Program-made: the position numbers and the translations under genes
The notes under the pieces: generated by a model
The model's database searches: none
What the model was told of the DNA's origin: nothing
Seen by the model: only the letters and a program-made list of their open reading frames with translations
Shown here: positions 1 to 64,000 of the stretch, piece after piece
Layout of the letters: each line of letters opens with the position of its first letter
Position numbering within the stretch: position 1 is the stretch's first letter
Source of the DNA: an uncultured Clostridia bacterium
Lineage (GTDB): Bacteria; Bacillota; Clostridia; UBA1381
DNA: 64,000 nt
NCBI GenBank assembly: GCA_947627795.1
Contig: CANQXJ010000005.1
Location: forward strand, 1 to 64,000
Reading direction: 5' to 3'

Positions 1-2464
1 GATTTTCCTCTTCCCTTTCGGTTCTCGCGATGCTTACCACGTTCACGCCCTCGTCAAGACGCATTACGCGCACGCCTTGAGTCTGTCTGCCGTAGGTGCT
101 TATCTCATCGGAATGTATGCGAATAACCACGCCGTCCGAGGTAATCAGCATTATGTCGTCCTCCGGCGTTACCGCTTTCATTCCGGCGAGCTTGCCGGTT
201 TTCTGCGTTATTTTGTATGTGAATACGCCCTTTCCGCCGCGTGTCTGCGCTCTGTACTCATCGAGAGCAGTTTTCTTGCCGTATCCGTTTTCGGTGACGA
301 TTAGAAGCTCCGAATCCTCCTTCGCGAGGCTCGCGCCTATCACGTAATCGCCATTGCGAAGCCGTATGCCGCGAACGCCGCGCGCAACTCTGCCCATCGC
401 GCGTACCTCCGATTCATTGAAGCGTATCGCGTAGCCGTCGTGTGTCGCTATTATCAGATCCTGCTTGCCGTCGGTCAGCTTTACGCGCATAAGCTCGTCG
501 TCCTCGGCAAGCTCTATCGCGCGCAGACCGCCCGCGCGGATCTTCGCAAAGCTCATTAAATCGGTTTTCTTTACCGTGCCGCTCTTGGTGACGAACATTA
601 GGTATTTGCCTTCCTCAAAGCTGTGGATCGGTATCATTGCCGTGATTTTTTCGTCCTGCTCGAGCGGGAGAAGGTTTACTATCGCCATGCCGCGCGCCTG
701 TCTGCCGGCTTCGGGTATCTGGTAGCCCTTGAGCTTATACACAACGCCGCGGTCTGTGAAGAACAGTATGTTGTCGTGGGTGGACGTTGTGAACAGGTGC
801 TCGGGGAAGTCCTCGTCGCGGGTGGTTATGCCCGTTATGCCGCGTCCGCCGCGTCTTTGGCTGCGGTATGTGTCTACCGGCATACGCTTTACGTAACCGT
901 TGTGCGTTACCGTTACGATCGTTTCTTCCTCGTCTATCAAGTCCTCGTCCTCGAAGTCGTTGACCGCCATAGCTATCTCCGTGCGGCGCTCGTCGCCGTA
1001 CTTTTCCTTTATATCGAGAAGGTCTGTCTTGATTATTTCGAGCACGCGCTCCTCATGGGCGAGAATGTCCTCAAGCTCCGCTATTTTTTCGGTAAGGTCG
1101 CTGTATTCGGTTTCTATTTTCTCACGCTCCATGCCGGATAAACGGCCTAATTGCATCTGCACTATCGCCGTCGCCTGCACGTCGTCGAGGCTGAAGCGCT
1201 CGCAGAGAGCCGCTTTCGCTTCGGGGATGCCGCGCGAGGCGCGTATGATGTGGATAGCTTCGTCTATGTTGTCGATTATCAGTATATAGCCCTCCAAGAT
1301 ATGCGCTCTGTCTTTTGCCTTTGTCAGGTCAAAGTTCGTGCGGCGCTTTATTACGTCCTCCTGGTGGGCGATGTAGTGGTCTATCATTTCGCGCAGATTC
1401 AGTATTTTAGGCTGCTTGTCAACAAGGGCGAGCAAAATTACACCGAATGTGTCCTGCATCTGCGTGAATTTGTAGAGGTTGTTGAGCACTACGTTAGGGT
1501 TCGCGTCGCGCTTTAATTTTATGATAAAATGTATGTTTTCGTCGGATTCGTCGCTCGTGGAGGCTATACCTTCGAGCTTGCCGTCGCGGACGAGGTCGTT
1601 TATATGGCGCTCCATGCGCGCCTTGTTTACCTGATACGGGATCTCGGTGACAACTATGCGGCTCGCGCCGTTCGCGTCCTCCTCTATCTCAGCCTTCGCG
1701 CGGACAATTACTCTGCCGCGTCCTGTGGTATACGCCGCGCGGATACCGCTTCTGCCCATTATCACGCCGCCTGTCGGGAAGTCCGGTCCCTGGATATAGT
1801 TCATAAGCTCGTCGATCGTAATCATCGGATCGTCTATTACCGCGATTATTCCGTCTATTACCTCGCCTAAGTTGTGCGAGGGAATTTTCGTCGCCATACC
1901 GACCGCGATACCGTCCGAGCCGTTTACGAGAAGATTCGGGAAACGCGACGGGAGCACGTCAGGCTCTCTCAGTTTATCGTCGTAGTTCGGTACGAAATCG
2001 ACCGTTTCCTTTTCGATATCCGAAAGCATCAGCGCCGAAAGCTTCGACATTTTCGCCTCGGTATAACGATACGCAGCCGCGCCGTCGCCGTCTATCGAGC
2101 CGAAGTTGCCCTTGCCCTGCACGAGCGGATAACGCAGCGAAAAATCCTGTGCCATACGTACCATCGCGTCATACACGGACGAGTCGCCGTGGGGGTGGTA
2201 CTTACCGAGAACATCGCCGACGGTAGCCGCCGATTTCTTGAAATCGTTCTCATAGAGCAGGTTCGATTCGTACATATCGTAGAGAATACGACGGTGAACC
2301 GGCTTCATGCCGTCGCGCACGTCGGGGAGGGCGCGGGCGACGATAACGCTCATCGCGTAGTCGATATAGGACTTGCGCATTTCCCTGTCTAAGTCGACGT
2401 CGACGATTTTTTGGTTTTCGATTATCGACATATCCAGTTCTTTTTCATTTGACTTCTTTGCCAT
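1..2464 (-). CDS. gyrA: DNA gyrase subunit A (3' end outside the window)
   Basis: Type IIA topoisomerase subunit that breaks and rejoins DNA and, with GyrB, adds negative supercoils. About 821 codons are present and the C-terminal end is missing. Reading from ATG at 2464, I see the quinolone-determining region [10 protein letters not shown] with the usual Ser and Asp at the positions matching E. coli 83 and 87, the active-site Tyr in AAAYRYTE, and the GyrA box QRRGGRG in the C-terminal propeller. The GyrA box separates it from ParC, which normally has no such canonical box. The start is fixed by GGAGG seven bases upstream. A promoter lies at 2513-2541. The gene is downstream of the methyltransferase at 2558 but has its own promoter. 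Confidence 0.97.
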
Positions 2465-2512
2465 ATTTATCCTCCGAAATTGTTTGATTAAATCACATTA
2501 TATTCATTATAT

Positions 2513-2541
2513 ATTATACCATATTTTTTAAAACTTTGCAA
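2513..2541 (-). promoter_or_regulatory. Predicted sigma-A promoter of gyrA
   Basis: On the minus strand TTGCAA (2536-2541) and TATAAT (2513-2518) are 17 bp apart. TGG directly before the -10 makes it an extended -10 promoter. The predicted transcript would start about 40 bases before the gyrA start codon. Confidence 0.7.
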
Positions 2542-2557
2542 GCGGAAAAATGCCGAA

Positions 2558-3295
2558 TTATCGGCATACAAACACTATTCTTTCGGTATTTTTACTCGGT
2601 TTTTCAAAGGTCGGGGCGGCGTATGTGTCAACGTGTTCAAAGCCCGCTTTTTTGAGCAGATACAAAAGCTCCTTTTCCGAGTACGCGCGCTGAAGGTGGC
2701 GCTCCTCGAAACGGCGGTAATTTTCTCCGTCCTTTACGAAAAACGTCAGCATCATGTCCGAGATTTTTTTGTCCTTCAAATATCGGTTCTGCCATGTATA
2801 GAATATATTTCTGTCCGAATGTACGAAGGTGTTGTCCCCTATTACGTTTTCGAGCTTGTGACGGCTGCTTATGTCGAATATGAAAATTCCGTCCGTATCG
2901 AGAAAGCACGTTTTTATGCGCGTGAATATTTTTAAAAGCGATTCGGGTGAGATTATGTAGTTTACGCCGTCTATCATGCACGTAAACGCGCCCATTGTGC
3001 CGTACAAATCGAGATTTTCCATTTTCTGATTGAGAAACAGCACGTCAAGCCCGACAGCTTTTTCACGCGCGATATTTAGCATATCGGGGCTCGCGTCAAC
3101 TCCTGTCATGTTGTAGCCGCGCTTCGCGAGCGGGATCGTCACGTTTCCCGTGCCGCACGCCAAATCGCATACCAATTCGGGATCTACGTTATACATCGCG
3201 AAGATGTTTTCGATATAATCCGCGATTTTTTCATAGTTCACGTCGCGGCGCATTAAACGGTCGTAAATATAGGCGAAATCGGAATAGCTGCTCAT
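2558..3295 (-). CDS. Class I SAM-dependent methyltransferase, small-molecule type
   Basis: Predicted cytoplasmic methyltransferase of 245 residues; the substrate is unknown. The SAM-binding glycine loop is visible as DLACGTGNVTIPLA near residues 43-56, followed by the acidic end of beta-2 (GVDASPDML). The N-terminus (YSDFAYIYDRLM) is typical of the YqeM-like/Methyltransf_25 group in Firmicutes. Its ATG overlaps the stop codon of the TrpR-like gene in an ATGA, so the two are translationally coupled. Nothing in the sequence identifies the acceptor, so I give no gene name. Confidence 0.85.
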   Translation of the reverse strand: MSSYSDFAYIYDRLMRRDVNYEKIADYIENIFAMYNVDPELVCDLACGTGNVTIPLAKRGYNMTGVDASPDMLNIAREKAVGLDVLFLNQKMENLDLYGTMGAFTCMIDGVNYIISPESLLKIFTRIKTCFLDTDGIFIFDISSRHKLENVIGDNTFVHSDRNIFYTWQNRYLKDKKISDMMLTFFVKDGENYRRFEERHLQRAYSEKELLYLLKKAGFEHVDTYAAPTFEKPSKNTERIVFVCR

Positions 3296-3591
3296 TCTTG
3301 TTCACCCTTATCCTTTAATCTGTTTATCACTATATTATAGCCGTTTTTTCCATAATTTATACAGCGGTTCACGCGGCTTATCGTCGCCGCCGACGCGCCC
3401 GTTTCGGCTTCTATGTCGGTGTATACGCGTCCGTCGCTCAGCATAAGCGCGACCTCCATGCGCTGCGCCATAGAGCGAAGCTCCGAAATAGTGCATAAAT
3501 CGTCGAAAAAACGCCTGCACTCGTCAAGCGTTTTTAATTCGAGCACCGCGTTATACAGCGCGTCAAGGTTTTCGGTTTCCAAACCTTTCAT
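3292..3591 (-). CDS. TrpR-like (YerC/YecD family) regulator
   Basis: A 99-residue protein with the TrpR-type helical fold: the central segment SELRSMAQRMEVALML and the helix-turn-helix TDIEAETGASAATISRVNRC match the YerC/YecD family of Firmicutes DNA-binding proteins. The reading frame is open further upstream to 3675, but I place the start at ATG 3591. That codon has AGGAAAGGAA just upstream and avoids overlap with the GH4 gene ending at 3623. The family's effector is not established, and a role in tryptophan control should not be assumed. It is translationally coupled to the methyltransferase. It lies 32 bp behind the GH4 gene, so it may be part of that transcript. Confidence 0.85.
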   Translation of the reverse strand: MKGLETENLDALYNAVLELKTLDECRRFFDDLCTISELRSMAQRMEVALMLSDGRVYTDIEAETGASAATISRVNRCINYGKNGYNIVINRLKDKGEQE

Positions 3592-3622
3592 GAGACAAAT
3601 TCCTTTCCTAAGTTTGGGTTTT

Positions 3623-4999
3623 TTAGATGTTCCAACCCGGTAGATATGCCTTTGTGTTTTCAAGCATTTCGTCAAACAGCTTCTTTGAATCGCTCAGACT
3701 GCACGTTACGAGCGGATCGTTTATGAACGCCGCGAACGCCAGATCCTTATCGCGCGTTAGAGCCGCTTTTATGATTGTTTCGTGGTTCCCTACGTGGCGC
3801 GCGACCATGTTATGCACCTCGTTGTTCATCCTGCCCGCGCATATCGGCTTTACAGTGTTGTGACGGAATACCGCGTTGGTTTCGACTATCGCGCCCATCG
3901 GGAGGTCGGGAGCCTGTCCGATATTCGGGAGGTTCACGTTTGACACGAGCGTTTTGCAGCCGCAAAGAGCCTGCATCATATTTACGCCCTCCTCGCCCGT
4001 CTTGCGGAGCTTGAACTCCTCCTCGCCCGAGCAGAGCTTCGCGCTTCTTTCAAGTCTGTTTTTTAAATCCTCTTTTCTCCACGCGACGGTCGTAAGCCCG
4101 AACATCCAGCTTTTAACCGTTTCGGGATCGGCAAGATATGTTTTGCCCGGCATGAACTCGGCAAGGTGTCTGTCGCCCGCCGCCGCTATCTCGCCGTAGC
4201 GCTTGAACAGGTCGAATTTTACTCTCTGCGCGCAGGCGAATGTGCTGTTCATCCAGTGGTTCGACTCGTCCTGTATGTAGCCGGATTCGTAGTATTTATC
4301 AACAAATTCCTTGTATACGTCCATTAAGTTTATGTCCCGGTACCACGCGTCCGAGAGCCATGTGAAGTGATTGATGCCCTGCACGTTTACGCTGATGTCG
4401 TTTCTTGTTACGCCCTCTATGCCGCGCATTTCCTTGAGCGCGCACGCGAGAAGCTCCTGCGTCGAGAATACCTCGTGACAGCAGCCGAACGCCTTTATCT
4501 GCGGAAATACCTCGTAGAGCGAGCGAACGCACAGCGACATCGGGTTTGTGTAGTTTATAACCCACGCGTCGGGCGCGTATTCCTTTATCGCTTCCGCTAT
4601 TACCTCGTACATCGGTACCGTGCGGAGCGCTCTTACAAGTCCGCCCGGTCCCGCCGTGTCGCCCACCGACTGGTATATGCCGTATTTTTCGGGCGCGTGA
4701 ACGTCCGATTCCATTTCATCAAACGTCGCGGGAAGAATTGATAATACCGCGAAATCCGCGCCCGTGAGCGCTTCCTTCAATGAGTCCACGGCTTTGTACT
4801 TCCAAGCGCTTTTCGCTCCCTCGGCATACTGCGCCTTATTGCCGATCACCTCGTTCGCTTCCGCTGCTTCGCGGTCAATATCGTAGAGCTTGACCGTGCC
4901 GCATAGCAGATCCTGCGCCGCGAGGTCGCTCATAAGCCCCCACGCCCAGCCGCGCGAGCCGCCGCCGATATATGCTATGGTTATGTTTTTTGTGTCCAT
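3623..4999 (-). CDS. lplD: GH4 glycosidase, CHEV type (probable alpha-galacturonidase)
   Basis: Family GH4 enzymes use NAD+ and a divalent metal to cleave glycosides by oxidation at C3 and elimination. The 458 residues begin with a Rossmann fold (IGGGSRGWAW, 11-20). NYTNPM (149-154) and GINHF (208-212) are the usual metal and substrate segments. The Cys metal-ligand motif reads Cys174-His-Glu-Val (CHEV), which in GH4 marks the alpha-galacturonidases such as Bacillus LplD rather than alpha-galactosidases (CHS) or phospho-glucosidases. I therefore infer cytoplasmic release of galacturonic acid from pectic oligosaccharides. This fits the PL11 lyase, GH53 enzyme and lpl-type importer elsewhere in the window. 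There is no signal peptide. An alternative is a related uronidase activity. Confidence 0.88.
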   Translation of the reverse strand: MDTKNITIAYIGGGSRGWAWGLMSDLAAQDLLCGTVKLYDIDREAAEANEVIGNKAQYAEGAKSAWKYKAVDSLKEALTGADFAVLSILPATFDEMESDVHAPEKYGIYQSVGDTAGPGGLVRALRTVPMYEVIAEAIKEYAPDAWVINYTNPMSLCVRSLYEVFPQIKAFGCCHEVFSTQELLACALKEMRGIEGVTRNDISVNVQGINHFTWLSDAWYRDINLMDVYKEFVDKYYESGYIQDESNHWMNSTFACAQRVKFDLFKRYGEIAAAGDRHLAEFMPGKTYLADPETVKSWMFGLTTVAWRKEDLKNRLERSAKLCSGEEEFKLRKTGEEGVNMMQALCGCKTLVSNVNLPNIGQAPDLPMGAIVETNAVFRHNTVKPICAGRMNNEVHNMVARHVGNHETIIKAALTRDKDLAFAAFINDPLVTCSLSDSKKLFDEMLENTKAYLPGWNI

Positions 5000-5059
5000 T
5001 TTTTGTCGTCTCCTTTTGATTGGTCATTATTGGTATTATATAATTTTTTGAAGAAAATT

Positions 5060-7222
5060 TCAAGATTTTATCCCTTTTTTCTCTCTCTTTTTATAATAAC
5101 GCAGGAAAATCAACGCGGCTATTGTCAGAAGCGTCACCGCGCAGCCCGCTTTTCCGCTTGCCGTGCCTGAATATTTTATCTTTATCTGCTGTGTACCGCT
5201 TTCTGTATTTACGCGGACGACGTTGTTTTCTCCGTTTTCCACGGTCAGCTTATTTCCGTTGTCATCCTTCGCCGTGTAGCCCTTGTAATACAAGAGCGGA
5301 ACCTCCACATAGTCTCCCGCGTCCGCGCCCGAAACCTCGAGCGTTATATTTGTGCCGCGTTTTTTGTAATCCGTTATCGTCACGCCGGAGGTTTCGTATT
5401 TTTCGGGCGTAAGCTCCGATATGGTTGTCCCATAGGGAAAGTATTCGTCATCCCAGCCGGAAGCGTGATCCGGCGGAGCAGATTGTCCAATACGCATCGC
5501 TGCGTCATAATTCGTAGTGTATGCCGTGCCGAATACCGAAAAAGATATTGCGCATATTAAGCAGGTTACACCTATTACAATCTTCTTTGCCGTATCACTC
5601 TTTGCTGCGCTCTGTACCGCCGCGGCGGCAACTATACATATAATCGGCGACGCGAGACTTAAAAATCTCCACGGCATACGCACTGTTCCGGCAAACGCGT
5701 TGAAAAGCTTTGTTTTTTGGAAAAGCTCCGACGGAAACAGGGTAGTTGCCATAAACATTATAAACACCGCGAACAGAAACATCATTTTATTAAAGGAATC
5801 ATCGCGAAGTTTATCCTTTTTACCGAATATGACATACATCGCCGCTATTATAAAGCAGAAGGTTACGCCAACGCCGAGCGAAAGAGACATATCTCCGCGT
5901 ATACCGAGCGGAAGGAGCTGCGAATATCCGAATTTATCATTGAAGAAATTAAACATCTCCGCCGGAATGATTGAATCGGAGAAGTATTCGGTGTTTGCCG
6001 GAGTGTGCTGTATGTTCATATCCGTTCCAAAGTAATAGGTGATAAACGGCAGCAGATACCACGCGTTTATAAGTACGGTTACAGCAGCCGCCTTGATAAG
6101 TCCAAGCCAGCGTTTATCCGATACAATATCCCGCCAAAATACTATCAGCGCAGTAATCGTCATAAGCGCGACAAATATACAGCTTATCACATGCGAATGG
6201 AAAATTGCGCTGCATCCGAGCGCGAATACCCACCATTTTGATTTATCGCCCTTGAAAATTTCGTAAAGACCGAGTATAACTACGGGGAAAAACGTCATCG
6301 CGAGTGTTTCGCCTATTGCAGCTCTGTAAATCATATTTTCTATGCGCCATGTGGAGAGCGTGTATACTATTGCCGCGAACAGTCCGGCGAAGCGTGATTT
6401 TGTTATTTTCTTTGTGCAGCCGTACATGATAAACGCCGTGGCGAGGTTTACCGCGAATAAGAACATTTTATATGCCGTTACAAGCGATACGCCGCAAAGC
6501 CGCAGAAGCGCGGGAAAATACAGAAACAGGCTCGGATATACGCTCGCCGTTATGTAGCCGTAACCGTTATTGTGAGTAGGATCTACGCGTACGGGGAATT
6601 GTCCCGATAAAAGTCCGTCTTTTATACCTTCTATTCTGAACAGGTGAAAATTGAGGTCCTGTCCGTAGCTTAAATAGTCCGAAAAAAGCGGATATGTCGC
6701 GTATACAGAAACCGCTATGAGTGTGATGATAACAGCCAATCGCTTCGGTTCACTGTTTTTTGCAAAATATATATACCCTATATAAAGCAAAAGCGCCGCC
6801 ATCATCAGAGAAATAAAAATGTTGTCGCTAAAAATAGGTATACTCCGTTTAATCTGTACGCTTGATATGGTGGAAGAATTTGATTTTATAATAATTTCAC
6901 TCTCGTCCTTTTTGAGAACCGCCTCAGCTTCTCCGGTTCCTTCGCCGAATTCGCCGCCGTCGGGCTTTGTTATAATAATCTCCGAGCCGCTGTTTGCGGT
7001 GAAGGTATACGTTCCCGCTGGGAGAGACAAATGCGGAGTGTATGAATAGTATCCGTCCGACAAATTGCCGGAGGATATATCGAACGACAACGTATTGTCC
7101 GTAACGGAATTAAGGAGCATCAATATTGTAATAATAACTATGCCTATTACATATATGATAAATCCCCTATTTTTTTCTCCGTTCGGGAATAAATTTTCCT
7201 TTACTGCTTTGATCTTATTCAT
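5060..7222 (-). CDS. GT-C-like membrane protein (PTPS-related family)
   Basis: Large polytopic membrane protein of about 720 residues. An N-terminal membrane segment is followed by an extracytoplasmic beta-rich part (about residues 40-130), many hydrophobic helices, and a soluble C-terminal region before a last helix. The motif QDLNFHLFRIEGIKDGL after the third helix and the following loop match the membrane family named '6-pyruvoyl-tetrahydropterin synthase related'. That name is misleading: the architecture is that of GT-C polyprenyl-phosphate sugar transferases. A TTG at 7240 could start the frame, but GAGG sits correctly before ATG 7222. It is the last gene of the glycosylation locus. Donor and acceptor are unknown. 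Confidence 0.75.
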   Translation of the reverse strand: MNKIKAVKENLFPNGEKNRGFIIYVIGIVIITILMLLNSVTDNTLSFDISSGNLSDGYYSYTPHLSLPAGTYTFTANSGSEIIITKPDGGEFGEGTGEAEAVLKKDESEIIIKSNSSTISSVQIKRSIPIFSDNIFISLMMAALLLYIGYIYFAKNSEPKRLAVIITLIAVSVYATYPLFSDYLSYGQDLNFHLFRIEGIKDGLLSGQFPVRVDPTHNNGYGYITASVYPSLFLYFPALLRLCGVSLVTAYKMFLFAVNLATAFIMYGCTKKITKSRFAGLFAAIVYTLSTWRIENMIYRAAIGETLAMTFFPVVILGLYEIFKGDKSKWWVFALGCSAIFHSHVISCIFVALMTITALIVFWRDIVSDKRWLGLIKAAAVTVLINAWYLLPFITYYFGTDMNIQHTPANTEYFSDSIIPAEMFNFFNDKFGYSQLLPLGIRGDMSLSLGVGVTFCFIIAAMYVIFGKKDKLRDDSFNKMMFLFAVFIMFMATTLFPSELFQKTKLFNAFAGTVRMPWRFLSLASPIICIVAAAAVQSAAKSDTAKKIVIGVTCLICAISFSVFGTAYTTNYDAAMRIGQSAPPDHASGWDDEYFPYGTTISELTPEKYETSGVTITDYKKRGTNITLEVSGADAGDYVEVPLLYYKGYTAKDDNGNKLTVENGENNVVRVNTESGTQQIKIKYSGTASGKAGCAVTLLTIAALIFLRYYKKREKKGIKS

Positions 7223-7262
7223 TTTGTACCTCATTCCCAAATCCGCGCGCCGCGGATTTATT

Positions 7263-8966
7263 TTATTGTTTTTTTGTTACAACCGTGTAATTTACCTGCC
7301 AGCCTTCAAATTGCCTGAAGTCATATTTTGATGTATCGAAATACTGCACCTCGTAATCCGGTACAAGATATACTGCGTTTTCATCGGGCTTTATATTTTC
7401 CGGCAGGATATGTCCGTATATATAGCGCTCCGCATACGGCAGGCGCTCGATTCCGTCCTGTATATTTGTTTTTCCCTGAAAATACTCCGAATCTATTTCG
7501 TGATAATACAGCGTGTAAATCTCGCTTACATCCTTTGAATTCTGAAACTGCGACTCTTCGGTTATATAATATTTATCCGCGTCAACAGTACTCATATATT
7601 CAAGCGCGTCACCGAAGCCGCCAAAAAACAGGCGGTGCGAAAAGCCGACATAGCTCGTATGATACGACGCGAACAGCATCACAAACGCCACGCAGTACGC
7701 CGCGATTCCCGCGAGACCTACGGCGCGCAGTTCGTCAAAAATGAACCGCAGTCCCACGGCGCACAACGCAGCCGCCGTGTAAACAAATATCGCAAGCCGC
7801 CATTCGACCGTTGCAGGAGTAATCAGTCCGATAGCTATGACACCGAGCGTTACAGCCGACAGAAAAGCGGCGGCATGTTTATTTTTGCTCCGAATTACGG
7901 CGAACACGCCGAGAAGCATCAACGGTACCGAGAACAAGAAGTACGTTCCGAATCCGGTTACGCAGAGAATCGACGTGCTCTGACGTATCAAAGCGTTATA
8001 CATTTCCTTAATATTGTTCCATAACTGTGCCGTGGGATTTTCCACAAAGAAAATCATATCGCCGCGTCGCTGACTTTCCGCAAAATAAGGTATTGTGAAT
8101 GGTCCGAGATGGATCGTATCGGCTTTTATAAGATTTATAAACATGCATACAAAAACCGGAAGTGATACAACCGTATATATTGCCGCGCATATCAGGATCG
8201 TTCGTATGTTCGCTTTTTTTGTGACAATCATATACAACGCGAGAAGCACCAGCGTTAACGGGACACAGAACATAGAGAGTGTATATGAATACATTGTAAT
8301 CCCGAACAAAACCATTGACAGATACAACAGCTTTTTGTTCTTAAACCCGCGGTTCAGAAAATATGTTGATATGATAAACATATGCGGCATAGTGTATGCG
8401 TCGAGCGCCCAGCGGCTCTGCAAAAAATACAGTGGGTTTATCGCAATAAGGAACGCCGCGATTAACGCTGTCTTTTTATCAAATAAATCCTTTATCAGCA
8501 GCGTGAAGCACACTCCCGCGCCTATGCTCAACAGAAGCATAGGAAGCCGCGTTGCTAACGGTGTCAATCCAAAAATTTTCACAAACGGCGCTGTTATATA
8601 AGCGAGCAGCGCGCTTTGCTGCGCCTTTTTCCACGCCTGCATCTGAACGGGAAGAGACATTCTGTAATGGTCTGTTCCGTGGTCGGCGAGAGCCTTCGCG
8701 TCGACTGCGGACATAGCTTCGTCATAGTGTATTCCGGCCGGAACCGCTCCGAATTTATACAGGCGAACCGCCAAACCGACCACTCCTATAACGGCAAACG
8801 CAATATAATACACGCTTTCACGCATGGCTGCTCTTTTAAGCGGCTGATGCCTTTTGTCATAAATAAGCATTTTTAATATTGCCGCCAGTCCAAGAAAAAT
8901 AAACAAAACGGTAAAACAATAATTGACAATATCAATATGCTCCGTCAAACCAGTAAATAAATTCAT
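7263..8966 (-). CDS. GT-C glycosyltransferase, ArnT/PMT-like (copy 1)
   Basis: Integral membrane transferase of 567 residues with about 12 hydrophobic segments, expected to move a sugar from a polyprenyl-phosphate donor to an acceptor outside the membrane. The first outer loop carries the acidic pair Asp82-Glu83 in HYDEAMSAVDAKAL, the position of the catalytic Asp in ArnT and PMT enzymes. It is clearly paralogous to the gene at 9949-11613: both have the ALAD segment, LQSRWALD, and a C-terminal DADK(I/Y)YIT...VSEI region. It sits just downstream of a frameshifted GT2 gene that would be its natural donor-making partner. Acceptor (teichoic acid, lipid or protein) is unknown. Confidence 0.82.
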   Translation of the reverse strand: MNLFTGLTEHIDIVNYCFTVLFIFLGLAAILKMLIYDKRHQPLKRAAMRESVYYIAFAVIGVVGLAVRLYKFGAVPAGIHYDEAMSAVDAKALADHGTDHYRMSLPVQMQAWKKAQQSALLAYITAPFVKIFGLTPLATRLPMLLLSIGAGVCFTLLIKDLFDKKTALIAAFLIAINPLYFLQSRWALDAYTMPHMFIISTYFLNRGFKNKKLLYLSMVLFGITMYSYTLSMFCVPLTLVLLALYMIVTKKANIRTILICAAIYTVVSLPVFVCMFINLIKADTIHLGPFTIPYFAESQRRGDMIFFVENPTAQLWNNIKEMYNALIRQSTSILCVTGFGTYFLFSVPLMLLGVFAVIRSKNKHAAAFLSAVTLGVIAIGLITPATVEWRLAIFVYTAAALCAVGLRFIFDELRAVGLAGIAAYCVAFVMLFASYHTSYVGFSHRLFFGGFGDALEYMSTVDADKYYITEESQFQNSKDVSEIYTLYYHEIDSEYFQGKTNIQDGIERLPYAERYIYGHILPENIKPDENAVYLVPDYEVQYFDTSKYDFRQFEGWQVNYTVVTKKQ

Positions 8967-9001
8967 CTGTCTTGTCCTCCCGTCACTTGAATCTGAGGTT
9001 A

Positions 9002-9939
9002 TCAGCGTTGTTTTAGCGATATAACATTTGTTTCTTTTGTTATATAAATAGGTCTTCTTTTAACCTCGAGATATGTTTTCGCGAGATATTGCCCCAAAAC
9101 TCCTATACAGAAAAGCTGTATTCCGCTTATCAGGAGCAGTATACATATCGTAGACGACCAGCCGTAGGCGCTGCCGCCCCATACGAGCTGCCTTACTATT
9201 ACGAATATTATTCCGGCGAGCGAGATAGCGAACAGCAGCATTCCCATAAACGCCGCTATTGTCAGCGGCATCGTGGAAAAGCCGACTATACCGTCTATCG
9301 AGTATTTGAAAACGACCACTTTGTTTCGCCCGCAACGCGCTCGCGGTTTTCAAATTCGAGCCATTTTACATTGTAGCCCACCCACGCGAATATGCCCTTT
9401 GAAAAGCGGTTGTACTCGCAAAGGCTCAGTATGCTTTGCGTCATTTGGCGCGTCATCATGCGGAAATCACGCGCTCCGTCGGCTATTTCGGTCTGCGATA
9501 TCTTATTTATCAGCTTGTAGAAGCAGCGCGCGAAAAACGAGCGGATCTTCGCTTCGCCTTTGCGGTTTACGCGTCTTGACGCGACGCAGTCGTATTCGCC
9601 GCTTTTTAAATTATCGTACATCTCGGCGAGAAGCTCGGGCGGATCCTGCAAATCCACGTCCATTATCGCGACGTAATCGCCCGACGCGTACTCCATGCCT
9701 GCGTACATCGCGCTTTCCTTGCCGAAATTGCGCGAAAATGAAACATATTTAACTCTGCCGTCCCGCTGTGCAAGCTCTTTTATGACGTCGATCGTCTTAT
9801 CCTTTGAGCCGTCGTTTACGAAAATATATTCAAACTCCGCGCCGCTTATCTTTGCCGCCGTCTCGGTGACGGCTTTATAAAACGCCGGTATCGCTTCCTG
9901 CTCGTTGTAGCACGGAACTATAATGCTTATTTTATCCAT
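9002..9939 (-). pseudogene. GT2 polyprenyl-phosphate sugar synthase, frameshifted
   Basis: GtrB/DPM1-like enzyme that would load a sugar onto a polyprenyl phosphate. The catalytic part runs from ATG 9939 (IIVPCYNEQEA, nucleotide-binding DGSKDKT, metal motif DVDLQDP) to WSF, then leaves frame and stops at 9295. The second frame continues with the two C-terminal membrane helices (FKYSIDGIVGFS onward) to 9002. Compared with the intact GT2 at 11597-12541, four residues are missing between KWS and FKYS and the frame changes, as a 10-bp deletion would produce. The junction is at TTTT (minus strand, 9309-9312). It could be a null allele, a phase-variable state or an assembly error. The downstream piece has its own GTG (9319) but no convincing ribosome binding site. 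Confidence 0.85.
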
Positions 9940-9948
9940 TTGTGCCGC

Positions 9949-11613
9949 CTACTTTCTCTTTACCGTGTAATAATTTCCAAAGCTTTCAAAATTATATTCG
10001 CTTCCGTCGAAATACCGCAAATCGTCCGCTGTCACCACGTATACCGCGTCCTCGTTCGAGTCTATATCTATATCTTTTATGCTTTGGAAAACGTATTTCT
10101 CATCAAAGGTCCTGCCGTCCGCGTCGGTTTTTTTGCCCTGATAGTATTCCGCATCCGTTTTGTGGCGGAACAGTGTCAAAATCTCGCTCACGTTCCGCGA
10201 GCCTTCGTACTGGCTGTCGGCGGTGATGTAGATTTTGTCCGCGTCCGCGTCCTTTACCGATTCTACCGCCTCCTGAAAGTCCTTCATAAAATATACGTCC
10301 ATCGTATCAGCATATGAGGTAAAATATGTTACGGCAAAAATCGCAAATGCCGTTATATACGCCGCCGCTATCGGGAAATGCGAGTATTTTATCTGCTTTA
10401 CCACAAAATAAATCCCTATGCCCGCCATTATGATTATCGGGTAGTAGATTATGTTTATGCGATTTATGTTTACTCCGTTTGTCGTAAGTCCGCACCACAT
10501 TCCGGTGAGCAGAAAAATCAGCGCGAGTATTGCGCCCGCGTTTTTTCTGTAGTCCTTAACGAGCGCGATTATTCCCGTTATCACAAACGGCATCGAGAAA
10601 AGGTACATCGTACCGAATTTGTCTATCGCGTTCCACGGTAAGTCCGGTCTTTGCAGCAGCGTTACGTTCATCATTTGCTTGAAATTGGAGATCAGCTGCT
10701 GTCCAATATTGTCCGAGAAGAACAGTATGTCGTTCGAGCGGACGCTGTCCGGAAAATACGGGATTGTGAAAAACGGCGTTTTTATGCTGTCGAGCTTCAG
10801 GAAATTTATCGCCATTGTCGTGATAAAGGGCCATGCCACGAGAAGATACACTACAAGCGCGATAACCGCGTCCTTGATTTTTATGCGCTTCGCCGCGAGC
10901 AGATACACGCACGCGGCAAGCAGAAAGACCGGCATTGTGTAAATAGATATGCCGTAGCAGTACATACACAAGCCGAATATTATCATCGAAATTATGAGAT
11001 GCAAACGGCGGTTTATTCCTTTATGAAGAAAATATATTCCCATCATAAAAAACTGCGGGTAGAGATTGCAGTCGAGCGCCCAGCGGCTTTGCAGTATGTG
11101 CCACGGGTTTATCGCCGCGAACGCCGCGGCTATGAGCGCGGGGATCTTGCCGAACGCGTCGCGTATGAACAGATACAGGCAGACAAGCCCCGCGAGGCTC
11201 GCCAAAAGCTGCGGCAGCCTTGCTGTAAATACCGAAAGTCCGCCGATTTTTATGAACGGTACCATTAAATACGACAATAGCGCGCTCATTTGTCCGTAGC
11301 CCCAAGCCGTAAGATGCACAGGCAGCCACATTCCGAAACGGTCCGTGGCATAGTCGGCAAGCGCTTTCGCGTCCACGGCAGCCATCGCGCCGTCCTGATT
11401 CATTCCGCCGGGGACAGAGCCGAATTTATATATGCGGATAAACACCGCTGCCGCCGCGATCACGCCTATGAGAATGTTATATATTTCGTTTTTCATTTCC
11501 GGCGTACGCTCGGTAAGCGCCTTTGCGCCGCTGAATTTAGTTATATTCAGCGCAAGCGCCAAAACGCATACGGCTATCGCCGCGTACAGGAAAATATTAT
11601 TCAGGATCGTCAT
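9949..11613 (-). CDS. GT-C glycosyltransferase, ArnT/PMT-like (copy 2)
   Basis: Polytopic membrane protein of 554 residues, paralogue of the gene at 7263-8966. Shared landmarks are KFGSVPGG, VDAKALADYATDRFGM, INPWHILQSRWALD and the C-terminal DADKIYITADSQ. In the first outer loop the usual Asp-Glu pair is Asp74-Gly75 (MNQDGAM): the catalytic Asp is kept, the Glu is lost. Its start overlaps the end of the upstream GT2 gene by 17 bp, so the two are probably co-translated as donor synthase and transferase. Donor and acceptor are unknown. Glycosylation of a wall polymer or surface protein is the likely role. Confidence 0.82.
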   Translation of the reverse strand: MTILNNIFLYAAIAVCVLALALNITKFSGAKALTERTPEMKNEIYNILIGVIAAAAVFIRIYKFGSVPGGMNQDGAMAAVDAKALADYATDRFGMWLPVHLTAWGYGQMSALLSYLMVPFIKIGGLSVFTARLPQLLASLAGLVCLYLFIRDAFGKIPALIAAAFAAINPWHILQSRWALDCNLYPQFFMMGIYFLHKGINRRLHLIISMIIFGLCMYCYGISIYTMPVFLLAACVYLLAAKRIKIKDAVIALVVYLLVAWPFITTMAINFLKLDSIKTPFFTIPYFPDSVRSNDILFFSDNIGQQLISNFKQMMNVTLLQRPDLPWNAIDKFGTMYLFSMPFVITGIIALVKDYRKNAGAILALIFLLTGMWCGLTTNGVNINRINIIYYPIIIMAGIGIYFVVKQIKYSHFPIAAAYITAFAIFAVTYFTSYADTMDVYFMKDFQEAVESVKDADADKIYITADSQYEGSRNVSEILTLFRHKTDAEYYQGKKTDADGRTFDEKYVFQSIKDIDIDSNEDAVYVVTADDLRYFDGSEYNFESFGNYYTVKRK

Positions 11614-12541
11614 CGCTCTTTCCCCTCACAACGCGCCGCACTATGTAGCGCGGACGGTTTTTCGCTTCCTCGTAGATTTTCTTTATATAAATGCCGATTA
11701 TGCCTATGTTTATCATAATTACAGAACCGATTATAAGCTGTAAAATAATTACCGTAGTAAAGCCGCTCTGCGCGTAGCCTCTGAGCTTCATATAAAGCGT
11801 CTGAACGAACATTACCACGAAAAACAGCAGAAACAGCACTCCGAACATCGTCGCGAAATACAGCGGCACGGACGAATATGACGTTATCGCGTTTACCGCG
11901 AGCCGCACGAGCGCCTTCGTTGACCATCTCGACGTTCCGATCTCGCGCTCGGCTACCTCGAAATACACCTGCGTTCTTCGGAATCCTATCCATGACGACA
12001 TACCGCGGAAAAACGTTTCCTTTTCCGGCATCGAGCGCCACGCTTCGAGCGCGAGCTTATCGAGCAGGCGGAAGTCGGACGCGTTCTGTAGATCTATATC
12101 CGATATTTTTTTGAGTATTCCGTAGAAGGATTTCGCGCAAAAGCGGTAAATCGGGTTTTCCTTGATTCTCGCTTTTTTTACTCCCTCAACGACCTCGTAG
12201 CCCTCGTCGCGCCAAAGGCGGTACATTTCGGGGATTATCTCGGGCGGGTGCTGCATATCCGAATCTATGCACACGCAGCAGTCGCCGCGCACCGCGTCAA
12301 GCCCCGCGCAAAGCGCGCTTTCCTTGCCGAAGTTGCGGCTTAACGCTATAGCCGTTATCGTTTCATGCTTCGCCGCCAGATCGGTCATTTCGTTCCACGC
12401 GTTGTTCGTTGAGCCGTCGTCAACGAGGATAAGCTCGTAGGGGATATTTGCGTTTTCGAGCACGCCGATCGTGCGCTCCACGCCTACCGCTATCTGCGTT
12501 TCGTTGTATATCGGCATGACTACCGAGAGCATCTTGTCCAA
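11597..12541 (-). CDS. GT2 polyprenyl-phosphate sugar synthase (GtrB/DPM1-like)
   Basis: Inner-membrane GT-A enzyme of 314 residues that transfers a sugar from a nucleotide donor to a polyprenyl phosphate on the cytoplasmic face. SVVMPIYNET opens the domain, VDDGSTNNAW binds the nucleotide, DSDMQHPPE carries the metal-binding DxD and NASDFRLL is the family's acceptor segment. Two membrane helices lie at about residues 230-290. It follows the GtrA gene by six bp and overlaps the GT-C gene behind it, forming a complete GtrA/GtrB/GT-C set. The sugar cannot be told from sequence. Confidence 0.9.
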   Translation of the reverse strand: MDKMLSVVMPIYNETQIAVGVERTIGVLENANIPYELILVDDGSTNNAWNEMTDLAAKHETITAIALSRNFGKESALCAGLDAVRGDCCVCIDSDMQHPPEIIPEMYRLWRDEGYEVVEGVKKARIKENPIYRFCAKSFYGILKKISDIDLQNASDFRLLDKLALEAWRSMPEKETFFRGMSSWIGFRRTQVYFEVAEREIGTSRWSTKALVRLAVNAITSYSSVPLYFATMFGVLFLLFFVVMFVQTLYMKLRGYAQSGFTTVIILQLIIGSVIMINIGIIGIYIKKIYEEAKNRPRYIVRRVVRGKSDDDPE

Positions 12542-12547
12542 TATTTT

Positions 12548-12994
12548 TCAACTCCTGTAAATGATTTTGTCATATATAAAATAGTTCCATACCGCCACCA
12601 CAACCTGCATTATCGGTTTTGCAAGCGTAAACGGAATGTTTAAGCCCCTGCCCATGAACGAGATCGCCTCGTTGGAAACGAAGGTGTTGAACGCGAGCAG
12701 AATTATCATCAGTATTATCTGCCGCACCGCGTTCGATTTCGATTTGAACGCCCATGTGCGATTTAATATGAAGCTGTATATAAAGCCTATTATTACGGCG
12801 GCGGTGTTCGCTATTTTTTCCGGCTCGATCGTGTGCGAGAATACGATGAATGTGTTGTCCTTTCCGAGAATGAACAGGATCACTTCAAATACCGCGAAAT
12901 CCACTATTACCGCGCTGCCGCCTACGAACACATAACGGATAAATTTTCCCATGCCGCCCTTGTCGTTTATTATATTTCGTATTTTTTCAAGCAT
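12548..12994 (-). CDS. GtrA-like flippase
   Basis: Small membrane protein of 148 residues with four hydrophobic helices and the family's opening (FIRYVFVGGSAVIVDFAVFE). GtrA proteins are thought to flip polyprenyl-linked sugars so that GT-C enzymes can use them outside. The frame is open up to 13024, but ATG 12994 puts the family start (MLEKIRNII) in place. ATG 13006 is the alternative and would overlap the ychF stop. Neither has a clear Shine-Dalgarno site, which suggests coupling to ychF translation. It heads the glycosylation gene run. Confidence 0.85.
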   Translation of the reverse strand: MLEKIRNIINDKGGMGKFIRYVFVGGSAVIVDFAVFEVILFILGKDNTFIVFSHTIEPEKIANTAAVIIGFIYSFILNRTWAFKSKSNAVRQIILMIILLAFNTFVSNEAISFMGRGLNIPFTLAKPIMQVVVAVWNYFIYDKIIYRS

Positions 12995-12998
12995 TTTA

Positions 12999-14093
12999 TC
13001 ACACATTAAATCTGAACAGCACAACGTCGCCGTCCTGCATTACGTATTCCTTGCCCTCGCTGCGGACGAGTCCTTTTTCCTTCGCCGCCGCCATCGAGCC
13101 GCAAGCCATTAAGTCGTTGTAGTGCACAACCTCGGCGCGTATAAAGCCGCGCTCGAAATCGCTGTGTATCTTGCCCGCCGCCTGAGGCGCTTTTGTGCCG
13201 CGCGTTATCGTCCACGCGCGCACCTCCGGCTCGCCGGCGGTAAGGTAGCTTATCAAGCCCAAAAGCGTGTAGCTCGCTTTTATCAGACGGTCGAGTCCCG
13301 ATTCGCTCATGCCAAGTTCTTCTAAGAACATCGCTTTTTCCTCGCCGTCAAGCTGCGCTATTTCTTCCTCTATTTTCGCGCTCACGGGCATGACCTGCGA
13401 GTTTTCCTTTGCCGCAAGCTCCGATACCGCTTTTACGTATTTATTGTTCTCTATGCCGTTCGCGAAATCGTCCTCGGCGACGTTCGCCGCGTAGATCACC
13501 GGCTTCATCGAAATGAGCGAAATTTCCTTCATTATCGCCGCTTCTTCCTCGTCGTATTCGAGGCTCCTCGCGGGCTTGCCGTTCTCCAGAGCCGCTTTTA
13601 CGCGCTCTAACATTTCAAGCTCCTTCGCGAGAGACTTGTCGCCCTTCATAGCCTTTTTCGTGCGGTCTATGCGGCGGTCGATTATTTCCAGATCCGAGAA
13701 AATCAATTCCAGCGAAATCGTTTCTATATCTCTGAGCGGATCTATGCTGCCGTCTACGTGCGTTATGTTGTCGTCCTCGAAGCAGCGAACCACATGCACT
13801 ATCGCGTCAACCTCGCGTATGTGCGACAAAAACTTGTTGCCCAAGCCCTCGCCCTTAGACGCGCCTTTTACAAGTCCGGCTATGTCCACGAATTCTATAT
13901 ACGCGTGGGTTATTTTTTTCGGGTTATACATTTCCGCGAGCTTGTCCAAGCGCTCGTCGGGAACGTCAACTATGCCGACGTTCGGCTCTATCGTGCAGAA
14001 CGGGTAGTTCGCGCTCTCCGCGCCCGCCTGCGTTATCGCGTTAAACAGCGTTGATTTTCCTACGTTTGGCAATCCTACTATTCCTAATTTCAT
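12999..14093 (-). CDS. ychF: Ribosome-binding ATPase YchF
   Basis: Obg-family P-loop protein of 364 residues that prefers ATP to GTP and binds the ribosome. G1 is GLPNVGKSTL at residues 5-14, followed by the switch segment ANYPFCTIEPN and G3 DIAGLVKGASKGEGLGNKFL. The C-terminal TGS-like domain ends in RAEVVHYNDL...YVMQDGDVVLFRFNV. The family's usual length is 360-370. A promoter is predicted at 14208-14236. The stop codon lies within the upstream edge of the gtrA reading frame, so the envelope glycosylation genes may be read through from this housekeeping gene. Confidence 0.97.
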   Translation of the reverse strand: MKLGIVGLPNVGKSTLFNAITQAGAESANYPFCTIEPNVGIVDVPDERLDKLAEMYNPKKITHAYIEFVDIAGLVKGASKGEGLGNKFLSHIREVDAIVHVVRCFEDDNITHVDGSIDPLRDIETISLELIFSDLEIIDRRIDRTKKAMKGDKSLAKELEMLERVKAALENGKPARSLEYDEEEAAIMKEISLISMKPVIYAANVAEDDFANGIENNKYVKAVSELAAKENSQVMPVSAKIEEEIAQLDGEEKAMFLEELGMSESGLDRLIKASYTLLGLISYLTAGEPEVRAWTITRGTKAPQAAGKIHSDFERGFIRAEVVHYNDLMACGSMAAAKEKGLVRSEGKEYVMQDGDVVLFRFNV

Positions 14094-14207
14094 CTGATTT
14101 TCATTGGCTCCTTTTTCTTTTTTAAGCGCGCCGAAAAATCGTCCGGATTGCCGTTTCTGCGAATCGGGCGATTGACGCGCGTTGATTTGTTAAAAAATTA
14201 TGAATTT

Positions 14208-14236
14208 ATTATATAACATTTAAAAGATTTATGCAA
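14208..14236 (-). promoter_or_regulatory. Predicted sigma-A promoter of ychF
   Basis: Minus-strand TTGCAT (14231-14236) and TATAAT (14208-14213) are separated by 17 bp. It lies in the 221-bp gap between ychF and the divergent response-regulator gene. For the plus strand I see only a weak candidate (TATACT at 14265-14270 without a good -35). Confidence 0.6.
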
Positions 14237-14314
14237 GGGGCTTTATTATTTTTTTTAAATATGTTATACTGTTATTATGGAAAATTTTTTTACTGTATGA
14301 AAGGATGGAATAAA

Positions 14315-15001
14315 ATGAACAATAAAATTTTAGCCGTGGACGACGACAGGCACATCGCGGAGCTTATAAAGCTCTATTTTGAAAAGGACGGCTTCAGCGT
14401 TATAACGGCGCACGACGGCAGAACGGCACTTGATTTATTCAAGGCGGAGTCCCCGTCGCTGGTGATTCTCGATATCATGATGCCCGGCATGGACGGCTGG
14501 CAGGTTTGCCGCGAAATAAGACGTATCAGCACTATTCCGATTATAATGCTCACGGCAAAGGGCGAAACGTTTGACAAGGTGCTCGGTCTTGAGCTTGGTG
14601 CGGACGATTATATGGTAAAGCCGTTTGACACGAAAGAGCTTTTAGCGCGCGTTAAGGCGGTGCTCAGGCGCAGCGAGGCTAAGGAGGTCACGACGGACAA
14701 GGAGCTTGTGTTCCCCAATCTGACGATTAATCTTTCGAATTACGAATTAAAGCTCGACGGAAAGCTCGTAGATTTGCCGCCGAAGGAGCTGGAGCTTTTA
14801 TATTTCTTGGCGTCAAACCCGAACAGAGTATTCACGCGCGAGCAGCTTTTGGAGGAAGTATGGGGATTTGACTATTTCGGCGATTCAAGAACCGTAGACG
14901 TACATATAAAGCGTCTGAGAGAAAAGCTGGAGGGATATGAGGACAGCTGGCAGTTAAAAACCGTTTGGGGCGTAGGATATAAATTTGAAGTGCACGCGTA
15001 A
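14315..15001 (+). CDS. OmpR/PhoB-family response regulator
   Basis: Two-domain transcription factor of 228 residues. The receiver domain has acidic residues Asp9-Asp11, the phosphoryl acceptor Asp53 (LVILDIMMPGMDG) and the conserved Lys102 in YMVKPFD. The winged-helix domain (about 130-226) contains ELELLYFLASNPNRVFTREQLLEEVWG and the DNA-recognition stretch SRTVDVHIKRLREKLE. An earlier in-frame ATG (14231) exists, but AAAGGATGG before 14315 and the family start MNNKILAVDDD decide for 14315. The sensor kinase follows 24 bp downstream. The target genes are unknown. The strand differs from both neighbours. Confidence 0.95.
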   Translation: MNNKILAVDDDRHIAELIKLYFEKDGFSVITAHDGRTALDLFKAESPSLVILDIMMPGMDGWQVCREIRRISTIPIIMLTAKGETFDKVLGLELGADDYMVKPFDTKELLARVKAVLRRSEAKEVTTDKELVFPNLTINLSNYELKLDGKLVDLPPKELELLYFLASNPNRVFTREQLLEEVWGFDYFGDSRTVDVHIKRLREKLEGYEDSWQLKTVWGVGYKFEVHA

Positions 15002-15025
15002 TGGGAAATCGAAAGGAACCATATC

Positions 15026-16444
15026 ATGTTTAAAAGCATATTCGGCAGACTGTTCTGGACCAATATCATGATCCTGCTGCTCGTGTTCGTTTCCGTTTCC
15101 GTTTCCGTCAGCATTTTCGTAGGACATTACGCTGTAAATAAGCAGGTGGAAATCGTGGACGAGGTGAGTGATACCATTGAGTACTGGACGGGCGCTTTGC
15201 AGATTGAAACCAGCAACACTTACGCGCGGCTCGCGTATAAGCAGACGCTCGCGTCCTGGTCCAAATTCGTCAAGGGCGATATTCTCGTGTTCAATAAGAG
15301 CGGCGAACTTACCGCGTCGACTTGCAGCGTGCGGACTGTGCCGGACGATTTTTTTGCCGAGGTTATCGCGGGCAATAAGCTTGTGAAAAGATCAACGTTC
15401 GGCGGCGCTTACGACAGGCGCGTGCTGACCGTCGGGCTGCCCGTGAGATACATGGACGTTATCGTCGGAGCTATGTTTTTTAACATCGCGATACCCGACA
15501 TAAACTCCACGGCGCTCGAGCTTCTGCTGCTGTTTATTATCGCGTCGGCGTTTTCGCTCGTCGTCGCGTTTGTGCTCGTGTATATCGAATCAAAGCGCAT
15601 TTCCCGTCCTATCGGAATGATAAACCGCGCCGCGCGCGACATTGCGGCGGGTAATTTTTCCGAACGCGTCACCGTTGACAGCAAGGACGAAATAGGTCAG
15701 CTCGCGTCGAGCTTCAACTTTATGGCGGACTCGATCGAGCACATAGAAGAGCGCAGCCGGCGCTTCGTGAGCGATATTTCGCACGAGCTTCGCACGCCTA
15801 TGACGAGTATATCGGGCTTCGTTCAGGGTATGCTCGACGGCACGATCCCCGAGGACAAGCGCGATTATTATCTGAATATAGTTCTTGACGAATCGGTTCG
15901 GCTTACGAAGCTCACAAACGATATGCTTGAAATGTCCAAGCTCTCGTCAAGCACGTACAAGCTCGACATAACAAAGTTTGATTTGAACGAGCTTATCCGC
16001 CGCTGCATCATAGAGCTTGAAAGCAAAATCACGGAACGCAATCTCGATTTGAAGGTGGATTTTGAAAAGGACGAGCTTAACGTGCTTGCCGACAAGGACT
16101 GTATCCACCGCGTTGTGATAAACCTTATCGACAACGCCGTAAAATTCAGTTATCCGAACACCACAATAGATTTGCGCGCGCGCGTCGCGGACGGCAAGGC
16201 GACGGTCAGCATCGGCAACTTCGGCGACGGTATCAGCGGGGCGGATCTGAGCAACGTGTTTACTCGTTTTTATAAAACCGATAAATCCCGCACCTCCGAA
16301 AAGAGCGGAGCGGGACTCGGACTGTCGTTTGTAAAAAACATTTTGGCTCTCCACAAGCAATCGGTATGGGTTGAAAGCATAGCCGCAAAGGAAGGCTCCG
16401 ATGTGAAATACACGAAATTTACGTTTACTCTGGAATTGGCGTAA
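15026..16444 (+). CDS. Membrane sensor histidine kinase
   Basis: Partner of the response regulator, 472 residues. Membrane helix 1 (about 13-34), an outer sensor part (35-160), helix 2 (163-187), HAMP (188-242), dimerisation/phosphoacceptor domain with His253 in SDISHELRTPM, then the ATPase domain with N-box DNAVKFSYPN, G1 NFGDGISGADL, F-box FTRFYKTDKS and G2 GAGLGLSFVKN. All catalytic boxes are intact. The outer domain resembles the small alpha/beta sensor folds of Firmicutes kinases, but I recognise no ligand. The gene ends just before a bidirectional terminator. Confidence 0.95.
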   Translation: MFKSIFGRLFWTNIMILLLVFVSVSVSVSIFVGHYAVNKQVEIVDEVSDTIEYWTGALQIETSNTYARLAYKQTLASWSKFVKGDILVFNKSGELTASTCSVRTVPDDFFAEVIAGNKLVKRSTFGGAYDRRVLTVGLPVRYMDVIVGAMFFNIAIPDINSTALELLLLFIIASAFSLVVAFVLVYIESKRISRPIGMINRAARDIAAGNFSERVTVDSKDEIGQLASSFNFMADSIEHIEERSRRFVSDISHELRTPMTSISGFVQGMLDGTIPEDKRDYYLNIVLDESVRLTKLTNDMLEMSKLSSSTYKLDITKFDLNELIRRCIIELESKITERNLDLKVDFEKDELNVLADKDCIHRVVINLIDNAVKFSYPNTTIDLRARVADGKATVSIGNFGDGISGADLSNVFTRFYKTDKSRTSEKSGAGLGLSFVKNILALHKQSVWVESIAAKEGSDVKYTKFTFTLELA

Positions 16445-16461
16445 AACGGATTCCCGACGGA

Positions 16462-16488
16462 ATAAGGGCGGATGACATCCGCCCTTAT
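16462..16488. terminator. Hairpin between the converging kinase and ylmC-like genes
   Basis: A perfect 13-bp stem (16462-16474 with 16476-16488) encloses a nominal one-base loop and will open to a 3- to 5-base loop. The right arm includes the stop codon of the minus-strand gene. T-runs are weak on both sides, so this is probably a shared end for converging transcripts rather than a strong intrinsic terminator. Confidence 0.6.
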
Positions 16489-16736
16489 GTTAATTTACCC
16501 GGCTCGAACAAATTTACAAGGACCACCTCGTCGCCCACGACCTCTATCGCGCTCCACGGAATTATCAGCTCTCCGCCGCCGAACAGCCGTCTGATAAAGC
16601 AACCTCGGCGCGGTACTATGATCGCGTCAACGTTTCCCGTGCTTTCGTTTATTTCCACGTCGCTTATAAAGCCTATGCGCTCCGCCGTCTTTATGTTTAT
16701 GACTTCCCTTTGTCTGAGCTTATATCCTCTGAACAT
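16485..16736 (-). CDS. PRC-barrel protein, YlmC/YmxH family
   Basis: Small PRC-barrel protein of 83 residues. The sequence MFRGYKLRQREVINIKTAERIGFISDVEI followed by GNVDAIIVPRRG and ELIIPWSAIEVVGDEVVLV matches the YlmC/YmxH family annotated as sporulation-associated in Firmicutes. The molecular function is not known. ATG 16736 is chosen over an upstream frame extension because GGGGGAGG precedes it closely and the family begins there. It is isolated between two terminators, so it is probably transcribed alone. Confidence 0.9.
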   Translation of the reverse strand: MFRGYKLRQREVINIKTAERIGFISDVEINESTGNVDAIIVPRRGCFIRRLFGGGELIIPWSAIEVVGDEVVLVNLFEPGKLT

Positions 16737-16750
16737 GGCGCGCCTCCCCC

Positions 16751-16791
16751 AAAAAATAAAACTCCCACACATTTTATTGTATGAGAGTTTT
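16751..16791 (-). terminator. Intrinsic terminator of the small coiled-coil gene
   Basis: On the minus strand a 14-bp stem with two G-U pairs (16758-16771 with 16778-16791) and a six-base loop is followed by TTTATTTTTT. The wobble pairs are proper only in the minus-strand RNA. This fits termination after the gene ending at 16798. Confidence 0.8.
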
Positions 16792-16797
16792 TTTCGG

Positions 16798-17139
16798 TTA
16801 TTCCCTGTTCGCGCGCGGCGAAGTCTGTCTCTGAGCACTTTCGTCTTCCGCTGCCGCGGTCGGCTCCGGAGCCTGTGTGGGACGCGCGTCAAGCTCCGCC
16901 TGAAGCTCGTCTATCATAGCCTGCTTTTCGTCCAATTGAGCGTTTAAATCGTCAATTTGCTGTTTAAGCTGCACGTTTTCACTGACCGCGTCAGAAATCG
17001 TCGTTTTCTCGTCGCTCATGTTTCCCGCTATAATTCCTATAACCATCAGCGCCAGCAATACCGCCGCCGCGACGCATATCAAAACGATCAATATCTTTTT
17101 CCTGCCCGTTTTTTTTACTTCCTTATATAAAGCCGCCAT
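16798..17139 (-). CDS. Hypothetical single-pass membrane protein with coiled coil
   Basis: I do not recognise this 113-residue protein. A short basic cytoplasmic end (KEVKKTGRKK) precedes one membrane helix at about 15-38, which predicts the rest to be outside. Residues 50-86 form a strong coiled coil (SENVQLKQQIDDLNAQLDEK and on), followed by a Pro/Thr/Ala/Glu-rich tail. The layout resembles DivIC/FtsL-type division proteins, but the tail and context do not support that name. It is separated from addA by 34 bp and ends at its own terminator. It could be the last gene of the addBA transcript. Confidence 0.7.
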   Translation of the reverse strand: MAALYKEVKKTGRKKILIVLICVAAAVLLALMVIGIIAGNMSDEKTTISDAVSENVQLKQQIDDLNAQLDEKQAMIDELQAELDARPTQAPEPTAAAEDESAQRQTSPRANRE

Positions 17140-17173
17140 ATTCTTTTTTCCTTTCCGGTTTTTTGCTTACAGC

Positions 17174-20100
17174 CTAATCTAATTCTACCACACTTTTAAC
17201 GGAAAATAAATACAAATATTTCTTTTTTACGGATTTTTTTGTAATTTTTTCAATAGCGTCGGCGTAAATCTTCAATTGCACACGATACTTGTCGGCAATT
17301 TTCCGCGCGGTATCGGGAGTACAGCGGTCTGTTTTGTAATCCATGAGCACGATTCCGCCGTCCTCCTCGAACCAGCAGTCGATAATACCCTGCAAAATCA
17401 CCGTTTCGCCGGCGTATTCTTCTCCAAGTCCGCTGTCATACACATCAGCCGGAATTTCTATTTGGAAGCTGCTCTCGCGGTAAAGCTTTTCCGCCGCCGT
17501 CATGCGTATTCCAAGATCCGATTCAAAGAAACACGCGATTTGCTCCTCCATTTTCGGGATAAAATCCGCTCTCGCGCCGGAACTTACCTTCCCGTCCGCT
17601 TCCGGTCCGTACTCGCCGCAAACCGTTTCCGGATCCAAACGGTTTTCGCGTATAAGACGTTCAACCTCATCGTGAATAACCGCGCGAATATCGTCCGCTT
17701 TACGGATTTTGTCAAAATCAATATTCGCCATCACCTCATGATACATTGTGCCTATCTCACTCGCCGCCGGTTTTTGCTCCATAAATTTCGGACGCTTTGC
17801 CATATCGGAATATTCAAACTCGCTCCGGCGCGGCTCGAACAGTTCCGCATCGTCAATATACTCCGCCATGCTTTTTATCGCCGATACGGACGTTTTTGAA
17901 GGAATACCGCCGCTTTCGGGATACATATACTTAAAATCAAGAATTTTTCCCACCGCCTCGATAAGCTCCGCGCTCGGTCCGCCGTATTCCGATTCGTTCT
18001 CCGCTTCCGGCTGCGCTTCGTCTTCCGCCGAACCTGTCATTACAAGCTTCCACGTTTTCGGGCGCGCCATCGCTGCCGGTATTATCCAGTCCGCGAAGCA
18101 TGACGCTTCCGCCGCGTCGTCGGGGTCCATCACGCCGTACAAATCGGTCATATTTCTCCATTTTATAATCCGCTCGTCAAATTTCTCCTCGCTCGGATTA
18201 CGGAAAGCCGCCGTAACTATAAGCTTCTCCCGCGCGCGCGTGAGCGCGACGTAGAGAATACGCATGGTTTCGGAAACCTCCTCGTCACGCAGCGCGGAAC
18301 GCACTATGCTTTTCATAACTGTGTCGCGGTAAAAGCTCTTTTCGGCGTTCACGTACGACATTCCGAAGCCCAGCTCCTTATGCAGCAGCACGCGCGGCTC
18401 GGGACGGTTCGAGCGCAGCCTCTTGCCCGCTCCGGCCAAGAACACAATCGGAAATTCAAGTCCCTTGCTTTTATGGATAGTCATAATCCTCACCACATCG
18501 TGGTTCTCGCCGATGAGCTTAGCGCCGTTTATGTCGCTGCTGCGGCTTTTCAGCCGTTCTATGTACTTTATGAAATTGAACAGTCCGCGAAATCCCGCCG
18601 CCTCGTACTGTCTCGCACGCTCGTACAGAAGCTTAAGATTTGCCTGCGCCTCAAAGCCGCCCTCGAGCGCGCCCATGAAGTCGTAAATTCCCGTTTCCTC
18701 GTAGAGCGTCCAAATCAAATTTGCCGCCGATTTGCGTTTTATGTAACCTCTCCAGCGGCTGAGATCGTCGATAAGCTTCGCGCATTTTAACTGTATCCCG
18801 CCGTCGCCGCCGTCTTTCGCGTATAAACGCGCAGCCTCGTAAAGAGAACGTCTGTCACGCGAATGAATTCTTATTTCGGCAAGCTCGTTGTCGGTAAAGC
18901 CGCCTATCGGCGAGCGCATCACAGCCGCGAGCGGTATATCCTGCAAATGATTGATTATCACCGAAATCAGCGACAGCATAAGCGATATCTCGCGCCGCTC
19001 GAAATAGTCCTCAAGCTCAATATACGCGGGTATGCCCTTGTCCGACAGCGCGCGCATATATTCGCTTCCGGTGTGTTTTACAGCCCGAAGCAGAATCGTG
19101 ATATCCTTATACCGCGCGCTTCTGTACCGGTTCAGCTCCTTATCGAATATTTTATATCCGCTGCCTACAAGCTCCTTTATTCTGTCGGCAATATAGCTCG
19201 CTTCAAGATAATCGTTGCCCTCCTCATCACCGCCCGCGATAAGCGACATACAGTGCATTTCGGTCGAATGGTTCGTTTCCTCCGCTCCCTCCGGATAGCA
19301 CTCGCGCTCCTTGTCGCGGACGATAAGCTCGTCGCCCTCATAGACAACATCGCCTATCCTATCGGACATAACGCTCGAAAACAAGTCGTTGACGCTTGCG
19401 AGTATTTCCGCGCGGCTTCTGAAATTCTGCGACAAAACTATTTTTCTTCCGTCCGCGCCGCCGGCGTACGCGCGGCTCTTGCGCTTGAAAATATCCGGAT
19501 CGCCGCCGCGGAACGCGTATATGCTCTGCTTTAGGTCGCCGACCATGAAAATATTTTTCTTATCCTTTGAAATGCTTTCAAAAATCGCGTCCTGCAAGCC
19601 GTTTGTGTCCTGATATTCGTCTATTAAAATCTCGTCGTATTTATCTCTGTACTCGTTTCTGATATTCTCGTTTTCCGAAAACAGCCTGTATGTCAGGTGC
19701 TCTATATCGGAAAACTCCTTCACGCCGTGCGCGTCCTTTTTTGCCTCGAAATAATTATTAAACTCCTTTACGAGCCGTATAAGTCCGCACAGCGTCCGCT
19801 TCATAGCCGCGCCGTCAAGGCTGTCGTCGAGATCCTCCCCGTTTTTATCCACGGTGCAAGCCTCGCGGAACTGCTTTTTTATATCGTTGCGCTTTAAAAG
19901 AATTCTGTCCCAATCCTCGTCCGACGCGAGCTTTGTTTTTGACTTCCTGCTTCGCGTCAGATTATCCATGCCGTCCTTCGGGCGAATATATTTTTCGTAA
20001 AACGCGCGCGCTTCATCTCTGTTTTTTACGGTTTCAAGCTCCTTCGCCGCGCCGCAGCACAGCTTTATTCCCGTCCACAGCTCAGCCCAATACGCCGCCG

Positions 20101-20881
20101 CGTCCGCGTCGTTTTCAAGAATATCGTCTATATCCTCATAGGCGGGCGTTTTACCGGAACATATTTTTATCATCTCAGCCGCGACGCCGGCGAATTTTTT
20201 CCTATACGCCGCGCCCACGTCATTGCAGAGGCGCTTTATCACAAATTCCTTTTCCCAGCGGCTTTCGCTCATTTTTTCCGAGTACATTTCCGCCTTATCG
20301 TCAAGCCACTTAAGCGGCTCGGCAAACGTCTGAACAAACTTGTAAATCATCAGAACAAGCTCTTTCAAGCCGTCGTCGTCGCGGTTGGACGCATACATAT
20401 CTATGAGCCGCAGAAACTGCTCGTCGCCGTTCGCGTACATCTCCGAAAACAGCTCCTCCGCAGCTTCCTCCGCGATAAGTCCGCCCTCCGTCGGGTCGGC
20501 TACCGCGAAATTCGGGTCAACTCCGAGAGCATGGAAATTATTCTTCACCGCTCTCAGACAAAACGCGTCTATCGTCGAAATATCCGCGCCGCATACAAGT
20601 CTTAGCTGCCGTTTCAACCGCTCGGCGGTTTCCGTGTCGGGCGTTTCGTCAAGCGCACTTTGCAGGCGCGACGTTATTTTCTCCTTCATTTCAGCCGCCG
20701 CCGCTTCGGTAAACGTCACAACAAGCAGGCGGTCAATATCGACGCCGTTCAAAATCATTGTTATGATACGCTCCACCAGCACCGCCGTCTTTCCCGAGCC
20801 TGCCGCTGCGGATACGAGTATGTTCCCTTCGCCGCTTTTGGCGTTGATCGCTTCAAGCTGCTGCTCAGTCCATTCCGGCAT
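17174..20881 (-). CDS. addA: ATP-dependent helicase/nuclease subunit A
   Basis: Catalytic helicase-nuclease of the AddAB (RexAB) complex, which resects double-strand ends up to Chi and prepares DNA for RecA. The 1235 residues are the usual length. Walker A AAAGSGKTAVLVERI (residues 25-39), motif Ia LLVVTFTEAAAAEM, DEAD-type motif DEYQDTN, helicase motif VALTRAREKL and, near the C-terminus, the RecB-type nuclease motif IVLMDYKTDR are all present. Its ATG overlaps the addB stop by one base (TAATG), so the subunits are coupled. No frameshift is seen. Confidence 0.97.
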   Translation of the reverse strand: MPEWTEQQLEAINAKSGEGNILVSAAAGSGKTAVLVERIITMILNGVDIDRLLVVTFTEAAAAEMKEKITSRLQSALDETPDTETAERLKRQLRLVCGADISTIDAFCLRAVKNNFHALGVDPNFAVADPTEGGLIAEEAAEELFSEMYANGDEQFLRLIDMYASNRDDDGLKELVLMIYKFVQTFAEPLKWLDDKAEMYSEKMSESRWEKEFVIKRLCNDVGAAYRKKFAGVAAEMIKICSGKTPAYEDIDDILENDADAAAYWAELWTGIKLCCGAAKELETVKNRDEARAFYEKYIRPKDGMDNLTRSRKSKTKLASDEDWDRILLKRNDIKKQFREACTVDKNGEDLDDSLDGAAMKRTLCGLIRLVKEFNNYFEAKKDAHGVKEFSDIEHLTYRLFSENENIRNEYRDKYDEILIDEYQDTNGLQDAIFESISKDKKNIFMVGDLKQSIYAFRGGDPDIFKRKSRAYAGGADGRKIVLSQNFRSRAEILASVNDLFSSVMSDRIGDVVYEGDELIVRDKERECYPEGAEETNHSTEMHCMSLIAGGDEEGNDYLEASYIADRIKELVGSGYKIFDKELNRYRSARYKDITILLRAVKHTGSEYMRALSDKGIPAYIELEDYFERREISLMLSLISVIINHLQDIPLAAVMRSPIGGFTDNELAEIRIHSRDRRSLYEAARLYAKDGGDGGIQLKCAKLIDDLSRWRGYIKRKSAANLIWTLYEETGIYDFMGALEGGFEAQANLKLLYERARQYEAAGFRGLFNFIKYIERLKSRSSDINGAKLIGENHDVVRIMTIHKSKGLEFPIVFLAGAGKRLRSNRPEPRVLLHKELGFGMSYVNAEKSFYRDTVMKSIVRSALRDEEVSETMRILYVALTRAREKLIVTAAFRNPSEEKFDERIIKWRNMTDLYGVMDPDDAAEASCFADWIIPAAMARPKTWKLVMTGSAEDEAQPEAENESEYGGPSAELIEAVGKILDFKYMYPESGGIPSKTSVSAIKSMAEYIDDAELFEPRRSEFEYSDMAKRPKFMEQKPAASEIGTMYHEVMANIDFDKIRKADDIRAVIHDEVERLIRENRLDPETVCGEYGPEADGKVSSGARADFIPKMEEQIACFFESDLGIRMTAAEKLYRESSFQIEIPADVYDSGLGEEYAGETVILQGIIDCWFEEDGGIVLMDYKTDRCTPDTARKIADKYRVQLKIYADAIEKITKKSVKKKYLYLFSVKSVVELD

Positions 20882-23800
20882 TACTCACCGCCTCCCCTCT
20901 TTGCCATCTCGTCCCATATCTCTCCCTTTTTGCCTTTTTTCTCCCGCACGCTCCGTTTGCCGCCGAAAAAGGCGCACATGGGACTGTACACGCAGTCGGC
21001 GCACGGGGATTTGTCGGAACGGTACTTATACGGAACAGGCGGTATTTTACCCGATTTTATTGCGGAATCCATTTCTATTATACTCTCGCCGACAAAGTCC
21101 GTCAGACTGTTGATCTCCGCCTGCGTCTTTACCGCGTCCGTTTTCTTTATTTCACCGTTTTTATTCAATTCTATATTCAGGAATTTTTCTCCTGCGGTAA
21201 TGTCGTCCATATCCTCGATCACGCGCCTGTTTCCGTCGTTTTCTATAAATGTGACTCCGTCCAGACGGCGCGCCTTTTCATGCCCAAGCTCCGCCGCCTC
21301 GTCACCGTCGGTTATTTTTAGCTTCTGAAAATCGTCGCGCACCTTATTATAGTAAATTCCCGTAACCATGGGATCTCCTTCAAACTCATCATACGCCATT
21401 TTCCGCGCCGCTATCGCGTATATGACAGGCTGCATATTAAGCCCGTTGAAAATATCCGCGACGTCAAACGACGTGCCGCCGGTTTTGTAATCTATAATTC
21501 TCACCCTCGCGTCGCCGTCGTCCGGCTTGTACATGTCGACGCGGTCAATTATTCCCTTGACCTTTACTCCGTTTCCAAGCTCTATCTCGAATTCCTTTTC
21601 AAGTCCGTTTTCCGTGTATTTTCCGTTTTTAAGGCTTCGGTGAACTATGCCCGCCGCGCCCGCGATCGTCTTTCCCATGCGGCGGAAAATACTCGCCGTG
21701 CGCTCCTTGTCGCGCGAGGACGACGCTAATATGTTATCGCATGTGCCCTCTATTATTTCGTTTAAAATATCGCCGCGCGTTACGGTGTTTTCGTCGGATT
21801 TTTCCTCCGCAAGATTTTTCCACTTCTCAAGCTTTTCCGCGGGAGTTTCCGCTCCGTCCTCGACGCGCTCAACGAATTTTCTTATCACCTCATGCGCGTA
21901 TGTGCCCGCGTCGGCGGGAGTGATCTCCCACTCCGCGCGCTCCTTCGCGTCAAGACCGTACTTCGCGAAATAGCCGTACGGACAGCGGGCAAACGTATTC
22001 AAGCGGCTCGCGCTGTAGACGCTGTTACCCTCGTAAAGCCTTCGGGCTGTTTCCTCATCAAGCGAAATATCGAGCCTCGCGAATTCCTCCGCGCGGTCGA
22101 TAAGCGAAAGCATCCCCGTCCATTCGCCGCTTTTCTCGTACCACCTATACGCCGCCTCCCAAATAGGATTGATTCTGTTCGGATTATGCTTCGACTTAGC
22201 CACGATCATGCGGTGAATGGTAGCGTCGGGAGAGGATATGTAAATTTTGCTGTTCATATCGTCAAGAAGGTTATCCCTGACAGTCATATACGGGAACATG
22301 CGGTGGATATCGAGAAGCATACGCGAGGCTCTGAGCGCCTTGCCGTCGCCCGTTTGTAGCGGATAGCTCAGATACAGCTTCTCCGTCGCCGCGCAAAGCG
22401 CCTTGTATACCTTAAAATACTGTCTTTCCGCCTTTTTCTTCGTATCGGGCGCGACATGTATACCGCGCTCCTCAAGAGTGTTCCTGTCGTTGTTTGACAA
22501 AAAGCCCTCCGACGGAATATCACTCGGGAACGTGCCGCTCACCGCGCCTATCACAAACATCGCGCGCACGTTAGCCTGACTGCTCCGCTCAACGTCGCCG
22601 ACATAGACCTGGTCTATGCCGGAGGGAATTATGCGTATCTCGCACTTAGAAAGTCCCGCGCGGATATAGTCCGCGTACTGCTGACGGTTCATCCTTTCGT
22701 TTCCGACCGAGACCACCGTCTGATTAAGAACGTCCAAAAGCAAATTCCAAAGCTGCGTGAACTGCTCCGCCTCGTTTAATTTCCCGTCCTTTCTGAGTCT
22801 TATCACCTCGGCTTTTAAGCCGTCGTACAGATGTATGTCCCCGAAATATTCATAAAGAGCGCGCGCGTGCTCAACTGCCGGTCTGCGCTCGGAAGTCGCC
22901 TCTTTGAATTTGTTTATCGGCGCGATTATTTCCTGCCTGAGCGTTTCAACGCGGTCGTCCTCCCGCTCGTCCTCTTCCATGCCGAACGCGCGGCTTATGA
23001 TACCGCTCTCGATTTTCCACGGCTCGTCGTCAAGCCATTTGGTTCCTCCGCGTATTCCGTAGCGCAGAACGTAGTTTTCCAGCTCGTCCACGCGCCTCTG
23101 CGAAAGCGTCCTCACTCCGCCGCCGTCCTTTTCGTATATAAATCCCGCGCGAAGGTATTTGAACACCGTTTCGTATGTCCAGTTGTCGCGGAAAATATCG
23201 AACAGCGACAACACCTGCATTGCGATTGGATGGTCGGACAGGACTATTTTACTGTCGGTAAAATACGGGATCGAATATTCCTCGAAAATCGTTTCGATAA
23301 GATGTCTGTATTCCTCGGTGTTTCCGCATAAAAGCGCGATATCGCGGAAACGGAAGCCCTCCTCGCGGACGAGGTCGAGTATCCTGCAAGCCGCGCGCTC
23401 GATCTCGCCGTACGCGTCGCGGCTCTCGAAAAGCGTGATATTGCGCGCTTCCTTTTCATAAACCGCCTTCGGGCTGCTCCAGTTTTTGAACAGGAAATAC
23501 AGCTCCGGATTGTTTTTTACATGGTTTAATTCCTCGTTTAATTCATACCGCTCGTTAAGTCCGTACGCGAACGCCAGATCCTCCGCCTTTTCGAGCGAGC
23601 GCGATTTTTCGCCGTCCTGTTCGGGGCTTATAACGCTCATAGTGACATTAGCGCTGCGGCGGAGCATCGCCTCGATCACGCGGAGCTGATGCGGCAGAAA
23701 CTCGTCGAATTTATCAAACCACACGTATGTGTCCGCGCCGAATTCATCGCTCGTTTCGATAAACGCGGCGAGCCTATCCAAATCGTCCTCGCTGTCGACG

Positions 23801-24330
23801 CAGCCCGATTTTGCGATAAAATCCGAATACGCCGCGTAAATTTCCGAAAGCGAGGTAAGCTTTTGGCGGAACGTTTCGTTATCCCCGTCAGCCGCCGAGA
23901 GAAGCGTTTCCGGAGTGACGGCGTATCGTTTCATTTCGCTTATAAGCGAGCCGGCGACGTCAAGAAAGCCGTTTTTGCGCATGGACGCGACAAGCCGCGC
24001 GTCAAAATCTCCGCTGTTTTCCGCGTTTTCGCAGAACTCGTTAACGGCTTTGTAAATAAGCATCTGCCGCCCCGCGCCGGTAATATGTTTAAGCTCCGGA
24101 ACTTTAAGATGATTTATCGCCATTTTCCTGAGCGTAAGCACCTCGATATTATTAAGCCCCGTCCCGCCGAATTTTTCAACGAAACGTTTTTCAGTGTCGT
24201 ACGAATAATGCTCCGGCACGATCATAATGCAGTGCGCGTCGGGCTTGCGCTCATGGAGCCGTTCGATTTGATTAAGGCAAAGCGCGCTCTTCCCCGCGCC
24301 TATCGCGCCTTGAATTATATTTACAGGCAT
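20881..24330 (-). CDS. addB: ATP-dependent helicase/nuclease subunit B
   Basis: Second AddAB subunit, 1149 residues from ATG 24330. The N-terminal P-loop is GAIGAGKSALC. The C-terminal nuclease domain contains RIIDYKTGG. The iron-sulphur cluster ligands are Cys in FARCPYGYFA and the trio Cys1110, Cys1113 and Cys1119 near the end (CADCVYSPMC), so the cluster that staples the nuclease domain is complete. The frame is open to 24564, but that extension is arginine-rich, unlike the family, and crosses the terminator of the PL11 gene. GGAGG before ATG 24330 settles the start. AddA follows in a TAATG overlap. Confidence 0.96.
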   Translation of the reverse strand: MPVNIIQGAIGAGKSALCLNQIERLHERKPDAHCIMIVPEHYSYDTEKRFVEKFGGTGLNNIEVLTLRKMAINHLKVPELKHITGAGRQMLIYKAVNEFCENAENSGDFDARLVASMRKNGFLDVAGSLISEMKRYAVTPETLLSAADGDNETFRQKLTSLSEIYAAYSDFIAKSGCVDSEDDLDRLAAFIETSDEFGADTYVWFDKFDEFLPHQLRVIEAMLRRSANVTMSVISPEQDGEKSRSLEKAEDLAFAYGLNERYELNEELNHVKNNPELYFLFKNWSSPKAVYEKEARNITLFESRDAYGEIERAACRILDLVREEGFRFRDIALLCGNTEEYRHLIETIFEEYSIPYFTDSKIVLSDHPIAMQVLSLFDIFRDNWTYETVFKYLRAGFIYEKDGGGVRTLSQRRVDELENYVLRYGIRGGTKWLDDEPWKIESGIISRAFGMEEDEREDDRVETLRQEIIAPINKFKEATSERRPAVEHARALYEYFGDIHLYDGLKAEVIRLRKDGKLNEAEQFTQLWNLLLDVLNQTVVSVGNERMNRQQYADYIRAGLSKCEIRIIPSGIDQVYVGDVERSSQANVRAMFVIGAVSGTFPSDIPSEGFLSNNDRNTLEERGIHVAPDTKKKAERQYFKVYKALCAATEKLYLSYPLQTGDGKALRASRMLLDIHRMFPYMTVRDNLLDDMNSKIYISSPDATIHRMIVAKSKHNPNRINPIWEAAYRWYEKSGEWTGMLSLIDRAEEFARLDISLDEETARRLYEGNSVYSASRLNTFARCPYGYFAKYGLDAKERAEWEITPADAGTYAHEVIRKFVERVEDGAETPAEKLEKWKNLAEEKSDENTVTRGDILNEIIEGTCDNILASSSRDKERTASIFRRMGKTIAGAAGIVHRSLKNGKYTENGLEKEFEIELGNGVKVKGIIDRVDMYKPDDGDARVRIIDYKTGGTSFDVADIFNGLNMQPVIYAIAARKMAYDEFEGDPMVTGIYYNKVRDDFQKLKITDGDEAAELGHEKARRLDGVTFIENDGNRRVIEDMDDITAGEKFLNIELNKNGEIKKTDAVKTQAEINSLTDFVGESIIEMDSAIKSGKIPPVPYKYRSDKSPCADCVYSPMCAFFGGKRSVREKKGKKGEIWDEMAKRGGGE

Positions 24331-24350
24331 AATTGCATCCTCCAAAAACC

Positions 24351-24376
24351 ACAGGCTGCCGTTTCCGGCAGCCTGT
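24351..24376 (-). terminator. Terminator between the PL11 lyase gene and addB
   Basis: An 11-bp perfect stem (24351-24361 with 24366-24376), four-base loop, followed on the minus strand by GGTTTTTGG. It would end transcription of the lyase gene. The plus strand also has a TTTT run, but no plus-strand gene ends here. Confidence 0.7.
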
Positions 24377-24406
24377 TTTATTCGCTTCCGCGATTTCCTT
24401 CGTGTC

Positions 24407-27388
24407 TTATTCGCCCAAAATCGCGATTTCGCTGATATGGCAGTAATTCTTATCGGGATCTGTCGCGCCGTCGCCGGTGTAGCGTACATACTGCGCCTCA
24501 ACGGTCGATTTGAACATATACTTCTCAAATTCCTCGCTCGTACCGGTGTTCTGCGTTTTAGCAAGAGCCTCGGTCCAATTCTCGCCGTCGGTCGAAACCT
24601 CTATCGTGAACGGATAAATTCTCTCGCTGCCCTTCCACATCGCTATCGAAACGCCCGTTACCTTCTGCACCGAGCCAAGATCAACAACAAGCGTGTTCGG
24701 ACCGAACGCCGACCAGCGCGTTGTCATATCGAGATCAACCGCGCCCGATTCAAGGTTGCCGTCGTTGTCGCTCGCGGTTACGCCGTAAACATCGAGCTGA
24801 TTATCGTAATACTTCTTGCCAACGCCGTTGATAGCGATTTTCTCAACCTTTCCGGGAACGGGAGCCTTCTGTATATTTTCCTTCTGCGCCTTAGCCGCAG
24901 CGTCGCCCATAGTAACGTCGATATCCGAAATCACGATAAGTCCGTCGTTCCAGTAAACCGTCTTGCCAAGAGCCTCAACGAGCGCACGCAGCGGCACGAG
25001 AGTTCTGTCGTCGCGTATTACCGGCGCGGTATCCATTGTTTCGCTCTTTGTATTAGCCACAACACTAACTGTTCCGCTGCCGGGTGTTCCCGCTGTTTTA
25101 CCCTGATAGTCGCCTGTTTCATACGTTGTTTCACCGACTCTCATACCTACGTACTTGCCGTCCTGCGTGAAAACAGTTATCTGCCACTGTGTATCGGGAT
25201 TCCAGTCAACCTCCGCGCCGAACGCCTCCGCGATAAATCTGAGCGGAACAAGCGTGCGGTTGTTTTCGTCAATTATCGGAACAACATCCGTATTGTCGTT
25301 GTCGATTCTTATCGGCTGACCTTTTACGAGCGCCGTAGGCGTGTCAACAACGAGCGTAACGCTCTCACCAAAGTACAAATCGTCAATATCCCATGATTTC
25401 TTCGCTAAATCGGGGTTTTTCTGACCGTTCACGGTAATCTGCGGAACAGGCACGGTTTCCGTGTCATAGCCTAAATAATAGCTCGTATGTGTCGGCTGAT
25501 TATAGCAGGTATTCTGCAGCGCGACATGGTTTCTGTACTGAATATCATGCATCAGCGTCGGCAGCTTATATCCGGTCGGGATAGTCGTCGTGTAAATTCT
25601 AAGCGCGCTGCTGTCCTTTAAGGGATAAATAGTTTCCTCGCGCCAGTCGCCGAACAAATCAGCCGTCAGCGACGGATTCGCCTTCGTGCCGTTTACCGCG
25701 AACGTGCCGCTTGCCGTGAATATCGTGTCGGTTTTCTGCGTGTCGTGGTTCCACTTGCTTATATAAATGCCGTCCTGAACCTCGCGTCCGAGATCGCCGT
25801 CCCACCACGCGAAAAAGTTCGCCGCCATAGTGTATTTGTTCGAGATAACCTCGCCCTTAGCCGTCGTCAATACTCCCGCTGCCGACCAGCCCTCGGCGCC
25901 CGGGTAATTCGGATCAATGTCGTCCGCAGCGCCGCGTCCGTTATCTGTGCCGGTATATGCGCCGTAGAGAATTTCACCGGTACGCGCGTCGCGCATCTCG
26001 TAGCCGTAAGCCGAGCCTGTATCCTCGTGGCAGGAATATACCTCAAGACCCGGTCTTGACGGATCAAGATCGCCCACATGCTGAGCGTCGCCGTGACCGA
26101 GACCTGTCGAATACATCGGCGTGCCGTCATGGTCAACTGCGAGCGAGCCGTAAATAATCTCGTCGCAGCCGTCGTAGTCAACGTCCGCGAGCGACATAGA
26201 GTGGTTGCCCTGACCTATGTACTGATTCTTGTAATCCATTGTATCGAAACGCCACTTTTGCTGCAGCTTTCCGTCCTTTAAATCATAAGCCGCCATAACG
26301 GTTCTGCCTCCCGTCGGGCCCTCCGGTCCCGTGTAGTAGCCGCGGCAAAATACCATGCTCGGTCTCTGTCCGTCGAGATAGCCTATGCCCGCAAGATAAC
26401 GCTCCGAGCGGTTTCCGCCCGAATCGCCCCATGCGGTAATATCCCATGTTGTGCCGTCCGCAGTCTTACCCGTAATCTGCGGATCGTAGTCAACGGTGTC
26501 GATAACGGTTCCGTCCGTGCCCTTGAACACCGTCAGATACAGCGGGCCCTGCAAGTTCTTACCGCCGTTTAAAACAGCCCAGTTTTTATCCGCGTCGCCG
26601 ATAGCCGTACCGTCGCCCGCAATAGTGCCGTCAGCCGTGCGGCAAGCCATTTCGGCTTTGCCATCCATGTCGAAGTCGTAAACCATAAACTGCGTGTCAT
26701 GCGCGCCGGCTCTGATATTCGGACCCATATTAACGCGCCACATACGCGTTCCGTCGAGCTCATACGCGTCGATAATGCACTCTCCGGTATAGCCGAACTG
26801 AGCCGCGTCCTTAGCGTTTGACGGATCCCATTTAAGCACGATTTCGTACTGACCGTCGCCGTCCAAATCAGCCACAGACGCGTCGTTAGCCGAATATGTG
26901 TAGTCCTCACCGTTAACCGTATTCGCCGGAGGAGCCTGGATCGGCACATCGAGATAGCCGTCCGCCCAGACGGAAACCTCGGCGCACTTCTCGCCCTCTT
27001 TTCCGTCAACAACAGGCGCAACCTGATACTTCGCGCCCGAAACGGCGTTAATATCGGTATAATTCGTAACGCTCATCGGCTCGCCGTTTATGAGAGTGCC
27101 GTTTCTGTACAGATTGTACTTCGTGTCCGCCGACTCCGTTCCGAGCCAGCGCCACGAAACGAAAACGCTGTCGCCCGTCTTTACCGCCACAAGACCTCTG
27201 TCAATATTTTCCATAGGTCTTTGAATATCGGGACGCGCGTCGATAAGCTTTTGAGTTTCAGCCGCGCTGTCCTTGCCGTTACCGGTTGACAAATTATCGC
27301 CAATCTCCGCCGCCTGTGAAAACGGAGCGGCGAAGCTCACCATAACGGCAGCCGCAGCCGCGGCGGCAATTAACTTTTTCATCTTCAT
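24407..27388 (-). CDS. Secreted PL11 rhamnogalacturonan lyase with stalk and F5/8C domains
   Basis: Cleaves the Rha-GalA backbone of rhamnogalacturonan-I by beta-elimination. Of 993 residues, 1-27 are a signal peptide (cleavage near SQAAE). About 55-650 form the YesW/PL11 propeller, opening with RPMENIDRGLVAVKT and carrying calcium sites DLDGDGQYE (174-182), DFDMDGKAE (238-246) and DVDYDGCDE (402-410). About 680-822 hold two copper-amine-oxidase-N-like 'stalk' repeats (RTLVPLRFIAEAFG, RTLVPLRALVEALG). About 855-993 form an F5/8-type carbohydrate-binding domain (VVDLGSVQKVTGVSI...AQYVRYTGDG). AAGGAG precedes the start. A promoter is predicted at 27426-27454 and a terminator at 24351. It is a single-gene unit. 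The PL11 assignment is firm; endo or exo mode is not decided. Confidence 0.93.
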   Translation of the reverse strand: MKMKKLIAAAAAAAVMVSFAAPFSQAAEIGDNLSTGNGKDSAAETQKLIDARPDIQRPMENIDRGLVAVKTGDSVFVSWRWLGTESADTKYNLYRNGTLINGEPMSVTNYTDINAVSGAKYQVAPVVDGKEGEKCAEVSVWADGYLDVPIQAPPANTVNGEDYTYSANDASVADLDGDGQYEIVLKWDPSNAKDAAQFGYTGECIIDAYELDGTRMWRVNMGPNIRAGAHDTQFMVYDFDMDGKAEMACRTADGTIAGDGTAIGDADKNWAVLNGGKNLQGPLYLTVFKGTDGTVIDTVDYDPQITGKTADGTTWDITAWGDSGGNRSERYLAGIGYLDGQRPSMVFCRGYYTGPEGPTGGRTVMAAYDLKDGKLQQKWRFDTMDYKNQYIGQGNHSMSLADVDYDGCDEIIYGSLAVDHDGTPMYSTGLGHGDAQHVGDLDPSRPGLEVYSCHEDTGSAYGYEMRDARTGEILYGAYTGTDNGRGAADDIDPNYPGAEGWSAAGVLTTAKGEVISNKYTMAANFFAWWDGDLGREVQDGIYISKWNHDTQKTDTIFTASGTFAVNGTKANPSLTADLFGDWREETIYPLKDSSALRIYTTTIPTGYKLPTLMHDIQYRNHVALQNTCYNQPTHTSYYLGYDTETVPVPQITVNGQKNPDLAKKSWDIDDLYFGESVTLVVDTPTALVKGQPIRIDNDNTDVVPIIDENNRTLVPLRFIAEAFGAEVDWNPDTQWQITVFTQDGKYVGMRVGETTYETGDYQGKTAGTPGSGTVSVVANTKSETMDTAPVIRDDRTLVPLRALVEALGKTVYWNDGLIVISDIDVTMGDAAAKAQKENIQKAPVPGKVEKIAINGVGKKYYDNQLDVYGVTASDNDGNLESGAVDLDMTTRWSAFGPNTLVVDLGSVQKVTGVSIAMWKGSERIYPFTIEVSTDGENWTEALAKTQNTGTSEEFEKYMFKSTVEAQYVRYTGDGATDPDKNYCHISEIAILGE

Positions 27389-27425
27389 GATAACATCTCC
27401 TTATCCGTATATTAAATTTAATGTA

Positions 27426-27454
27426 ATTGTATCATATTTATAAAAACTTTACAA
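27426..27454 (-). promoter_or_regulatory. Predicted promoter of the PL11 lyase gene
   Basis: Minus-strand TTGTAA (27449-27454) and TACAAT (27426-27431) with a 17-bp spacer, in an AT-rich gap. The TGA before the -10 gives an extended form. I see no clear operator palindrome around it. Confidence 0.6.
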
Positions 27455-27493
27455 GTATATTTTTAAAACTTATGCACATCAAATAAAATAAAA

Positions 27494-27518
27494 ACCGCCC
27501 GAACATAATTCGAGCGGT
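27494..27518 (-). terminator. Terminator after tRNA-Thr
   Basis: Stem of ten positions with one mismatch (27494-27503 with 27509-27518), loop of five, followed on the minus strand by TTTTTATTTTATTT. It lies directly after the tRNA 3' end. Confidence 0.8.
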
Positions 27519-27519
27519 A

Positions 27520-27595
27520 TGGAGCTGGTAATGGGACTCGAACCCGCGACCTGCGCATTACGAATGCGCTGCTCTACCAACTGAGCTATACCAGC
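27520..27595 (-). tRNA. tRNA-Thr (anticodon CGT), CCA encoded
   Basis: The minus strand folds as a standard cloverleaf of 76 bases. The acceptor stem is GCTGGTA/TACCAGC, D-arm TAGCTCAGTTGG, anticodon stem GCGCA/TGCGC with loop TTCGTAA (anticodon CGT, reading ACG), and T-arm GCGGGTTCGAGTCCC. Discriminator T is followed by an encoded CCA. It lies behind rpsU on the same strand and directly before a terminator, so the two may share a transcript. Confidence 0.96.
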
Positions 27596-27600
27596 ATATA

Positions 27601-27631
27601 TTAAGAGAGGGCAGAGAATGCTCTCTCTTAA
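27601..27631. other. Hairpin between rpsU and tRNA-Thr
   Basis: Thirteen-base arms (27601-27613 and 27619-27631) pair with one mismatch around a five-base loop. No strong T-run follows on the minus strand, so it may be a processing site or 3' stabiliser of an rpsU-tRNA transcript rather than a terminator. Confidence 0.5.
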
Positions 27632-27662
27632 TTTTAAGTCTATATTCAACGGATAATGAAAA

Positions 27663-27836
27663 TTAATACTTTCTCTTTCTCGCCGCTTCCGACTTCTTCT
27701 TGCGTTTTACGCTGGGCTTTTCGTAATGTTCGCGTTTCCTGATTTCTGACATTACACCCGATTTCGCGCACTGACGTTTAAATCTGCGAAGAGCGCTGTC
27801 AAGTGATTCGTTATCCTTAACTCTTACTTCTGACAC
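27663..27836 (-). CDS. rpsU: 30S ribosomal protein S21
   Basis: Small basic ribosomal protein of 57 residues, reading [20 protein letters not shown], then a segment with [16 protein letters not shown], and ending in AARKRKY. Length and sequence match bS21. Translation begins at a GTG, supported by AAGGAGG eight bases upstream. A consensus promoter lies at 27928-27957, leaving a leader of about 85 bases. tRNA-Thr follows on the same strand. Confidence 0.97.
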
Positions 27837-27927
27837 CTGTTTCCCCTCCTTCCGGCAAGCCGCTTATTCAAGCAACTTGATGGAAATCAGCATAAGCCAG
27901 TCCAAAGAAAGCCCATGCAACATTGTT

Positions 27928-27957
27928 ATTATACCTTATTTTACATACATCTGTCAA
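27928..27957 (-). promoter_or_regulatory. Consensus sigma-A promoter of rpsU
   Basis: Minus-strand TTGACA (27952-27957) and TATAAT (27928-27933), both perfect, with an 18-bp spacer. The leader that follows contains small hairpins such as CAAGTTGCTTG near the ribosome binding site. Confidence 0.8.
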
Positions 27958-28050
27958 GTCTTTTTTGTTAATTTATTATAAAAATTTTTAACGGGTAAAT
28001 AATGGGGTCAAATTATTAATTTTTTTCGGATGCGCCCGGTGAAACTGAGA

Positions 28051-28269
28051 TTAAAAAACGCTTTTATACTCCCCACCCGGAATCTTTTCCTGAAGCTCCC
28101 TTTGATATTGCATCTCTATCATGTTAAAAGCATCTTTTATTGTACTGTGCATTTTGTCCTCTACGCCTTTAATTGCATAAAACGGCACATCTCTTATGTA
28201 ACGCTTCAAAAAATGCTCCTCGACCTTCATTCGGTAAAAGCTTAACTCGAATTCGCTAAAATCCTGCAT
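28051..28269 (-). CDS. Hypothetical 72-residue protein behind a structured leader
   Basis: Not recognised. From ATG 28269, with AAAGGAGG at good distance, it reads MQDFSEFELSFYRMKVEEHF and ends in IPGGEYKSVF. It is helical and charged, with aromatic residues but no membrane segment, Cys cluster or obvious DNA-binding motif. A longer frame opens at 28320, but it would begin inside the tandem repeat and ignores the good ribosome site. A promoter at 28470-28498 and a 194-nt leader capable of a three-way junction precede it. No clear terminator follows before the rpsU promoter. It may be a regulator or phage-derived protein; I cannot say which. Confidence 0.6.
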   Translation of the reverse strand: MQDFSEFELSFYRMKVEEHFLKRYIRDVPFYAIKGVEDKMHSTIKDAFNMIEMQYQRELQEKIPGGEYKSVF

Positions 28270-28463
28270 TGTCTGTTCCTCCTTTGATTTTCGCACTAAA
28301 AAATGCGCAGCCTCTTTCAAGACTACGCACTAAAAAACGCAGCCTTGATTTTTTTGAAATGTTGCTACGCATTCAAATGTCTAAAAATATATAAGAGCAC
28401 GAATCAAAGCGTGCGCCTTTTAACAAGCGCAAACTCTTATATATTTTAAATTGAATTCGTAGC
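28270..28463 (-). ncRNA. Predicted structured leader RNA or small RNA, unassigned class
   Basis: The predicted transcript start (28463) is the first base of a long stem. Outer pairs are 28458-28463 with 28364-28369, then 28451-28456 with 28371-28376, then a 14-bp stem 28434-28447 with 28384-28397. Inside are two hairpins, 28413-28430 and 28397-28414, which share a few bases. Downstream, 28318-28347 folds into a 10-bp stem that contains two G-U pairs in the minus-strand RNA. These would be A-C mismatches in a plus-strand RNA, which argues for minus-strand transcription. A second, similar hairpin lies just before the Shine-Dalgarno site. No match to a riboswitch class I know. Confidence 0.55.
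28292..28345 (-). repeat. Two-copy tandem repeat in the leader
   Basis: Two units about 34 bp apart: cgcactaaaaaatgcgcag at 28292-28310 and cgcactaaaaaacgcag at 28326-28342, each followed by cct. In the minus-strand RNA each unit forms a hairpin with a U-rich loop. The second unit runs into the ribosome binding site of the 72-residue ORF. Confidence 0.65.
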
Positions 28464-28469
28464 ATTTAT

Positions 28470-28498
28470 ACTATATCATAAAAATAACAAAATGTAAA
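28470..28498 (-). promoter_or_regulatory. Predicted promoter of the structured leader
   Basis: Minus-strand TTTACA (28493-28498), 17 bp, TATAGT (28470-28475) with TGA before the -10. The predicted start, seven bases on, coincides with the foot of the long stem. Confidence 0.6.
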
Positions 28499-28526
28499 GA
28501 AAAAATTATAATCAAACGTAAAAAAA

Positions 28527-28551
28527 CCGACACGGATCATCTCCGTATCGG
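28527..28551 (-). terminator. Intrinsic terminator after thiI
   Basis: Ten-position stem with one mismatch (28527-28536 with 28542-28551), loop of five, followed on the minus strand by TTTTTTT. It closes the long yicC-to-thiI gene run. Confidence 0.85.
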
Positions 28552-28566
28552 CTTAATCAAATCCGT

Positions 28567-29742
28567 TTAATTCGGATAAACCTCGATCATCTCCGTCCCC
28601 GCGAGAGCGGATTCGACCAAATCCTCTATGTTCAGAACACTCTCGGTGCGCTCTATGTTCGCGCGCTTCGGGTTTGTCGTCGGGTGCTTCGGCGTGAATA
28701 CCGTGCAGCAGTCCTCGTATGGCAGAATCGACGTTTCGAATGTGCCAATCGCGCGCGCTCTGTCCATTATTTCGAGCTTGTCCATACCGATAAGCGGCTG
28801 CAAAATCGGCATGTCCACTACCGAGTTTGTCACGTCGAGAGCCGCCAGTGTTTGGCTTGCGACCTGTCCCGCGCTCTCGCCTGTGACAAGAGCCAGCGAT
28901 TTGTTTTTGCGCGCTATTCTCTCGGCTATTCGCATCATAAAGCGGCGCATTATCAGCGTCATATTCTCCTCCGGGCAGTTGTCGCGGATTTGGAGCTGTA
29001 TCTCCGTAAACGGCACGATGTACAGATTTATCTTCGATGTGTACTGCGCCAAAATCGACGCGAGCTCTATTACCTTTTCCTTCGCGCGCTCGCTCGTGTA
29101 CGGGAACGAGAAGAAGTTTACCGCGTCGATCGTTACGCCGCGCTTTGAGATCATATGTCCCGCGACGGGGCTGTCAATTCCGCCCGACAAAAGCAGCGTC
29201 GCCTTCGAGCCCGTGCCTATCGGCATACCGCCCTGACCGGCAATTTTATTCTCCGCACAGTAAACGTACGCCGCGAAATCACGTACCTCTACCTTTACCG
29301 TTACGTCCGGGTTATGAACGTCCACGATTATTTCGGGATACTCGTCGTCGAGGAAGCCGCCGACCTCCATGCATATCTCGGGCGAGCTGAACGGAAACGC
29401 TTTGTCCGAGCGCTTCGCCTCCACCTTGAACCGCTTGCTCGCCGTTAAGTCGTCCTTCAAATACTCGACCGCCGTATTTTTTATAACTTCTATATCCTTT
29501 TCGCACTCGGCGGCGCGCGTGATTGAAACTATGCCGAAAATTTTCGCCATGCGCTCGATCACTACGTCGATTTTGTCCGGCTCGGTCTCAACGTAAACCG
29601 TCGCCTGCGCTATGCGTATATTTATATCCGCTACGTTTTTTACGGCGTTTTTGATATTGTTAAGCAGCACGTTTTCAAATTTCGGACGGTTGCCGCCCTT
29701 TAATATTATCTCGCCGTATTTTGCTAAAATTATTTCCTTCAT
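28567..29742 (-). CDS. thiI: tRNA 4-thiouridine synthase ThiI (no rhodanese domain)
   Basis: Adds sulphur to U8 of tRNA and can take part in thiazole synthesis. The 391 residues comprise a ferredoxin-like N-terminal domain, the THUMP domain (about 60-165) and the PP-loop adenylating domain with SGGIDSP at 186-192. It ends without the C-terminal rhodanese domain of E. coli ThiI, as in Bacillus. There the sulphur is passed directly by a dedicated NifS-type desulfurase, and exactly such a gene lies 19 bp upstream. Start ATG 29742. A strong terminator follows. Confidence 0.95.
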   Translation of the reverse strand: MKEIILAKYGEIILKGGNRPKFENVLLNNIKNAVKNVADINIRIAQATVYVETEPDKIDVVIERMAKIFGIVSITRAAECEKDIEVIKNTAVEYLKDDLTASKRFKVEAKRSDKAFPFSSPEICMEVGGFLDDEYPEIIVDVHNPDVTVKVEVRDFAAYVYCAENKIAGQGGMPIGTGSKATLLLSGGIDSPVAGHMISKRGVTIDAVNFFSFPYTSERAKEKVIELASILAQYTSKINLYIVPFTEIQLQIRDNCPEENMTLIMRRFMMRIAERIARKNKSLALVTGESAGQVASQTLAALDVTNSVVDMPILQPLIGMDKLEIMDRARAIGTFETSILPYEDCCTVFTPKHPTTNPKRANIERTESVLNIEDLVESALAGTEMIEVYPN

Positions 29743-29761
29743 GATTTTAAAATCTCTCCCG

Positions 29762-30886
29762 TTACATATATCGCCTTATATTCGAAACCTCAGCCGCGAA
29801 GATTTCCGCCGCTTCTTCGACTTCGTCCTCCGTTGTGTTTTCGTTAAAGCTTATTCTGACCGCGCCGTTTATCGCTTTTTTGTCAAGCCCCATAGCGGTC
29901 AGAACATGACTCGGCTGCGGCTTGTGGCTCGAGCACGCCGAGCCTGTCGATACGTACACTCCGCGCGCTTCGAGCGAGTGGAGCAGTATTTCCGCTTTGA
30001 TTCCCAAAAACGACACGTTTAAAACGCTGCCCGAATTATTTCCGTTACCGTTTATGAGTATATCGGGCACGGTTTCGGTAAGGCGGGCAATCATTCTTGC
30101 GCGCATATTACTCATGTGCGGACTGTCGATTTTACATTCCGCCGCAGCCGCGCCGAACGCGAGTATACCGCCGACGTTTTCCGTTCCCGGGCGTACCTCG
30201 TTCTGCTGCTCGCCGCCGTACAGGAGCGGTTTTATTTTAGGATCTGACAAATACATCGCGCCTACGCCCTTGAAACCGCCTATTTTGTGCGCGCTTATCG
30301 TCACGATATCCGCTCCCCATTTTTTCACTGGAACGCTTATTTTGCCAAATGACTGAACGCAGTCGCAGTGCAGCAGCGCCCACGGTGATTTCCGCTTTAT
30401 CAGCGGCTTGATTTTATCGACCGGCTGAATCGCGCCCGTTTCGTTGTTCACGTGCATGACGCTCACGAGCGTGGTGTCGGGGCGCAGCGCGTCATTAAGC
30501 TCGTCAAGGCTGATTATTCCGTCCTTGTCGGGCGTGAGCCATGTTACGTCAAAATCCTCAGTTTCGAGCTTTCGAAAAGCTTCGATTACGGACGGATGCT
30601 CGATTTTGGTCGTTATTATGTGACTTCCGAGCCGCATTTTTCCGTAAGCCGCGCCAAAAACAGCCGTATTATTCGCCTCCGTGCCGCCGGAGGTAAAATA
30701 AACCGACCTTTTATCAACGCCGAGTATTTTCGCTATCGTTTCACGGCTGTTATTTATGAGCTTTTCCGCTTCAAGCCCGAGCCCGTGAAGCGACGACGGA
30801 TTGCCGAAGCACTCCGCCGCTTTTATCATCGCGTCAACCGCCGCCTTACACGGCTTGGTCGTCGCGGCATTGTCAAGATATATCAT
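29762..30886 (-). CDS. Cysteine desulfurase, NifS/IscS family
   Basis: PLP enzyme of 374 residues that takes sulphur from cysteine onto an active-site Cys. The opening MIYLDNAATTKP, GTEANN, the PLP-binding Lys201 in SAHKIGG and the persulphide Cys318 in STGSACSSH are all seen. The adjoining thiI lacks a rhodanese domain, so the likely job is supplying sulphur for tRNA 4-thiouridine (NifZ-like role); iron-sulphur assembly is the alternative. Its ATG overlaps the stop of the thiN gene by four bases. Confidence 0.93.
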   Translation of the reverse strand: MIYLDNAATTKPCKAAVDAMIKAAECFGNPSSLHGLGLEAEKLINNSRETIAKILGVDKRSVYFTSGGTEANNTAVFGAAYGKMRLGSHIITTKIEHPSVIEAFRKLETEDFDVTWLTPDKDGIISLDELNDALRPDTTLVSVMHVNNETGAIQPVDKIKPLIKRKSPWALLHCDCVQSFGKISVPVKKWGADIVTISAHKIGGFKGVGAMYLSDPKIKPLLYGGEQQNEVRPGTENVGGILAFGAAAAECKIDSPHMSNMRARMIARLTETVPDILINGNGNNSGSVLNVSFLGIKAEILLHSLEARGVYVSTGSACSSHKPQPSHVLTAMGLDKKAINGAVRISFNENTTEDEVEEAAEIFAAEVSNIRRYM

Positions 30887-31491
30887 ATTTTTCTCACCTT
30901 AATAACAAGCCCTATCCCCTTCTCCGCCGTAATTGTGCACTCATCCGCCGTCATTACGTTGCTTACGCCGCGGCTTTCGCCGAAATACAGCGTTTCTCGT
31001 TTTAGCGGGTATTCAAGTCCTTCCGTCACTATCCCCTCAACATCGCCGCCTATCGGCACTATCGAGAGCGTGTCGCCCGCTTTGCCGGAGATTTTCAGGC
31101 TTTTTTTCAAAATATAAATCTCGTTGTTGTCGTCGATCATCCGCGCGTTTTCACACTGCGTCATAAGCAGTATGTCCGTTATCGTGTGATCGGCTCTGTC
31201 GCCTGTCATCGCGAGCAGGAGTATATCGTCAAAGCCGCGCTCCAGCGCGTATTTTACCGCTATTTCGCCGTCGGTGAAATCCTTTCTTGCCGGGTACTTT
31301 ATTTTCTCCTTGTCCTCCGGCAAGTCGGTTATCGAATCGAAATCACCAATCAGAATATCCGGCTCTATTCCCATTTTAACGGCGTGGTCATAGCCCGCGT
31401 CGGCGCATATGATGTAGTCGTCAGGCTCTATTTTTGAGCGGATATACGCGTGATCGCCGATGTGTCCGCCGCCTATAATTACCGCTCTCAT
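30883..31491 (-). CDS. thiN: Thiamine pyrophosphokinase
   Basis: Transfers pyrophosphate from ATP to thiamine. The 202 residues carry the family features: ADAGYDHAVKMGIEPDILIGDFDSI (substrate and Mg site), KDFTDGEIAVKYAL and the TGDRADHTI motif, then a C-terminal beta-sandwich. It overlaps rpe by four bases and the desulfurase by four. This is the position the gene holds at the end of the prkC cluster in Bacillus. No TPP riboswitch is seen nearby. Confidence 0.94.
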   Translation of the reverse strand: MRAVIIGGGHIGDHAYIRSKIEPDDYIICADAGYDHAVKMGIEPDILIGDFDSITDLPEDKEKIKYPARKDFTDGEIAVKYALERGFDDILLLAMTGDRADHTITDILLMTQCENARMIDDNNEIYILKKSLKISGKAGDTLSIVPIGGDVEGIVTEGLEYPLKRETLYFGESRGVSNVMTADECTITAEKGIGLVIKVRKI

Positions 31492-32141
31492 ACGCCCATC
31501 AGCCTCTTTACAGAACCCGCTATATCGTCATTGAAAACGGCTGTGCCGGCTACGATTACATTCGCGCCCGCGTCGAGAGCATCCTGTATGTTATCCTCCC
31601 TAACGCCGCCGTCAATCTGAATTTTGAAGTCAGGTCCTGTTTTTTCGCGCAGGTACTTTATTTTTTCGTCCATCGCCTTGATGTACTTCTGTCCGCCAAG
31701 TCCCGGATAAACGGTCATAACGAGCACCATGTCGATCTTATCGAGATACGGCTCTACTGCGCTTACGGGAGTGTCGGGCGAAATCGAAATTCCGACGAGT
31801 TTTCCGCGTTTTCTTATCATTTTTATGCAGTTTTCCGCGTCCTTTACCGCCTCGATATGAAACGTTACCCCGTCCGCGCCCGCATCAATGAAGCGGTCTA
31901 TGTATTCCTCGGGGTTGTCTATCATCAGGTGAACGTCAAAAAACAGCTTCGTGTATTTGCGAAGCGTTTCCACCACCGGCACGGCGAAGCTCATATTCGG
32001 CACGAAATGTCCGTCCATAACGTCTATGTGGAGCCACTGCGCGCCCGCGCCTTCGGCTTCCTTCACCTGCTCGGCAAGTATTCCGAAGTCCGCCGCCAGT
32101 ATCGACGGGGACAGTATCATTTGTCTTTTATTTTCTGTCAT
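31488..32141 (-). CDS. rpe: Ribulose-phosphate 3-epimerase
   Basis: TIM-barrel enzyme of the pentose phosphate pathway interconverting ribulose 5-phosphate and xylulose 5-phosphate. The 217 residues include SPSILAADFG, metal-binding His/Asp in WLHIDVMDGHFVPN, HLMIDNPE, VMTVYPGLGGQK and IQIDGGV. The ATG at 32141 is kept although its ribosome site (GGGAAAG in the end of rsgA) is a little distant. The ATG seven codons later has none. It overlaps thiN by four bases. Confidence 0.96.
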   Translation of the reverse strand: MTENKRQMILSPSILAADFGILAEQVKEAEGAGAQWLHIDVMDGHFVPNMSFAVPVVETLRKYTKLFFDVHLMIDNPEEYIDRFIDAGADGVTFHIEAVKDAENCIKMIRKRGKLVGISISPDTPVSAVEPYLDKIDMVLVMTVYPGLGGQKYIKAMDEKIKYLREKTGPDFKIQIDGGVREDNIQDALDAGANVIVAGTAVFNDDIAGSVKRLMGV

Positions 32142-32144
32142 GTT

Positions 32145-33011
32145 CTATTTTCTTTCCCATTCCTTTATAAGTTTTAAGCTGTTGTACAGCTCTTTATAGC
32201 TTTCATATCTCGACGGTGCGAGCTTACCCGTATTGAGCAGCTCCTTCACCGCGCAGTCCGGCTCGTTTATGTGCGAGCATCCTCTGAAACGGCATTTATC
32301 GCCGCAGTCCGCCATTTCGGGGAAGTATTTCCACAGCTCGTCCGCGCGTATTCCCTCGACTTCGAGCGAGCTGAAACCCGGGGTATCGAGCGCCGCGCCG
32401 CCGCATTTTAGGCTCATAAGCTCGACGTGGCGCGTGGTGTGCCTGCCTCGCTGTATTTTTTCGGAAACGCTGCCCGTTTCCATATCCGCGTCGGTGATCA
32501 GGTTCAGAATACTCGATTTTCCCACGCCGCTCAGTCCCGAAAACGCCGCCGTTTTTCCTTGTATATACGGCAAAAGCGAATCCAATCCGCTCTCCTCTAA
32601 GGCGCTTACTTCGACTACGTTATATCCGGCTGTCGAATAAATATCTACCAAATCTTCGCGTCTTTTGATGTCCGATTTATTGATGCAGACTATCGGCTCA
32701 ATTCCGTTTATTTCCGCGTTTACGAGCATCTTGTCGATAAGAAACAGGCTCGGTTCGGGGCTTGCCGCCGCCGCTACCAGCACAAGCGCGTCTATATTCG
32801 CAACGGGCGGTCTTACGAGCGAGTTTTTTCTCGGCAGAATATTCGCAATACTTCCCTTCCCGCCGTTTACATCTATCTCCACGTCGTCGCCTATCATCGG
32901 CGTTATGCCTTCCTTTCGGAAAACGCCGCGTGCCTTGCACTCGTATACGCTGTTATCGGAGGCTTTAACATAGTAAAAGCCTCCGATACCCTTTATTATT
33001 TTTCCAATCAT
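32145..33011 (-). CDS. rsgA: Ribosome small subunit-dependent GTPase A
   Basis: Circularly permuted GTPase that helps late 30S maturation and cycles with PrkC signalling in Firmicutes. The 288 residues run OB fold (1-70), then the permuted motifs G4 (CINKSD), G1 (GLSGVGKSS) and G3 (DTPGFSS), and a zinc motif with three Cys and His (CRFRGCSHINEPDC). The frame is open to 33050, but GAGG before ATG 33011 and the family start support 33011. PrkC lies 16 bp upstream, in the usual order prpC-prkC-rsgA. Confidence 0.96.
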   Translation of the reverse strand: MIGKIIKGIGGFYYVKASDNSVYECKARGVFRKEGITPMIGDDVEIDVNGGKGSIANILPRKNSLVRPPVANIDALVLVAAAASPEPSLFLIDKMLVNAEINGIEPIVCINKSDIKRREDLVDIYSTAGYNVVEVSALEESGLDSLLPYIQGKTAAFSGLSGVGKSSILNLITDADMETGSVSEKIQRGRHTTRHVELMSLKCGGAALDTPGFSSLEVEGIRADELWKYFPEMADCGDKCRFRGCSHINEPDCAVKELLNTGKLAPSRYESYKELYNSLKLIKEWERK

Positions 33012-33027
33012 GTATATCCTCTCAAAA

Positions 33028-35169
33028 TCAGAAATCAACGGTCTGCTCACTGACCTTCGCGCCGTCTATATACGCCTGCACCGTTACGGGGCCGGAATCG
33101 GTGATCGTCGCCGATACAGAGCCTTCATCCTTTGAATGGATACCGCTGTGCACCGTGCGTCCGTTGGCAACTATTTCAACCTCAACCGTATCGTCAGCCG
33201 ATTCGGGAATTCTTACGGTAAAGGTTTTTGTTGTGGCTTCGGAACCGCCGCCTTCATCACCGCCGCCGTTATTCTCCGGTTCGGGCTCGTTATTTTCCGG
33301 TTCTTCCGGCTCAGGCTCGGTATTTGTTTCCGTGTTGGTTTCCGTATTTGTTTCTGTGTTCGTTTCCGTGTTGGTTTCCGTATTTGTTTCCTGCTGAGGC
33401 GGAACATAATCCGGTTCGGGAGCGGGGCCCGCCGACAATACTATGCTTACATATGAGCCTTTCGGCGCCATATTTCCGAAGCTCGGGCTTTGCGATATTA
33501 CGCTGCCCTCCGGCGAATCGGAAACCTTTCTTGTAGGCGTTCCGAGATACAGTCCGTTTTCCGTAAGCGTCTGCTCGGCCTGTTCGCGGCTAAGTCCTAT
33601 AAGGCTCGGCACAGCAACCTCTTGTTCCGTCTGCGGAGCTTGACTTGCCGTTCCCGCTTCGGTCTTGCCCTTGCTGACATGAAGCGTTACTATATCGTCG
33701 CGGTTGAGCTTTGTTCCGGCGATAGGCGTTTGTCTTATAACCTTGCCGGCTTCTACGGTGTCGGAATTTTCCTCAAATATTGCGTACGCAAGACCTTGTT
33801 CAAGTATCATGGTTATAGCTTCCTCAGCCGTCTTGCCTTTTACATCTAACACCGCTATATTACCGCCGGATGAGCCTATCGAAACTACAAGCTTAATCGG
33901 CGTGTCCTTTCTCACTATTTCGCCCGACTGCGGTTCATGAGATATAATACAGTTTTCCGCTATTATATCCGACAGAGAATATTCAACCTCATCCGCGATT
34001 TTCAGTCCCCTCGACTGCGCCTCCACCGCCGCCTGTTCGACCGTCATATTAACGAGATTCGGCACTTCCGCTTCCTGTCTCGCGTTCATGAACAGATATA
34101 CTCCAAGCCCTATAAGCCCTATGACGATAACGGTGGTTATAGCCATAATTGTCGCGGTTCTGTCGGCTTTTTTCTGTTTTTCCGTCTTTTTCTGTATAAC
34201 TTTTTTTCGCGAGGTTCGTCCCGTTCCCTCTCGTATTACCGGCTCGTCCGGTCTTTTCTCATGAGGCTGCTCATCAGCGGCGCCGTCCTCGGTTTCAACA
34301 GGAGCCGGTTCAAGCTTCTCCTGACTTGCCAAAGGCTCGTCGGCGAGTATGCAGTGTAAATCGTCAAGCATTTCCTGGACATTCTGATATCTGTCATTCT
34401 GGCTCTTTGAAATCGCCTTCATCGTGACATATGCCAAATCTGTTGATATATCCATATTTACGCATTTCACGTTTACCGGATCCTTTTCAAGATGCATAAG
34501 CGCGATACTCACGGCGCTGTCGCCGTCAAACGGCACTTTTCCCGCAAGCATCTCATAAAGCACTATACCGAGCGAGTATATATCGCTGCGCTCGTCCGTG
34601 TAACCGCCTCTCGCCTGCTCCGGCGAGATATAATGCACGCTTCCGAGAGCCGTGCCGCCCACAACATTCGTTTCTCCCGCGACAGCCCTCGCTATGCCGA
34701 AGTCCGTAACCTTTAATGTCTTGTCCTTCGTCATCATGATATTCTGCGGCTTTATATCGCGGTGAATTATATTCTGCGCGTGAGCCTCCTGTATACCCTG
34801 ACCTATCTGTATCGCAAAATCGCATGCCTCCTGCCAAGGCAGTATGCCCTTTTCCTTTATATACTGCTTTAAGGTTATTCCGTCCACATACTCCATAACC
34901 ATGTAGTTAAGACCGTTTTCTTCTCCTACATCGTATACGGAAACTATATTATTATGTACAAGGCTTGCTGCCGCCTGCGCCTCGTGTATAAAGTTTTTAA
35001 CAACATTCTCCTCGTCCTCAAGAGAGTCGCGCAGAATTTTAATCGCGACAAATCTGTTTAAAAGCGTGTCCTTTGCTTTATACACGGTCGCCATACCGCC
35101 CGTGCCTATTTTTTCAAGCATTTCATATCTTCCGCCAAGCATCTCGCCGGTTAAATTTTCACTATTCAT
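33028..35169 (-). CDS. prkC: PASTA-domain Ser/Thr protein kinase
   Basis: Membrane kinase sensing cell-wall muropeptides. The 713 residues have a kinase domain (about 14-275) with GTGGMATVY, Lys44 in VAIK, catalytic HRDIKPQN (136-143) and DFG (156-158). A basic linker, one membrane helix (about 343-365) and three PASTA repeats (about 373-580) follow. A long Thr/Asn/Glu repeat then leads to an acidic, Asn/Gly-rich stretch and a last beta domain (about 635-713). The repeat is encoded by 33320-33391. It overlaps prpC by eight bases, and GGGAGGAG lies before the ATG. PrpC is its phosphatase. Confidence 0.96.
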   Translation of the reverse strand: MNSENLTGEMLGGRYEMLEKIGTGGMATVYKAKDTLLNRFVAIKILRDSLEDEENVVKNFIHEAQAAASLVHNNIVSVYDVGEENGLNYMVMEYVDGITLKQYIKEKGILPWQEACDFAIQIGQGIQEAHAQNIIHRDIKPQNIMMTKDKTLKVTDFGIARAVAGETNVVGGTALGSVHYISPEQARGGYTDERSDIYSLGIVLYEMLAGKVPFDGDSAVSIALMHLEKDPVNVKCVNMDISTDLAYVTMKAISKSQNDRYQNVQEMLDDLHCILADEPLASQEKLEPAPVETEDGAADEQPHEKRPDEPVIREGTGRTSRKKVIQKKTEKQKKADRTATIMAITTVIVIGLIGLGVYLFMNARQEAEVPNLVNMTVEQAAVEAQSRGLKIADEVEYSLSDIIAENCIISHEPQSGEIVRKDTPIKLVVSIGSSGGNIAVLDVKGKTAEEAITMILEQGLAYAIFEENSDTVEAGKVIRQTPIAGTKLNRDDIVTLHVSKGKTEAGTASQAPQTEQEVAVPSLIGLSREQAEQTLTENGLYLGTPTRKVSDSPEGSVISQSPSFGNMAPKGSYVSIVLSAGPAPEPDYVPPQQETNTETNTETNTETNTETNTETNTEPEPEEPENNEPEPENNGGGDEGGGSEATTKTFTVRIPESADDTVEVEIVANGRTVHSGIHSKDEGSVSATITDSGPVTVQAYIDGAKVSEQTVDF
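33320..33391. repeat. 24-bp tandem repeat inside prkC
   Basis: Three imperfect copies of a 24-bp unit (two 12-bp halves, gtatttgtttcc and gtgttggtttcc) encode the Thr-Asn-Thr-Glu repeats between the PASTA domains and the last domain. The unit is a multiple of three, so copy changes would keep the frame and alter spacer length. Confidence 0.8.
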
Positions 35170-35902
35170 CGTCTTTTGCTCCTCCCAGTATCGCTATCGT
35201 TATATTATCTCCGCCGCCTCTTTCGTTGGCGAGATCCGCAAGCGCCTGCGCCGCGTCCTGTAAAGTTTCTTTACTGTTTAAATATTCCTTTATTTCTTCA
35301 TCCTCGACGAAATTGGTAAGTCCGTCCGAACAAAGCGCGATTTTTTCTCCGTTATACGGTTTTATTATTATATCTACCTTAACCGTTTCCTCCGCGCCCA
35401 TCGCTCTTGTGATGAAATTCTTTTTCGGATGATGCTTCGCCATCTCCGGAGTGATCTCGCCTCTCGACACCAGCTCCTGAACATATGAATGGTCTTTTGT
35501 AGCCTGCGTAATTTTTTCGCTGTCAATCATATACGCTCTTGAGTCTCCCACATGAGCAATTATAACCTTGCCGCCGTAAATCATAGCGAGAGTAGTGGTA
35601 GTCCCCATACCCATCACCTTGTAATGATTTTTAGCATACTCGAAAATAATGCTGTTGGCGGATATAAAAGACTGCCGTATAACCTCGCCGACCTCAACAT
35701 AGTCAAGCTCCTCGCTGAGATTTTGCGCGAGATAACCGCGGATAATATCCACCGCCATCTCACTGGCTACTTCTCCCGCCTGATGTCCTCCCATTCCGTC
35801 CGCGACGACCGCGTATGGAAACGCAGCGTTTTCACAGACGTAATAGTTGTCCTCATTAATTTTTCTGACCTTGCCGACGTCTGTAACAGCGCCGTATTGC
35901 AT
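35162..35902 (-). CDS. prpC: PP2C-family Ser/Thr phosphatase
   Basis: Metal-dependent phosphatase of 246 residues, partner of PrkC. Family motifs: VGKVRKINEDNYYV, VADGMGGHQAGEVAS (metal-binding Asp and Gly), AHVGDSRAYMI, VTRAMGAEE and CSDGLTNFVED. ATG 35902 with AAGGGGTG upstream is the start. A longer open frame to 35971 would run back over most of the gap to rlmN and lacks support. The gene overlaps prkC by eight bases. Confidence 0.96.
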   Translation of the reverse strand: MQYGAVTDVGKVRKINEDNYYVCENAAFPYAVVADGMGGHQAGEVASEMAVDIIRGYLAQNLSEELDYVEVGEVIRQSFISANSIIFEYAKNHYKVMGMGTTTTLAMIYGGKVIIAHVGDSRAYMIDSEKITQATKDHSYVQELVSRGEITPEMAKHHPKKNFITRAMGAEETVKVDIIIKPYNGEKIALCSDGLTNFVEDEEIKEYLNSKETLQDAAQALADLANERGGGDNITIAILGGAKDDE

Positions 35903-35937
35903 ACCAATCACCCCTTTACTCTGCGCCGGATTAACGC

Positions 35938-36960
35938 CTATTGCAGCAGCTTCTTTCTCAGCTGCCCGCATGAAGCAGAAATATCCGAGCCTAATTCACG
36001 CCTGATTGTGGCGTTTACTCCCAAAGCCTCCAGCCGATTTTTAAATTCGCGTATTTCACTGTCGCTGCCCTTTTCAAAACCGCGCTCCTCCACTTTGTTT
36101 ACGGGGATTAAGTTTACATGAGCGCGCAGCCCTTTTATAAGCCGCGCCAGCTCCTCCGCGTTTTCAGCGCTGTCGTTTACCCCGTGAATCAGCGAATACT
36201 CAAAGCTTACGCGCCTGCCGGTTTTTTCGCCGTACGCCGCGCACGCTTTTATAAGCTCGCCTATTTTATATGAATGGTTTACGGGCATTATCGTATCGCG
36301 TATTTCGTCGTTCGGAGCGTGCAGCGATATGGTCAGCGTTATCGGAAGATTTTCCTCCGCCAGATCGTATATCTTCGGCACGAGCCCGCACGTCGAAAGC
36401 GTAATATGCCTGTAGCCTATATTAAGCCCTTTTTCATGATTTACGTTATGTAAAAATTTTATAACGTTATCGTAATTGTCGAGCGGCTCTCCTATTCCCA
36501 TTATGACGATATTGCTTATCCGCTCGCCTATATCCTTTTGGGCGAATATCACTTGATTGAGTATCTCACCCGCGGTAAGATTTCTGTAAAGTCCGCCTAT
36601 TGTCGAAGCGCAGAAGCGGCAGCCCATGCGGCAGCCAACCTGGCTCGACACGCATATCGAAAGCCCGTGATGATAGCGCATCACGACCGTTTCAATACAG
36701 TTTCCGTCGGGAAGCTCGAACAGGTATTTCACCGTCCCGTCCTTTTCGGAAACGTACTTTTCGCGTATTTTCAGCGTCGAAACACAGCTTATTTCCTCGA
36801 GCTTCGCGCGCGTCGCCTTGGAGATATTAGTCATCTCGTCAAAGCTTTGCGCGCCTCTGTGGAGCCACGAAAACATCTGCTCCGCCCTGAATTTCGGCTC
36901 GCCGTGTTCCTTCAAAAACGCGGCAAGCTCGTCGTATTCAAAATTTTTTAAATCTATCAT
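35938..36960 (-). CDS. rlmN: 23S rRNA (A2503-C2)/tRNA (A37-C2) methyltransferase RlmN
   Basis: Radical-SAM enzyme of 340 residues. The cluster motif is Cys110-x3-Cys114-x2-Cys117. GIGEPLDNYDN binds SAM, and Cys in the C-terminal SASCGQLRKK is the one needed to resolve the intermediate. The N-terminal accessory domain (FEYDELAAFLKEHG) is complete. Its ATG overlaps rsmB by four bases. A methyl-accepting Cys lies in the central barrel. Confidence 0.96.
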   Translation of the reverse strand: MIDLKNFEYDELAAFLKEHGEPKFRAEQMFSWLHRGAQSFDEMTNISKATRAKLEEISCVSTLKIREKYVSEKDGTVKYLFELPDGNCIETVVMRYHHGLSICVSSQVGCRMGCRFCASTIGGLYRNLTAGEILNQVIFAQKDIGERISNIVIMGIGEPLDNYDNVIKFLHNVNHEKGLNIGYRHITLSTCGLVPKIYDLAEENLPITLTISLHAPNDEIRDTIMPVNHSYKIGELIKACAAYGEKTGRRVSFEYSLIHGVNDSAENAEELARLIKGLRAHVNLIPVNKVEERGFEKGSDSEIREFKNRLEALGVNATIRRELGSDISASCGQLRKKLLQ

Positions 36961-38216
36961 ATTTTCCTTAATTTACATATATAAAACCCGTCCGTTCCGT
37001 CTATATTCGGATAGAACGTTTTTTCATAAAGCTTTTCAAAGTTTTCGTTTTCACTCAGAAAAGCGTTTATAACTTCCTCGTTTTCCTCTTTTTCAGTCGT
37101 GCAGGTGGAATATACAATTTCACCGCCCTGTTTCAGATACCGTGCTCCGTTTTCGAGAATTTTTTTCTGAAGCTCCGGCAAACCGCTTTCGGGCTGTTTA
37201 TTCCACTTTATATCAGGCTTTCTGCGGATAACTCCGAGCCCCGAGCAGGGCGCGTCGCAGAGGACCTTGTCGGCTTTTCCTTCGAGCGAGGGATCAAAAA
37301 CCGCTCCGTCGCCGATTGAAGCCTTTATTATATCTATTCCGAGCCTTGCCGCGTTATCCTCGATAAGCTTGATTTTATGCTCGTGAATATCAAAAGCGAG
37401 GATTTCTCCACTGTTTTCCATAAGCTCCGCCATATGCGTAGTCTTGCCGCCGGGAGCGGCGCACATATCTATTACCGTTTCGCCCGCTTTCGGATCCAGC
37501 GCGATCGCCGCCCGCATAGCCGCCTTGTCCTGCGGAGTGTAAAATCCTTCGCGGTAGAGCGCGTCGGACGCTATATCAAATCCGCCGCATATTACCGCCC
37601 CGTCGGAAACCTCCGCATCAACTCCGTTTTCTCGGAGCTTTTCCGAAAGTCCTTCCGCCGTGATTTTAAGCGAATTGGGACGAAGCGTTATTTTCGCGTC
37701 CTCACCAAAGGCTGTAAGCAGCTCCTCGGTAAACTCGAACCCAAAATCCGAAACCCACTTTTCGCAGAGCCAAATCGGGAACGAGTATTTGACCGAAAGA
37801 TATTCCAATCCCTTTTCGGGATATTCTATCCCGCCGCGTATAAAGCTCCTGAGCACTCCGTTCACAAATCCCGCCGACGCGCCGTGACCGTAGCGCTTCG
37901 CAAGCTTTACGCTCTCGTTCACCGCCGCGCTTTCGGGGATTTTGTCCGTGAAGATAAGCTGATACAGCCCCATGCGCAGGATAAGCAGAATATACTTCGA
38001 GATTTTTTTAAGCTTTACCCTCGAATACCGTTCGATAACGTAATCGAGCGTCAGCTTTTTATCTATTATACCGTAAACCAGGCTCGTAATCAAGCCCTTA
38101 TCGTTAGTTGATATATTTTTATTTCCCGAAAACGCGTCTTTAAGCGCTATATTCGGGTACGCGCCGTCATATTCGACGGCGTAAAGAATTTTTAAAGCAG
38201 TTTCACGCGCGCTCAT
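36957..38216 (-). CDS. rsmB: 16S rRNA (cytosine967-C5)-methyltransferase
   Basis: Two-part protein of 419 residues. The N-terminal NusB-like RNA-binding domain (about 1-130) is followed by a SAM methyltransferase domain with VIDMCAAPGGKTTHMAELM, catalytic Cys in DAPCSGLGVIRRKPD, and second Cys in YSTCTTEKEENE. Length and motif order fit RsmB. It starts at the base where the yugP-like gene ends (one-base overlap) and overlaps rlmN by four. Confidence 0.95.
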   Translation of the reverse strand: MSARETALKILYAVEYDGAYPNIALKDAFSGNKNISTNDKGLITSLVYGIIDKKLTLDYVIERYSRVKLKKISKYILLILRMGLYQLIFTDKIPESAAVNESVKLAKRYGHGASAGFVNGVLRSFIRGGIEYPEKGLEYLSVKYSFPIWLCEKWVSDFGFEFTEELLTAFGEDAKITLRPNSLKITAEGLSEKLRENGVDAEVSDGAVICGGFDIASDALYREGFYTPQDKAAMRAAIALDPKAGETVIDMCAAPGGKTTHMAELMENSGEILAFDIHEHKIKLIEDNAARLGIDIIKASIGDGAVFDPSLEGKADKVLCDAPCSGLGVIRRKPDIKWNKQPESGLPELQKKILENGARYLKQGGEIVYSTCTTEKEENEEVINAFLSENENFEKLYEKTFYPNIDGTDGFYICKLRKI

Positions 38217-38908
38217 TATCGGTTATTCCTTCTGTTTGCAAGCAGTAACAGTCTGAGAAACTGAAGCGCCGTTGAAATAACCGCCGCCACGTACGTCATA
38301 GCCGCCGCGGTGAGCACCTTTTTCGCTCCCGCGAGCTCGTCGCCCATTAGCATCTGCCGCTCGTCGAGCGTCTTTAACGCTCTGCGGCTCGCGTTTATCT
38401 CCGTCGGCAGAGTCACCACCTGGAACAGCAGCACAAATCCGAATAACAGCGCCCCCGCCATAGCGAGCGGTCCTATACCTAAAATCAAGCCTATCAGGAA
38501 CAGCGGCATTGAAAGCGTGTTTCCCAGATTTACCGCCGGAATTATACTGTTGCGTATTTTTATCGGCACATATCCGACCTTATGCTGTACCGCATGACCG
38601 CACTCGTGCGCCGCCACGCCTATCGCGGCTACGGAATCGGAATTATATGTCGAGTCCGAAAGCCGTATCACCGCCTCGTTAGGGCTGTAGTGGTCGGTAA
38701 GATTTCCGGCTACGTGTTCTATTCTGATATTCTGCAATCCGTTCGCGTCAAGTATCTGCCTTGCCGCCTGAGCGGCGGTCAGCCCGCGCATATTTCTCAC
38801 GTCTTTGTATTTGTTGAACGTCATCTGCACGCCGAACGACGCGAATGCCGCCAGCGCCATGCCTATTATTACCAACACCATAGTCGGATCGAAATAATAA
38901 TTAAACAT
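38216..38908 (-). CDS. Membrane zinc metallopeptidase, YugP family
   Basis: Integral membrane protein of 230 residues. The zinc motif HECGH lies in GVAAHECGHAVQHKVGY, with a downstream Glu candidate in PTEINASRRAL as third ligand. Hydrophobic helices are at about 5-25, 120-165 and 195-222. The family's substrate is unknown. In Bacillus this gene is elsewhere, so its place between fmt and rsmB is an insertion into the standard cluster. It is tightly packed with both neighbours. Confidence 0.88.
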   Translation of the reverse strand: MFNYYFDPTMVLVIIGMALAAFASFGVQMTFNKYKDVRNMRGLTAAQAARQILDANGLQNIRIEHVAGNLTDHYSPNEAVIRLSDSTYNSDSVAAIGVAAHECGHAVQHKVGYVPIKIRNSIIPAVNLGNTLSMPLFLIGLILGIGPLAMAGALLFGFVLLFQVVTLPTEINASRRALKTLDERQMLMGDELAGAKKVLTAAAMTYVAAVISTALQFLRLLLLANRRNNR

Positions 38909-38918
38909 ATTTTCTCCT

Positions 38919-39866
38919 TTACCCGCCGAGCACCGCGCCTATTTCTATCTCATGACCGCGCGCGTAGTCCTCGACGCTCATTTTTCTGCTTCCCGCAAAC
39001 TGCGCCGTTTCGATATAAACCGCGCCGTCTCCCGCCGCGATCTTCAAGCCCTTTCCCTTGTCAAGCGACAGTATTTTTCCCGGCTCGGTTTTTTCACCTT
39101 TTTCACTTTTTTCACCTTTTTCGGCTTTTTTCGCGGTTACAATTTTAAGTATTTCACCCTTGTAGGTTGTATATGCAAGCGGCCACGAATTCATTCCGCA
39201 AACGAGCTTTGTTATTTCGGCGGGCGATTTTTTCCAGTCGATAAGCCCGTCCTCGCGGCTTATCATACGCGCGTGGGTGCTTTTTTCGTGATCCTGTTTT
39301 TCGGGAACTATATCCTCAATCGAGTTGATGGTCTCAACAAGCAGCCTGCCGCCGATTTCGGCGAGTCTTTCAAAAAGCTCCTCGGCCGTTTCGTATTCGC
39401 CTATCTCCGTTTCCTCTTTCAAAAGCATATCGCCGGTGTCAACGCCCTTATCCATGAGCATTGTCGTAACGCCCGTTGTTTTTTCGCCGTTTATGACAGC
39501 CCATTGGATCGGAGCGGCTCCCCTGTATTTCGGGAGAAGCGACGCGTGAACGTTTATACAGCCGTATTTCGGATAGTCGAGTATATATTCCGGTAAAATT
39601 TTTCCGTATGCCGTGACGACTATCATATCGGGTTTGAGCTCCTCCAAAATCGGCATAAGTTCGCCGTTTCTGAGCTTCTCCGGCTGATACACCGGCACTC
39701 CCGCCGCCTCGGCGGCTATTTTTACCTCCGTCGGCTGCAGCTTATGACCTCTGCCCTTCGGCTTATCCGGCTGCGACACCGCGCCGACAACGTCAAATCC
39801 CGCGTCAAGCATGGCGTTTAGCGAAGCCGCCGCGAAATCTGGCGTTCCCATAAATAATATTCTCAT
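38919..39866 (-). CDS. fmt: Methionyl-tRNA formyltransferase
   Basis: Formylates initiator Met-tRNA. The 315 residues contain the formyl-transfer motifs NVHASLLPKYRGAAPIQWAVINGE and VDTGDML, with the C-terminal OB-like domain after 205. A Lys/Glu/Gly repeat (KAEKGEKSEKGEKTEPGK), encoded by a 12-bp-type DNA repeat around 39090-39135, is inserted in a C-terminal loop and is longer than usual. Def lies 9 bp upstream. The pair acts at the two ends of the formyl-methionine cycle. Confidence 0.96.
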   Translation of the reverse strand: MRILFMGTPDFAAASLNAMLDAGFDVVGAVSQPDKPKGRGHKLQPTEVKIAAEAAGVPVYQPEKLRNGELMPILEELKPDMIVVTAYGKILPEYILDYPKYGCINVHASLLPKYRGAAPIQWAVINGEKTTGVTTMLMDKGVDTGDMLLKEETEIGEYETAEELFERLAEIGGRLLVETINSIEDIVPEKQDHEKSTHARMISREDGLIDWKKSPAEITKLVCGMNSWPLAYTTYKGEILKIVTAKKAEKGEKSEKGEKTEPGKILSLDKGKGLKIAAGDGAVYIETAQFAGSRKMSVEDYARGHEIEIGAVLGG

Positions 39867-39875
39867 TAAATCACC

Positions 39876-40331
39876 TTAGTCCTGATCCACAAATCTTATA
39901 ACGCGCTCCAAGAACAGCTTACCCTCGAGGTGCTCAATTTCGTGGCACATGGCGCGCGCGAGCAATTCCTCGCCGGTGATTTTAAACCACCGTCCGTTTC
40001 TGTCCTGTGCCTTGACCGTCACCTTATTCGGACGCTCGACCTCGCCCCAGACATTCGGGACGCTCAGGCACCCCTCCGAGGCTATCTGACTGCCGCTTTG
40101 CTCGAGTATTTCCGGATTTATAAGCTCGATAAGTCCGTCGCCTATATCGATTATCGCGGCGCGCTTCAATATGCCCACCTGCGGCGCGGCAAGTCCAACG
40201 CCGTTGTTGAGCTTTAAAGTGTCGTACATATCGTCGAGAAGGATATGGAGCTTGTTATCAAAGTTTTTGACCTCCTTGCACTTCTTCGACAGGATCTCGT
40301 CGCCTCTTGTTCTGATTTCGCGTATTGCCAT
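39876..40331 (-). CDS. def: Peptide deformylase
   Basis: Removes the N-formyl group from new proteins. In 151 residues the three motifs are [10 protein letters not shown] (44-53), EGCLSVP with metal ligand Cys88 (86-92) and HEIEHLEG with His130, Glu131 and His134. HEIEH replaces the more common HEIDH, which keeps all catalytic positions. It sits between priA and fmt as in other Firmicutes. Confidence 0.97.
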
Positions 40332-40345
40332 GGTTTTGTTTCCTC

Positions 40346-42781
40346 CTAATATATCGAATTAGGCGATTTGTCTATTACTATCGCTACCGATTGCAGGCTC
40401 TTCTCGCTTCTGCACGCGGCTTCGGCTTGCAGAAGATTCTCGTTTAAGCCGTCGTCATCGTCGCATTTTATTATTATCTGCCATCTGTATTTGTTCTTTA
40501 TCTTTGAGATCATCGACGGGATCGGTCCTAAAATTTGTATGTTCTGTCCCGTTCCCGGCAAATCTCCCATCTGCGACAAAAAGTAATTCGCCGCGTTCTT
40601 TACCGCTTCCTCGCTGTCGCTCTGGAAGTTCACGCCTATCATATCGCAGAACGGCGGATAGCGCATCAGCCTTCGCTCGTTCAGCTCATACCGGTAAAAT
40701 TCCTCGTAGGCGTGAGTCGTGACAAGGCTTACCGCCTCGTTTTCGGGGCTGTACGTCTGTATTACCGCCCTGCCCGTCTTGCCGCCGCGTCCGGCTCTGC
40801 CCGAGACCTGCTCGAGCATATCGAACGTTTTCTCGCCGCTTCTGAAATCGTGCAAATGCAGCATCGTGTCCGCCGACACAACTCCGACAAGCGTGACGTT
40901 TTCAAAATCCAGTCCCTTAGACACCATCTGCGTGCCTATCAAAATATCTATCTTTTCCTTTTCGAATTTCTCTAAAATCTTTTCGTGCGACTGCTTCTTT
41001 CCCGTCGTGTCCACGTCCATGCGGATCGTTGTCGCGTTCGGGAAGACCCGCTTTATCTCATCGTCCACCCTCTGCGTTCCGCCGCCGAAAAAGCGTATAT
41101 ACGGACTGCCGCATACGGGGCAGGTCGTATACACCGGCGCGGTGTGACCGCAGTAGTGGCACCTTAATCTGTTGTCGTATTTGTGATACGTGAGCGATAT
41201 GCTGCAGTTCGGGCACTCCGCGACATAACCGCAGCTGCGGCACGAAACAAACGTCGAAAAGCCGCGTCTGTTGAGAAACAATATTGTCTGCTCGCCGTTT
41301 TCGAGATTCTTTTTTATCTCGCGTCTCAGGAGCTTCGAAAACATACTCCTGTTTCCGCGCGCCAGCTCCGAGCGCATATCCACTATCGCAATTTCGGGCA
41401 TCTTGTTGAGGTTGTAGCGGTTTCGCATTTTGAGCATTTTATATTCGCCCCGCTCCGCCGCGTAGTACGTTTCAATCGACGGAGTTGCCGAAGCCAATAC
41501 CAGCGCCGCGCCGCAGCGTTCCGCCCGAAAACGCGCGACCTCCTTCGCCTGATAGCGCGGAGTCATTTCGGATTTATACGTTTCCGAATGCTCCTCGTCA
41601 ACTATGATTATTCCTATATCTCTGAGCGGAGCGAAAACAGCGCTTCTCGCGCCGATAACTATATCGGCTCCGCCGGTTTTTATCCTTTTCCATTGCTCGT
41701 ACCGCTCGCCCTGCGAAAGCTTGCTGTGGAACACCGCTACCCTATCGCCGAAGCGCGATAAAAACCGCGACACCATCTGCGGCGTGAGCGATATTTCCGG
41801 CACGAGCACGATCGCGCCTCTGCCAAGCTCCACGGATCGGCTTATCGCCTGCATGAAAACCTCGGTCTTGCCGCTTCCAGTAACGCCATGGAGCACAAAG
41901 CCCTCATATTCTCCGCTTTCCACAGCCGCCGAGATCTCGGATATAGCCGCCGCCTGCTCCTCAGTAGGCGTAAGACTTTTTCCGCGCTTTACGAGCTTCG
42001 GCAGCGGATCATCGCGGCTTATCACCTTATCGAAGCACTCCGCCAGCCCCTTTTTGCAAAGAGCCGTAACCGCACTGTGCGAGCCGCCGGAAAATCTTAT
42101 CAGATCCGCCATAGCTATAAACTCGCCGCCGCAGAGAATATCGAGCATTCTCGCCTGAACGGGCGCGCGTTTTGCGATTTTCTCCGCTTCATTTTCGGCT
42201 TCATCGACCGACACGGAAAGCTTTACCGCACGTATAGTTTTATCTTTCACATTTCTGTGCCTGCGGTATTCGCGTTTCAGCGAGCCGTTTTTTACCATTG
42301 CCCTCACAACGGCGCGGACGTCGTTTTCAAACATAGCGTAAAGCGCGCCGCTCTCGATACCGCCGCCGTTATCGGTCAATATGCCGATTATCCGCTTGCG
42401 CGTTTCGGAGCGCTCCTCTCTCGGCTCGCCCAGTACGAGCCATTCCTCGCTTTTCACTGCCGTCCCTGCGGGAACTACGGCGTGGATCAAATCAATGTAG
42501 CTTGTCAGATACCGCTCGTGCATCCACTCTATTGTTTCGAGCATTTTCTCGTCGAACGCGGTTATGTCGTCCGCCGCCATGAGCACGGATTTTAAGTTCT
42601 CCGCTTCGCTTTCCTCCGAAAGTCCCACGCAGAATCCCTCGACCGGCTTGTTCGCGCCCGAAAACGGGACTATGACGCGGCTTCCGATTGTGATCTCTCC
42701 TTCAAGCTCCTTCGGCACGAGATAATCAAACGCTCTGTCAACCTGCTTTGAGCGGTAATCGACAATAATTTTCGCAATCAA
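40346..42781 (-). CDS. priA: Primosomal protein N' (replication restart helicase PriA)
   Basis: Restarts stalled forks. The 811 residues show the N-terminal DNA-binding domain ([19 protein letters not shown]), Walker [19 protein letters not shown] box ([13 protein letters not shown]), the zinc region with eight Cys ([13 protein letters not shown]...[17 protein letters not shown]), and helicase motifs V/VI ([22 protein letters not shown]). The start codon abuts the rpoZ stop. CoaBC, which lies here in Bacillus, is absent. Confidence 0.97.
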
Positions 42782-43126
42782 TTACGCTTCCTCTGTTTCT
42801 TCCGCATCGCTGACAGAATCGTCGTCGACAATATCATCATCCGGAATATCTTCCTCAAACACAGCCTCCGTGATCTCGTCGACTACCGCGTCCTCCGCGG
42901 CTTCATCGGACTTGGCGCTTGTTATCCGCTCCGAGCGCACATAGCCAACCTTGCCCTCGGCGATTTCCTTTGCCGCTATCGACACGGGCTTTTCAACCGG
43001 AGCTACGTAATCCTCGTCGTGCTCCTCCTTGCCTATCATTCTCGCGCGCTTCGCCGCCATCGCGACGAGCGTGTAGCGGCTGTCAACGCATTTCGACAGC
43101 TCCGTGATTCCGGGTTCTATCATCAT
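42782..43126 (-). CDS. rpoZ: RNA polymerase omega subunit with long acidic tail
   Basis: Small RNAP subunit. The core (about 1-75) has the family signature SRYTLVAMAAKRAR and PVSIAAKEIAEGKVGY. The 40-residue tail is almost all Asp, Glu, Ala and Val, so at 114 residues the protein is longer than the usual 65-90. Gmk lies 27 bp upstream and priA abuts it. The tail's role is unknown. Confidence 0.93.
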   Translation of the reverse strand: MMIEPGITELSKCVDSRYTLVAMAAKRARMIGKEEHDEDYVAPVEKPVSIAAKEIAEGKVGYVRSERITSAKSDEAAEDAVVDEITEAVFEEDIPDDDIVDDDSVSDAEETEEA

Positions 43127-43153
43127 AGCTTTTTCCTCCTATATCTTTCTCGG

Positions 43154-43747
43154 TTATATTTCCTTCAATAAATCCTCTATATGGTTTCTTTCGTCCGTCG
43201 TTTTGCGGAAAATTTCGGCAACCTCCGCGACGCACGCGTCAAGGTCGTCGTTTACGAGTATATGCGCGTATTTGCACGCCTGACCAAGCTCCCACTTGGC
43301 GGTTTGAATACGCTCCTCGATCTGCTCCTCGGTTTCGCGTCCGCGCTCTACGAGGCGTTTTCTGAGCTCCTTTATCGACGGCGGCGTTACGAATATCAGC
43401 ACCGCCTCGGGAAATTTCGCCTTTACCTTCATCGCGCCCTGCGCCTCTATCTCGAGAATAACGTTCCTGCCCGCTTCAAGCTCCTTTTCCACAGTCTGCC
43501 TCGGCGTGCCGTAATAGTTGCCGTTATACACGGCGTATTCGAGCATTTCGTCCTCGGCGATAAGGCTTTCGAATTCCTCGACCGAGATATAATTGTACGT
43601 CTTTCCCGCGACCTCGTTCTTCCGCATATCGCGAGTGGTGCTCGATACCGACAAAAACACGTTTTCAGTTTCAAGCAGACTTTCGCATATCGTGCCCTTT
43701 CCCGTACCGGCGGGACCCGACACCACGAAAAGTATTCCTCTTGTCAT
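43154..43747 (-). CDS. gmk: Guanylate kinase
   Basis: Phosphorylates GMP to GDP. The 197 residues have P-loop [10 protein letters not shown] (10-19), GMP-binding [20 protein letters not shown] (family usually R-x2-E-x-G) and lid [12 protein letters not shown]. The family normally has Ser before the P-loop Gly-Lys-Gly, and here it is Thr. Its ATG overlaps the remA stop by four bases. Confidence 0.96.
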
Positions 43748-43995
43748 TCTTCCTTCGCCTCCCCGCCGCTGAGCCTTCCGGATATCGTCTCCGGCTGCAT
43801 CGCCGAGAGCACTATATGACCGGAGTCGGTTATTATTACGGACTTTGTTTTTCTTCCGTACGTCGCGTTGACGAGCGCGCCCGCGTCCTCAGCCTCGTGT
43901 ATCATACGTTTTATCGGCGCTGATTCCGGGCTTATCACCGCGATCACCCTCTCCGCCGAAACCATGTTTCCGAATCCTATGTTAATAAGCCTCAT
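43744..43995 (-). CDS. remA: RemA/YlzA-type DNA-binding regulator (DUF370)
   Basis: Small protein of 83 residues. [29 protein letters not shown] and the DSGHIVLSA segment match the RemA family. In Bacillus, RemA oligomers bind DNA and activate matrix and osmoprotection genes; here the regulon is unknown. Its place between yicC and gmk is the conserved one. It overlaps gmk by four bases and follows yicC by six. Confidence 0.93.
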
Positions 43996-44001
43996 AATTC
44001 C

Positions 44002-44880
44002 TCACTCTATATTCTGTATCTGTTCGCGCAATTTTTCTATTTCGCCCTTTAATGTGACTACGATTTTCGCGATTTCTATATCGCTCGCCTTCGAGCCTAT
44101 AGTGTTCGTCTCGCGGTTTATCTCCTGGATGAGAAAATCGAGCTTTCGTCCCGCCGGCTCGCCGGAATTTATTATCTCGTAAAATTCCTCAACGTGGCTC
44201 GCGAGCCTTACCGTTTCCTCGTTTACCGCTACCTTATCGGCGAAAATCGCGACCTCGGTGAGCACTCTCGCGTCGTCTATATCCCGCTCGCCGAGCAGCT
44301 CCTTGATTTTCGCGTAAAGCTTTTCCTGATACTCAGCCACAGTTTGCGGAGAGCGTTCCTCAACCTTTTGCGCCAGCTCCCTGATATACTCTATCCGCGC
44401 GCGCAGATCCTTTTCTATGCGCTCTCCCTCGCGCTCACGCATTGCGGTAAAGTCGGACATCGCCTCGCTCATGACGCTTTTTACAAGCTGCCACACCGCC
44501 TCCTGATCCTCCTCGCGGCGCTCGGTTTTGAATATGTCGGAATACCTCGCGACGCTCGAAACGGATATATCGTCCGTCAAGCCGAACCTGTCGCGCAGCT
44601 CCTTGAGCGCGTCTATGTAATTTTTCGCGAGCTCGGCATTCAGTATAATATCCTTGTCCGCCTCCTCGAAGCTCTCCACGCTCACATAAATATCCACCTT
44701 GCCGCGCGTGATAAACTCCGACGCGTACTTTCTCACGTTATCCTCTAAAAAGCCGAGATGGCGAGGTACTTTAATACTGTAATCCGAGAACCTGTGATTT
44801 ACGGATTTTATCTCAACGAGGATTTTTTTACCTCCGGTAACGGCTTCGCGTCTGCCGTAGCCGGTCATACTTTTCAGCAT
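44002..44880 (-). CDS. yicC: YicC/YloC-family endoribonuclease
   Basis: Protein of 292 residues beginning MLKSMTGYGRREAV, the family's signature start, and ending with the conserved GRKLDFLIQEINRETNTIGSKASD segment. YicC has been described as an endoribonuclease in E. coli; the Firmicutes YloC is less studied. ATG 44880 with GGGTG upstream is preferred to the earlier 44922. It is first in the gene run and has its own promoter at 44932-44960. Confidence 0.94.
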   Translation of the reverse strand: MLKSMTGYGRREAVTGGKKILVEIKSVNHRFSDYSIKVPRHLGFLEDNVRKYASEFITRGKVDIYVSVESFEEADKDIILNAELAKNYIDALKELRDRFGLTDDISVSSVARYSDIFKTERREEDQEAVWQLVKSVMSEAMSDFTAMREREGERIEKDLRARIEYIRELAQKVEERSPQTVAEYQEKLYAKIKELLGERDIDDARVLTEVAIFADKVAVNEETVRLASHVEEFYEIINSGEPAGRKLDFLIQEINRETNTIGSKASDIEIAKIVVTLKGEIEKLREQIQNIE

Positions 44881-44931
44881 TTCTTCACCCTTTTTCAAGC
44901 ATATTAGGCAATAATTGCCCATTATTTTATC

Positions 44932-44960
44932 ATTATATCACACTTCTTCGAAAAGTAAAA
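44932..44960 (-). promoter_or_regulatory. Predicted promoter of the yicC cluster
   Basis: Minus-strand TTTTAC (44955-44960), 17 bp, TATAAT (44932-44937) with extended TGA. The sequence before the -10, CGAAGAAGTGTGATATA, recurs almost exactly at 50784-50804. Confidence 0.65.
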
Positions 44961-45013
44961 GCCTTTTTAAGAAAATTTATTAAAATTTAACAATTTATTT
45001 AAAATTTAAAAGG

Positions 45014-45042
45014 TTGACAAGTTAAGGGAAAGATTGTATAAT
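45014..45042 (+). promoter_or_regulatory. Perfect consensus sigma-A promoter of greA
   Basis: TTGACA (45014-45019) and TATAAT (45037-45042) with a 17-bp spacer, behind an AT-rich stretch that could act as an UP element. It is divergent from the yicC promoter. Confidence 0.9.
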
Positions 45043-45082
45043 GTAACCGTTAAATTTTCTTAAGGAAAGAGAGTTGTGGAAA

Positions 45083-45553
45083 ATGGCGGAGAAAGAATAT
45101 ATTTTAACGCGCGACGGCAAGGCGGAGCTTGAAAAGGAGCTTGACACGCTCAAAAACGTCACCCGTAAGGAGGTAAGCGCGAAGATAAAGGAAGCGCGTT
45201 CCTTCGGCGACCTTTCGGAGAACGCGGAATACGACGAGGCGAAAAAGGAGCAGGCGGAGGTTGAATCGAGGATCAGCCAAATTGAGACGATGCTCAAATA
45301 CGCGAACGTCATAGATGCGGAGGACATAAAATCGGATATAGTAACGCTCGGCTCAAAGCTGACGCTGGAGATTTTCGGAACAGAGGATCAATACACAATA
45401 GTAGGCTCGACCGAAGCTGACCCGTACAAGAACAAGCTTTCATACGAGTCCCCCATAGGCGCGGCGTGCTTAAACCACTCCGTGGGCGAAACGGTTCAGG
45501 CAATAACGCCGAGCGGTCCGCTGGATATTAAAATCGTCGCGATTGAGAAATAA
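45083..45553 (+). CDS. greA: Transcription elongation factor GreA
   Basis: Rescues backtracked RNA polymerase by inducing transcript cleavage. The 156 residues show the N-terminal coiled coil ending at the acidic tip (EARSFGDLSENAEYDEAKKEQ) and the C-terminal FKBP-like domain (SPIGAACLNHSVGETVQAITPSG). A TTG three codons earlier is possible, but ATG 45083 is preferred. The promoter and terminator around it make greA a single-gene unit. Confidence 0.96.
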   Translation: MAEKEYILTRDGKAELEKELDTLKNVTRKEVSAKIKEARSFGDLSENAEYDEAKKEQAEVESRISQIETMLKYANVIDAEDIKSDIVTLGSKLTLEIFGTEDQYTIVGSTEADPYKNKLSYESPIGAACLNHSVGETVQAITPSGPLDIKIVAIEK

Positions 45554-45566
45554 AATATACCTATGC

Positions 45567-45592
45567 AAATCGGCGCGGTGCTGCGCCGATTT
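45567..45592 (+). terminator. Intrinsic terminator of greA
   Basis: Ten-bp perfect stem (45567-45576 with 45583-45592), six-base loop, followed by ATTTTTATAATTTTTTTT. Confidence 0.9.
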
Positions 45593-45620
45593 ATTTTTAT
45601 AATTTTTTTTCATAAAGCTA

Positions 45621-45671
45621 TTGACAAACCACAATTGTCGTTATATAATATCATTAACGGCAATTGTGGTT
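45621..45671 (+). promoter_or_regulatory. blaI promoter with large bracketing operator
   Basis: TTGACA (45621-45626), 17 bp, TATAAT (45644-45649), all consensus. The spacer is itself the left arm of an inverted repeat: AACCACAATTGTCGTTA (45627-45643). The right arm (45655-45671) is its reverse complement with one change. Each arm centres on the sequence CAATTG, so each could hold a BlaI-type dimer. A repressor bound here would cover the spacer and the start point. Confidence 0.8.
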
Positions 45672-45694
45672 AATATTACATCGGAGGTGAAAAC

Positions 45695-46066
45695 ATGGCA
45701 AGACAAATTATTACGGAATCGGAATATGAGCTCATGAAGATTCTGTGGAGGGCTGACAAACCTATGACGATAGGCGAGATCTTAAAGCAGCTCCCCGACG
45801 ACAACGAGTGGACGAGAAACACAGTAGCCTCGCTTCTTGTCCGTCTCTGCGATAAAAACGTTATCGCGTACGACAAAAAGGGAAAGTATCACTACTACTA
45901 TCCGGTGCTCAAAAAGCAGGAATACAGCATAAGCGAAACGAAATCGTTCCTGTCGAAGATGTTCGGCGGCTCGGTCGGAAGCATGGTCGCGTCGCTTTAC
46001 GAGAGCAAGGAGCTTTCTCAGACAGATATTGACGAATTAAAAAAGATATTTGATTTGGAGAAATAA
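45695..46066 (+). CDS. BlaI/MecI/CopY-family repressor
   Basis: Winged-helix repressor of 123 residues. EYELMKILWRADKPMTIGEILKQL is the typical N-terminus, WTRNTVASLLVRLCDKNVIAYDKKGKYHYYYPVL holds the recognition helix and wing, and the C-terminal helices form the dimer. The consensus promoter in front carries a bracketing operator, pointing to autorepression. The M56 membrane peptidase follows three bases after its stop, as in bla/mec systems. No beta-lactamase gene is present, so the controlled output is unknown. GGAGGTG lies before the ATG. Confidence 0.93.
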   Translation: MARQIITESEYELMKILWRADKPMTIGEILKQLPDDNEWTRNTVASLLVRLCDKNVIAYDKKGKYHYYYPVLKKQEYSISETKSFLSKMFGGSVGSMVASLYESKELSQTDIDELKKIFDLEK

Positions 46067-46069
46067 AAA

Positions 46070-46921
46070 ATGTTTGAGATATTCAGAACCCTGCTCCTGT
46101 CAAGCGCCCTCGGCGCGGCGGTGATACTGCTTCTTTTGGCGGTAAAGCCGTTTACGATAAAGCGGTTTTCGGCGCGGTGGCAGTATTACATGTGGCTCGT
46201 CGCGGCGGTCTGTATGATCGTTCCGTTTTGGAAAGCGATACCGCGTCAGGAAGCGCAGAAAATAATACCGGACACGGCGGAAACTCAGACAATGCAGCCG
46301 CAGGCGACACCGATGCCCGAGCAGCCGAATAACGCGGCTGTAACGGACAATATACCGGTAAAATACCGCGAGATCCCTCTCGGCAGGACAAGAACGCTTC
46401 GCGTTTACGATTTAATCGCGTACATCTGGGCAGCCGGCGCGGGAATATTCCTCGTCGCGGCGTTCGGAAACTACTATATATTCCTTTTTAAGAAAAAACG
46501 AAGCAGCATGGAGCTGAATTACAACGCGGCGTTTGAGGGTGCGAAAAAGGAGCTTGGCGTCAAGCGGCGGATCAGGGTGCGCGTTTCGGGCAATATGGAG
46601 TCGCCAATGCTCGTGGGAACGTTTTTTCCCGTGATATATCTTCCGCAAAACGGCATGGACGAAAGCGCGGAGAGAATGGTATTCCTACACGAGCTTACGC
46701 ATTACAAGCACGGCGACTTGATATACAAATGGCTTGTCCTGATCGTAAACGCGCTGCACTGGTTCAACCCGCTCGCATATCTGCTGAGCGCCAACGTGTC
46801 GCAGTCGTGCGAGGTGTACTGCGATATGTCCGTAGTGAGAGATATGGATGAAGAAAACAAGACTATGTATATGAAAACAATTTTGCTATTGGCGGAAAAA
46901 GGAGGTATGAAAAATGTTTGA
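46070..46921 (+). CDS. M56 (BlaR1-type) membrane metallopeptidase, sensor part separate
   Basis: Membrane zinc peptidase of 283 residues that would inactivate the BlaI-type repressor after a signal. Hydrophobic helices are at about 8-26, 38-56, 115-140 and 220-240. The zinc motif is HELTH (207-211) in RMVFLHELTHYKHGDLIY, and Glu248 in CEVYCD is the likely third ligand. The usual M56 protein continues into a further helix and an outer sensor domain. Here the frame stops at TGA after GGMKNV, and the continuation is encoded by the next ORF, which overlaps by eight bases in another frame. Confidence 0.88.
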   Translation: MFEIFRTLLLSSALGAAVILLLLAVKPFTIKRFSARWQYYMWLVAAVCMIVPFWKAIPRQEAQKIIPDTAETQTMQPQATPMPEQPNNAAVTDNIPVKYREIPLGRTRTLRVYDLIAYIWAAGAGIFLVAAFGNYYIFLFKKKRSSMELNYNAAFEGAKKELGVKRRIRVRVSGNMESPMLVGTFFPVIYLPQNGMDESAERMVFLHELTHYKHGDLIYKWLVLIVNALHWFNPLAYLLSANVSQSCEVYCDMSVVRDMDEENKTMYMKTILLLAEKGGMKNV

Positions 46922-48215
46922 AAAAATGTTTACAACTAAGATGAGTTCGGACGGGAGAGAACTCAGATTAAGATTCACAAAAATTCGTACCGGCTCCAAT
47001 AAAAGAGCAAAAATTATGTCCGCTGTAATGTCTGTCGTTGTAATATTTACGACAGTATGTGCGGCAATAGCCGCTTCCGCAATGGATACAGCGGACTACG
47101 GCAGCGAATATGGCGGCGCTATGTATACGCTTTATGCCTATCCGCAGGAGGATATGGAATACAACGTCAACGACGCGCTCGGCATTTACAACGAAAAGCA
47201 CAGCTTAGCTCTGCTCTATCCGGAGCTTTCCTCGATCAGATACGGCTATAATCTTTTTGAAAGATACTTTACACCGCTTCTTGAATCGTCGCTGGATGAT
47301 TATTACCTGATTGACAGTGAAGGCGGCATGTTGGATTTTTATAACAGACAAGAGCCGTACTACGGCGTAATAAAATTTTGGCTGCCTAAGGACAGAAGTC
47401 TGAACAACCTGTGGGAATACTTTGAACAAACAGAATTTAAAACCATGACAATCGGCGGCAAGGAACTTACTGTCTGCTTCGCCGACGGCGCTGTTCCATA
47501 TAAGGATGACGCCGTTTTATCGAAAATGATTGAAAAGCAAATACTGTTTGAACTGAATTATCAGGATCCCGATCACTCATATAACCATTACGAATATATT
47601 TCGGAAATTATTGATAAAGGCGTGTATGTAATACGAAATGTATTTCCAAAGAAGTTAATTAAAAGCTATTCGTGTTTCGGCGGATATTACGGCGACTTTA
47701 CCGAGGAAGCGATTATAAACGATAACGTAAACACCGCTTACATCCGGGCAAATCGAACAAACACCTTTTTCAGCGATTGGTTCAAAGTGCCAAAGAATAC
47801 CGACGGCAATCAGGCTCAAAAGCTTTGCGAGGTTACGGTCAAACCCAACGAGTGTCTTGTCATTGATGTAAAGCATACAACAAATAAAATGCCGTACATC
47901 AATTATAAGCTGATTGCCAAAGACGGGCTTCCCTTTTACAGCGTAATTTCTAATGACGGATCTGCCGTTCAGCCCGGGGAGACGGTTGAAGCGCATATGA
48001 TGGATATAGGCGGAACCAGGCAAACCTACTTTCCCTTTGTCAATGACGGCAGCGGATTTACATACGAAGTTTGGATAAGCGGACCGGAAAGCGACTATGC
48101 CGAGTTAGACATATACACTTGCAAGGTTAGTGACAACATGAATTTGGCTTCATGGGACTATCAGCAAATATGGCATGATTTGTTCACTTATGATAACGCC
48201 GAATCACGCATTTGA
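46914..48215 (+). CDS. Separate membrane-anchored sensor half of the M56 receptor
   Basis: Protein of 433 residues. The first 30 (TKMSSDGRELRLRFTKIRTG) resemble the linker found inside single-chain M56 receptors. A membrane helix lies at about 33-55, and the rest is a large outer domain with many aromatic residues that I cannot assign. It does not look like a penicillin-binding domain: no SxxK/SxN/KTG set is seen. It is in the +1 frame relative to the peptidase and starts eight bases before that gene's stop. AAAGGAGG lies eight bases upstream of ATG 46914. Codon use appears more AT-rich than the neighbours. The ligand is unknown. Confidence 0.75.
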   Translation: MFEKMFTTKMSSDGRELRLRFTKIRTGSNKRAKIMSAVMSVVVIFTTVCAAIAASAMDTADYGSEYGGAMYTLYAYPQEDMEYNVNDALGIYNEKHSLALLYPELSSIRYGYNLFERYFTPLLESSLDDYYLIDSEGGMLDFYNRQEPYYGVIKFWLPKDRSLNNLWEYFEQTEFKTMTIGGKELTVCFADGAVPYKDDAVLSKMIEKQILFELNYQDPDHSYNHYEYISEIIDKGVYVIRNVFPKKLIKSYSCFGGYYGDFTEEAIINDNVNTAYIRANRTNTFFSDWFKVPKNTDGNQAQKLCEVTVKPNECLVIDVKHTTNKMPYINYKLIAKDGLPFYSVISNDGSAVQPGETVEAHMMDIGGTRQTYFPFVNDGSGFTYEVWISGPESDYAELDIYTCKVSDNMNLASWDYQQIWHDLFTYDNAESRI

Positions 48216-48228
48216 ATTCTTAACCCAA

Positions 48229-48259
48229 AAAAGGCTCAGCTTCAACGGTTGAGCCTTTT
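48229..48259. terminator. Terminator between the sensor gene and galT (converging)
   Basis: Ten-bp stem (48229-48238 with 48250-48259), 11-base loop, A-tract on the left and T-tract on the right, so it can act in both directions. Confidence 0.8.
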
Positions 48260-48292
48260 CTGTTTTAAACCGCTTTTATGCGGCAGCTATTT

Positions 48293-49276
48293 TCATTCGG
48301 CTGTCTTCTTCAAAAACTTCTCATGCGCCGCGCGCAGCTCGATCGCTTTTTCTTCGGGAGCGGTCGGATTACAGTGCGCCCACGCGCCCGTTTCGGACGA
48401 CGCGTTGTACTTTATCTTGTCTGCGCTTCTCATCGGCGGATAGAACGCGATGTGGAAGTGGTAATAATCCGATACATCCTCGCCGTTTACGGGATTCTGG
48501 TACATGCACATCATGTACGGGAAGGTGTAATCGAACAGGCTGTCGAGTGTGCCCGCCGCTTCCTTTAACGTCTGCGCGAGACTCGTCTTTTCCTTGTCCG
48601 TCATCTGCGTGAGGTTCTGTATATGACGTTTCGCCGCTATGTATATGCCGTAGGGATACTCGCAGTAGAACGGCAGGAACACGATGAAATCGTCGTTTTC
48701 GAATATCACGCGGCTTCCCGCCTGCTTTTCGTCCTCGAGCATATCGCATATAAGGCAGCGTCCGCTTTCCTCGAAGTGCTCCTTGCACGAGTCAAGCTCC
48801 AGCTCTATCTTCTTAGGAACTACCGAATAGCCGTAGATCTGACCGTGTGGATGCGGCATCGTAACGCCTACAGCCGCGCCTCTGTTCTCGAAGATAAACA
48901 CATATTTGATATTCTCGTCCGAGCTTATCTTTACAAATCTCTCCTCCCACAAGTCAACAAGCTCTCTTATGTGGTCTGTCGGCAGCTCCGGCAGCGTTAT
49001 CGTGTGATTGGGCGAGTAGAGAATTACCTCGCACTTGCCGTACGCGGGCTTTGTTTTGTAAATTCTCGTTTCAACGTCGTCAGGCTCGGGCGGAGTCTGC
49101 GAGAGCGCGGGAAAGTCGTTGTCGTATTCGAGCACCGAAAAGCTCTTGGGTACTTTGTCGTTATCGGGTCCCGGGCAGAACGGGCACCAGTCCTTCGGCA
49201 TCTGCGGTCTGTTCTGACGGTGCGACGCGATCATGACCCAGTCCTTTACGAGCGGGTTCCAACGTAATTCAGCCAT
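48293..49276 (-). CDS. galT: UDP-glucose-hexose-1-phosphate uridylyltransferase
   Basis: Leloir-pathway enzyme turning galactose 1-phosphate into UDP-galactose. The 327 residues are of the HIT-fold class. CPFCPG is the first zinc-site motif, the nucleotidylated His lies in TMPHPHGQIYGY, and the C-terminal HFHIAFYPP provides ligands. It has its own promoter (49316-49344) and terminator. No galK or galE is seen in the window. It would use galactose freed by the GH53 galactanase. Confidence 0.93.
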   Translation of the reverse strand: MAELRWNPLVKDWVMIASHRQNRPQMPKDWCPFCPGPDNDKVPKSFSVLEYDNDFPALSQTPPEPDDVETRIYKTKPAYGKCEVILYSPNHTITLPELPTDHIRELVDLWEERFVKISSDENIKYVFIFENRGAAVGVTMPHPHGQIYGYSVVPKKIELELDSCKEHFEESGRCLICDMLEDEKQAGSRVIFENDDFIVFLPFYCEYPYGIYIAAKRHIQNLTQMTDKEKTSLAQTLKEAAGTLDSLFDYTFPYMMCMYQNPVNGEDVSDYYHFHIAFYPPMRSADKIKYNASSETGAWAHCNPTAPEEKAIELRAAHEKFLKKTAE

Positions 49277-49315
49277 AAATTTTTCCTCCTGTTAAATAAA
49301 TATTAATACATTTCT

Positions 49316-49344
49316 ATTTTACACCATTAAAGCCGGTTAGTCAA
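49316..49344 (-). promoter_or_regulatory. Predicted promoter of galT
   Basis: Minus-strand TTGACT (49339-49344), 17 bp, TAAAAT (49316-49321). Confidence 0.65.
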
Positions 49345-49358
49345 TAGCAAATAACGCG

Positions 49359-50699
49359 TCACAGATTGAAAAACCGCGTCGCTATTGTGAAATACACGAG
49401 CACCGAGCCGGCGTCAACTATTGTCGTAATAAGCGGAGCAGCCATTACAGCGGGATCGAGCTTAAGCTTCTTCGCCGCGATAGGCAGCGAGCAGCCTATG
49501 AGCTGCGCCATGACGACCGTTCCGATGAGCGCGAGACTCACCACCGCCGCGAGACGCGTGTCCTTGTACATTACCATGATTCTCAGCCAGTTTATGAATG
49601 CGAGCGCTATGCTTGCAAGGAGCGAAACACGCAATTCCATCCATACCACTTTAAAAAAATCGCGCGGGCGTATATCATCTACCGCCATGCCGCGTATGAT
49701 AAGCGTCGAGCTTTGCGAACCGCAGTTGCCGCCCGTACCCATCAGCATGGGTATAAAAGCCGAAAGCGCCGTAACGGCTTGCAGGGTTTCCTCGTATCCC
49801 GAAATCAGAACTCCGGTGATAATGCCCGAAATCATAAGTATAAGGAGCCATAATATTCTGCGGCTTGCATGCCTGAATACCGACGTTTTAAAATACGAGT
49901 CGTCGCCGGGAGCGATAGCCGCCATTTTTTCAAAGTCCTCGGTGGTTTCCTCCTGTAATACGCTGATAGCATCGTCAAAGGTGACGATGCCGACAAGGCG
50001 CATTTCGTCGTCCACTACCGGCATTGTGACGAAATCGTACTTCGCCATCATCTTCGCCACGTCCTCCTCGTCGTCGGTAGTGTGGACGCATATCGGAGTG
50101 GTTTCCATAATATTCTTAACCGTTTCATTTTCATCGGCTAAGAGAAGGTCCTTAACCGACAGATAGCCCAAAAGGTGACGGTTGTTGTCGGTCACATAGC
50201 AGGTATAAATCGTCTCCGCCTCGGTAATTACGCGGCGTATGCGCTTAATCGCGTCGTTTATGGTCATATCGGGACGAAGGCTTATATATTCGACCGTCAT
50301 AATACTGCCCGCGCTGTCCTCGGGGTATTTTAAAATTTCGTTTATCTGCTTGCGCGTGTCGGAGTCGGTGTTAGCGAGTATGCGCTTTACGACGTTCGCG
50401 GGCATTTCCTCGATAACGTCAGCCGCGTCGTCGATATAAAGCTCGTCGAATACCTCCTTAAGCTCGCTGTCGGAGAAGCTGTGGATAAGCAGCTCCTGCT
50501 CGTCCGCGTCCATGAACGCGAACGTGTCGGCGGCTAAGTCCTTCGGCAGAAGGCGGAAAAGCCTGAGCATATTTTCAGTCGGCAGATTCGAAAATATTTC
50601 CGCTATATCCGCCTCGTTCATGGTTTTAAGCATCGTTTTAAGGCTCGAATATTCCTTATTCGCGATAAGCGCGTTTATTATTTTTTCAAGCTGATCCAT
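49359..50699 (-). CDS. mgtE: Magnesium transporter MgtE
   Basis: Channel-like Mg2+ transporter of 446 residues. The N-terminal superhelical domain (about 1-130), two CBS domains (about 131-255; TMINDAIKRIRRV, MPVVDDEMRLVGIVTFDDA), the plug helix, and five membrane helices (about 285-445) with PxxxGTGGNCGSQS and LTTIVDAGSVLVYF in the pore are all present. A perfect consensus promoter lies upstream. No M-box riboswitch fits in the short leader. Confidence 0.95.
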   Translation of the reverse strand: MDQLEKIINALIANKEYSSLKTMLKTMNEADIAEIFSNLPTENMLRLFRLLPKDLAADTFAFMDADEQELLIHSFSDSELKEVFDELYIDDAADVIEEMPANVVKRILANTDSDTRKQINEILKYPEDSAGSIMTVEYISLRPDMTINDAIKRIRRVITEAETIYTCYVTDNNRHLLGYLSVKDLLLADENETVKNIMETTPICVHTTDDEEDVAKMMAKYDFVTMPVVDDEMRLVGIVTFDDAISVLQEETTEDFEKMAAIAPGDDSYFKTSVFRHASRRILWLLILMISGIITGVLISGYEETLQAVTALSAFIPMLMGTGGNCGSQSSTLIIRGMAVDDIRPRDFFKVVWMELRVSLLASIALAFINWLRIMVMYKDTRLAAVVSLALIGTVVMAQLIGCSLPIAAKKLKLDPAVMAAPLITTIVDAGSVLVYFTIATRFFNL

Positions 50700-50725
50700 G
50701 TTTTTGCCGCCCCCTTTCCGTAAAT

Positions 50726-50754
50726 ATTATATTACACTTTTCGGTTTGTGTCAA
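50726..50754 (-). promoter_or_regulatory. Perfect consensus promoter of mgtE
   Basis: Minus-strand TTGACA (50749-50754), 17 bp, TATAAT (50726-50731). The spacer carries CCGAAAAGTGTAATATA, related to the element before the yicC and 50837 genes. Confidence 0.8.
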
Positions 50755-50776
50755 TTTAATTGGTCAAAATTACATC

Positions 50777-50805
50777 TTGTTTTTTTCGAAAAAGTGTGAT
50801 ATATT
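50777..50805 (+). promoter_or_regulatory. Predicted promoter of the 46-residue ORF
   Basis: TTGTTT (50777-50782), 17 bp, TATATT (50800-50805) with TGA before the -10. The spacer contains CGAAAAAGTGTGATATA, nearly identical to that of the yicC promoter. Confidence 0.55.
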
Positions 50806-50836
50806 ATATTTATTAAAATGACAGGAGGCGGGAAAT

Positions 50837-50977
50837 ATGTATGACGAAACAAAAAAGATTTCCGACGAAATCGAAGAAACCTCGGCGCAGCAGACCGTAA
50901 ACGAAAGCTGGCCCGAAGAAACGGTACAGAACATTCTCGACTACATCGAGGAACAGGGTATTTACATACGCGAATAA
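50837..50977 (+). CDS. Small acidic ORF, unknown function (46 residues)
   Basis: Short plus-strand gene between mgtE and rhaM. It reads MYDETKKISDEIEETSAQQT and continues to YIEEQGIYIRE. It is acidic with one Trp, amphipathic at the C-terminus, without membrane segment or Cys. AGGAGG lies eight bases before the ATG, a promoter is placed correctly at 50777-50805, and strong hairpins follow the stop, so it looks like a real transcription unit. I do not recognise the family. Confidence 0.6.
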   Translation: MYDETKKISDEIEETSAQQTVNESWPEETVQNILDYIEEQGIYIRE

Positions 50978-51032
50978 GCGCAAAAAAACCGAATAACGAA
51001 AGAAGCTGTCAACGGGGACAGCCTTGAGATGC

Positions 51033-51069
51033 AAAAAAAGTCTCTAAGGCGTTCTCAGAGACTTTTTTT
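51033..51069. terminator. Bidirectional terminator between the small ORF and rhaM
   Basis: Thirteen-bp stem (51033-51045 with 51057-51069) flanked by A7 and T7 within the stem, loop of 11. A second hairpin (51005-51022, GCTGTC/GACAGC) precedes it on the plus-strand side. Confidence 0.85.
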
Positions 51070-51075
51070 ATTTGT

Positions 51076-51390
51076 TTAATCCAAATGGAACACCAAATCG
51101 AGATCGGTCGAAACGGGGCTGTTGTCGGGATTGGTTTCCATGATATCCGCCATGAAATCCCACCATTTTCTGTTGATAGCCGTGTCCGCGCCCTTCGCCC
51201 ACAGCTCCTCGTCCTCGATCTCTATGTAGCCGTAGAGAACCATTGTTTCCTTGTCGAGATAGATAGAGTAATTCCTTCCGCCGTGCTCGTGGATCATGTC
51301 GCGCATTTCGGGCCAAAGCTCGTTATGGCGTTTTTCGTACTCGGCAGCCATGCCGTCGTAGAGTTTCATCTTAAAGCCTTTGTGAATCAT
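51076..51390 (-). CDS. rhaM: L-rhamnose mutarotase
   Basis: Interconverts alpha and beta anomers of L-rhamnose. The 104 residues are exactly the family length. EYEKRHNELWPEM, the active-site region NYSIYLDKETMVLYGYIEIE, RKWWDFMADIM and NPDNSPVS are diagnostic. AAAGGAGG precedes the ATG. No other rhamnose genes (rhaA, rhaB, rhaD) are seen nearby, which suggests it serves rhamnose freed from rhamnogalacturonan by enzymes coded elsewhere. It ends at a strong terminator. Confidence 0.94.
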   Translation of the reverse strand: MIHKGFKMKLYDGMAAEYEKRHNELWPEMRDMIHEHGGRNYSIYLDKETMVLYGYIEIEDEELWAKGADTAINRKWWDFMADIMETNPDNSPVSTDLDLVFHLD

Positions 51391-51425
51391 TTTTTTGTTC
51401 CTCCTTTTGATATAATGTTGTTCAC

Positions 51426-51530
51426 GGGCGACCGCGAGGGTCGCCCCTACGGGGTTCGTGTTTTTTGCGGGCGAACACGGTTCGCCCCTACGATTATCGC
51501 ATTTGGCGGGCGGCCAATGACCGCCCCTAC
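51426..51530. repeat. Three copies of a GTAGGGGCG hairpin repeat
   Basis: Hairpins at 51426-51450, 51469-51491 and 51508-51530, all in the same orientation, with CGCCCCTAC on the plus-strand right end. The inner arms differ (GACC/GGTC, GAAC/GTTC, GGCC/GACC) but stay complementary or nearly so. Units are separated by about 17-18 bases, partly tggttcgtg-like. They lie between rhaM and the SCIFF maturase gene. Confidence 0.85.
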
Positions 51531-51540
51531 GGGATTCGTG

Positions 51541-52914
51541 TTATATTAATTTTTTGTGCGCCTCTATCGCGATTGCGCATTCCACGCGTTTTTTCTCCAT
51601 TTCGCAGGCAAGCTCATACGGCTTGTTTATGTCGCCGTTGAAGTTGTACGCGTTCGCGCTGCAGCCGCCGCTACAATAGAATTTCGCAAAGCAATCGCGG
51701 CATTTTTCCTTTGTGTAAATGTTAGATTTTTCAAATGCCTTGCTTATGCTCTCGTCGATTTTCCCGTCGTCCAAACTTCCCATTTTAAAGTCCTCATTAC
51801 CGACGAACTGATGGCACGGATAAATATCGCCCTCGGGCGAAACCGCGAGATACTCATGCCCCGCGCCGCAGCCGGACAAGCGCTTTATCGCGCACGGTCC
51901 CTGGTCGAGATCTATCATAAAGTGGAAGAAATTGAACCGGTTTCCCTCTTTATATCGCTTTACATACTCCTTCGCGAGCGTCTCGTATTCCTCGAAAATA
52001 CGCGGCAAATGCTCGGGCTTTAACGCGTATTCCTCGCCTTCCTCGGCAACGGCCGGCTCAACGCTCGTCTGCTTAAAGCCCAGATCCGCCAAATGCAGAA
52101 CGTCCTTAGAGAAGTCGAGATTATACGCGGTAAACGTGCCGCGTACGTAGTAATCGGTCTGATTGCGGCTCTCCGCCATGTCGATAAATTTCGGCAGGAT
52201 AGAATCGTACGAGCCGCTTCCGTCAACGCGCGGTCTCATTCTGTCGTTTACCTCTTTGCGTCCGTCGATGCTTAAGACAATATTTGACATATTTTCATTT
52301 ATGTACTTCTTCTTTTTCTCATCGAGCAAAATGCCGTTCGTCGTGACGGTAAACCTGAAATTCTTGCCGTGTTTCGCGCCCTCGGCTTTCGCGTAGTCGG
52401 TAATTTCCTTGACAACATCAAAATTCATCAGCGGTTCGCCGCCGAAGTAGTCGATCTCGATATTCCTCCGCGAGCCGCTGTTGGCGATAACAAAATCAAT
52501 CGCCTTCTTCCCCACCTCGGCGCTCATAAGGCAGCGCTTGCCGCCCTTGTACTCACCCGTGTCGGCAAAGCAGTATTTGCAGCGCAGGTTGCAGTCGTGC
52601 GCGATATGAAGACAGAGCGCCTTAACGACCGACTGTTTGTTCCAGTTAGCGGCGATTTCGGCGTAGCTGTCCTCCGAAAAGAGCTGACCGCTCCTGTAAA
52701 GCTCGCAAATTTCCGAATAGCTCTCGCGTATCTCCGCCTCGTCATACTTATCCTTCATGCCCTCGATTATATAGCCCGGGCACGAGCTTTCCGGCATAAA
52801 CGGCTCGAGCGTGTAGTCGAGCATATCGTACATAATATCATCCACCACATGCACCGCGCCGGAGTAAATATCGAGCACGATATTCAAATCCAGTAATTTA
52901 TATTTATGTATCAC
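51541..52914 (-). CDS. scfB: Radical-SAM/SPASM maturase of the SCIFF ranthipeptide
   Basis: Forms thioether cross-links in the SCIFF precursor. The 457 residues begin with a peptide-recognition region (about 1-95). The radical-SAM cluster motif follows at Cys108, Cys112 and Cys115 (HDCNLRCKYCFADTG), then DYFGGEPLMNF, TTNGILL and SIDG, and a SPASM domain with auxiliary-cluster Cys in SGCGAGHEYLAVSPEGDIYPC and CRDCFAKFYCSGGC. The start is GTG with GGAGAG nine bases upstream. The precursor gene lies 138 bp upstream on the same strand, separated by a palindromic repeat pair. Confidence 0.96.
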   Translation of the reverse strand: MIHKYKLLDLNIVLDIYSGAVHVVDDIMYDMLDYTLEPFMPESSCPGYIIEGMKDKYDEAEIRESYSEICELYRSGQLFSEDSYAEIAANWNKQSVVKALCLHIAHDCNLRCKYCFADTGEYKGGKRCLMSAEVGKKAIDFVIANSGSRRNIEIDYFGGEPLMNFDVVKEITDYAKAEGAKHGKNFRFTVTTNGILLDEKKKKYINENMSNIVLSIDGRKEVNDRMRPRVDGSGSYDSILPKFIDMAESRNQTDYYVRGTFTAYNLDFSKDVLHLADLGFKQTSVEPAVAEEGEEYALKPEHLPRIFEEYETLAKEYVKRYKEGNRFNFFHFMIDLDQGPCAIKRLSGCGAGHEYLAVSPEGDIYPCHQFVGNEDFKMGSLDDGKIDESISKAFEKSNIYTKEKCRDCFAKFYCSGGCSANAYNFNGDINKPYELACEMEKKRVECAIAIEAHKKLI

Positions 52915-52963
52915 TTAAAATCTCTCCGTAATTAAGATATAAGGAGCCGCCGCAAGGCTTGTA

Positions 52964-53011
52964 GTAGGGGCGGATATTATCCGCCCGCGGGCGAACACTG
53001 TTCGCCCCTAC
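52964..53011. repeat. Back-to-back pair of the same hairpin repeat
   Basis: Two copies in opposite orientation, 52964-52987 (GGAT/ATCC inner arms) and 52989-53011 (GAAC/GTTC). They lie in the 138-bp gap between the SCIFF precursor stop and the maturase start. Confidence 0.85.
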
Positions 53012-53052
53012 ATTAATTCTCGCGACAGCCCCTTCAAATCGTTTCTTTTCAA

Positions 53053-53196
53053 TCAGTCGTTATTCTCGCACTTTTGGTTAGCAACCGTGCAAGAAGTCTT
53101 GCAAGCTGACTGGCAAGAAGTCTGACACTCGCCGCAGCCGCCGTGCTTAGCCGTTTCCTTTAAATTAGCCTTGTTCAATGTCTGTACGTGTTTCAT
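53053..53196 (-). CDS. scfA: SCIFF ranthipeptide precursor
   Basis: Ribosomally made peptide of 47 residues with six Cys (positions 21, 24, 28, 32, 36, 43). The leader MKHVQTLNKANLKETAKHGG is followed by the near-invariant core CGECQTSCQSACKTSC. It matches the 'six cysteines in forty-five' family widespread in Clostridia. The maturase is expected to link Cys sulphurs to neighbouring alpha-carbons. AGGAGG lies eight bases before ATG 53196, and a TATACT -10 with TGA lies at 53238-53243. The biological role is not settled (signalling has been proposed for the class). Confidence 0.97.
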   Translation of the reverse strand: MKHVQTLNKANLKETAKHGGCGECQTSCQSACKTSCTVANQKCENND

Positions 53197-53294
53197 ATTA
53201 TTATCCTCCTATTATTTCTTGATTTACATACATCATAAGTATATCATAGAATTTCCCTTTTGAAAAGGGGTTTTTGAAAAATTATTAAAAATAT

Positions 53295-53756
53295 TTACCG
53301 CTTGCTTCTGAGATTTTTAAAAAACTCCTTGAGCAGCCCCGCGCATTCCTCCTCAAGGATTCCGCCTTCAGCCGTTACGCTGTGATTGAGCAGTCCTTTT
53401 CCGAGAAGATCAACCGCCGAGCCGGCGCAGCCCGACTTCGCGTCATACGCGCCGAAATACAGATTTTCAATTCTCGCGTTTAAAATCGCTCCCGCGCACA
53501 TCGGGCACGGCTCGAGCGTCACATAAAGGCTGCATTCGGGAAGCCGCCAGCCTCCAAGCTTTTTGCACGCACGGTCTATCGCAATCATTTCGGCGTGCAG
53601 AAGCGCGTTTTTCTTTGTTTCGCGCCTGTTATAGCCGCGCGAAATGATTTCGCCGTCTTTGGCAATGACGGCTCCCACCGGCATTTCTCCGATAGCCGCC
53701 GCCTTTTTCGCCTGTTTTATAGCCTCGGACATAAATTTTTCATGCTGTGTGTACAT
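53295..53756 (-). CDS. tadA: tRNA-specific adenosine deaminase
   Basis: Converts A34 to inosine in tRNA-Arg(ACG). The 153 residues have zinc ligands and catalytic Glu in LLHAEMIAI (His54, Glu56) and PCPMCAGA (Cys84, Cys87), plus the dimer-interface segment RIENLYFGAYDAKSGCAGS. It lies between the ABC operon terminator and the SCIFF locus. A short hairpin at 53254-53269 follows it. Confidence 0.95.
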   Translation of the reverse strand: MYTQHEKFMSEAIKQAKKAAAIGEMPVGAVIAKDGEIISRGYNRRETKKNALLHAEMIAIDRACKKLGGWRLPECSLYVTLEPCPMCAGAILNARIENLYFGAYDAKSGCAGSAVDLLGKGLLNHSVTAEGGILEEECAGLLKEFFKNLRSKR

Positions 53757-53794
53757 TTCGTCAATCCTTTTTTATTTATATTCTACCATAAAAA

Positions 53795-53819
53795 CGGGAC
53801 TGCCGCAAGAGCAGTCCCG
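53795..53819 (-). terminator. Terminator of the sugar-importer operon
   Basis: Nine-bp perfect stem (53795-53803 with 53811-53819), seven-base loop, followed by TTTTTATGG on the minus strand. It is directly behind the binding-protein gene. Confidence 0.85.
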
Positions 53820-53837
53820 CAATTAATTCGTTTAAGA

Positions 53838-55457
53838 TTATTTACTTGCCTGTTCCTCGTCGAAAAGCTGCTTCTTTTCGTCAAGTACCTGCTGATAGCC
53901 CGCCGCCAAGTAATCCTGGCACGCAGCCTCGTAGATCGAATCGAACTCTTCCGGCTTGCAGTTCGTAAGGTCAACCTTATGAACGAGCCAGTTGTCGAGC
54001 AGCGTTCCCGCGAGCGTCGAAAGCGACGTAACCGGCTTTGTGAAGATATAGTCGGTGTAGAGATAATCCTTGCCCTTTTGGAAGTTCTCATATGACTTGC
54101 GGATGATCCACTCGTAGCCCGCCGGAGCATACATCTTTTCCTGAGCCTGAACGTTGAGCTCCTCGTCGCCGAGGTCCTTGCCCTCGATTACAAGGCACCA
54201 CATATCCTTGTTGCCGTTGTAGTTAAGTCTTTCCTCGCCCTCGTAGCCGTCAACGAGAATAGGAACGTCGCCGTCCATGTTATACGTTACGCCCTCGATA
54301 CCGTTCTGCATTACGAACAGGTTGTCGTTGAGCCACTCAAAGTACATCATGATAGCTTCCGGATGCTGGCAGTTGATGTTGATACCCGAAACCATACCGA
54401 ACGGATTGTCGTGTCTGCCAGGCGTCGGATGTCCGAAATCGGGATCGTCGTATGTCGTAAGGATCGTTACCTCAGCGTCGGGAACATTCTGCTTCAACGT
54501 ATTGATAACGTCGGGGTTCTTCGAGAGGTAGTCGGAATATGTGCCGGCTTTACCCGATACGAAAGCTTCTCTTGCCTTCGAGCCGTCCTTATCGAGGTAC
54601 CACTCGGGGCTTATGAGTCCTTCGTTGAACATCATGTTGTCGTGCTGGAGCGACTTCTTGACCGGTTCCCATGTGAGAGCCGCAACCGTCAGATCGCTGT
54701 AGAGAGCGTTGTCCTCGTCAGACAGCGGATACGGTCTGTACTTGTACGCGCCATAGTAAGCGTTTCCGAGCGATGCGGTAGCGGGAATAGTGCCCTCGCC
54801 GCCGAGCTTCGCGTCTCTGAACTTGCGGAGCATGTCGTCATATTCCTCCGTGCTCTTCGGCTCGGCTATGCCGAGCTTATCCATCCAGTCTTTTCTTACG
54901 AGTGTTACAAAGTTGTAAGCGTCGGGTCTTGTGCCCGCCATGAACAGCTTCTCGCCGTCAACATATGTGTACTCATCGAGATCCTTTGTTCTCTCGTAGA
55001 AATGAGGCGCATACTTCTCTATCATAGCCTCGTCGAGAACCTGGAACGCGCCCTGATCCGCGAACGAGATGATCGTCGGATAGTCGTAGTTAAAGATGAT
55101 ATCCGGCTGATTCTCCGCTTTACCCGCCAAGAGCTGGTTAAACATCGTAACCTCTTCCTTACGCGGAATTGAGATATACGTAACCTTGATGTTGTGCTTG
55201 TCGCCGAACTCCTGCTGAACGTATCTTGTCCAGTAGTTGTCCGTTACGTTTGCCTGACCCGCGTTACCTCTGTCGTAAACAGGGATCTTGATCTCGATCT
55301 GCTCGGGATAAACGTAATTTTCAACGTCCTCGCGCGACATGATCTCATCAACGTCAACGTTAGCTCCGCCGCCTCCGCCGCAGCCCGCGAGCGCGCCCGC
55401 CATCGTCACAGCCGTAGCCGCGGCGAGCAATGTGCATAGTATTTTCTTGAGTTTCAT
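53838..55457 (-). CDS. LplA-like sugar-binding lipoprotein
   Basis: Extracellular solute-binding protein of 539 residues. The signal peptide ends in lipobox LAGC with Cys26 as lipid anchor, followed by a Gly-rich linker. The size above 500 residues, the EIKIPVYDRGNAGQANVTDNYWT start, the RKDWMDKLGI segment and the C-terminal LYTDYIF region fit the LplA/YtcQ group, which binds pectic or other complex oligosaccharides. It is the last gene of the operon, 71 bp after the second permease. The exact ligand is inferred from the neighbourhood (GH53, PL11, GH4) and is not shown by sequence. Confidence 0.9.
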   Translation of the reverse strand: MKLKKILCTLLAAATAVTMAGALAGCGGGGGANVDVDEIMSREDVENYVYPEQIEIKIPVYDRGNAGQANVTDNYWTRYVQQEFGDKHNIKVTYISIPRKEEVTMFNQLLAGKAENQPDIIFNYDYPTIISFADQGAFQVLDEAMIEKYAPHFYERTKDLDEYTYVDGEKLFMAGTRPDAYNFVTLVRKDWMDKLGIAEPKSTEEYDDMLRKFRDAKLGGEGTIPATASLGNAYYGAYKYRPYPLSDEDNALYSDLTVAALTWEPVKKSLQHDNMMFNEGLISPEWYLDKDGSKAREAFVSGKAGTYSDYLSKNPDVINTLKQNVPDAEVTILTTYDDPDFGHPTPGRHDNPFGMVSGININCQHPEAIMMYFEWLNDNLFVMQNGIEGVTYNMDGDVPILVDGYEGEERLNYNGNKDMWCLVIEGKDLGDEELNVQAQEKMYAPAGYEWIIRKSYENFQKGKDYLYTDYIFTKPVTSLSTLAGTLLDNWLVHKVDLTNCKPEEFDSIYEAACQDYLAAGYQQVLDEKKQLFDEEQASK

Positions 55458-55528
55458 AGTTTTTATTCCTTTCTTTTATGATTTTTTTAAAATGCTTCCG
55501 CGCATTTATTTACTTAAATTAATACTGA

Positions 55529-56425
55529 TTAACCCTTTACCGCGCCTATCATAACGCCCGTTACAAAGTATTTCTGAACAAACGGATAGATTATAACGAT
55601 AGGCAGCGTCGCGAACATGATCGTCGCGGATTTTACGACCTCGGCAGCCTGTTGCTGACCGCCGCCCGCCTCCTGAGCGAGCGCTCCGGTAGAGCCTGAC
55701 GCGTTAACGAGGTTATAGAGCTTTAACTGTAACGGCTTTAAGTTATCCGACTGGATAAAGTACAGCGCGTCCGTGAACGAGTTCCAACGACCAACCGCGT
55801 AGAACAGCGCCAGCGTAGCAAGAACCGACTTTGACAGCGGCAGCACTACCTGGAACAGTATCCTGAAATCGTCGCAACCGTCAAGCTCCGCCGCCTCGAT
55901 AAGGCTGTCGGGGATCGAATTCTGCATAAATGTTCTCAGAATTATCATATTGTACGCCGAGAATATCAGCGGCAGTACAAGAACCGCGGCTGTATCGAGA
56001 AGATTCAGCGTATCCATCAACATGTAGTCGGGGATAGTACCTGCGCTGAAATACATCGTCATCAGGAATATCGTCGAGAGCACGTGTCTGCCCTTGAGCT
56101 TAGGTCTTGAAAGCGCGTACGCCGAGAATATCGTAACGAGCATACCGAGGACCGTGAACACTACCGTCAGTATTACCGTAAATACCAGCGAGTGCATCAT
56201 CGACGGGTCGCCTAAAACCGTTCTGTAAGCGTTCAAGTTTATGTGCTTCGGGATAAGGAATACGTTGTTCGCGTATACGTCGGCGTCGCCGCTTATCGAC
56301 ATTGCCGCAACGTGGATAAACGGAATGATACAGATTATCGCGACAAGCGCGATAAACGCGTATATCAGCACGTCGGCGATTATATCGCCTATTGATTTTC
56401 TAATTTTTGTCGATGCCATTTTCAC
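55529..56425 (-). CDS. ABC sugar permease, LplC/YtcP type
   Basis: CUT1-family permease of 298 residues with six membrane helices. The loop that touches the ATPase (EAAELDGCDDFRILFQVVLPLSKS) has the EAA motif. A Gln/Ala-rich insert (STGALAQEAGGGQQQAAEVVKSA) in the last outer loop is typical of the LplC group. It lies 11 bp behind the first permease. GGAGG-type ribosome binding is seen before the ATG. Confidence 0.92.
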   Translation of the reverse strand: MKMASTKIRKSIGDIIADVLIYAFIALVAIICIIPFIHVAAMSISGDADVYANNVFLIPKHINLNAYRTVLGDPSMMHSLVFTVILTVVFTVLGMLVTIFSAYALSRPKLKGRHVLSTIFLMTMYFSAGTIPDYMLMDTLNLLDTAAVLVLPLIFSAYNMIILRTFMQNSIPDSLIEAAELDGCDDFRILFQVVLPLSKSVLATLALFYAVGRWNSFTDALYFIQSDNLKPLQLKLYNLVNASGSTGALAQEAGGGQQQAAEVVKSATIMFATLPIVIIYPFVQKYFVTGVMIGAVKG

Positions 56426-56436
56426 GCCCTCCTTCC

Positions 56437-57384
56437 TTATACAATACCGTCTTCGCCCATAAGCTTAGCCACTCTGTCGGCTATAAGCACGAGCACAACT
56501 CCGACGAGCGACTGGAAGAAGCCGACCGCCGTCGCTATATTGTACTGGCTGTTCTGCAGACCGACGCGGTAAACGTATGTGGCGATAACGTCCGAAAATT
56601 GCGTAACCATCGGGTTTGACAGCGTATACGGTCGCTCGAGCGAGCTTCCCATTATACGTCCGAGGCTCATGATAAGCATAACTATGATAGTGGACTTTAA
56701 GCACGGCAGAGTGATATTCCAAATCTTTCTCCATCTGCCCGCGCCGTCAACGGTAGCCGCCTCGTAAAGCTCGGCATCGATACCGGTGATCGCGGCGAGG
56801 TAAATAATCGTACCCCAGCCCATGCCCTGCCAAACGCCTATGAGCACGTACATTACGACCCAGTGATATTTTTCCGTCAGGAACGGAATCGTGTTGCCGC
56901 CCATTCGGGTGATGAGAACGTTTACGTAACCCGAAAGCGGAGCAAAAAGCTGATACGCGAGACCCGCTATAATAACCCACGACAGGAAGTGCGGGAGATA
57001 GAGTATGGTCTGCGTTGTGCGCTTGAACCACTTGCAGCGTATTTCGTTGAGCAAAATCGCGAGGATTACCGGAGCGGGGAATCCCACAAGCAGGTCAAGA
57101 ATATTAAGTAAAAGCGTGTTTTTGAGGGCTATGTAGAAATCTCTCGATTTAAAGACCTTCACGAACATGTCAAAGCCTATAAATTCCGAGCCCGCGAAGC
57201 CCTTGATGGGCTTGTAGTCCAAAAACGCAATCGAAAGTCCCGCAAGCGGCAGGAACTTGAACACAATTACCAGTGCAAGCGGAATTAAAATCAGCAGATA
57301 CAGCTGCCAATCGCGCTTGAGGTAATACATAGCGCCTTTTTTCTTTTTTGTTGTCGGGAGTGTTGACTCCGTTTTAGCTTTCAA
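56437..57384 (-). CDS. ABC sugar permease, LplB/YteP type
   Basis: First gene of the operon, partner permease of about 315 residues. Six helices; the EAA motif is in YEAATVDGAGRWRKIWNITLPCLKS. The start needs a decision: upstream ATGs (57405, 57459) lack ribosome sites, whereas AAAGGGGG lies eight bases before a TTG at 57384 in the same frame, so I choose TTG. No ATPase gene is in the operon, and as in other lpl/msm systems a shared MsmX/MsmK-type ATPase must energise it. A consensus promoter is at 57431-57459. Confidence 0.9.
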   Translation of the reverse strand: MKAKTESTLPTTKKKKGAMYYLKRDWQLYLLILIPLALVIVFKFLPLAGLSIAFLDYKPIKGFAGSEFIGFDMFVKVFKSRDFYIALKNTLLLNILDLLVGFPAPVILAILLNEIRCKWFKRTTQTILYLPHFLSWVIIAGLAYQLFAPLSGYVNVLITRMGGNTIPFLTEKYHWVVMYVLIGVWQGMGWGTIIYLAAITGIDAELYEAATVDGAGRWRKIWNITLPCLKSTIIVMLIMSLGRIMGSSLERPYTLSNPMVTQFSDVIATYVYRVGLQNSQYNIATAVGFFQSLVGVVLVLIADRVAKLMGEDGIV

Positions 57385-57430
57385 AATTAGTCCCCCTTTG
57401 TTCATAAATTTTTCATAAAATGTTAATTTA

Positions 57431-57459
57431 ATAATATCATTTTTTATGCAATATGTCAA
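57431..57459 (-). promoter_or_regulatory. Promoter of the sugar-importer operon
   Basis: Minus-strand TTGACA (57454-57459), 17 bp, TATTAT (57431-57436). The gap is very AT-rich. I find no cre-like or other clear operator palindrome. Confidence 0.75.
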
Positions 57460-57505
57460 TAAAAATATTTAATTAATAAAAAAAGTCTTGTTTTTGCACA
57501 AAAAA

Positions 57506-57533
57506 AGACGGGGCGTAATTCAATTCCCCGTCT
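57506..57533 (-). terminator. Terminator after the GH53 galactanase gene
   Basis: Eight-bp stem (57506-57513 with 57526-57533), 12-base loop, then TTTTTTT on the minus strand. Confidence 0.85.
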
Positions 57534-57545
57534 CCGATTTTCGGT

Positions 57546-59144
57546 TTATCTGTGATAAGCTACAGCACGATAATATTTGGAAATCTTTACTATTTCCCCG
57601 TCGTTCCAAATATATACTCCACATTTATCGTAATCAAGCTTGATTTCCGCAGTCTTATACGATTCCGCTTCCACGTCGATATTTTCCGTTTTTACCCCCG
57701 AAAGCGCACCGTTTTCATCATATTCCGTTATAATAATCTGAACGCTTGCATCGTTATGTGTACTGTTCTCTACAAACACGTTTGCCAGTCTGCCGTCAAA
57801 TACAAAATAATACGCGGATATTCGCCCGTTTGTTCGCAGCGCCTTGACCGCTTTTACCGCTTTACCGTCGAAATCGAACAGCGTTGTGTTTTCGACAACA
57901 TTCCCGGCAGGCTTGTCGTCCGACTCGTTATACGCCCAGCCGGAAAGAGACTCGTTCGGATTTTCGGGATCTTCGACATGGATCATAGCCGGATCCCAGT
58001 ATAAAACACCAACGCAGCGCATAGCGGAAGACATTTCCAATTGATTAAATAAATCATTCAGGAAATTATACTGTCCGTCCTGCGTGAACGGATATTTCTC
58101 ATTATAGCCCTCCGCGTTCGCCGTGAGCTGTCCTTCATATCCGTTTTTCTTTTTCGGATTCCAATTGTAGCCGGTTTCCATTATGAGAATATTTTTATCA
58201 TACTTTATCGAAATATTATGACAGAATGCCGCGCACGTTTCGATAGGATTTCCCGACCACGCCGGATAATACGACGCGCCTATAACGTCAACCTTTCCTC
58301 CCGCTTCGAGGTATTTGTCAAAAAACCACGTAAACGTGCCGTCCTGCGAGCCGTTCGCAAGATGCAGAACCACCTCCGACTCGGGCGATACCTCCTTCAC
58401 CGCGTCATAGCCGCGGTTCAAAATATCCGCCAAAGCCTGCCAGTTTTCATGACATTTTATATCGTGCTCCTCATCGGTGTTGTCATCGTAGACAAGCTCG
58501 AAACGGTCGCTGTTCATATTCGCGTCGAACGTGTTCGCGAACGGAAACAATATTCCGCCGTTTATCTCGTTGCCGAGCGACACGTATTTCGGCACGGTGC
58601 CCTGATTTTTGAGCTTCGTCATTATATCCTTCGTGTAACCGTATACGAGATCGCCGAGCTTCGCGCGGATCTGAGCCGTTTGCTCGTCCGTCATGGAATT
58701 GAGGAACTTAGCGTCCTTTACGTCATATCCCAAATCGGCTTTTATCGCGTCTACCCAATCGGCGGGAATGATCTGTCTGTCGCCGTTCGACCAGTAATCG
58801 GAGTAGTTGAAAGTGAACTGTATCTCCATGCCTGCGTCCGCCGCGCGCTTCGATAATTCAAGACAGTCCGCCTCGTCCTGATATCCCTCGGGCAGATAAT
58901 ACGTTCCGTCTCCCCTGCCCTTGCCGGGGTTGTTGGAAAGACGTATACGCGCCATGTTCATGCCCTTAGACGCTAAAAATTCGAACGGATCGACCGCGTT
59001 TCCGTTTTCGTCCTTATACACACCGCCCAAATCCTCGATATATGTGACCTCGGTCATATCGCCGCCCTTATAAAAAGCCGACGCGCACACCGACGCACCG
59101 AGCGTCATAACCGCAGTAATCAGAGCTATTATTTTTTTCATCAT
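57546..59144 (-). CDS. Secreted GH53 endo-beta-1,4-galactanase
   Basis: Cuts beta-1,4-galactan side chains of rhamnogalacturonan-I. Of 532 residues, 1-23 form a signal peptide and about 25-400 the GH53 barrel. The acid/base Glu193 is in SLGNEINGGILFP and the nucleophile Glu323 in ILIMETGYNW; AFYKGGDMTEVTYIEDLGG is the family start. A C-terminal beta domain of about 100 residues follows and shows no sorting motif. ATG 59144 overlaps the metG stop; ATG 59141 is the alternative with better spacing from GGAGG. It is coupled to metG, an odd neighbour, and ends in a terminator before the importer operon. Confidence 0.93.
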   Translation of the reverse strand: MMKKIIALITAVMTLGASVCASAFYKGGDMTEVTYIEDLGGVYKDENGNAVDPFEFLASKGMNMARIRLSNNPGKGRGDGTYYLPEGYQDEADCLELSKRAADAGMEIQFTFNYSDYWSNGDRQIIPADWVDAIKADLGYDVKDAKFLNSMTDEQTAQIRAKLGDLVYGYTKDIMTKLKNQGTVPKYVSLGNEINGGILFPFANTFDANMNSDRFELVYDDNTDEEHDIKCHENWQALADILNRGYDAVKEVSPESEVVLHLANGSQDGTFTWFFDKYLEAGGKVDVIGASYYPAWSGNPIETCAAFCHNISIKYDKNILIMETGYNWNPKKKNGYEGQLTANAEGYNEKYPFTQDGQYNFLNDLFNQLEMSSAMRCVGVLYWDPAMIHVEDPENPNESLSGWAYNESDDKPAGNVVENTTLFDFDGKAVKAVKALRTNGRISAYYFVFDGRLANVFVENSTHNDASVQIIITEYDENGALSGVKTENIDVEAESYKTAEIKLDYDKCGVYIWNDGEIVKISKYYRAVAYHR

Positions 59145-61081
59145 ACTACCTCCGCGCCGCTCTGAATATCCTTTAAAGTCGTCAGAACGGTCAGCTCGTC
59201 GTTGTATTCAGCCGACAAAATCATGCCGCACGACTCAAGCCCCATCATTTTGCGCGGCTTTAAATTCGCGACAAACAGCACGTTTTTGCCGATCAATTCC
59301 TCGGGCTTGTGATATTTTGAAATACCCGATAAAATTTGTCTCGTTTCGCTTCCTACCTGCAGAGTGAAGCGCAGCAGCTTTGAGGACTTCGGCACCTTTT
59401 CGCACTCTATGACCTTGCCGACGCGGATATCGAGCTTTTCAAATTCCTCGAACTCGATATAGTCCTTGTACGGCGCTATCTCTATTTTTTCCTCTTCCTC
59501 GTCCGCGCTCATCTCAGCCGCCAGCTCCTCAAGTTTCTTTTCGGTGTCTATTCTCGCGAACAGCGGAACAGGCGTTCCCACCTTCGTTCCGGCTTTCGTA
59601 ACGCCGAATTTGTCCGCACTCTCGGCTGTCAAATCGGACGCGTTTATCTGCTCCGCGATTTTTCCCGCCGTGTCGGGCATAAACGGAACGAGCAGCGACG
59701 CGATTATGCGTATCGCTTCTATTAAATTGTAAAGCACCGTTCCCAGCCGCGCTTTTTGCGCCTCGTCCTTCGCGAGAACCCACGGCGCGGTTTCGTCGAT
59801 ATACTTGTTCGCGCGGTTTACGATAGCCCAAATTTCGTCAAGGCTGTCCGCGACGTGGAGCGTGTCCATCTTCTCCTTCATCTTGGCAAACGCGCCTGTT
59901 GCAACAGCCTTCAAATCGTCGTCAAACTCGCCCGAAACATCTCCCGACTGAATTTCGCCGCCGAAATATTTGTTTACCATCGCGACCGTTCTGTTTACGA
60001 GATTTCCCAGCGTATTCGCCAAATCGGAATTATAGCAGTTCATAAAAATCTCGTGCGTTATCGTCCCGTCGTGGGCGAACGGCATTTCGTGGAGCAAATA
60101 ATAGCGCACCGCGTCAACGCCAAAATGCCTTACGAGGTTTTCAGCGTAAATGACGTTGCCGCGCGATTTCGACATCTTTTCCTCGCCGAACAGCATCCAC
60201 GGATGACCGAACACCTGCTTTGGGAGCGGCTCGCCGAGCGCCATCAGCATTATGGGCCAGTAAATCGTGTGGAAGCGCAGAATGTCCTTGCCGATTATAT
60301 GCACGTCCGCGGGCCAGTATTTTTTGTAAAGCTCGCCCTTTTCGTCGGGCGAATAGCCGAGCGCGGTGATATAGTTTGAAAGCGCGTCGATCCACACGTA
60401 TACGACATGTCCGGGATCGAAATCGACCGGTATTCCCCATGAAAAGCTCGTGCGCGACACGCACAGGTCCTGAAGTCCGGGCTTTAAGAAATTGTTTACC
60501 ATCTCGTTTTTGCGCGCCTCGGGCTGAATGAAATCGGGGTGCGTTTCGATATATTCCATAAGCTTGTCCTGATATTTGCTCAGCTTAAAGAAATACGCCT
60601 CCTCCTTCGCCTTTTTTACCTCGCGTCCGCAGTCGGGGCATTTGCCGTCAACGAGCTGCGTTTCCGTCCAGAACGACTCGCACGGCGTACAGTACCAGCC
60701 CTCGTATTCGGACTTGTAAATATCGCCCTGCTCGTAGAGCTTTTTGAACATTTTCTGCACCGCTTTTTCGTGGTAATCGTCGGTGGTGCGGATGAATTTG
60801 TCGTAGCTGACGTTGAGCATATCGGCTATCTCGCGGATCTTGCCCGCGATTTTGTCAACGTGCTCCTTCGGCGTGATACCCGCCTCCTCGGCTATCTGCT
60901 GGATTTTCTGACCGTGCTCGTCCGTGCCGGTCAGAAAAAATACGTCCTTGCCGATAAATCTGTTAAAGCGCGCGATAGCGTCCGTTAAAACTATCTCGTA
61001 GGTGTTGCCGATGTGCGGCGCTTTCGAGGTATACGCGATCGCGGTTGTGATGTAAAATTTTTCCTTATCCAAATTATTCAC
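59141..61081 (-). CDS. metG: Methionyl-tRNA synthetase
   Basis: Class I synthetase of 646 residues. HIGH-type motif PHIGNTYE near residue 20, zinc Cys in CTPCESFW...CPDCGRE, KMSKS in EEKMSKSRGN, the anticodon-binding helical domain and a C-terminal OB-fold tRNA-binding domain (EKLDIRVGKVIECEKVPKSSKLLRF) are all intact. It overlaps the AI-2E family gene by eight bases and the galactanase gene by four. No T-box leader is seen. Confidence 0.97.
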   Translation of the reverse strand: MNNLDKEKFYITTAIAYTSKAPHIGNTYEIVLTDAIARFNRFIGKDVFFLTGTDEHGQKIQQIAEEAGITPKEHVDKIAGKIREIADMLNVSYDKFIRTTDDYHEKAVQKMFKKLYEQGDIYKSEYEGWYCTPCESFWTETQLVDGKCPDCGREVKKAKEEAYFFKLSKYQDKLMEYIETHPDFIQPEARKNEMVNNFLKPGLQDLCVSRTSFSWGIPVDFDPGHVVYVWIDALSNYITALGYSPDEKGELYKKYWPADVHIIGKDILRFHTIYWPIMLMALGEPLPKQVFGHPWMLFGEEKMSKSRGNVIYAENLVRHFGVDAVRYYLLHEMPFAHDGTITHEIFMNCYNSDLANTLGNLVNRTVAMVNKYFGGEIQSGDVSGEFDDDLKAVATGAFAKMKEKMDTLHVADSLDEIWAIVNRANKYIDETAPWVLAKDEAQKARLGTVLYNLIEAIRIIASLLVPFMPDTAGKIAEQINASDLTAESADKFGVTKAGTKVGTPVPLFARIDTEKKLEELAAEMSADEEEEKIEIAPYKDYIEFEEFEKLDIRVGKVIECEKVPKSSKLLRFTLQVGSETRQILSGISKYHKPEELIGKNVLFVANLKPRKMMGLESCGMILSAEYNDELTVLTTLKDIQSGAEVV

Positions 61082-62258
61082 TCCCTGTAATTCTTTTTAT
61101 AAATTCCTTAAATAATTCGTACTGCTGACGCACGAACGCGCCGAAATATTTCACGGCGTGTATGATCCCGTCGAACAGCCCCGCCTTGTAGAAGGCGATT
61201 ATTAAAAGCATAATTATCGGTCCCAAAATAAGACCGCCTATACTCAATACCTTATAGCCCACGTACATAGACATGAGCGTCAAAATCGGATTCAGTCCCA
61301 CCGACGAGGACACGAGCTTCGGCTCAGTGAAACGGCGTATCAGTGCGATCGAGATATACACGATAACAAGTCCTATCCCGAGCTTGAAATTGCCGTTTAT
61401 AAAGCTTATCACCGCCCAGGGCCAGAGCACCAGCCCGCTTCCGAAAAACGGCAGCGCGTCAAGCACCGCCACGCCGAGCGCTATCAAAAGCGCGTAATTT
61501 ACGCCCAAAATACTAAGCTCAATAAACATCACGGCGAACACTATGACCATTATTATGCCCTGCGCCTTTATATAGCCGCCGAGGTAGATTTTAAGCTGCT
61601 CCTTGACCGTCCTAAGCCGCGCTCTCAGACGCTTGGGAAATACTCCCGCGACAGCCTTTGAAACTCCCTTGCTGTCGGCGACCATAAAATATGTCGAGAG
61701 AATAAACACGATAACAGCCACGAACACGCTCGGCAGTGCCTTCGCAAACTGCGACGCGTAGCCCACCACCGGAGTGGAATGCGAATTTATGAAATCAGCC
61801 GTACCCTGCGATATGCTGTCGCCTATTCCCGATATCGCCTGCTGCACGTTTGCTGGGAGCGATGCATAGACGTTAGACAGCCGCTCGGTAAGCTGCTGCG
61901 CCGTGATTTTCATATTCCGGTAAATCTCTGGGAACTGCATATAAAACGAGCGTACCTCGTCGATTATCTTCCATATCGCCGCCGTGAGCAGTCCGCCGAT
62001 TATGCCTATAGTCAGAATTATGACCATAACCGCCGAAAGTCCGCGCGGGATCTTAAGCTTTTTCTGCAAAAAGTCCGCGAGCGGATTTACCGCGACCGAC
62101 AGCAGATAGCCGAGTAAAAACGGCAGGAACAGCCGCACGAGATACCCCGCCGCCGCGAGAATTTTCGGCAAAAACAGCCACACCCCCACAACGAGAACCG
62201 CAATCGCGAGGACGAATAAAATTATTTTTATCCAATTTTGCCGTTGTTCAAATTTCAA
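61074..62258 (-). CDS. AI-2E family (YtvI-like) membrane transporter
   Basis: Polytopic protein of 394 residues with about eight hydrophobic helices. The arrangement (two N-terminal pairs, a soluble central stretch at about 95-155, then GSGLVLWPWAVISFINGNFKLGIGLVIVY and PKLVSSSVGLNPILTL) matches the AI-2E transporter family. Members carry diverse substrates, including Na+/H+ exchange, and YtvI is sporulation-linked. I cannot choose. It precedes metG with an eight-base overlap. A MITE-like repeat lies upstream. Confidence 0.85.
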   Translation of the reverse strand: MKFEQRQNWIKIILFVLAIAVLVVGVWLFLPKILAAAGYLVRLFLPFLLGYLLSVAVNPLADFLQKKLKIPRGLSAVMVIILTIGIIGGLLTAAIWKIIDEVRSFYMQFPEIYRNMKITAQQLTERLSNVYASLPANVQQAISGIGDSISQGTADFINSHSTPVVGYASQFAKALPSVFVAVIVFILSTYFMVADSKGVSKAVAGVFPKRLRARLRTVKEQLKIYLGGYIKAQGIIMVIVFAVMFIELSILGVNYALLIALGVAVLDALPFFGSGLVLWPWAVISFINGNFKLGIGLVIVYISIALIRRFTEPKLVSSSVGLNPILTLMSMYVGYKVLSIGGLILGPIIMLLIIAFYKAGLFDGIIHAVKYFGAFVRQQYELFKEFIKRITGSE

Positions 62259-62281
62259 AATTTATCATCTCCATTGTTGGC

Positions 62282-62522
62282 GGTAAATTATGATTTAGCG
62301 GCATAAGCCTCCCTTGTCAAAGGGAGGACTGGTCGGACGCTGCGCGTCCTGCTCGTCTATGCAACCGAGGGAACCGCGTAGCGGTGGAGGGATTCTTTTT
62401 TTAAAATTAGCGCAGGAATCCCCAGTCAGCTGCGCTGACAGCCCCCTTTGACAAGGGGGCCTCTCGTAGAGGCGAACCGTGTTCGCTCGCCGCTAATGTA
62501 CACCGCCAAATCACAATTTACC
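62282..62522. mobile_element. MITE-like palindromic element upstream of the AI-2E gene
   Basis: Non-coding 241-bp element. The ends, 62282-62301 and 62503-62522, are inverted repeats matching at 18 of 20 positions. Inside, GCCTCCCTTGTCAAAGGGAG near the left and its relative CCCCCTTTGACAAGGGGG on the right pair in turn, as do GGGATTC and GAATCCC. The middle holds GACGCTGCGCGTC and CAGCTGCGCTG hairpins. A diverged hairpin repeat of the GTAGGGGCG type is at 62466-62490. There is no transposase. The right end covers the apgM stop codon. No target duplication is obvious. Confidence 0.75.
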
Positions 62523-63726
62523 TATCCAAAAACCGCTCCATTAACGTATATCCCTTTTCAATAAATATACCCGTTTTCTTTCCGTTTTCTTCCGTATACG
62601 TAAGCCCCGAGCCGCCGTCCTTCGTGCTGTCGTAGATAACATACGGCACGGGATCGCTTACGTGAGTTCTCAGCTTAATAGGCGTCGGGTGGTCGGGCAT
62701 AATGAGCATTTTGTAGTCTATCCCGCGCTTTTCCAGCTCGTCCTTTAAGAATTTTACAACCTTTTTATCTATCGTTTCAACAGCGTACTTCTTCTTTTCG
62801 GGAAGTCCCTGATGTCCCATTTCGTCGGGCGCTTCCATATGAATGTACACAAAATCGCTGTCACCCGTGATAGCCTCGAGCGCCGCCCGAGCCTTGCCGT
62901 CCCAGTTGGTTTCGCAGTTGCCGGTCGCGCCCTCGACGTCGATCGAGTTCATTCCGGCGCATTTAGCTATGCCCTTGATCAAATCGACAGCCGAAATAAC
63001 GCTGCCCTTCAAGCCGTATTTTTCATAGAAATTTTCAAGCTGCGGCTTCGTTCCCTCGCCCCAGGGCCAGATCGAAGTCGCCGGATTTTTGCCCGCCGCT
63101 GCGCGAGCCTTGTTTACGGGGTGCTCCTTTAAAATTTCCACGCTCTTTTTCATCATTTCGAGGAACTTCTCCGCGCCGTCGCCCTTCGGGAGATATTCGC
63201 CGATTTTCCTGTCGGAAATATCGTGCGGCGGAGTTAAGTCCACATTAGTCGAGCCGCCGCTCCATACGCACAGGTGGCGGTAGCTGATGCCGGGGTAGAA
63301 TTTTATAACGTCGGTATTCAATTCAGCCGCTACGGCTTTCATTAATTCAGCCGCTTCGGCGGTCGTGATCTCGCCGGATGAATAATCGAGCATGGTCTTA
63401 TCCTCGTAATTCTCCTCGTCGGAGAGCGTCACTAAATTGGTGCGGAACGTAACGTCGTCGTCCTTCATCTCGACGCCGATAGACGCGGCTTCGAGCGGCG
63501 AGCGTCCGCTGTAGCACTTTTTTGTGTCATAGCCCATAACGGACAGATTAGCCACATCAGAGCCGGGCTTCATGCCGTCCTGCACGGTCTTGACCATACC
63601 CAACTCGCCGTGCTCGCACATATAATCAATGGTCGGCTTATCCGCGACTTCAAGAATAGTCTTTCCGTCAAAATAATCCACCGGATAATCCGCCATACCG
63701 TCGCCTAAAATTACAATGTATTTCAT
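62518..63726 (-). CDS. apgM: Cofactor-independent phosphoglycerate mutase, ApgM type
   Basis: Archaeal-type iPGM of 402 residues of the alkaline phosphatase fold. The metal Asp is in ILGDGMADYP, the catalytic Ser in KPGSDVANLSVMGYD, and metal His/Asp in IHMEAPDEMGHQG and IMPDHPTP. GRSPLEAASIGV binds phosphate. The stop codon lies in the right inverted repeat of the MITE-like element. The DegV-type gene ends 18 bp upstream on the same strand. Confidence 0.93.
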   Translation of the reverse strand: MKYIVILGDGMADYPVDYFDGKTILEVADKPTIDYMCEHGELGMVKTVQDGMKPGSDVANLSVMGYDTKKCYSGRSPLEAASIGVEMKDDDVTFRTNLVTLSDEENYEDKTMLDYSSGEITTAEAAELMKAVAAELNTDVIKFYPGISYRHLCVWSGGSTNVDLTPPHDISDRKIGEYLPKGDGAEKFLEMMKKSVEILKEHPVNKARAAAGKNPATSIWPWGEGTKPQLENFYEKYGLKGSVISAVDLIKGIAKCAGMNSIDVEGATGNCETNWDGKARAALEAITGDSDFVYIHMEAPDEMGHQGLPEKKKYAVETIDKKVVKFLKDELEKRGIDYKMLIMPDHPTPIKLRTHVSDPVPYVIYDSTKDGGSGLTYTEENGKKTGIFIEKGYTLMERFLDR

Positions 63727-63744
63727 GTTTATATCTCCTTTTGC

Positions 63745-64000
63745 TTAATTTTTCTTATACTTAAATCCGCTCTTTATCCGCGGGATAATCGCCAGTGCGC
63801 CGCGTCCTACGTGTGTCGCGATAAGCGGGCTGAATTCGCCGTGCATCGTTATTTTTATATTCTCGCCAAACTCATCTTTAAGGACTTCCAGCGCCTCGGC
63901 GTACTTATTTTTGTCCGACTCCACTATCAGAAATTCCGGATTTTCAAAATCTACGTCCTCGTCCTCTTTTATTTTCTCGACGAGCTTATGTATGATCTTT
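63745..64000 (-). CDS. DegV-family protein, C-terminal part
   Basis: Only the last 84 codons are in the window. The segment GEFSPLIATHVGRGALAIIP is the conserved C-terminal part of DegV proteins, which bind fatty acids and in Firmicutes (FakB) present them to the FakA kinase. It ends in KSGFKYKKN. Whether this one acts with FakA cannot be told from the fragment. Confidence 0.85.
   Translation of the reverse strand, partial: KIIHKLVEKIKEDEDVDFENPEFLIVESDKNKYAEALEVLKDEFGENIKITMHGEFSPLIATHVGRGALAIIPRIKSGFKYKKN

Follow-up and report, generated by a model that had tools for sequence, protein, structure and literature searches.

We found that the region in front of a small gene on the minus strand of the window (the whole 64,000-nt stretch of an uncultured Clostridia genome that was analysed) is very likely an orphan, riboswitch-like, cis-acting transcription attenuator from an uncatalogued family; this reading was reached with no transcript, probing or ligand data. 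Judging from the comparison of 93 non-redundant members, the putative stems P1a and P1b, the antiterminator and a long-range pseudoknot S:S′ are maintained through compensating changes. Up to 21 copies of the element per genome were observed in gut-associated Clostridia, before many genes for secreted or surface proteins (leucine-rich-repeat, SLH, CHAP, RCC1, copper-amine-oxidase-N), and the covariation data lead to a two-state model that names the strands involved (Table 1) and can be tested. The initial annotation of the locus missed the family, the pseudoknot and the mutual exclusivity of terminator and antiterminator.

Table 1. Features of the promoter, leader and gene, in the order of transcription
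Feature	Coordinates	Strand	Basis
Promoter: −35 TTTACA (28498-28493), 17-bp spacer, −10 TATAGT (28475-28470)	28470..28498	-	Sequence
A1, 5′ strand of P1a (GCTACG)	28458..28463	-	Complement of B1; compensated across members
5′ arm of P1b, variable in sequence	28434..28443	-	P1b complementarity, z −41
P2 hairpin, UUAAAA at loop end	28412..28431	-	Leader fold and P1b/P2 comparison; AAAA in 85/93 members
S, sensor strand CGCUUUGAUU, unpaired in P1 conformer	28402..28411	-	Complement of S′, covarying
3′ arm of P1b	28388..28397	-	Leader fold, P1b comparison
B1, 3′ strand of P1a (GCGTAGC)	28364..28370	-	RNAalifold, permutation test of pairing
S′A2 (AATCAAGGCTGCG), 5′ arm of antiterminator; alternatively S′ with S, A2 with B1	28338..28350	-	RNAalifold, permutation test, sequence
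First U-run, adjoining A2	28332..28337	-	At least 5 U in 88/93 members
B2 (28330-28321) with extension, GTGCGTAGTCTTGA; 3′ arm of antiterminator and 5′ arm of terminator	28317..28330	-	RNAalifold, permutation test, sequence
A3 (GGCTGCGCAT) with U-run, 3′ arm of intrinsic terminator	28298..28312	-	RNAalifold, sequence
Shine-Dalgarno AAAGGAGG	28278..28285	-	Sequence
Downstream (regulated) gene, 72 codons, function unknown	28051..28269	-	ORF; profile and homologue searches

It had been proposed that the first transcribed base is also the first of a long stem, and the sequence bears this out: the sigma-70-type promoter predicts that the minus-strand RNA begins at 28463, with the G of GCTACG that opens the basal stem, 194 nt ahead of the 72-aa gene, and the stem pairs as had been claimed. 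A −10-like box is present upstream of A1 in related elements too. The predicted fold of the 204-nt leader has an energy of −62.5 kcal/mol (z −4.5), which none of the 200 dinucleotide shuffles equalled. The gene upstream of the unit is thiI. From their sequences, thiI appears to have its own terminator and rpsU, the gene downstream, its own promoter; since these signals are apparently separate, we infer that the leader and the 72-aa gene form what looks to be a monocistronic unit. For the 72-aa protein we observed only a weak similarity to YugN, below the cut-off, with no match in NCBIfam or PHROGs and no homologues in the 69 other genomes of the window's family; as no function is known, the protein gives no hint of the signal.

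A set of 135 elements was reduced to 93 non-redundant members (core identity of at most 85%). Because the position of A1 was fixed by the −10 box together with a loose five-base pattern, and that of S by the P2 hairpin, the partners tested were mostly not picked by complementarity. Duplex energies of each element's own partners were compared with those of permuted partners. For the 93 members the z-scores were −18 for A1:B1 (P1a), −15.5 for the antiterminator and −13 for S:S′, while P1b reached −41 (92 elements), a value so strong because every element has an individual P1b sequence. The scores were not corrected for relatedness among members; wrong-partner controls with S, ranging from −3.2 to +2.2, give a rough floor for this effect. 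Still, the control A1:B2 reached −6.5, so that the −6.2 obtained for B1:A2 is no proof by itself and is only suggestive of the putative pairing. RNAalifold, applied to 23 members, independently arrived at both B1:A2 and the terminator; compensating changes were seen at A:U, C:G, G:U and G:C.

Compensation in the predicted S:S′ helix can be seen in strand pairs such as CUUUGAUU/AAUCAAAG, CUUUGACA/UGUCAAAG (L009), CUUUGGUU/AACCAAAG (L040), CUUUGUUUC/GAAACAAAG (L128) and, as read off the sequence, CUUCGAU/AUCGAAG (L133). Sequence conservation extends to part of the sensor as well, since both AAAA in the P2 loop (85 of the 93 members versus 9.8 in shuffles) and TCATA in the junction (31 of 93 versus 2.3) exceed the shuffles. 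A 5′ leader conserved through covariation, one of the features by which a riboswitch is recognized, is present. The initial annotation had described a three-way junction enclosing two hairpins; the stem and P2 stand, but the small second hairpin, which has 3 bp when this one sequence is folded, shows no conservation, and its stretch is strand S, which pairs downstream.

Two further hairpins, one at 28318-28347 and one before the ribosome site, had been taken for a two-copy repeat. Both are real; instead of a repeat, however, they are an antiterminator (28350-28317) and a terminator (28330-28298) that exclude each other, as the B2 strand 28330-28321 is common to both. B2 would pair either with S′A2 upstream (−17.2 kcal/mol) or with A3 downstream (−17.1 kcal/mol), and the competing hairpins, isoenergetic in the window, are both conserved across members according to RNAalifold and the permutation test. 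Alternative structures sharing B2 supply the second feature expected of a riboswitch, an expression platform. Comparison of sequences demonstrates the stems, the complementarity of S and S′ and the exclusivity of antiterminator and terminator; that the pseudoknot is the off state is inferred.

In the model that we propose, the RNA would start at P1a, and P1a together with P1b would bear P2, strand S and a short junction at the tip. S′ would be contested by S and B2. In the off state the S:S′ pseudoknot would prevent the antiterminator, B2:A3 would form and RNA polymerase would halt at the U-run; in the on state S would be held by the signal or remain unpaired, and the S′-A2:B2 antiterminator would block the terminator and let the gene be transcribed. 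A second rearrangement, in which B1 quits A1 for A2, may stabilise the off state. As B1:A2 crosses S:S′ and S′ adjoins A2, we infer that the two helices could stack as an H-type pseudoknot when the switch is off; such stacking would explain why the length of P1b is free to vary, again as an inference.

We infer, with no ligand-binding data, that the balance between the two states is set by a small ligand, not by a protein or trans-RNA. A fuller proposal, which we advance tentatively as it may well prove wrong, is that the hundreds of members, spread over at least 10 Clostridia families, make up a new class of riboswitch; it would respond to an unknown signal and govern, in gut bacteria, a regulon that comprises secreted and surface proteins, and its H-type pseudoknot (S:S′ with B1:A2) would swap with P1 and the antiterminator. 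Wide variation in P1 length (26-91 nt from P2 to B1 across members) counts against a riboswitch-like attenuator, being unusual for a compact ligand pocket, yet would be tolerable for a hairpin-binding protein. It is possible, if on the whole unlikely, that an RNA-binding protein acting in trans, an antiterminator or terminator like BglG or the ANTAR proteins, sets the balance by binding P2 and the junction. Two points favour such a protein, namely how little is conserved (P2 loop, S and junction) and the mixed functions of the downstream genes, but no partner gene has been identified. The NusG paralogue LoaP is disfavoured in this role, and LoaP-dependent antitermination is unlikely: the paralogue would have to be present, and NusG was single-copy in 87 of the 88 genomes with a match.

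A ligand-driven attenuator would be close to the pseudoknot riboswitches with a terminator platform. Shared with them are the 5′ leader, a conserved sensor part, a strand common to antiterminator and terminator, a pseudoknot strand competing with the antiterminator, and the occurrence of many copies per genome, some in tandem. Unlike them, the element has no Rfam match, no known ligand and a very long P1 of unconstrained sequence, and the genes downstream encode mainly secreted proteins, not metabolic enzymes. The order of pairing also resembles attenuators of the trp type (1:2 and 3:4 versus 2:3), as the strands A1, B1, A2, B2 and A3 would pair 1:2 and 3:4 or else 2:3 and 4:5; in contrast to that type, an extra pseudoknot strand S is present and a conserved leader peptide is lacking. 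An attenuator working through a leader peptide was rejected, as a Shine-Dalgarno sequence with ATG occurs inside just 8 of 93 leaders and no short ORF is conserved.

There is good support for the suggestion that the structure regulates the small gene in cis: this locus and most of 139 elements share one order of parts, from promoter through sensor domain, antiterminator/terminator and Shine-Dalgarno to the gene. In 112 of the 139 a gene bearing a Shine-Dalgarno sequence lies within 300 nt, at a median of 39 nt past the terminator. The other suggestion, an independent small RNA, has weakened against these counts. A terminated transcript of roughly 166 nt acting in trans would have a promoter and terminator of its own, and 27 of the 139 elements lack a clear Shine-Dalgarno gene within 300 nt, which, like the limitation of the TCATA junction motif to 31 of 93 members, is also counter-evidence to the attenuator reading; but the gene behind most elements, and a conserved antiterminator that a small RNA would not need, make the independent RNA improbable.

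Signal-peptide-like starts were seen in 72 of the 85 downstream proteins that reach 100 aa (85%), compared with 57 of 361 (16%) other ORFs of the same loci (Fisher p 8e-34); the calls were made by a simple hydrophobicity rule, with no trained predictor. Pfam domains in 90 downstream proteins include LRR_5 (18), Cu_amine_oxidN1 (6), SLH (6), CHAP (5) and RCC1 (3), and small cytosolic and SLOG-like proteins are likewise found downstream. If the element senses one signal, these genes would form a regulon for surface change in uncultured bacteria, and its ligand would become tractable.

Genomes were searched with a covariance model, R1, built from the 3′ half of the leader only. In the window's family 53 of 70 genomes matched, with about 309 matches (summed from the table) and up to 21 per genome; in the order, 61 of 95 genomes; in the class, 53 of 391 genomes at E 1e-5, from at least 10 families besides the window's own. 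Of the 299 genomes in a phylum-wide sample, R1 matched just that of the window and none of the 298 others, a result that doubles as a specificity control for R1. Carriers include uncultured Monoglobus, Clostridia MAGs (many from one rabbit-gut 'Lapin' isolate series) and Lachnospiraceae bacterium MD329. A match in Cyclobacteriaceae (L062) was discarded as a chance pattern match to which the covariance model gave no score. Lack of homologues with compensating changes would have refuted the initial annotation; the covariance search of Clostridia genomes returned hundreds of them.

That the leader fits no known riboswitch class agrees with our searches, in which no Rfam 15 family matched it: at the gathering threshold the whole window and 18 diverged members gave tRNAs only, and in a permissive search of the leader all matches were far below threshold. 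No description of the element was found in the literature searched, although supplementary tables and many journals were outside the reach of this search, and the element could be present, without a name, in a large RNA screen of the human microbiome (PMC8040213). We regard the family, uncatalogued in Rfam 15, as a new one, and the system as of an already known kind.

Relatives in the window's own genome precede unrelated genes, namely one for a 41-aa protein, which has a divergent surface-protein gene as its partner, one for a LytTR regulator and one for an SLH-like protein. Insertion sequences are known to carry mobile attenuators, with similar terminators before unrelated genes (PMC2965389), and the present element has similar terminators before unrelated genes as well. 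Many copies per genome in such positions, some in tandem, would be expected if remnant transposon ends or a MITE had spread before genes. However, the copies of the window's genome are only 55–65% identical over the full element (50% when shuffled), not the near-identical set that a recent mobile repeat would leave, while orthologues within the genus are 83–85% identical, each to its own counterpart. The copies within one genome are old, and differ from insertion-sequence attenuators in being kept vertically, in their individual, compensated P1b stems and in the strong bias to genes of secreted proteins. No match to the element was found in viral contigs (searched with the exact pattern) or in phage and plasmid collections. 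A mobile attenuator is thus very improbable.

Known c-di-GMP riboswitch targets in Clostridia are often surface proteins, as are products of the genes downstream of the element, but a c-di-GMP switch of a novel type is so unlikely that we give it almost no credence: carriers should synthesise the signal, and no GGDEF match was obtained in several genomes that carry multiple copies, of which some are incomplete, namely G043, G022 and G004 (8–9 copies; 81–86% complete) and G064, G063 and G073 (2–3 copies; 93–98% complete).

Several arrangements of the attenuator and its genes recur. In L007, from the window's own genome, two elements lie back to back, at 1278-1500 (-) before the 41-aa gene and at about 1590-1880 (+) before the surface-protein gene, and the pair is kept in the same genus (L028). 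Two or three tandem copies precede one gene in L034, L038, L059, L065, L069, L079, L083, L110, L132, L137 and L156. A protein of 41-59 aa with the motif YKEMYxxLF.. recurs behind the element in several genera (L007 1064-1186, L028, L048, L057, L152, L156) and has no Pfam, NCBIfam or PHROG family; another, of 77-86 aa with an HDF end, recurs in L040 (1586-1843), L099 and L019, and a Pfam search with the L040 protein found no family. SLOG-like (YpsA/DUF1273-like) proteins stand behind the element in other families (L016, L061, L135, L136). In L078 an ORF for an IS200-like transposase (2942-3163) lies directly behind the element and was possibly inserted into the leader unit. In the window itself, positions 24407-27388 (-) encode a family-11 rhamnogalacturonan lyase that is secreted; Pfam assigns it copper-amine-oxidase-N and F5/8C domains, and the enzyme suggests that pectin is degraded.
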